Below are positions 1 to 64,000 of a stretch of DNA of 64,000 nucleotides, piece after piece (the stretch's first letter is position 1; each line of letters begins with the position of its first letter). Origin of the DNA: Bolinopsis microptera (Eukaryota > Ctenophora > Tentaculata > Lobata > Bolinopsidae). Made by a program: the position numbers and the translations under genes. The stretch spans positions 9,246,901 to 9,310,900 of the forward strand of contig NC_087082.1 of assembly GCF_026151205.1 (NCBI RefSeq), in the 5' to 3' direction. The notes beneath the pieces were generated by a model. The model was not told where the DNA came from. It saw only the letters and a list, made by a program, of their open reading frames with translations, and ran no database searches.

Positions 1-1484
1 AAATGACGATGACACGTGGCCCAGTTTCTTATTACATAATATTCCAGGTCTAAGAAGGTCACAACGTGTCTGAAAGTTACTGGACACAACGGTCATTATA
101 TCAGTTTAGTGAATTAGTTAATTAGTTAATTAGTAAATCAGTTATTAGTCATATGGTTATTATTAAGTACTATATATTATATGATATTACAAGAATAAAC
201 TATGAATATATATTTGCACACAAAAAAACCAGAACAAACTGATCACAGACTAGCGGCAACTAATATTAATGGATAAGCCACACATCCTAAATTCCAGGTC
301 CATATTTACACTGCCACATTCCCCACTATCACTATTTTCCTATCAGCACAAACCGTAATTAATTGATTTCAACAATCACAAACACTACATATCCAAACTA
401 ATGGCATGGCATAGCAATATCTACGATATCCTAAATCAGTCCCCAACAAACTTAGCGCGATTCTGAAGGGCTGTTGGAAGCACAGAGTGCTCCATATTTT
501 GTTTTAGCAATAAACCTTTTTTTTTTTTCATTTTTCTTTTTTTATAAATTTATTAACTGCGTGCAAATTTGTGTTTCAGATTTGATCTATTTATGATATA
601 TATTTATGATTATGTAATAAAGTTATTAATATTATATTCGTAAACATTGGCTGGCTTACAAACCAGTCCCTTTAAAAAAAAAAAAAAAAAGAGATCTAGT
701 CAGTGATAGATAGGGCTGGGTATTATACCTCAACACACAGAATATTATACGAACTGTAATGAAGTTAGAGGGGAGCCTTGGAGGGGAGCCCTCGTAAAGT
801 AGAGGATAAGCTGTCTTCTGAGGGGGCAGGAAGAGGCATTGTGATTTGCTCGATAACACCTTGGCCTTCTGTGGAACCACCAATTTAAAAATGTTAACTC
901 AATTTCCATGACAACTGACAAGTCCTCATAAGCATTGTACTAGAATCTTTTTAATTCAGGCTTAAATCACAGATTCCGTCTTCAACTTTACGATATTCCT
1001 CGGATAAATGGCGAAACAATAAATAGTTTAGAATCATACACTGATATGATATTTCTCGTCTTGTTGGAGAAAACCACGAGAATGCCGAAATTTAAGATAA
1101 TTGGTTAGTCATTCTAGAAAATTCTAAAGCTTCAGCATATTCAATAATAAATATAAACACTATCCTTAACAAGTTAGTAACTATAATAATTAGTTGTGAT
1201 GACACAACATTACATTATTCGTTTTTCAAACTCTTGAGAGCCTATAAGTCGGACAAAACCTATATAATACACGCTGGTATGTGTTAATACGTTACCAAAT
1301 ATTTGGATGGTATGTTCACCAAATATGCACATGTTTATTGTTTACCAAATATGCACATGTTTAATTACACATTATGCGATTTATCAATATTATAATATAA
1401 CAGCAATGTTCTTCCGCAACACGTTATATGACATATTCACAATTCCAGCGCGAAATAGAACTCTACATCAGTTTACGTAAAGGC

Positions 1485-1556
1485 CTAGCCTGGTCAGTGG
1501 GTAGAATGTAGATACATTCCTGTTCGTAATACAGGCTGGGTTCTAATAATTGAAGT
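1485..1556 (+). repeat. tRNA-derived SINE-like relic
   Basis: The stretch has an A-box-like TGGTCAGTGGG, a 5-bp anticodon-type stem CCTGT/ACAGG around a 7-base loop, and a B-box-like GGTTCTAAT. The acceptor and T stems do not pair well, so it is not a functional tRNA. A decayed tRNA-derived SINE head is the simplest reading; chance resemblance is possible. Confidence 0.35.
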
Positions 1557-2894
1557 GCTATGTAGAGAGAAATAACGTGACATTTCGACAGCTGAAAAGT
1601 TCTATATTTTATAGATATTGTGACGTGTAACGTTGTTATGTGGGTTGGTTCTTTTGAATACGAATAATAATATATTTAAATAATGTAGTGGGAAACCATA
1701 AATTTCAGCTGTATAAGCCATTAGACAAATTTTCGTGAAAGAATTAGCCGTGTCAAAATAACTGGATTTCTGGGGGCCGGGGGTAAGCTGGGTTCTATTT
1801 TAAGAAATCATTAACCTTGAATATTTATACCTGAATGAGCTGAAACCCATCACAAAATTATAAGACTATGACTTCACAGTTATAAGACGATGATTTAATA
1901 TTAAAGGTGTCACAATTCATATTCCCACCGCCTCTATTTATTTTCTAAACAGACTTGAGAAGCCTAACTGCCCTACTTCCTGTACGTTTATAAAACAAAT
2001 CTAAAGAAAGCTGCAGTGGTTTCACGTCATTTGCTAGGAAATAGCTTCTGTGGAAAGTTAAGACTAACATGGAACATCACCCTCCAACAGAATATGACGG
2101 AAGCACAGAGAACTCTATTACATCATGTAAGTGTGTTAAGTCGGAGTACCGTATTATATTATGTAAGTATCAGAGCTCATAATTAAATATCAGAGCTTAA
2201 ATGATTAAATTTATGTTATCCCAGTGGAAGTGGCTGTTCCAGTTTCTTGATTTTTACAAATCACAAGCTTAAAACTGGAGGGATTTGTAGCCCCCTAACA
2301 TAGTTATATCTTGTGTCATTAGTCAATGTCATTAGAAACCCTATAAATTATAATACATTACAAGGAAAATATACCAGAACCCTCATCGTGTTACGGATAT
2401 ATAATGTACGGTAGATAAAATTACCGTCTTATCACGCACTATCCAGTGAACTGTATGGAAGGTTGTAACTTTAGTCGATATGTACACAGTACAACACGCT
2501 TAGTGAGTCACTGCACAGAGAATCACCCATTTGAAGAGAGCTTAACGGTAGAAGGTACATTTCCGCAGCGAGCAGAACCAATACCATGTTAACTGTTAAT
2601 TCACCGAAATCATTAATACCCATTAGCTGCCATCAGCCTTGTACCTACCAGAGCTTGGCTTGCAATCTGTAATGTTCTCTATTAAGGTATCACCAGGTAA
2701 CAGGTATGGGAATCGCCACCTTGTTAATAAATCACCATGACAACACCCGTGTTGTCAGCTAAACTACGATGACGACAGGATGTAGTTACCATGGTTACAT
2801 GTTGCGCGTGTTTACAGCCGAGTATACACCTTGGTAAGGGAAGGAAGCAGCTTACTACTACACCAGTACAACTACCGGACACAGCCAGTGCAGC

Positions 2895-2950
2895 CAGTCA
2901 GGGAGCTGTGTTCTCGTCACGTGACCCGGTGAGAGCCAATGAGAGGGCTG
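2895..2950. promoter_or_regulatory. CACGTG / CCAAT-type promoter-like patch
   Basis: A perfect palindrome GTCACGTGAC (2916-2925) lies about 10 bases from AGCCAATGAG, a CCAAT-box-like motif, in a locally GC-richer stretch of otherwise AT-rich DNA. This combination is typical of metazoan promoters with bHLH-type E-boxes. I could not assign a downstream gene. Confidence 0.3.
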
Positions 2951-5831
2951 GTAAGCTGCCAATCAAGGCAGATGGGGTGGTGCAGTGTGGTGAGAAGAGC
3001 TAGTTAGATTGGTAGTGTAATATGTTGATACACCCGCGTCTTCATCGCCTTCTCAGAGTTACTATACAGTCTACTATTATACATGTGAAACACTACAGTC
3101 CAACTACTATCAAATGTTAGAAATATTACTGGCAGATATTGGCCCCCTCCACCAACTGGCAACTGTCTCACAAAGGAATCCCAAACATCCACATTCCTGG
3201 CACCGAACGCACACACCACAGTACAATTATACAATAGTGTAAAGATACACAGTGTCACTGCACTCAGCCGTAACCACGCAGTCAGCAATGCAATAAGTAG
3301 TGTCAAACCAGCCCCCCACTCACCATAGCACTCCCATAATATGTACTACTGGCAGCTAATCAATACGCCAGTGTAGGTAGACACATTACTCTATAACTCT
3401 AACATATATAATCACATGGGATACAAAGCATGCGGGGATGTTATAGAACCTATTTATTACACGCTTTGTGGCTGTGAGTGGGGCTAATTGCACTAAGGAA
3501 TCTACAAAAGGGAGTCATATCTGAGGGTGAGAGTGAGATTAAAATTAAAATACACTTTCACAGCTGGCAATGTAATGTTAACCTTGTAAGGCAGTACACG
3601 GCAGTACAGCAAGCAATGCCCCGATATGGACTGACTTGATTGGAACTCATAACATCAGATTTCTGTATTCCTGTTCGTTGATTAAACTATAAGATTCAAG
3701 TGCATTTTTTCAATATTGAACCAGTTTTTCCAAACATTAAGAGACTACATTTTCCGGGAGATATGTATTACGATCATCAAATCATTTATTTAAATATAGA
3801 TCATTACTTGGTCAAATTACCACCACTTGTATTATAAGCTAACAACGCATGCTTCAACACTTCTAAAGGCAGAATTAACATCTCACTTTGGTATCATGTG
3901 CCCATCTCGTAAACACTCTCCAACATATTTTTGAAATGCCATTATAATAGATAGTGTGTCTAGACTGTTCTGAGTCTATTATCAGTTCTACAGTTCTAGT
4001 ATTACAGTTAAGATATACACAGGACACTATTATATTTCTCTAGAACACCAGGACTCCAGTCCTCTAACACCCTCATTGTAATCAAAGCAATATTCTACTT
4101 AGAATATTAAAAGCATGTGCCTCGTAACATTGCATACCTTGGCGGGTTGACTTATCGGAATGTTGTCGCATTTGACTGCGGAATTTCTTTTACTATAAAT
4201 CGTACGGGTTCTGATTTTTACTGAGCTTTACACCTAAATATAGAAATATAGACGGCGTATGGGCGGTAGAGGAGGATGTGGAAAGAGAAGAGTGCGTGTA
4301 GGAAGTTGAAGTAATGTGATACGGGTCACTCTGATGTAGTTCATATCACATTAACTCACAAGTCTCACATCTTACCCACTGACATGTTTTCAAAGGGCGT
4401 TATGCACAAGTAGAGAAATGTATTTGTGTTACCTCGTGATATGGTCTAATATCTTAAATATGTTGTGCTGATGCCGCATCAGCGTGTGTGTTAAAACACG
4501 ATGTGTACAGTTGCTATAGGTCATCGCTACTCAAGGAAATTTATGTCAGTGATGCATGTAGACTCTATCTCACAGGGATAATTCCTGTAAATTGGATATC
4601 AGACAGCAACAGGGAGGTTGATAAATCTATTTGAAGAGTTTTGTGTCAGTTGATTGGATCTATCAACAGGGGTGTACGCAGAGGTGAAATCATACTGGAA
4701 ACGCCCTGATAATATGATATTCTTATTATGTGTGTGGAGGAGTGGAGAACATTCTACACAAGCACAAACAACACACTTATTTTATTGTAGGTAACATGGG
4801 TATAGTATTAAATCTTGACGCGAGCTAACCTTCTGATCCGTTATTTTGTTATAACTTGTTTTTAGTTTATTTTGGAAATGAGCACAACAACATACAGACT
4901 TATAACTATGACAGCTGATCTGTTGATTTCAACACAGTAGCATGTAATCTATACCGGCAACAAACTGTTACTGATCTGAGAAAGTAACATCATACTACTT
5001 AACAACAGTACATTTAAAGCGGTTTGCTAATACAATCAAACAGCAAACTTGCTGTACTAATGCCATGCTCCAACAGTCAACACTCAAACATACATGTATT
5101 CAATTTTACACTCATCTTGTTATAAATCTATACGACTACTTGTACAAAATGTTAAAATATGAATGAACAGTTTTATAATCAATACAATGTTATCTGATAC
5201 GCTAGTTAAAAACTAGCTGCTAAATGCTAATGAATTGAAATTATATTATATCGAAATTTATGCGGCATGAACAAAGTTGGAAATTATTCAAGGAATATCG
5301 CGAGATAATCGTGGAAAGCAAGATAATCGGATTAATTTCTAGAAAGTAGTTTAAGATTTAAAAAGACTTAAAAGTATTTTCAATACATGCGACTGTCATG
5401 AGATATGTGTTGCTAAGATATCTTTGAGTACTATCAGTGCTAGATAAGAAAGAAATCCTTGTAAATCCCACAAACCAAAGGCTGGCAAAATGGAACAATT
5501 TCATCTCGTCTCCCGATTCTAGGAATCTTCAACACAGCAACAAGACAAAAATGTTTCACTTTGCCAATAGGCTTTTTGCAACGATGCCTCAGCTCGATCG
5601 ACGATAGTATCTGATGCAAGTGGGTCTTTGAAAAAGCAATGTCAAACAAACTGCCACAATCATATTTTTTCAAAGGAAAAACACGAATCAAATGCATGTC
5701 TAAAACGAATTACCATCAGTTTATGGTACCGAAATGTGACTGTAAAAAAGCTTAAAATTGTGCATACATGGGGGCTTTACTTCTGACATATATAATTCAT
5801 TTTAGGCACACATCAATCTCTATTGTGTAAT

Positions 5832-6242
5832 TTAAGAGCGGATGGGATGAACACAAATCGTCGGTGCAAGTTGTAAATCCCACAAAGAGCAAGTCACATA
5901 AGACCTTTCTCGGTGGCTGCCACCCCTCATGCTGTTCAGAGAACCAGATGAACTGGAAGGAACAGCAGGTTGTTTAGTACTACATCTCATCATGGCGGGA
6001 TCAAAATCCAGCTTCCTGCTCAGGGCGTTCCGTTTCCTTATCTGCTTCTGACGTTCTATCTCCGCTAGTCGCTTTTCTTCAGCTCGCTTCCTTGCATTTT
6101 CCTTCAAAGAAGCAGGATCAGCAGATATGCTGGCTCGTCTTGTGACGGGCTTCCTTCGTAGAGTATTGGTGTGGAATGAGGAGCGCCTATTAACGGAAGA
6201 GGGCACACTATTGGCACTTGCACTTCTACTATTTCCACTCAT
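5832..6242 (-). CDS. hypothetical basic, Ser/Arg-rich protein (single visible exon)
   Basis: The minus strand has an open frame with an ATG at 6242 (MSGNSRSAS...), giving 136 residues to a stop at 5832. The frame stays open nine codons upstream, where an acceptor-like CTTTCAG lies, so this may be an internal or 3' exon. The composition looks like real protein: a Ser/Arg-rich low-complexity start, then a strongly charged helix with Lys/Glu/Arg repeats (motif KENARKRAEEKRLAEIERQ), then a Ser-rich tail. The last 15 or so residues may be read-through past a splice site. I do not recognise the family. The helix suggests a nucleic-acid- or cytoskeleton-binding surface, but that is inference. Confidence 0.45.
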   Translation of the reverse strand: MSGNSRSASANSVPSSVNRRSSFHTNTLRRKPVTRRASISADPASLKENARKRAEEKRLAEIERQKQIRKRNALSRKLDFDPAMMRCSTKQPAVPSSSSGSLNSMRGGSHRERSYVTCSLWDLQLAPTICVHPIRS

Positions 6243-6269
6243 TTCACACTGACACACTTCACAATTCAC

Positions 6270-7700
6270 TGAAAGTACATTCCACGCTAAGCAAGAAAGA
6301 TTAGAGTAACAAGGTATGTGATATTACCAAGTGTTATATCGATATATAGATCATCTCTCACACACTGACTTAAGGTCATCATATTCTATTCTCCACACTT
6401 TTCATGTCATGCTAGACGGCAGAAAAATATATGCTGATTTTTAAAGCATTTAAAAATGTTACCTATTTTTGCAGTCAGAAAAAAAAGTAAAATTGTATCG
6501 TGTAACGACTAAGGATGCATTATTACATTAGAAACATTGTATGCACTATTATATTAGAAACATTATAATATGGCAAATTACATTCATATGATAAACATCC
6601 AGAACTAATATATCTTAACTTACTATGACATTCACAATACATAAAGTAAACATTTCACTACATTTAGAAACATAAAAATGATTTTTCACTTTCAAAGACA
6701 CAGCTTAACATTTCTTGCTGATTAACAATCCTTAATGACAATGTATGTCAACTTATGCAACCAAACTAAAAAATAACATTTACATACCTTGAACTCTGAG
6801 TGTAGGTTGAATGTGCTTATCAGTAGTTTTCTCTCATCCAGTTACATACTAAGAAATAAGGCAGATTATACTGAGAGTTTATAATCGATTCCAGATACGC
6901 TGATGAATGATGATGCTGCATATAGATATAATGTCACTAATGTTTAACTTTATTACTGTCTGGATTATCTGAATTATGCATCATATAATTTTAACTCTTT
7001 AGAGAGCAACGGTAATTGCTAGAACAAATTATTGTCCTATGAGCCAGTATTGTAGGCAAAAATCTCTAATCGAAAATAAAATAGCAGTGTCAAAGTATTT
7101 CCAAGTTGTACAATAGCTTGTAGTATTGTAAATCATCTCAAAGGTAGTCATTTTGTTTTCATATTATAGTTTTGCTGTGTGTTTGGTATCAGCATGCAAT
7201 ATGTACCAAATTATTACATTTTTCTTTTAAAAAAGGTGAGGAACCCTCACCCCAGCACCATAACATATGAAATCATACAAGTCAAGAAATGTCTTGTACG
7301 CTGCTGAGTGAGGGATCCCTTAGAGTAATTTATGGCCTATTATCTGATCCTGTACTCTATGTATCATTAATGATAATAATTTAATTTCAATCAATTCTTC
7401 CACAAAGTTATGTACAGGATTTAAGTAATTTTAAGACCAAATTACTCTATTTTCTATTGTCTAAAAGCACACAATTTAGATCATTCCAGTTGTGTTCATC
7501 TGGTTTAAGTGCTTGTGCAGTAAATAGAGGTTTGTCTTGAAAGCTAGTTGAAAGCTAGTTCGGCACCAATGTAATTATGGTTTTACCACCGTGTTTTGGT
7601 TCAGCTGAATAAATTTTACTATGATGTTTACATAATGTTTATCAATCCAGCTGCAGTCTGGTAGTGTTGAGTCTCATGAATATTTTTCTAGCTCTCTTTT
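6270..7700. other. non-genic AT-rich stretch
   Basis: Nothing recognisable apart from short A/T runs; no open frame with protein-like composition on either strand. It could hold introns or UTR of the exon at 5.8-6.2 kb. Confidence 0.45.
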
Positions 7701-7711
7701 TCCATGTTTTT

Positions 7712-7794
7712 GCCTCACAGGAGATATTGTGGTCTTTTCTAAATATAACTGTAATACATTGATGTAAAGTTTATTTATTTATTTATTTATTCAT

Positions 7795-7837
<43 letters not shown>

Positions 7838-7842
7838 TATAT
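7712..7842 (+). mobile_element. 3' end of a non-LTR retroelement with (TTTA)n tail
   Basis: Bases 7720-7770 (AGGAGATATTGTGGTC ... TTGATGTAAAG) recur inverted at 16256-16316 with few changes. Here the shared block runs straight into a (TTTA)n tract at about 7768-7840; in the other copy it ends in TTTATTTGAATTTTG. A conserved block directly followed by a simple repeat is typical of the 3' terminus of LINEs or SINEs. The 5' extent is not defined. Confidence 0.55.
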
Positions 7843-8062
7843 TTTTTTTTTAAAGCCTTCTTAAGATTATTAATTGTTTTGTTGTATAACTTAGGATCAA
7901 TACATGTAGAGCTCTAGTCTGTGTTACATTAAACAGTTGAATGGTACTACGAAGAAATATACTAAGAACTACACTAAGGACTGATGTTTTACACCAACAT
8001 TGCTAGGATATTTCAGGTTGTACTTGATATTTGTTTTGGGACATGAATTAACATGTAAGGTG

Positions 8063-8155
8063 GACAAGTGGTTAGAGCTTATAAGGGTGGTTAGAGCTTC
8101 AACCTTCTGTGCGGAGGGTACAGCGTTCTAACCCCAGTGTCACCTAGTTTTGAGA
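8063..8155 (+). repeat. tRNA-like SINE head
   Basis: AAGTGGTTAGAGCTT (A-box-like) occurs twice in a row at 8066-8100. It is followed by an imperfect anticodon-type stem (ACCTTC/GAGGGT) and a good B box, GTTCTAACCCC, then GTGTCACC. The duplicated A box and poor stems argue against a working tRNA gene. A tRNA(Leu/Ser)-derived SINE is likely. Confidence 0.4.
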
Positions 8156-8939
8156 GAAGTTAAGTGAAACGCACACAGCCACACATTGTTGAGCAATCCT
8201 CAGGTGCGGGCGTAAGCGCTGCGCGCAGGGTCTATTTAATTGTCATCAGCTTACAAGTACATGTTACATTTATTAATTACCAGAGCCAAAATTTCAGAAG
8301 CACAATAATTTTTGGGGAAATCTCTGTCAAGCACTCGTCACTCGAGGCCGAGACAAACAGCGCAGGCTCCGCCTCGCAACTATGAGGAGGGGCAATGGGG
8401 TAACGTTGCAAAAAAGTGTGTTTCTAGAGCAAAACGCACATTTTTCTAGTGTTTGAGTTAAGTTTTTCAAAATTGTCCCGAATTCAAACAACGATTTAGC
8501 GCCCCCGTAAGGATCATGAATCTTCTTAAAGAGATACCCACTTCAGTACATCAGCATACTATAAGTTATAGCATATTATGGTGCTATTGTTTATACTAAA
8601 CTGCATAACATGATCTGAACGGACTGTAATCATCAGTTGATGCTGGAACTAGCTGTAAACCGTTTGAAGCAAAAATGACATGTAATCGGTGCAGGTACAC
8701 AACTATGAGTGGGTGAGTTATAGTATTGATTAGGTCAAAAGAACTGGATTCTTCCAGGAAGCATCCCGTGCACAGACCTTGGTCTACATATATATTAAAT
8801 TATTAACCATTCATTCTGTATGTGCCAGTCAACTGGCAATGCAACCCAACATGGTCAACCAAGTCGAATAATCAACAAGCCACAACTGAGATTGAATGAG
8901 AAAGACAGAGTAATAACTTACCAAACAAATTATAAAATG

Positions 8940-9686
8940 TAAAATTTTCGATTTACTTTCAACTTGGAGTTTCGAGACAGTGTCTGCTTACGCTACAGTT
9001 GGTGGATACCAAACACTCCCATCACCTGTGGATGTGGGAAAACAAGTGATCTTGACCACCTTCTCACCTGTAAGCTAGGGGGCTATAGCTACGTGATAAT
9101 GACCCACAACAACATCAGAGACACAATGGCAAATCTACTTCGTGAGGTATGTCATGATGTAAAAGTTGAACCCCAGCTACAGAAGGTAAATGAGGGTGAC
9201 TGCCTCAACCCCAAGACTATAACAGGTGACCAAGCTCGGCTTGATGTATCTGCTAGAGGAGTTTGGACTCCATTTGATAAGACCTTTCTTGACATAAGGG
9301 TTTCACACCCCAATTGCTTATCAAACAGGACAAAAACTCTTCAAGAAGTATACGAAGAGAACGAGAAGGAGAAGAAGGACGAGTACTTGGAGAGAGTGTT
9401 GAATGTGGAGAAGGCTACCTTCACCCCGGCTGTATTCCTCACATCTGGAGGAATGTCTAAAGAGTGTAAGCAGTTCGTCGACAGAGTAGCAGACCTCATT
9501 GCAAGAAAAAGGAAGGAAAGGTACTGCGATGTAGTAAGACACGTGAGAACTAGGATAAGATTTGCAATGTTGAGAACAACTCTTATTGCTCTACGAGGGT
9601 ACCGAGAAAAGAAGGTGGACACCAAACGTGAGATTCAGCTATCAGAAGTTGTATACAACCTCATCCCTGCCCCTATAATGGAGTAG
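8940..9686 (+). mobile_element. retrotransposon ORF fragment: zinc-finger plus nuclease-like C-terminal domain
   Basis: An intact frame of about 240 codons ends at 9686. It starts with no ATG (first in-frame alternative codon TTG at 8964) and no reverse transcriptase precedes it, so the copy is 5'-truncated. Visible in order are: FRD.VCLRYSWW; a CxCG...DLDHLLTCKLGGY Cys/His cluster at residues 22-40; an IRDTMANLL helix; and a block ARLDVSARGVW...FLDIRVSHP at about residues 92-114. That block resembles the D...(D/E)xR/K core of restriction-like nucleases. I recognise this domain from the C-termini of reverse-transcriptase proteins abundant in cnidarian and some other animal genomes. No internal stop over 720 bases suggests recent insertion or recent activity. 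The nuclease assignment is inference. Confidence 0.7.
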
Positions 9687-9835
9687 ATCATGTGTTTTGT
9701 TAAAATGTTTTTGAAAAAATTATTGGTAGCAATGAATTGTGCTCTGCCAATTGCAACACTTAAAATTTGATTGTGCTCTGCCAATTGCATCACTTGATTT
9801 AATTGAATGTATATATATACTGTTTGACACACTCT
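9687..9835 (+). mobile_element. 3' UTR and tail of the retroelement at 8.9 kb
   Basis: After the stop codon the motif TTGTGCTCTGCCAATTGCA occurs twice (about 9736 and 9770), followed by an A/T stretch ending in TATATATATACTG. The second motif and the following 30 bases recur inverted at 44777-44832, which marks the 3' end of the family. Confidence 0.55.
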
Positions 9836-10394
9836 TTTTATACTTCACTTTCAGGAAAGAAACTTGTAAAATATCGATTTAGTAATTTCATGGCGCGTAA
9901 CAGAAATCTAAAAGTAGTGCACAATACTTACAATTTCAATTAATGATCAGTAAATGTCAAACTCTATAATGACAACAATGGAAATAGATTTTGAAAGTTT
10001 TAGTATTAGCGCTCGATTCATGTCTTGAAATAATTGGATGGGTCAGTGATTATCAAAATTCTTCATAAACCTAGTACAGCTTAGTAATTCAATTCTAAAA
10101 TGCTGTGCTAATACGAGTAAAGTACAAACAAGTAATATAAAATGCATGAATACATCTTGAATAGTCAGCTGCGCCGCGCCGCACATCGAATAATGTTTCA
10201 CGTTATAAGATCACAATAAAGATATAAGCTGCAAAAGTTGAAAATTTTGTTTTTTATTATACGTTCCGTTACGTTCTGTATTATGATTTATTAATTTTAA
10301 TGCGTTTTCCGCATTTTAAATTCCATGCACTTGACATGAAGCTTGACATTGTTGTATTGCAACGCACTATAGTGACAAGTGAGTGATAATTTAT

Positions 10395-11110
10395 TTTTGG
10401 TTGTAGCGCGATGCGTTACTGTGCCGCGCCGCGCACTCAATAAGGCTTCTCACAGCGACTGGCTAGATCGGCGAGATGCGCTACTGTGCCGCGCCGAGCT
10501 GCCATGAATTGACATCGTCAATTAAATTTTTGGTTGTCTAACTTTCTCATTTACCATTTGCTTCCAATTTTATTTTTATATGTATAAATAAATACCCTTG
10601 ACTTTTAGTTAAATTTTTTATATTGAGTCCGACATTACCATTGTAATTTGACTTTCGAATCGCGACTCGTTTTTATTCACGATGTCAATTCTTCGCAGCT
10701 CGGAGAGGCCCAGTGGTGCATTTTGCCCATTTACCGAAGTTATAGTTGTTGCGAAAGAATTATTGTATTTTACTTGATCATGCGCGGTGCGGCCTTACTA
10801 CTATATACTACTGTAATGGGCATGTCATTCTGCCAAATCTTTATGATCATGAACAATGAACATAATTAATTCCCGATGTCAATTCATCTCAGCTCGGCGC
10901 GGCACAGTAGCGCATCTCGCCGATCTTTACCTGAGGACCCCAGGCTATTATGTTCATTAACGAATAAAGATTTGGCGGAATGACAGGCTGAACGCGGCCC
11001 AGTAAGCCGATCTGTGAGAAGCCTCATTGAGTGCGCGGCGCGGCACAGTAACGCATCGTGCTCCAATGAACATAAATATAATAACTTGGGATCCCCAGGT
11101 ATAAGGCGCG
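10395..11110. repeat. GC-rich inverted-repeat (foldback) cluster
   Basis: The block at 10406-10528 contains ATGCGTTACTGTGCCGCGCC, CGCGCACTCAATAAGGCTTC, ATCGGCGAGATGCG and AATTGACATCGTCAATT. It reappears reverse-complemented at 10870-11075, where about 90 extra bases interrupt it. A second, inner inverted pair (TGTCATTCTGCCAAATCTTT at 10818 and its complement near 10960) is nested inside. The CpG-rich arms contrast sharply with the AT-rich surroundings. The same module occurs at 27.9-28.2 kb and inside the 23-27 kb array. A related shorter piece sits at 10170-10205. Confidence 0.65.
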
Positions 11111-11114
11111 GCAC

Positions 11115-12230
11115 AGCGCATAGTGCTGCAAGAATCGTTTAATCCTGAATCCGTAATTCATAATTACATTGCATGTATATTTTATTTTTCATAATTTTGC
11201 ATGCAATTAAGAACAAAGAAATAAACATTTTTTTCCTTTTTTTCTTTCTTTCTTTCTTAATTTTGTTTTTCTTTTAAAAAATCTCTTAAATGATTTGTAT
11301 AATTAGTGGATATATCAATAATACATTGCAAAAGATTTTATTTTAATTCATGAAGCTTAAAAAATTACAGCAATACCAAATACGTGCAATTTGGGGCGTG
11401 TGATTTTTGTGGAAATATAACCTGCACCTTACTTTGAATCAAAATATCTTCAAAACAACTATTCTGTATTTATAAATTAACTTTCACTTATTAAACGGAA
11501 ACTGCTCTAAAATTATAAACCTGTCACCTGTAAATGTAATGACTGTACGCGCCGCGCACACATCCACGATTACAATGATAATATTATGAAAGTCGAGCGC
11601 TACCTAGAAATTAATCTCCGTGTCATCAGTAGATAAACTTTCAAATCATTCTTGCAGCCTGACAGATGTGTGGAAATATATTCGGTTGAACAATTATGCC
11701 CGTCTATTGTATGTTGTGGACGCTTTCAGTCACATTAGACTTCCCAAAATCTAACAAGTTAACTGTTTTAATGACCTGTACCTGCTATTTGAAGCACTCG
11801 TCTGCGATGGGTGGTGTGTCCAATTGTCCACCTTGATCAAATTACCTTTTGTCTATCGACCTCTTGGACCAATTAACAAAACAAAAGTTAAATTTATCAC
11901 CAATTATTCAATCAATACATATCTCAAATTCTAATATTGGAAACACTGCGGAGAATGGATGTCTTAAACTCTAATTTTGTTGTCACTAATAATCTTTTGA
12001 CTTTCAAAGTTGAATTTTAGTTAAGTATGAAATGCCACCACATCACAGTTTGAGTAAAATATTATTATTAAATTTTAAAATTGAGAAGATTGCTCTATGA
12101 CTTAACATTTAAATTTTAAGCTAAAATATCTAATTTTTAAACATCTGGTTATAGATTATAACAGTACTGGCATGACCAATTTAAGGCACCGGGATATCTC
12201 TGTACAAATATATCAATCGGTGGGATTTTT
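11115..12230. other. non-genic AT-rich stretch
   Basis: A short TTTC microsatellite lies at 11240-11262. Otherwise there are A/T runs and no protein-like frame. Confidence 0.45.
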
Positions 12231-12233
12231 ATT

Positions 12234-13652
12234 TTCAAGGATACAAGGATACAAGGATACAAGGATACAAAAGTGATAATTACTTTATTGAGTACACAAT
12301 AGTTGTAATTCTGAAATAATTTAAGTTACACAATTCTAATTATTTACAAGTGTGTAGGGATAATTTAGAAATGTTATATAATGCTAGTTTTAGAAAAATA
12401 GATAAATCGAGTTTGTATGGTTCAATCTTATTTTAAGGTCCTATAGCATTATGCACTTGCCAGTATTTGAGTGGAAATCTGGGCTCTTATAATAGGCTGT
12501 ATAATTTTCGTTCACAGAGAGAATTGAATGGATTGCTCTTGCTGTGGCAGTGAGTGTGGTAGGATCTAGAGTTTTGTTGGAGAGCAAACCGACTAGGTCA
12601 GTAATGTTTAGGGGATGGAAATTGAATTTTTCCCTAACTGAGGAGTAGAGCAAACAGTCAATCAATACGTGACTTTCGTCCTCAATAGGCTTTAGCCCTT
12701 TGCTGAAAAAGCAGTAGGTGCACCAACGTTCTTCTCTTGGTACAAGGGGGGTTTCATATCTGCCCCTTTCGATGTAGAGGTTGTGGCAGCTGATACGAAA
12801 CCTTGTCAGACTTTTTCGAACATCCGGTATTTTGATGATTCGTAGGTATGCCTCTGGTTCGAAATCATGTTTAATTAAGTTATAGAATTCTAGTTTTGGC
12901 GAGGAGGCCTTGGCAGCTTTCCAGGTATTCACGAATTCTTCCCTCATGTTATGACTGATTTGGGTGGAGAGCTTAGATTTTGAGGAAGATGAGGGGGTGA
13001 AGTTGTATTTGGTGAGAAGCTTTGAGATGTTGGTATACCAAGGAAGTCCCAACATGATTTGTTCGTGAAATGCAGCACAGAGTAGTTCGTTTTCAGTGTT
13101 TTCAAGGCGACTATAGTAATCTATTGCAAGTTTGCAGGCTTCAAAGAATAGAGGGTGGCGCCCGCTTTCGCCCCAGCAACCTATATTTGATGCTTTTGAA
13201 TGTACAGACAAAGACCACTTGATAAACTTTAGGTGGAATTTTTCATAGTGGTCTTGTGCAATGTACTTCAAGGTATGCTGGGGGTTGGCTTTGTCATCTA
13301 TTTTTGAAAGGTATCTCATGGTTTTTGAGTGGGGGCATAAGACTTGACAGCCATAAAGCAGGATTGGTTTTATTAAGGAGTCAAATAGAATATTAAGGGC
13401 ACGGTGTGAGAGGGCATCCTTAACTATTTTGCCTTTGAGGCCATAGAGAGCACGGAGAGCCTTGGCTCTCAGCTCAGTATTTGCTGCTGTAAACGATCCA
13501 TTTCTGTGGAATATTATGCCAAGATAGCAGTATTTATCAATGTGCTGGATGGGCTGACCTCCCAATGTGAATGTTTCATAGGACTGCTTTCGTTTGGGAG
13601 GGCTGAATATTACAATCTTAGTTTTCTTAATATTTACTTCAATGAGCTGCAT
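12234..13652 (-). mobile_element. 5'-truncated non-LTR retrotransposon (LINE), RT C-terminal half
   Basis: One uninterrupted frame of 403 codons runs from an ATG at 13652 to 12441. It begins in the LINE RT region EVNIKKTKIVIFS, continues through YLGIIFHRNG and LIKPILLYGCQVLCP (the usual post-catalytic RT motifs), and ends with a Cys/His block ERWCTYCFF...EDESHVLIDC. The catalytic core is missing: in-frame stops lie immediately upstream. The 3' UTR is 12272-12440 and the tail is an octamer repeat GGATACAA (plus strand) at 12234-12271, that is, a microsatellite 3' tail rather than poly(A). The intact remaining frame suggests a young insertion. The clade (CR1/L2-like or related) cannot be fixed by eye. 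Confidence 0.8.
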
Positions 13653-13734
13653 AAGTTGCTAAAGTTGGGAAAGTTATTGTTAGATCTATTTTGTTATATT
13701 TAAATGTATTTATATATTGGGAGACAGAACTTTG

Positions 13735-14165
13735 TCAATATAGACAGTCTAGATTTGAACTTGTAGCCGCAAGGCCAAAGGTGATTTTCAAAATATTGAG
13801 TTTTTGAAGGGTTATTTTTATATAGGGTCATTGTGACATTATGTGTATACTGTTTGAAACATTTTATATTCTTTTATAGGATATTCCGGTGATATTTCTA
13901 AATTTATATATTGTTGACGCTTCTTTAACGATAGCTGGATAATGACCATTGCTGGAATTACAGTATAGAAAAACTTTTTTGATATTGGGAGTCTAGACAC
14001 AAGGTTAATTGTGATTTTAAAGTGATTCAGTAAGTATTTTAGAAGGAGAATATGTACTCGTACACTTTTGACGGTTTCATTTTATATAGGGTCATTGTGA
14101 TATTGTGTGTATATTGTTTGAATACTTTTCTATTGTTGGAATTATCTGTATATTGTTTGTGTATT
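13735..14165. repeat. diverged tandem duplication, about 250 bases apart
   Basis: The phrases ATATTGGGAG...GTCTAGA and TATATAGGGTCATTGTGA followed by TTGTGTGTAT.TTGTTTGAA occur twice (about 13718-13860 and 13980-14130). The copies have drifted. No coding potential is seen. Confidence 0.4.
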
Positions 14166-14289
14166 TTATATTATTTATTAATATCCCAGTAGAAAAAAAT
14201 GAAGAATCAAGCCAGGTATTGTAAAGATGTCACCAAGAAGCTTCCCCTTCGACGGGATACCACTACCCGTATGTGTTGAGAAAGCAGAC

Positions 14290-14400
14290 TGAGTTAGATT
14301 AGACGTAAGTTCTATGAGTACATGGAATCCATTGGAAAGGGGATTTCTAGATGCAAGAGTGTATCATGCTCAAGCTCCTTCCATAAAGGCCCTGCTGTAA
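14290..14400 (+). pseudogene. relic of the same nuclease-like retroelement domain as at 8.9 kb
   Basis: The frame 14293-14400 reads VRLDVSSMSTWNPLERGFLD then ARVYHAQAPS and stops. This matches the RLDVSARGVWTPFDKTFLD and IRVSHP block of the 8.9-kb element in order and spacing. The frame is closed on both sides by stops (TGA at 14290, TAA at 14398), so it is a decayed fragment of a related but distinct element. Confidence 0.6.
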
Positions 14401-16185
14401 AAACAGCAGACTTAGATACAAACTTATAGGTTGTTTAATAAATGCTTTAAAGGATTAAATTACTCAGATTTATATACAGATTGAATAATAAGGAGTATTC
14501 CAGATTTCGTCATTTTAAATATTATGATTTCTTACCCAGGTGAGTAAATCAATGAGGTTTGACAAACGTGTTTGAGTTTAAGTTATTAGTACAGTTAATG
14601 ACTGGAGAATTTGGCCCATGTTGTACTTTCCTAGGGATATGCTTTGCACTCACAATATGGATAGGCTGGAGTTGCTATTTGTCACCTTACCCCTTATTGT
14701 GATGCAGTCAAGAAAATCGCCAATCAGACATTTTTAAGTTGAATCCTAATCATCAATCTTGCAAGAGTCTCCTCCAGTACACCTTCAATTCACTGTAAAC
14801 TGTAGCACTATACGCATGCGTGTCTAATCTAAAATATTTATGTTGGTAGAGTTCTCATTCTCTTTCATTTTTCCCTATTATGCAAAAAGTGGCTGGTATT
14901 TATTTTTCCATTTTGAATGTACACCAGAAGATGCTGATCATGTACATGTTTAAACGTACCATACATCATGCTCACGAGCTGGGAATGAATCCTGCATACT
15001 TCTTGGCCTACAGGCTAAACTTAAAATATGTACTCTAAGACCGTGCTCGTCTGTTCTCTGGCTAGCATTTCCTTCTTGTAAAGACTAGAGGTTTCCCATG
15101 GGAAAGGAACCAAAATGAGTTTTGTCAGAGGAACATGCCATATTTTACAATTTACATTGCTGTGAATTCGTGTTACAACTTAAGAGTTTATTGGCAGGCC
15201 CAGTCTTCATGAAAATTCTCTCAAAATTTACTTTATAGTTGTTCCTGATCCCATTGAAAAATATTATTCCTAGCTGAAGTTATGGTCAAAGGTCAGTGCT
15301 TATAATTGTATTATCCAAACAATAACATTTTATTTTCTCCTACATTTTTTGAGCAACCACCCTAAAACTGCCAGGACTTCAGGATATGTTCTAGGGATCA
15401 TTGGAAGAGATTGCCGGCCCAGAATTTTGAGATAGGCCCCCTTAACCTTAAGAAATGTTGGGGACATCTCTAAACGATTTTGCCTTGCATAGGAACAAGT
15501 GGAGAGCACTTGTTATCATTTAGGTAACAGACGGTATTCGTTTTTAATGTGATCATGATACCTTACAGGATAGCAAGTTTATTATACAGGGTGTATCATC
15601 AGGAACCTGTTCATTTGGCCTATTAATTTTTCTGCACTGATTGGATTTCTTTAAGAGCTTATAGAGCACATGTTGCATTTTAAATCTAATCAGCTGGTGG
15701 GATCAGCTGATCAAATTATTAACTGATTAGTTGCTCGGTACTCAGCTGCATGCTAAGAAGCGCTGACATCTTATCCTAAACCTGGGAAACCTTAACTTAA
15801 CAAAGCTGCAAAAGTTTATGCTAATCCTATGTTTGAAACTGGAGTTTTTTATTCCCTCAACTTGTTGTCTGTTAAATCTAAGGTACATAGTCTGTTTTCA
15901 CCTTATAATCTTATTATCTTTTTATACTTTGAAGTTATGTTTTGATTGTATCTTGTGTCAAGAATTAAACCAAATAATACCGACTCAATTCTAACTGACT
16001 TAACACCTATCACTAGGTTGATGAAGAACTGAATAATTTATGAACTATCATCCAGCTCAGCAGGATCAGGTAACTCTTAACACATTTTACAAACTACTAC
16101 GGGTAGGGAGGTAGGACACATTAGTCCAGACATGCTGTCACATACCAACACACAATTTGACCCGTCTCCTAACCGTTGTGTTTAA
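14401..16185. other. non-genic AT-rich stretch
   Basis: No exon or repeat that I can defend. TATACAGGGTGTATCATCA at 15584-15602 resembles transposon-end phrases but has no partner in the window. Confidence 0.4.
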
Positions 16186-16189
16186 TGCA

Positions 16190-16420
16190 GTGTATATCGT
16201 ACAGTGTAAAGAGTGGGCAATGGGTATAGTGCAATGTAATTTTATTTCAAAATTCAAATAAACTTTACATCAATGTATAACAGTTATATTTAGAAAAGAC
16301 AACAATATCTCCTGTGATCTGAGTGTACTGTAATGTACAGTGCAATGTATATTTGCAATGGGTATAGTGTAAGGCAATGTTGAGATGTGAATGAGACCTG
16401 GTTAAGTGTTGAGGACACTC
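16190..16420 (-). repeat. retroelement 3' end in a locally repeated stretch
   Basis: Bases 16256-16316 are the inverted counterpart of the 7.72-kb retroelement end. The flanks repeat the phrase GCAATGGGTATAGTG (about 16217 and 16359) and CAGTG(C/T)AATGTA several times, giving a local duplicated framework around the insertion. Confidence 0.45.
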
Positions 16421-17073
16421 AACTTAAGTCAAATTGCTGGGTTTCTTACTGTGTACTCCTACATACCTGAGCAGTATGGTACGGAAGTAATACTAATCTG
16501 GTATGCAGCTAAACCTTGAAATGTCGTGTCTTCAATAATCACATGCACCCTTATAACCTTTACATACATGTGGATTGATTGACATGTCTTTTTCTGTCTT
16601 CTCCTCTCTCTGCCAAACATGCACCTTATTTTCGAATTTTAATTTGTTAACTTTAAGAGATTTAATAAATGTTGAAACCTTTTTCTTTGTATTTTAGCCC
16701 CTTTTTGTCTATAGTTCTTTGACAATCTTTTACAAAACTAGCAGCTTCCATTACTTCAAGATATTCAACTGAATATAAATTAGGAATTTTCGCAAAATTC
16801 TCTAGATATTGGACAAACAGAAGTGGGTATAATTGAATGACACGTAATCAAATATAAATAATCTTATCTTGCAATATTAAAGTTACTTTAGTAATATTAT
16901 GGTTATCGTCGTATTACTATTGTGCGTTACAATTACTTAAACAGCTTGAGCACATTTATGCGGCACAAAGTGTGTATTTTAACCGAGAGGCGGTAAGCTA
17001 TTCTATATAATTGCATTTATTCAGCCAGCTTCTTTCGAGCTACCAATTGTAATTTCTCGTGAGGGATCTAAGG

Positions 17074-17115
17074 CTCTTAATGACTCTTAATGACTCTTAA
17101 TGACTCTTAATGACT
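17074..17115. repeat. 10-bp minisatellite
   Basis: CTCTTAATGA is repeated four times perfectly, followed by a partial unit. Confidence 0.85.
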
Positions 17116-17808
17116 GACTACCCTCGTTATCCAGCTGTTTGCCGACATATTCAACAATTCTGCTAGACTGTTTTTCGAAAAACTTTGTGTTCAAATTCTC
17201 TATAATAAAATTGGGAATCTAATCAGGTGAAAGAGTTGCATGTAACCAAGTCCCACCACAGTGCTAGTTAGGATACCTTATCACGTGATTATGTCACGTG
17301 CAGTGACAGTTTATATACGGCACTGGTGCGTGTTATGTAGATGAGTCGCAGCACAATTGAATAAATGAATAACATTAGAATGATTTAAGTGTATATAATA
17401 TGAAGCTACTTGTATAATTCATGTGACAGAACCTGACCTATAAGGAACAGCTTCTGTTAACCGGACAAATCATCTGGTAATTAGGACAAAATTGTATTTA
17501 GTGCTGTCCACAAGTGGTAGTCAAATATTTTAACCAATACCTTACGGTAAGAAGAAATGTAGTGGTTAATGAAATATTTTGAAACATATTTTTAGAATCT
17601 ATTTGATGTTGTTCGATATCATGGTTTTAATGGGTATAATGAACCGGGAAATTCTCTTAATCTGAAGAAAAAATGAGGTGGTTACACAACAGCTAACAAG
17701 AATAACCGCATTTCAGCTTAGCATTTACATTTTACACTCGATGAACATGCATGAATATTTTGCTTAATTTTTTCTGTTCATGGCATTGCGTGCTCAAATT
17801 TTACAACT

Positions 17809-19409
17809 GGGCAATTCCACCGTGACGGACACCACGATTTTGCTGTTTTTAAAAGTTCAAACGAATGTTGTACTCGAGATGTTGTTTATTTATCAGCTCC
17901 AACTGTTTATTAGTCCACATTTAACCTTTCTACAGGTTGTGTGAAAATTTCAGACCCCTACCATTATTACTTTCTGAGATAGCACCCCTGTGACGGACGC
18001 GACTTAAATATGACACTTTTTTTGGGTGTCTACTCAGATGGTACCCAAATTTATCTCAAAAAGTTATCTATTGTCTCTAATTTGGAATTACAATGATAGA
18101 AGAAGGTTTAGGGATTTCTGAGATGCCATTTTCTTGGAGATTGCTCAATTCCTGTTTGCGTGGCGCCATTTTCAAATTGTGACAGACGCGACTGTGACGG
18201 ACACACGTTTTTTTTTCAATTTTTCCAAATCTTCCACTTGACACTTTTATCTTGTTCAGTGACATCTAATCTGTATTCATTCCAATTTTTAGGCCTCAAA
18301 TACCCCAAATAGGTCTGCAATAGCCAAAATCGTCCATTTTGGACATACGCTAGGGTATCAGTCTAGGGGCATCAATTATTTCTCTACTTGAACGAATATA
18401 AAACATTCATCACTGTTCAACACATCATACTGTTGAGACCATCTCCTAAAAGTTTCATTACTTTAGTGTTTAAAATGTGGAAGATATTGAATTTTTACTT
18501 CAAAATTATGCGAAAATAGGGTTAAGTCCATTTTTTGTGCCTTTTACCTCTGGAAAAGTTGTAAGCAAATAAAATGGCAAAAACTCAGTAAATTTAATTA
18601 TTGAATTGCATATGATGTTATTTGATAGTCTAGTCAACATAGTCAACACAATCCAACTTTATTTGACTTCTATTTGTCTTGGTTTTAGTCAAAATAATGG
18701 AAATAGGGATAAAAATAGCTAAAAGTGACTCGTACGCCCATATATGGGCATATACAAAATTAAACATAACTCGGTCATTTTTTGTCCAATTTTCGATTTG
18801 ACGACATAGTTTTGTTGAGGACGGCCTCAGCTTTAAGAAAAATGCATTTAAAGTCTGTTTAAAGAATTTTGGGGGCATTTTCAAAAAAATGTGACGGACG
18901 CGACAAGTTGGGACCCCCCTTCCAAAATTTTTTTCTTAAAAGATACAAGCCTGATAATTTCTACGGTACTCCCTTACCTTCAGAAGAGATAGGTTACAGT
19001 GGTTTTTTGAATATAAATAGCACTATGTGGCTCTGAAAAAACTTTTTTGCTTAATTTTGTGACGGACGCGACACCATCTTTGTGGAAATTTTTTAGAAAA
19101 AGTATTTTAGTAACGGTTTTGAAACTTTGCATAGCTCTCATTCTTATGCCTATGCCCAAGTGTGTGGAATTTCATAGAGAAATATTGCTGCATACCCAAA
19201 CTATGGCCCTTTGAAAATTTGAATGATTTTTTAAATTTCCGAGTAGTGTTCCTTTGAATGAGAAAAATCAAAAGTTAACGCAATGTGAAACAAAAAACTT
19301 TTGTTGAACTGTAAGGTTAAGAGTCTAATGAACATATTTTAACCAAAATTAGGTGCCTATCTTAACATTTTTCATTTTCACCAAGTGGAACCTTACCGTG
19401 GAATTGCCC
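17809..19409. mobile_element. 1601-bp non-autonomous DNA transposon with TIRs and AACT target duplication
   Basis: The left end is GGGCAATTCCACCGTGACGG and the right end, read inward on the other strand, is GGGCAATTCCACGGTAAGG. The 12 outermost bases are identical, with further partial matches inside. Both ends are flanked by AACT (17805-17808 and 19410-19413), a 4-bp target duplication. The interior carries six copies of GTGACGGACGCGAC or close variants at 17822, 17990, 18179, 18194, 18891 and 19059, all on the plus strand. No frame longer than about 85 codons exists, so no transposase is encoded. I do not name the superfamily. Confidence 0.75.
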
Positions 19410-19413
19410 AACT

Positions 19414-20473
19414 ATACAAGTGTTTTTAAATGGCCAGGGTAGAACGCAGAATTTTACATGTATAGATCTTTGTGCACAATTTGTAACGATTAATTATATT
19501 CTGGACGTTTCTTAATTCACTATGTGAGGATTTCTCAGCACTCAGCAGTTTCAAAACCTACAATTTTACAGGGGCACCAAATTTTGCCAATTTTAGCTTT
19601 GAAGTTGAACTTTGTATTTTTATATCATCTAAAAAATTTCGAAATTGATGACGTTCTGAATCAAAACTTACATTTTGCCAACCTTGCGAATGGTGCCATA
19701 AATAAATACCATCCTCAGTGGGGGAAGCAGGTGGTTTAGTTACAATACAGAAAGTTTATAATCCATAATCGCATTTCTAGAAAATGTTGGCATTTATTCA
19801 TTGCAATTTTTGTTCAGCCACTGCTCGAATTTCAAACCGAAAGATAAGAGGGATCATTATCCAGGACAGTTTATCAAATTTCCAATTTTTATTTAAACGT
19901 CGTCTGATCGCCTGATTTTCAAACGACTTTTTCTCGAGTAAAAGTACGAAGGCTGCCCTTGACGACAGTATTAATCGAATTCCAATCGGGGTAAGTTCTG
20001 CGCTCTAAATAGGTGTAGGTATGCCACCTGTTATGTATATGTACAACCAGGAAGCTGATAGTTAGCCTTGTCAATTTAAAATTTGCCATTCTATTCGTAT
20101 GAAGTGACGCGACACACCTTTCCCTCAGCAGACTCCTTTTCTCGCGTAGAAATAGTTTTTGACAGTTTGAATTACTCGAGTGCATCTGATGCAGCTATCA
20201 ATTTTAATTTTTAAGGTGACGCAACCTGAAGTCACAGTCCAGTCATGTGTCCCTGTCACAATTTCCTACTAAAAAGCTCAAACGGTCTTCGAAAAACAAG
20301 TTGTAGCAATGAAAAGTCTAAAGCGCGCGGCGTTTTCAAAATGCACGCTCGGAGATTAAGCGCAGTTTTAGATTTCTTGATATTCAAACACATAGTTTGT
20401 AGAACTAAGGTCACTGGTCAGTCCTAACTAAATTACCAACGATTGTAATCTAATTAATGTTGCACCCTTTCAG
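19414..20473. other. upstream region of the YTHDF gene
   Basis: This stretch must hold the YTHDF promoter and 5' exon(s), but I could not define them. An open frame at 20245-20427 is rich in Lys/Arg/Ser and unlike YTHDF N-termini; it is more likely 5' UTR or intron. No other repeat is evident. Confidence 0.4.
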
Positions 20474-22123
20474 GGGACGGGTCCTCAGTTGAGTGTTCCA
20501 CAACCGTTAGGTCAACAACCCATCATGGATCCTAACTACCTGCCGACAATGTACTACGCCACGTCAGCTCTGAACTCGCCTCCAGCTATGTCCGCTTTTC
20601 CGTTCATCAACAACAATTACGACAACATCGGCCCACTGGGTGGAACTTGGTCTAACGGGGCTTTCGACGGTCAGTACAACCAGCTGCCAACCTCGCAACC
20701 GCTTCATGACTTCAGAGATTTCAACAGCGAGCACGGGTATCCGGCCTCTCCAACTCTAACATCTACTTCATCGCTATACCAACCGAACTTACCGGTCTAT
20801 TTCTCACCTAATAATACCAATGATTATTGGACTACAGCTGGGTTGCCCCCTATGCAAGGTTTTAACTCCTTTAATTCCTTTCCGAACGCCGGACATTACC
20901 CGATTAATCAGGAGAAAAGTAAACCTCTGCAATCGACTGCTTCTGAATTAGATCAGGTTACCGAATCTTTCAGTAATTTAAAACCAACTGATAACGCAGA
21001 GCCGGCCCCTGCACCTGCTCCTGTTGAGACTGGACCTAAATCTTGGGCAGCGATAGCTAGTCAGCCTGCTAAGCCTAAACCCAAGCCAGAACCTGCACCC
21101 ACTGGTTTTGCTATGAAACCAGGACCTGGAGGGCCAGGGCAGACCCGTATGAGAGGTGGGGTTCGGTGGAGTCAAACTCGTGGCACATTCAATCAGGGAC
21201 CTGAATATCCCAACATCATTGACACGAGACCGCCGCCTCCTCCAGCAGTTCTCGAGAAACTCAGATCAGAAAATCAGTATAATCCCCGGGAACTTACGTT
21301 GGACTTGAAAAATGCTCGGTATTTTGTAATAAAATCTTATTCTGAAGACGACATTCATCGGTCAATTAAGTACAACATATGGACAAGTACTGAACACGGT
21401 AACAAGAGGTTGAATGAAGCGTGGAATGACTCTAACAAAAAGGGGCCTATCTATCTGGTGTACAGTGTAAACGGGAGCGGCCATTTTTGTGGTGTTGCTG
21501 AAATGAACTCTGGGGTAGATACCAACATATGTACCGGGGTCTGGTCTCAAGACAAATGGAAGGGTAAATTTGACGTGAAATGGGTTTATGTGAAGGACGT
21601 TCCGAACAACCAGCTTCGTCATATAAAACTTGAGAACAACGATAACAAGCCTGTTACAAACTCTAGGGACACTCAAGAGGTTCCCAGAGACAAGGGAATG
21701 CAACTCATGCGCATAATTCATGACTACAAACACTCTACTTCTATTTTCGATGATTTCGGGCATTATGAAAAAAGGCAGGATGAAGACAATGCTCGGAAGG
21801 TAATTGAATAGCTAATAGTACTTGCTTTTTGATTTTCGATAGATTTATTTTATGTTGTTACGATGTGTTTTTCTTTTCGTGCAATGGGAATGATGATTAG
21901 ATTGCTATATATATTATATGAGCACTTTTTAAATATGTGAAACGATTGTATGCTACCAGTTGTTCTTGAAAGCTCTGCTGAACGTTCGTAACCAAATCCT
22001 TTCTCACAGGGATCTGATCGAAAGACCTGGACGAATAGTGGGGACAGTAAGGACTCTGACGCCCACGTGCGCGCGTCTGACGCCCACGTGCGCGCGTCTG
22101 ATGTGCCCAAAACTAAAAATTGA
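20474..22123 (+). CDS. YTHDF: YTH-domain m6A reader, YTHDF family (5' exon missing)
   Basis: A cytoplasmic reader of N6-methyladenosine in mRNA. The main exon opens after acceptor CCTTTCAG at 20473 in phase 0. It encodes a Tyr/Asn/Pro/Gly-rich low-complexity region, then the family hallmark [17 protein letters not shown] (about 21034-21090), then a complete YTH domain (about 21310-21720). The three aromatic-cage tryptophans are present: TGG at 21380 (NIWTSTEH), 21542 (GVW) and 21557 (DKW). The frame stops at 21811 (...ARKVIE), but AAG|GTAATT at 21799/21800 is a good donor. TTTCTCACAG at 22009 opens a phase-0 exon (22010-22123) adding 37 hydrophilic residues, including a duplicated SDAHVRA. 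The first ATG in this exon is 20525; the true N-terminus probably lies in an unseen upstream exon. Invertebrates often have a single YTHDF. Confidence 0.93.
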
Positions 22124-22910
22124 TTTTGTGATTATCTTCTCTGTACTTGGATATCTATATCAATATGTGTTATCCTCTATTGTTACTATATAGTCCACCG
22201 CGATAGAGTAAGAATCTTCAAAACATCTATGTGCTGATTTTTCGAAACGGCTGTATTCATTGTTTTAAAGATTTTTGGTCGACCTCGCAATTTAAAAGGC
22301 CTTATTCCTTTACTAAATTAAGCACAATCATTCCGTTTTTCTTGTGTTAAGATTGCTGTATTCATTTGTCTACCGGTGTGGAAAGAATTTCGATGAGGTG
22401 TCAAAGTATCAATCGCGTGTAAATACATAGGGAGATAATTAGCCATAGTATAATGACTAATGGCTGTACATCATGTTATCGCATGATGGTAAGAGGGGCT
22501 GTTGAATGTTAGGAAATAAAAAATGAGCGTGTGTTTGGAAAAGTGAGACATGACACTTGAAAATAGTTCTGAGAATGGAAATGTTTAGTTTATTTTTAGT
22601 TAAAATGAAGATTATAATTGGCATAATATGGCGTCCACGACACATGATAATTGGGAACTAACTTTAGATTATGGCCCAAATTTGTATTCTTAATACAATT
22701 TGTGGGTATCCCATAATATTATGGCTATGACTTCACACAATTTAAACAGATATCATAATTGAAGATACGTTTTACTATCTCTATTGTATTGGGTAATGGG
22801 TATGTGGTCATGAAAATATGGACCCATCCCAGTCCGTAGCAACTGTAATGGTTAAATTACAATGTAGTGTTTAGGCAAAATTGAAAATAGCCTTTTAGTT
22901 TTAGTGAGAG
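22124..22910. other. 3' flank of YTHDF, no gene recognised
   Basis: Presumed 3' UTR and spacer. AT-rich, without protein-like frames or clear repeats. Confidence 0.4.
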
Positions 22911-22915
22911 CGAGG

Positions 22916-23105
22916 TCGAAAATTTGAGCGAAGTAAAATGTTAAGGCTGGTCTTCGGCTCATACGGGTGCTACGGGTCAAACTTAGGGAATTCATTGCTA
23001 CACATTTTACTTCGTCGAAAATTTGAGCGAAGTAAAATGTTAAGGCTGGTCTTCGGCTCATACGGGTGCTACGGGTCAAACTTAGGGAATGCATTGCTAC
23101 ACGTT
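22916..23105. repeat. tandem duplication, 99-bp period
   Basis: A unit starting TCGAAAATTTGAGCGAAGTA begins at 22916 and again at 23015, with near-perfect identity through GGTCAAACTTAGGGAAT and CATTGCTACAC. It lies directly against the 3' end of the LINE fragment at 23.2 kb. Confidence 0.85.
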
Positions 23106-23194
23106 GTATACCTCTCGTGCACGCCGGCCGGCGAGAGAGGCCTTTTGCGGCCCGCGCGATCAAGAGGGGTTACAGCGTGTGTCAAGGAATATAT

Positions 23195-24188
23195 ATATAT
23201 AATAACATCTATAGATGTTTATAGATAAACAAAAGAGCACCTAAAGAGGCTCAGCAAAGTGCTGGCCTATTTACGCTTACAAAGACTCATTCGTTCAATA
23301 TGTCTCAAAGTAAATAAACTCCTCCATCCTACTCTATCTCTTGCTAAGTTCACTAAGTTGGTAAAATCATCTTCGTTTTTCAAATAAATTTGTCTCTTAA
23401 ATAGGTCCTTTTTCACAATAATATCATACAAATTAGTCCTGTGTCTACCCACTCGTCCCTTTAGCGTTTGACTTTGACATCCTAGTGTAGCAAATAACAG
23501 AGACTGGTAGGCAGGCGTGTCGTTGTCACTGCGTAGAACATGACCTAGCATTGTCCACCGTGCCTTTTCCACTCTCTCGGAAAGGGGCCTGGTCTGGGTA
23601 CGAGCGTAGAGGGCCTTGTTAGATATTGAGCTAGGCCAATAGATATGTAGGATGCGCTTGAGGTGCTTCCTCTGAACAACATCTACAGACTCTAGAACAT
23701 GCTGAGGTACGGCCCAGCAGCAGCAGTTGTACAGGAGCACTGATACTACTAGTGAGTCGTAGAGTTTGATCTTTCTCTTCTCAGTTATCTGACTCCTTTG
23801 GTTGACGATGTCAACCCATCGAGATCGTTGCTCTGCGAAGCAGAGCAACGATCGACGATCGACGATGCGAAGCAAGAATGCTAGTTCGCGCGGCGCGTCG
23901 AAGCGGCGAAGTCCTCCAACTGACTCCTCTCTGATCCCTGGCACCACAGCTTGTCAAATGACCAGAAGGCGGTGTTAGCTTTATTGTTTATTTATTCTAT
24001 TTGTAACATCCTGCTCTGATCCAAGTTTAGTTCCAAGAAGCGTCTCGTTTCTCCACCCCTCTTTTCCTCTTAGCTCATTATCCCACTCGTCAAGGAATGC
24101 ACTGTAAAAATCACGTACAAACCAAACCATAAAATAGTAGACAGCCAGTCATTCACATATTACCTTAAATGGGGGGGGGGGGGGGGGG
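23195..24188 (-). mobile_element. 3' portion of a non-LTR retrotransposon (array unit 1, longest copy)
   Basis: Minus-strand coding 23947-23267 reads ITEKRKIKLYDSLVVSVLLY, then a WPSSISNKALYARTQ block and an RWTMLGHVLRSDNDTPAYQ block, ending DRVGWRSLFTLRHIER. These are typical of the RT thumb and C-terminus of L2/CR1-like LINEs. The 3' end lies near 23200 with a TATATATA tail. A short copy of the same 3' end is inserted at 59.9 kb. The stretch before ITEKRK is not LINE-like and carries the GC-rich hairpin module described elsewhere. Confidence 0.75.
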
Positions 24189-27094
24189 TTCAACTTTGAC
24201 ATCCTAGTGTAGCAAATAACAGAGACTGGTAGGCAGGCGTGTCGTTGTCACTGCGTAGAACATGACCTAGCATTGTCCACCGTGCCTTTTCCACTCTCTC
24301 GGAAAGGGGCCTGGTCTGGGTACGAGCGTAGAGGGCCTTGTTAGATATTGAGCTAGGCCAATAGATATGTAGGATGCGCTTGAGGTGCTTCCTCTGAACA
24401 ACATCTACAGACTCTAGAACATGCTGAGGTACGGCCCAGCAGCAGCAGTTGTACAGGAGCACTGATACTACTAGTGAGTCGTAGAGTTTGATCTTTCTCT
24501 TCTCAGTTATCTGACTCCTTTGGTTGACGATGTCAACCCATCGAGATCGTTGCTCTGCGAAGCAGAGCAACGATCGACGATCGACGATGCGAAGCAAGAA
24601 TGCTAGTTCGCGCGGCGCGTCGAAGCGGCGAAGTCCTCCAACTGACTCCTCTCTGATCCCTGGCACCACAGCTTGTCAAATGACCAGAAGGCGGTGTTAG
24701 CTTTATTGTTTATTTATTCTATTTGTAACATCCTGCTCTGATCCAAGTTTAGTTCCAAGAAGCGTCTCGTTTCTCCACTCCTCTTTTCCTCTTAGCTCAT
24801 TATCCCACTCGTCAAGGAATGCACTGTAAAAATCACGTACAAACCAAACCATAAAATAGTAGACAGCCAGTCATTCACATATTACCTTAAATGGGGGGGG
24901 GGGGGGGGTGGGGGTTCAACTTTGACATCCTAGTGTAGCAAATAACAGAGACTGGTAGGCAGGCGTGTCGTTGTCACTGCGTAGAACATGACCTAGCATT
25001 GTCCACCGTGCCTTTTCCACTCTCTCGGAAAGGGGCCTGGTCTGGGTACGAGCGTAGAGGGCCTTGTTAGATATTGAGCTAGGCCAATAGATATGTAGGA
25101 TGCGCTTGAGGTGCTTCCTCTGAACAACATCTACAGACTCTAGAACATGCTGAGGTACGGCCCAGCAGCAGCAGTTGTACAGGAGCACTGATACTACTAG
25201 TGAGTCGTAGAGTTTGATCTTTCTCTTCTCAGTTATCTGACTCCTTTGGTTGACGATGTCAACCCATCGAGATCGTTGCTCTGCGAAGCAGAGCAACGAT
25301 CGACGATCGACGATGCGAAGCAAGAATGCTAGTTCGCGCGGCGCGTCGAAGCGGCGAAGTCCTCCAACTGACTCCTTTCTGATATATCCCTGGCACCACA
25401 GCTTGTCAAATGACCAGAAGGCGGTGTTAGCTTTATTGTTTATTTATTCTATTTGTAACATCCTGCTCTGATCCAAGTTTAGTTCCAAGAAGCGTCTCGT
25501 TTCTCCACTCCTCTTTTCCTCTTAGCTCATTATCCCACTCGTCAAGGAATGCACTGTAAAAATCACGTACAAACCAAACCATAAAATAGTAGACAGCCAG
25601 TCATTCACATATTACCTTAAATGGGGGGGGGGGGGGGGGGGGGTTCAACTTTGACATCCTAGTGTAGCAAATAACAGAGACTGGTAGGCAGGCGTGTCGT
25701 TGTCACTGCGTAGAACATGACCTAGCATTGTCCACCGTGCCTTTTCCACTCTCTCGGAAAGGGGCCTGGTCTGGGTACGAGCGTAGAGGGCCTTGTTAGA
25801 TATTGAGCTAGGCCAATAGATATGTAGGATGCGCTTGAGGTGCTTCCTCTGAACAACATCTACAGACTCTAGAACATGCTGAGGTACGGCCCAGCAGCAG
25901 CAGTTGTACAGGAGCACTGATACTACTAGTGAGTCGTAGAGTTTGATCTTTCTCTTCTCAGTTATCTGACTCCTTTGGTTGACGATGTCAACCCATCGAG
26001 ATCGTTGCTCTGCGAAGCAGAGCAACGATCGACGATCGACGATGCGAAGCAAGAATGCTAGTTCGCGCGGCGCGTCGAAGCGGCGAAGTCCTCCAACTGA
26101 CTCCTCTCTGATCCCTGGCACCACAGCTTGTCAAATGACCAGAAGGCGGTGTTAGCTTTATTGTTTATTTATTCTATTTGTAACATCCTGCTCTGATCCA
26201 AGTTTAGTTCCAAGAAGCGTCTCGTTTCTCCACTCCTCTTTTCCTCTTAGCTCATTATCCCACTCGTCAAGGAATGCACTGTAAAAATCACGTACAAACC
26301 AAACCATAAAATAGTAGACAGCCAGTCATTCACATATTACCTTAAATGGGGGGGGGGGGGGGGGTGGGGGTTCAACTTTGACATCCTAGTGTAGCAAATA
26401 ACAGAGACTGGTAGGCAGGCGTGTCGTTGTCACTGCGTAGAACATGACCTAGCATTGTCCACCGTGCCTTTTCCACTCTCTCGGAAAGGGGCCTGGTCTG
26501 GGTACGAGCGTAGAGGGCCTTGTTAGATATTGAGCTAGGCCAATAGATATGTAGGATGCGCTTGAGGTGCTTCCTCTGAACAACATCTACAGACTCTAGA
26601 ACATGCTGAGGTACGGCCCAGCAGCAGCAGTTGTACAGGAGCACTGATACTACTAGTGAGTCGTAGAGTTTGATCTTTCTCTTCTCAGTTATCTGACTCC
26701 TTTGGTTGACGATGTCAACCCATCGAGATCGTTGCTCTGCGAAGCAGAGCAACGATCGACGATCGACGATGCGAAGCAAGAATGCTAGTTCGCGCGGCGC
26801 GTCGAAGCGGCGAAGTCCTCCAACTGACTCCTTTCTGATATATCCCTGGCACCACAGCTTGTCAAATGACCAGAAGGCGGTGTTAGCTTTATTGTTTATT
26901 TATTCTATTTGTAACATCCTGCTCTGATCCAAGTTTAGTTCCAAGAAGCGTCTCGTTTCTCCACTCCTCTTTTCCTCTTAGCTCATTATCCCACTCGTCA
27001 AGGAATGCACTGTAAAAATCACGTACAAACCAAACCATAAAATAGTAGACAGCCAGTCATTCACATATTACCTTAAATGGGGGGGGGGGGGGGG
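23479..27094 (-). repeat. five-unit tandem array of about 727-bp LINE-derived units separated by poly(G)
   Basis: Units 2-5 run 24189-24914, 24915-25643, 25644-26370 and 26371-27094; unit 1 is the 5' part of the LINE copy at 23.2-24.2 kb. Every unit ends ACCTTAAAT plus G(16-21), and units 2-5 start TTCAACTTTGACATCC. Units 2 and 4 share TCTCTGATCCC and an uninterrupted G tract. Units 3 and 5 share TTTCTGATATATCCC and are each preceded by a G tract interrupted by a single T. The array is therefore a doubled dimer. Each unit carries a truncated minus-strand RT C-terminal frame. Copy number may differ in reality because poly(G) is hard to assemble. Confidence 0.9.
23823..23853. repeat. perfect hairpin, 14-bp stem with GAA loop (recurs in every array unit)
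   Basis: GATCGTTGCTCTGC and its exact complement flank a GAA loop; the tip is GCGAAGC, a DNA heptamer known to form an unusually stable mini-hairpin. Identical copies occur in array units 2-5 (near 24545, 25271, 26000 and 26727). Confidence 0.85.
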
Positions 27095-27148
27095 TTCAAC
27101 TTCATATGATTCCGCTAGTGTAATTTTGACTCAATAGCTAATTGTGTT

Positions 27149-27577
27149 GACCATTGTTAATGATTTGGCCCGGCGCGCGCTACTTTGTAGCTCGTGCCAT
27201 CGGGCCAACATTTCGAGAAGAAAGCGGCGCGCGCTACTTCGAAGAAATTTAGACGAGTAATATCCGTCAACTGTTTTGACAGCAATAAGATAACATTATT
27301 TTCTATCTTGTGAGAAAATATGGGTTAAAATAAACGAGTGTGTTGCTCTATCCAGAGCCCGAGCGCTTACAGTGGCGCGCGCCCGCCTCCCGGCGGTAGA
27401 AAGGCGCGAAAGCACATGATTGGTAGGTGAAACGAGCGTGCTAAATCACTTAACGGATGTTACTCGTCGAAATCTCTTCGAAGTAGCGCGCGCCGCTTTC
27501 TTCTCGAAATGTTGGCCCGATGGCAAGTGCTACGAAGTGGCGCGCGCCGGGCCTGATCATTAACATGACAATGGTCA
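27149..27577. mobile_element. foldback element with about 125-bp GC-rich terminal inverted repeats
   Basis: The left arm starts TTGACCATTGTTAATGATTT and runs through GGCGCGCGCTACTT and ATCGGGCCAACATTTCGAGA to GACGAGTAATATCCGTCAA. The right arm is its reverse complement with modest drift, ending ACAATGGTCAA at 27577. About 170 bases of unrelated sequence lie between. No target duplication is clear. Confidence 0.75.
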
Positions 27578-27700
27578 AATATAAATCACTCGATCGTCGA
27601 CACGTTTAAAATGAAATCACGATCAACGATGAGGGTCACGACGTGAAACAATTAAAACCAATTCCTGAATCGACGTATTTTTTGTATCGTACCCCACGGT

Positions 27701-27827
27701 TTGACCATTGTTAATGATTTGGCCCGGCGCGCTACTTCGTTGCACTTGCCATCGGGCCATTTAACATTTCGAAAAGAAAGCGGCGCGCGCTACTTCGACG
27801 AAATTTAGACGAGTAACATCCGTCAAC
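27701..27827 (+). repeat. solo arm of the same foldback element
   Basis: This repeats the left arm of the 27.15-kb element (TTGACCATTGTTAATGATTT ... GAGTAACATCCGTCAA) with a few changes and no opposite arm nearby. A further partial arm (TTTCGAGAAGAAAGCGG ... ATCCGTCAA) lies at 28540-28600. Confidence 0.7.
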
Positions 27828-27849
27828 CCAACGGTTGTTTCACCAAGGT

Positions 27850-28157
27850 ACAATATTGTAGCGCGATGCATTGTAGCGCGATGCACTACTGGGTCGCGCG
27901 CGCGCATCCAATAATGCTTCTCGCAACCACAGATGCAGATCGGCGAGATGCGAAGGATTGACATCGTCAATCAACGCGATGCACTACTGGGCCGCGCATC
28001 CAATAATGCTTCTTGCAACCACTTATGCAGATCGGCGAGATGCGAAGGATTGACATCGTCAGTTAACGCGATGCACTACTGGGTCGCGCATCCAATAAAG
28101 CTTCTCGCAACCACTTATGCAGATCGGCGAGATGCGAAGGATTGACATCGTCAATCA
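27850..28157. repeat. GC-rich tandem repeat, three units of 92-98 bp
   Basis: Units begin CGCGATGCACTACTGGG at 27877, 27975 and 28067. Each contains CATCCAATAA.GCTTCT, CAACCAC...ATGCAGATCGG, CGAGATGCGAAGGATTGAC and the palindrome TTGACATCGTCAA. They share modules with the 10.4-kb cluster and with the array hairpin segment. Open frames here merely read through the repeat. Confidence 0.85.
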
Positions 28158-28384
28158 AGGTACGATACTATACATACTTACACATAACAGGGGAGCGCGT
28201 ACGCGGCGGGTCATACAACGTATGTTCCATATATTAGGATCGTATATATTAGGACTTATATTTTTTCCATATATCAGGACCGTCGACGAGTCCAACTCGG
28301 CGCGCGTTTTGGTAGGTTATAAACTAACAAGTCTTACGTACGGTCGATGGCGCAATGCCTACTATTTTTAAGAACAAAATACGT

Positions 28385-28545
28385 TTTTTGCAATTTTACC
28401 CGGGAAAACTTTTAAACGGGTCGCCCAAATTTTAAGAAAATTCTTGTGAAAAGGCCCTTTTGGTATGAAATCGATCAAAATCGGTGTATTTTTGGACGCT
28501 CATGATTCCGAATCACCCCCCATGACGTAGAGGGGAAATATTTCG
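28385..28545 (-). repeat. dispersed repeat copy (family shared with 30.9 kb)
   Basis: Read on the minus strand, this carries CTACGTCATGGGGGGTGATT, then TCGG, AGCGTCCAAAAA.ACAC, CTTTTCACAAGAATTT and TTGGGCGA. The same phrases occur in order at 30915-31050 on the plus strand, where the six-G run has become a 17-G tract. Confidence 0.7.
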
Positions 28546-28599
28546 AGAAGAAAGCGGCGCGCGCTACTTCGAAGAAATTTAGACGAGTAACATCCGTCA

Positions 28600-29683
28600 A
28601 TAATTTCATTCTATATACTATCATAGACAATATAGTTAGTTTTCGTTTTGAGTGTTGACTTTTACTTTTAGTTTTCGGTAAGTATAATCCTGTTTCACCA
28701 ACAATTAAGACAGTTTATGATAATAACAAAGAGAATTAATAATTTAACAAATAAATCATCGACAATATAAATACTTGGAATATTGTAAAATCATGTGTCT
28801 TTTGTTGGATCAAAGAAATTTAAAAATAAAACTATATCGCATTCGTAATTGAACCATTAGTAGTATTTCGCAATTTGCCAATTTCCTATTTGGTAAGCTG
28901 ATGAGCTGATCATGTTTCACTGATCATCTGCAGCAACTGTACCGCAGAAAACATTGTACTAAATTTTGAGTAGCAAAAACTTTATCTTACACTTTAGTGT
29001 GATCTAAATTCTAACTCTTAATCTGGCACGTTTACTTTTATTGCGCTTACACACTTTACAAGTGTAGAACTCGTAAATCATATCATATCAATCTTCTGTA
29101 TTCTGAGAACAATCATTAAACATGGATCAGCATCAACAATAATTATACTCATAATGTTAATTATGATACAGATTTAAAGTCATTCAGAGCTGTTATCTTT
29201 AAATAGCATTCATCGCAATACTCACCTTCATCTTTTACTAGTTTATTATTAATAACAAATTGTTCTGACCTATATAATTTAGATGAATATATAAAAAACT
29301 CTATTTACAGGCCAGGACACATTTTCATGCTAGTGCACTACTGTTATTTTCTTGAAAATTAATTCAATCACGAATTGTTCTTTTACTTTCTCTCACTCTG
29401 TAACAGAATGTTCAATTAATTCGGAATCAAAGAGAAATCAACTGCGACATATCAGAGTAAGAACGGATCTTGAGCATCGAATTTTTCAGGGAATATTCTT
29501 GAATATTGTTTCTCAGAATAATTCATCTATTCTTGAGCGGTTGGTTCAGAGCAGAGAGAATCAGAAACCGATTTTACATCCGCGTTTGTAAAGTACTGAA
29601 AATGAAGCAAATATTAATCTGAGAATACATCATTTCTTAGAGAATTCAGGGAAACTGTCATACAGAACAACGAGAAACAAATA
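28600..29683. other. non-genic AT-rich stretch downstream of the trihelix gene
   Basis: Presumed 3' flank of the minus-strand gene at 29.7-33.2 kb. No exon or repeat recognised; the frame at 29352-29591 has no family resemblance. Confidence 0.4.
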
Positions 29684-32600
29684 TTAATTCGAATTTTTTG
29701 AATTAAAACTTACACTGATAAGATTAGAAAAGAGTCCCTCCATGGTTTTGAAGTGCTCCTTTTCTAGGTCGAATCTCTTCTCCTGCATCTCCATCCACCA
29801 CCTCATCTTCAGATCCTCCTGACCCTGCACACGTGTATTAATTGTTAGATACAGGATAGATGTAGGATGCTTTTTTAATAGTACAACTTTCAAGCGAACT
29901 AAAAGTTTTGATGAGTGGTTTAACCGTCAAATTATTCGCATCAATCACACTGGTTTTGCTTTCATAAAGATCACAAACTAATGGAGCAATATTTTGACAA
30001 TGCTCGTTGCTCAAAACTCAAAAGTTGGTAAATTTAACATTAAACACAATTAGAATGGAAAACTTTACCTGAGACATTTTAATGTTCTTGTTCAGTTCCG
30101 ATACATTGTTAATTATTTGAGCGATACTTCCAAGCATCACCAGCTTCTCGTCTGATTCACTGACTGCTACTTTTCGTCTCTTGCTCGCTGCAATGGTGTT
30201 CGGTTACTATTGCGATACAATTCAAAGAGTTTATGCTAATGTATAATTATCACCTAGCTGAGATCACTGAAATGAGTTTAGATTTCTTCTATATCCTACT
30301 AGGCTACTACTACCAGACCAACTCTACTCATCGTGACTATTGAATTTCGGGATTCCGCTACCAGTTACCACACATTCAAAATACAACAGCCCGATAATCG
30401 ACGACTTAAAACAATGGTTTTGTACTCAGTGATCTACAGTCTACACTTTCATATAAATTCCTCACCAGGTAACTCCTCACTAAAAGTGGGCGTGGTCACT
30501 TGACTAGTGGGTGTGGTCACGTGACTAGTTGCTTCGTCCGGTTCAGTGGTGGACGGAGTGAGGGGTGAGGTAGGGTTACTGAGATCTGCTTTGATGCTTC
30601 TCGGGGGTTGTGCCGGTCTGAAGTAGTAGTGGGGTTTTATTGAACCATTCTACAGAAATGTTTGGCTCTTACTAATTCGCTTGCCCAACAATTATCACGT
30701 GACTTTGATTTTTATAGTTTTGCAGCTGAACAATACTGTTTTACATAAAACCTAATCCCAACCCTAACCCTAAACCTAACTCCGAAGCTATCCATAACCC
30801 TAACCACAACCCTAACTCTAACCCGAGCCCTAAACGATCAAATTCGTGTTTTACTAGCCTGTCATGTGACCAAAATGTTTTTTTCCCCCATAACTCTCCA
30901 GGGAAGCATTTTTACCCTACGTCATGGGGGGAGGGGGGGGGGGGGGGGGTGATTCGGAGTTAGCGTCCAAAAACACACGGAACTAGATTAGATTCATACC
31001 TTCAGAGACTTTTCACAAGAATTTAAAAAAAATTGGGCGAGCGATTTAGTGGGAGCGGAAATGTTTGGATCTTTCGGGACAATTTTAAAAGTGAAAGCGG
31101 TTGCTGCGGAAGTAACTGTGAAGGGACTGCCGACTCAAAATAGAAATAACGCGCGCCATGGTTTTTATTTACCGTACTTCAACGATAGATTTCAGATCCT
31201 TACAAAATTCTATAGAATTCCTTATCCAAAAATTCATTCCCACGAATTATTTTCTTCCGAAAATCTATTTTTATGGCCTAATCAAGACTTTAAAGAATAA
31301 ACATACCCGGTAGTGGAAGGAGAAGTTATGAGAGACTTGATGAGTTCCTCGAATCCAGCTTGATCTGACTCTTTCAGGAACTGTTGTTGGTCGGCAACTT
31401 TACCGGTAAGACTCGACAACATCCTCTTTATCAACATGTTGTGCTCACCCATCATGTCTTCTAGCTTCTCTGAAGGTAACTTCAGCCCAGGTCCTCCCAC
31501 CTAGAAAATTAGAGAGTTAGGTTCTTCAACTCGTAGAGAATTGGTATTATCAAAAAATGTACTTCAAATTTCCACAGTAAGTAAAAGCCTTAAAACCTAA
31601 ATGGTCACCCTTGTCGCGTAAACGATGGACTGTGACCGAATGTCTACCGACGAGTGATCACCAGTTATGACAAATTTTTGAGGGAAATTTTGATCTTTTA
31701 AATACATGTTATTAATGCATGTTATTTTTCCAGGATTTCCTTTTATTTAATCGTAGTGGACTAAGTTCGATTACAGGTCCTATTTTTAGGTCCACTGCAT
31801 TTCCAAAAAATCACGCTCTCCAAGACTAATTGTTTTAACAATTTAACAAATCTGAATAAAAATCTTACCTTAGAAAATGCGGTGTCTACGTATTTGGGAA
31901 TGGGTTTTGGTAAGATCTGTATCATTCCGGAGTGACCTGAGATGTTTAAAGATCAGTTAGAAGTGAATAGTGATGATTATTATTTAGTGATTCAAAGTTG
32001 ACAGAGAAATTGCTAACACCTCTCGCAATCACACACGTACTCACACGGCCCGAAAATAAAATTGCTATACATAGCCTTCTTATCTTAGCTCACATTTTAT
32101 AATAAAATCTGAGTAAAATAAAGGGCGGTCGTTTCAATTAGCAGTATAGATATCTATAGATGATCTTAGTAGTATAGATGATCTTTCGAACCTATTAACT
32201 TTTCAAATCATCCAAATTAAAACTTCTCCAATTCCATACATATCGACGAAAGCAAAACTTACTGAGCCTATCGATATCGTTAGCGAAAGTAAGAGGGTAG
32301 AGGGAAGTGATCGGGGAGTTGGTGTAGTTGGAGGTAGATGAGGGAGGAGAGTTGTGATCTAGTTCTTGTTTCTTAATCCAGTTCTTACCCAACACAGCCT
32401 GGAATAGTTATTAGAGGGGTTAAGGACAACTTTCGTAAATTTGAACTTTGAGACAATTTTGGTGCCGCGGTAATTAGGTTCCAAGCCCGTACTGGCACTG
32501 CCGCCACCCAATCACTAACTTGGCAGTAGAGCATAAACAGTGGTGAACTTCAGTTCTTGTTCTGGGATTGGTTCTCAAAACTAAATTTCAAATACGTACG

Positions 32601-33203
32601 TCTAATTGTCTGTAAAAAGGGCACTCCTTCTCAGCTTCAGGTCCCGATAAGCCAAACTTCTTGGCTCTGTTGTAGCGGATTTTGAGCGTGTGGATACGGG
32701 TCTTGCATTGTTCTCCGGTTCGGTTGAATCCTTTACGATACTGCGGGGAGAGTTGATTTGAAGCTTTTACCTAAAGAAGATGTTTTATATAAGTATTTAG
32801 AGAAAATATTGAATCTAAATCAGAATTGCGCAATATTTATGATTTGAATTTAGTTGACGATACACAACACATCTAATCGGAGCTAGGTTTAAAAACATCT
32901 TTTCGAAATGTTGAGTAAGAATATCTAGTGCAAAAATCTAGATCCTTGATCAACCTAGGAAATCTGATTTTAAGGTTAAACAAATCACCTGGGCCGAGGT
33001 GCGATTTACCGGGCCCAGTAAATCAAAGTTCTCAGATCTATCGCAAATAAAAAGCCCCCTACCTTCATGATCTCAGCAACTTGTTCCCATACAGGCCTGT
33101 TCCTTGCCATGAGAGTGAGCTGGGTCTGTATATGCTCCTGCTGCCAGATATCCAACAGTGCCTGGGTCTCCGGGTAAGTCCACGATTTACACGACATACT
33201 CAT
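29684..33203 (-). CDS. Myb/SANT-like (trihelix) DNA-binding protein, eight exons, complete
   Basis: Predicted nuclear transcription regulator of the Myb_DNA-bind_4/MSANTD type. Exons on the minus strand: 33203-33063, 32740-32600, 32398-32263, 31936-31869, 31500-31307, 30617-30466, 30187-30069, and 29824 to about 29714 (or to the stop at 29684). All junctions have GT-AG sites and phases 0, 0, 1, 0, 2, 1, 0 that join without a break. The ATG at 33203 (MSMSCKSWTYPETQALL) begins the domain. Exons 1-2 carry the trihelix pattern: SWTYPETQALLDIW, MARNRPVWEQVAEIMK, then FNRTGEQCKTRIHTLK and CPFYRQLD. Exon 6 is Pro/Thr/Ser-rich, exon 7 has a basic SKRRK nuclear-localisation-like motif, and the last exon is a charged helix (MRWWMEMQEKRFDLEKEH), probably for oligomerisation. 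Total length is about 355 residues. At the 3' end, NLIS|GTAAGT may be a donor or may be read through to ...NSN stop. Confidence 0.85.
30750..30836. repeat. degenerate interstitial telomere-like CCCTAA repeats
   Basis: About ten units of CCCTAA or CCCAACCCTAACCCTAA-like variants lie in the intron between exons 5 and 6 of the trihelix gene. The best run is ACCCTAACCCTAAACCTAA. They are too degenerate to be a recent telomere insertion. Confidence 0.7.
30905..31060 (+). repeat. dispersed repeat with 17-G tract, inside trihelix intron
   Basis: The plus-strand partner of the repeat at 28385-28545. The G tract is 30933-30949, preceded by six G and an A. It lies in the same intron as the telomere-like stretch. 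Confidence 0.7.
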
Positions 33204-35280
33204 CTGGGATCTGGTTACTGCTGCTGCAGGGTTTTTTTAAATAATCTGATAACAATAATAACGATAATCTGATTTCAGGTTTGAGAAAAACGGGAACTTG
33301 TAATTGGGCATCTCTAAGAGATTTGATGACTCAATATTACGGCACAAAATGATAAACGCAACCTATAAATTCTTGCTGTGACATGCGAAAGAGAGAGAGA
33401 GAGAGCAATAAAGATAAGATAAGCGATAAGAGACACCACCATCCCAACACCACGAATAGCAACTCAAATAACAATCCGGATCACAGATAAGCACTAAGGA
33501 TCATAACTTTGAGGGGCAAAGCTTTTAGTCTTATCAATAAACGTGATTCAAAGAAATGACAATATGTCACAGTAACCCCTGATATAGCCAGTACCTCAAC
33601 AGCGTACCCGATCAGCAAAGACTTCAACCCCAAACTTCAAATTATCACAAAATCTTTAATCTTCTGAGCCCATTTGTGAGCTACGACAAGCCACTTATTT
33701 ATCAGTTGAGTGTCAACCTTTTAATCTAAAACTATTCCGGGGAGGTATGGGACGCTAAGTGATGGAAACTTAATCATTTTGCACTATTCCTGATTCCATT
33801 TGTTTGGCAGGTGCTGGTCCGAAATAAAGTAACACTATATTCTTATTTATTGACTGCAAACTGGTTTTTAGTACCAATTCAGATGTTGGTTTGAACGGAC
33901 GAGAAATTTAAAATACTTCCATCGGACAGAAAGGATGAACACAGATGAAGAATCGACTATAAAATTCTTCAGATATTGAGTGGATATATAAGTAACCTAC
34001 CTAATTTTATGTTACCTTAATGTTATTGCCAGCTTTATATATTCCGCACCAGGAAATAGAATCTTAATTGTCTAAAATTTAGACAGCAGTCCATTAATGC
34101 AGAGTAATCACAGCTCAAAACACGATACAAGTCAGTTCTCCGGACACCAGATAAGTTCTGAAGGATTGTTTCCAATTTTTGCAATTTCACTGTTAAAATA
34201 AAATTTGTAATCTTGAAAACTGAAGCAAGGTCAAAGGATATTAGGAAGCATAAATTCAAAGTTAGTCGCTGACTGAGGCCATGGTTAGATTCATATGAAC
34301 AATGGTAGAAGTAGAACAAGGAAATTAAACCTGATAAACATTTACATGTTATCAAGACAAAAATGAAGTTAATGCGATTGCGTTAATTCAAAATTAGGAT
34401 TAAAAATATACATAATCAAATCATGAACATTTTAAATACGGTCTACCAATCGCGAATATCTACGAAGCTAATACAAACCAATAAAGGCAAGTTTTGTGCA
34501 ATTACGAAAAGTTTCCCGAATTTTGACTCATTTTTAGACAAATTGGCTTTCATTAACCGGTTCCTGTATGAATTAAGATAGCTGATTCATATGACAGGCC
34601 AGTTTGCACGTCTGATAAGCAGTAAAGGAGCTCAATAACAACTCTGGTTGACTCAACGCACATTATACAGACGGAGTCCCATCGCTCAGTGTCTTACAGC
34701 TTGTGTTTTTGAAACAAATTCCACCCACAGAGAAATGAGTAAACATGCACGTTAAATACAAATTTGTTGAAAACTTCTCTCACGGTCCTGTAAACCGTAA
34801 ACACACCTGCTAAACCACGTGACACTACCAATCAAATACCCGGACCTGATCCCAATCCGGCAAATCACTGAGCTGCGTTTGGAGCACGTGACACAAACCA
34901 ATCATTCAGCGCTGCACGTGGGCAGTTGTGGACCTTGTTAGTGGCTGACTGTTGAGTTTAAACACATTTTGGATAAAATAGACAGGTTTTTCTAGCTCTC
35001 CTCACTGCGTGAGAATACAGGTTGTGTTATGTGGATGAAATGGGAGGGAATAACAAGCAAAAAATTGGATCTGATTAGAACGCAGAGAGTGTTACGAACA
35101 CCTTATATCACTAGCTTATCAATATCAACTGAGCTTACTAGTTACTAAACATATCTTATATCTAATAAATTATATGCTATCAAGTTGACTCTATGTTTTC
35201 AATTTAATAGGTTTTGCTAAGTTTTCCAGCAATTGAAAATCAGTAAAAAGGTATAAAAGTGATTCAAGGTTAATAACATT
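33204..35280. other. upstream region of the trihelix gene, no exon recognised
   Basis: It contains a short AG microsatellite (33391-33404) and the CACGTG/CCAAT patch near 34.8 kb. The frame at 34035-34355 shows no protein-like pattern. Confidence 0.4.
34810..34930. promoter_or_regulatory. promoter-like cluster of CACGTG and CCAAT motifs
   Basis: Three CACGTG cores (34817, 34884 and 34914 approximately) alternate with ACCAATCA phrases (about 34829 and 34897) within 120 bases, in a locally GC-richer stretch. It lies 1.6 kb upstream of the trihelix ATG on the minus strand, so it may be that gene's promoter if a 5' UTR intron exists. Confidence 0.35.
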
Positions 35281-35285
35281 AGGTT

Positions 35286-35702
35286 ACCTTAGTTCCCAAA
35301 AATTTGTGTGCTATTATATTGAGCACAATTTATTTGAGCCCGAAAAAGTTGGGCAAAAAATTTGAACTCATTTGGGCGACCAAAAATTTGGGCACAAACT
35401 CTTCGAAAAATGAACGAGTTTCCACTAAAAATCGTTCATTTTTAGTGAAATCTGTCATTTCACTTGGTTAAGCCATGAATGACAGATTAGAAAACTAAAA
35501 TTTCAAATATTATTTCACTTGGATATGAAGAAAAAGCCATCTTTCTATAGATCTCAGGGCCACAGGCTAAATGCCAAAAGTTTGGTTAGCAAAAAATTTA
35601 GCAGACGGAAAAGATTTATGCAATTTATTTGGTCTGCAAAAAATTTGGGCGAGAGGCCCGCTCAAATTTTTTGTCGCCCAAATTTTTGGGAATTAAGATA
35701 TA
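35286..35702. mobile_element. MITE-like element with TTCCCAAAAATTTG inverted ends
   Basis: The left end CTTAGTTCCCAAAAATTTGT and the right end, inverted CTTAATTCCCAAAAATTTGG, match over about 20 bases. Internal repeats of TTGGGC/GCCCAAA and an internal palindrome (ACTAAAAATCGTTCATTTTTAG near 35430-35452) add structure. There is no coding capacity. Confidence 0.65.
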
Positions 35703-35704
35703 TG

Positions 35705-37060
35705 AGAAATGTGAAGTCACGTGATTATTCTTACTGAGTCTGAATTGTGACGATTCATATCTTACTAGTTAATATATATGTAAAGCGAGACGATATATTT
35801 GTATATAATTTAATACATATCTGATATGATACCATTACGATTTTACTTGTAACACGATATGAGCTTTAACAGAATACACGATTGGGATTTGTTTGACTGG
35901 GTAGAATGCTTTTTGATCAGTCTGAAGAAATAAAAAACTATATACCCCTAAGTGGTGTCATAGTCGCAAAATGAATGAACATTGCTTTGTTGACTCTTGA
36001 CACCCCTTGGGAGTTAGATGGGTTCCTGCTGGTCGTAAATAAAACTTGAGTGATTTTATGACAAAAGAAAAATTGTACCCTAGTCTTCTTGAGACAAAAG
36101 TAGACCTTTTGGGTGTAGGGGTAGCTAAAGTCAAGAAAATTGTGGACGTGAACTTAAAATGTTTGCTTTTCTGTGAAAACTCTTGGCATTAGACAGCATA
36201 TTGCGCTAGGACTCAATCTAGAATCATGAACAAAACACGAAAAAGGTTGACGAAAAGAACTTGAAACCTCTAGAACTACACCGAATTAGAACAAACAAAG
36301 TGGCGCCCCCGGTGTACCGAATTTAAAGGGGTGGCTATAGAACAACTGCGTGACTAAACCACTAGGTACGATTAAAGTTATTAGTAGCTCAAAGAAGTAA
36401 TATACACAAATCACCATCCTCGCACAGTGAGTTAATCAAGTTGACCTACAATTTGCAATAGTTTGAATATAGTAATCTACTCCAATCTGCTTCCCAGTTC
36501 CCAGTTTAATGAGTAGGAACCCGCGCTGGCCAGGTTAGTACTACTACTACTAACACCCTCTTTTTTAGTCTCTAATTAATTTTTCGGTTATAAAGTTAAG
36601 CTGATGTTTGCACAAAATGAAAGAAAGCGTTTAACTGCGATCGCTGGACTGCCAGCAGCCCTAAAAACAATATTCGACTTATATTACAAATCCATGATTC
36701 AACACACTCCTAACAACACTAGTACGTACTCAACAGTAAAAACTATACAGTAATCTCAAATTAAGGAACTTGATTATTTAAACAAGGAGGTACGCTAGTA
36801 CAAATTCAGATCAGGCTATTGGATGAAAACCTGAATAGATGCTACTCATCTAAAGATTCAAGTCACCTGAGCGTGTTCCATAGAACCTATGTTATACTAT
36901 ATCTTGCATCACACCAAAACTCAACTCAATATCGTGTTCTCAAATTCAAAACATTTCCACTTCCTGCACGGGCTAGGTAAGATTTGTGAGATCACCTGAC
37001 CAATCTCGTGACACGTGTCATGTGAGACGAGCAGGTTTTAGTAGCTCATCAAACATAGTT
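35705..37060. other. spacer between MITE and coiled-coil gene, nothing recognised
   Basis: AT-rich; CACGTG at 37013 lies near the end of the coiled-coil gene. No exon seen. Confidence 0.4.
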
Positions 37061-37065
37061 CTTAT

Positions 37066-63729
<26,664 letters not shown>

Positions 63730-64000
63730 CTGCGTGACAACATTATGTGGTAATTGATGATATAGGTAATTTAGTTTTCCTATATCATCGTCGTCATCAT
63801 TTTGTTCATACTACCATATAACATCAGACTGAAAAATTGAAATTGATGTTCTGAATCATACTCATGGTAAAATAGGAACTATATTCAAAGTGAGATTATA
63901 ATATAGCTATGTTCATGTCGAGACCCTCAGGGAAATGCTCAGGAAATATTGACTTGACCTAGGTACTTTCATTCAATTATAAACATTTTCAACACAAATT

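Follow-up and report, generated by a model that had tools for sequence, protein, structure and literature searches.

We found a head-to-tail array of five near-identical units at 23471-27098 of the window, a 64,000-nucleotide stretch of the Bolinopsis microptera genome (C11:9246901-9310900). In the assembly sequence the units measure 722-729 bp, in keeping with the length of about 727 bp originally given, and each contains a G tract. In all likelihood the array arose by a local tandem duplication at the DNA level that spans the 5′ boundary of an ordinary dead LINE copy, joined through microhomology and subsequently enlarged by unequal exchange. Its form matches published microhomology-joined duplications and routes to satellites derived from transposable elements, and the array is therefore of a known kind, an ordinary, local, single-locus tandem duplication. 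The observation made in an initial annotation is partly confirmed, with its edges corrected from 23479..27094, and the accompanying interpretation is partly supported.

Compared without the G tract, the five units differ by only 2 substitutions and one 4-bp ATAT indel, a likeness that, judged by alignment of the bases, is far beyond chance. A private C marks unit 1, the ATAT insertion and a C-to-T change are common to units 3 and 5, and a T inside the G tract is common to units 2 and 4. The pairing of units 2/4 and 3/5, already recognized in the initial annotation, is supported by three markers with zero conflict. G-tract lengths, earlier summarized as G(16-21), are 18, 16+T+5, 21, 17+T+5 and 16 in units 1 to 5, respectively. 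The order 1-(2-3)-(4-5) is most simply read as a dimer duplication, and the growth by a 1.45-kb dimer that had been proposed fits this pairing of units.

Table 1. Coordinates of the array, its units and the associated features within the window.
Feature	Position	Strand	Remark
Unit 1	23471..24192	+	722 bp
Unit 2	24193..24918	+	726 bp
Unit 3	24919..25647	+	729 bp
Unit 4	25648..26374	+	727 bp; identical to unit 2 save one G
Unit 5	26375..27098	+	724 bp; identical to unit 3 save five Gs
Poly(G) tract, unit 1	24171..24188	+	
Poly(G) tract starts, units 2-5	24893, 25623, 26348, 27079		
Flank DNA carried in every unit	24099..24170		72 bp; confined to the array
LINE (non-LTR retrotransposon), 5′-truncated, with the 122-bp element inside	23191..24088	-	From sister alignments
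Open frame, 226 aa	23267..23947	-	LINE-derived part reads as the C-terminal region of the RT ORF
122-bp dispersed element in LINE	23798..23919		At least 35 other places, nearly the same bases
Target-site duplication GTCAAGGAAT, 3′-side copy	23181..23190	+	Equals the copy at 24089-24098
Target-site duplication GTCAAGGAAT, 5′-side copy	24089..24098	+	First GTC shared with the LINE
Private 6-bp direct duplication TTTGACTTTGAC, left breakpoint	23467..23478	+	None in the 19 readable sisters
TTCAACTT at right breakpoint	27095..27102	+	ACTT is 27099-27102

The starting LINE copy carries the 10-bp target-site duplication and 5′ truncation by which target-primed reverse transcription is recognized; beyond 24088, the compared sister copy runs on with different sequence. 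The family comprises at least 39 other copies among the matches listed on contigs C1 to C13. Six sister copies share 98% identity with the window copy over 23225-23797 (23241-23797 for one of them), and the same six share 91-93% identity over 23920 to 24091 or 24095. The Pfam scan of the 226-aa frame alone gave zero matches. A nearly identical sister on C5, L053, encodes a 508-residue ORF in which residues 52-273 match RVT_1 (E 1.3e-16) and which weakly resembles, in sequence, chains of LINE-1 ORF2 (E 6e-6) and R2 (E 0.0016); these three matches relate the family to RT-encoding non-LTR elements. The window copy aligns from near residue 283 of the L053 ORF and so lacks any part of the RVT_1 match. 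The array locus contains no RT domain, and its function is most likely none. From the 3′ flank common to L011, L015, L017, L018, L022 and L033, which are copies at different places, and from an alignment of L015 with L054 that extends over 3 kb and includes a tandem-repeat flank, the LINE seems to be carried within a larger dispersed repeat.

Each repeated unit starts inside the LINE ORF, runs out of the LINE 5′ end, crosses the 72-bp flank and enters the poly(G) tract, ending 4-8 bp past it. One boundary therefore does lie within the RT ORF, as had been stated, in the C-terminal part and beyond the RVT_1 match. The earlier description of the units as LINE 3′ fragments is wrong: the LINE 3′ end is present only once, in 23191-23470, outside the units, and what the units hold in addition is flank that is not LINE. 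When positions 24080-24170 were searched against the whole assembly (264.65 Mb, 232 contigs), all 5 matches fell within the array, and the 72-bp flank is otherwise single-copy. Nor is the poly(G) a spacer inserted as punctuation between units; it is flank DNA within the unit and is also found before the unique right flank. We considered whether the tract might belong to the LINE family, and rejected this: the 72-bp flank and the target-site duplication stand between the LINE and the tract, and of 25 sister loci (L011-L035, scanned over about 3.5 kb each, so that other 5′ ends may fall outside) one had 12 or more G or C in a row. That single run, a G28 in L015, starts 214 bp past the end of the L054 alignment and 309 bp past the L053 alignment.

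The 16-mer TTCAACTTTGACATCC is present at the four internal junctions; the exact junction attributed to all five units thus holds for four. Ahead of unit 1 stands GCGTTTGAC, and after unit 5 comes GGGTTCAACTTCATATG. Past unit 5 comes G16-TTCAACTT-CATATG, which makes the G tract and TTCAACTT part of the right flank; since this pair also abuts the unique flank on the right, ACTT|TGACATCC is the true joint. The internal joint reads GGGTTCAACTT|TGACATCC, with ACTT on both sides, and because GGGTTCAACTT recurs in the right flank before CATATG, the four junctions are simple joints of right edge to left edge with 4 bp in common. The microhomology ACTT lies at 23471-23474 and 27099-27102, and shrinks to TT once the 6-bp duplication is discounted. 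At both outer edges other sequence continues past the near-identical copies, as in a tandem duplication. A genome search for the junction, suggested at the outset, returned one further exact match to the 16-mer, on C10; within 60 bases on each side of it there is neither a G tract nor any likeness to the array, and we discarded the idea of a reusable junction motif.

Sister LINE copies run across the left edge of unit 1 unchanged save for a 6-bp difference, which identifies this edge as a place internal to the LINE and not a LINE end. In the window, the edge reads GCG-TTTGAC-TTTGACATCC, and a single TTTGAC is found in all 19 sister copies that were readable, out of 25 examined (6 of these gave no anchor) and at least 39 listed. 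Six of the 19, namely L011, L015, L017, L018, L022 and L033, have the same 3′ flank and are therefore not independent insertions. As 0 of the 19 carry TTTGACTTTGAC, the duplication was rejected as a mark of a LINE subfamily.

The 122-bp element within the LINE is probably a MITE; the number of other places given in Table 1 is a lower bound from 40 scored candidates. It is flanked by the 9-bp sequence CTGACTCCT at 23789-23797 and 23920-23928, and the element together with these repeats occurs in five of five units and is therefore older than the array. Other repeats were observed in the same window. Beside the array, at 27147-27827, a dispersed GC-rich element of ~130 bp with at least 39 other places occurs three times, in both orientations, and short tandem repeats flank the array, with 92-bp units at 27901-28158 and 99-bp units at 22915-23102. 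A dispersed direct repeat of 1.47 kb, its copies 97% alike and 12.3 kb apart, occupies 47833-49299 and 60111-61578.

We propose the following series of events. A 5′-truncated LINE inserted with a 10-bp target-site duplication, after which the MITE-like element entered the LINE with a 9-bp duplication. A break or stalled fork would then have joined TTCAACTT, just right of the poly(G), to TTTGACTT in the LINE through the ACTT microhomology, giving two copies of about 725 bp. Unequal exchange or slippage would have added further copies, with the 1.45-kb dimer as the last step. The two insertions and the tandem nature of the duplication are evident in the sequence of the locus itself. For the joining, we infer either template switching or end joining of the polymerase-theta type acting on a copied end; the later gain of copies would have gone by unequal exchange or by slippage, either of which, acting between units about 99% alike, suffices to bring an array of two units to five. 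Against the joining step as drawn here stands TTTGACTTTGAC at the left edge of unit 1, an edge that a simple tandem duplication should leave unbroken. The 6-bp duplication would have to come either from an earlier slip, which would then have supplied the microhomology, or from a staggered break at the same place whose ends were filled in during the event.

Could fewer units exist than were assembled? The pairs 2-3 and 4-5 are distinguished by G-run lengths alone (one and five Gs), and homopolymer length is a typical error of long reads. The dimer step therefore rests on the assembly; the published B. microptera genome was built with wtdbg from PacBio sequencing (PMC10232365). Units 1, 2 and 3, however, can be distinguished by base changes and an indel that lie outside the G tract, and at least these three are thus unlikely to derive from one read path. 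We consider it improbable that assembly duplicated units 4-5, or more, and that the true locus has three units or fewer. Far more remote is an origin in repeated retroposition or in insertion of a circular copy. The units do contain LINE sequence, and circular intermediates can yield tandem insertions; but the LINE 3′ end is missing from every unit, and all of them share one single-copy flank, which matches nowhere else, so that repeated target-primed insertion cannot have produced the array. Units of a repeated-retroposition array end at the element's 3′ end, whereas these end in host flank. The earlier statement that ordinary retroposition does not explain the array stands, and duplication at the DNA level takes its place.

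A sharper form of the joining step would give the poly(G) itself a part, a quadruplex stalling replication and a break at the tract edge causing the tandem duplication. The right breakpoint is only 4-8 bp from the tract, and the chance of either breakpoint falling within 6-10 bp is about 0.003-0.004, a post hoc figure from a test picked after the array had been seen. Tracts of 16 or more G/C are common, numbering 12,681 in the whole genome (6,226 forward, 6,455 reverse), or one per 21 kb. Two published studies lend the idea some weight: worms deficient in DOG-1 have deletions with one end immediately upstream of a G4 (PMC8654963), and human CNV breakpoints are enriched in predicted quadruplex sequence (PMC4090240); the G4 breaks in worms nevertheless yielded deletions and not duplications (PMC8654963). 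Our survey of G tracts against array edges covered 258 kb, 55 loci (23 with a tract) and 57 tracts of 12 or more, a non-random set of 18 loci from one end of C1, 25 LINE copies, 11 copies of the right-flank element and the window itself. Six of the 57 tracts, the array's own included, lay no more than 10 bp from an array edge, where 1.97 were expected. After declustering, in which arrays whose unit has at least six G or C in a row were dropped (a filter that also removes the five-unit array itself) and each locus was counted once, 2 of 55 loci remained within 10 bp against 1.55 expected, with no excess at 25 bp (2 against 2.44) or 50 bp (3 against 3.51). Seeding by quadruplexes, raised in the initial annotation, is possible but draws no support from the declustered form of this small and skewed survey, and we hold a causal role of the tract to be a tentative and rather unlikely refinement of the local duplication that we favor.

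Long G tracts recur elsewhere in the genome. Among 71 matches to GTTA-G16, 11 adjacent same-strand pairs lie within 3 kb, against about 0.03 expected, and a second set of 47 matches contains one such pair by eye; both counts use positions only. G tracts accordingly recur in local clusters. One GTTA-G16 cluster, again from positions only, spans about 80 kb at C10:17332421-17411207, with several matches within 300 bp of another. At L059:1223-1595 there is a minisatellite of AACCTGTTGTA and variants with C runs of 7-23 between, the last of 4, that is, a short-unit array punctuated by poly(C). L085:1-7501 contains a ~2.88-kb tandem repeat whose copies are 95-96% alike and have one G tract each (16, 18 or 20), preceded by nearly the same flank. 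Within the window, other long G tracts are found at 40484-40512, 59437-59463, 59492-59509 and 30933-30949. The tracts at 59437 and 59492, together with a C12 run at 46381, adjoin GATTACG/CGTAATC repeats, and of 51 surveyed tracts of at least 14, 5 have this motif no farther than 60 bp away; because of this proximity, some G tracts may belong to a dispersed element. We speculate, and think it quite doubtful, that long poly(G) tracts are recurrent germline break points here and that arrays marked by poly(G), whatever their size, are scars of a single process. If true, such a process would start tandem duplications with one joint only a few bases from the 3′ side of the tract and would cover minisatellites (an 11-base core plus a C run) as well as 0.73-kb and 2.9-kb units.

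The locus is a clean worked case and by itself changes no view. Its LINE edge, target-site duplication and nested MITE-like element make the order of events readable and, with a breakpoint beside a G run, it is usable in a genome-wide test of tandem duplications from poly(G) breaks outside repair mutants. In a limited literature collection, no paper combining ctenophores, tandem repeats and G-quadruplexes was found.

Several known systems offer comparisons. Spontaneous tandem duplications in helq-1 C. elegans are 0.1-10 kb long with a median of about 1 kb, have microhomology at their joints with occasional templated insertions, and depend on polymerase theta (PMC8654963). The array resembles them in its unit of 0.72 kb, its head-to-tail order and its short microhomology, but differs in being amplified to five units and in having its 6-bp duplication at the left edge and not in a joint. 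With the G4 deletions of dog-1 (FANCJ) mutants it has in common a rearrangement end beside a long G run; those mutants, however, give deletions, whereas the array is a duplication that retains the tract. For satellites that originate from transposable elements, partial LINE ORFs included, a review names microhomology end joining and unequal-crossover-type exchange as routes (PMC9659126). Like such satellites, the array has a partial LINE ORF inside its tandem unit; unlike them, it is a single locus of five units, and its unit crosses the edge of the element into the flank.
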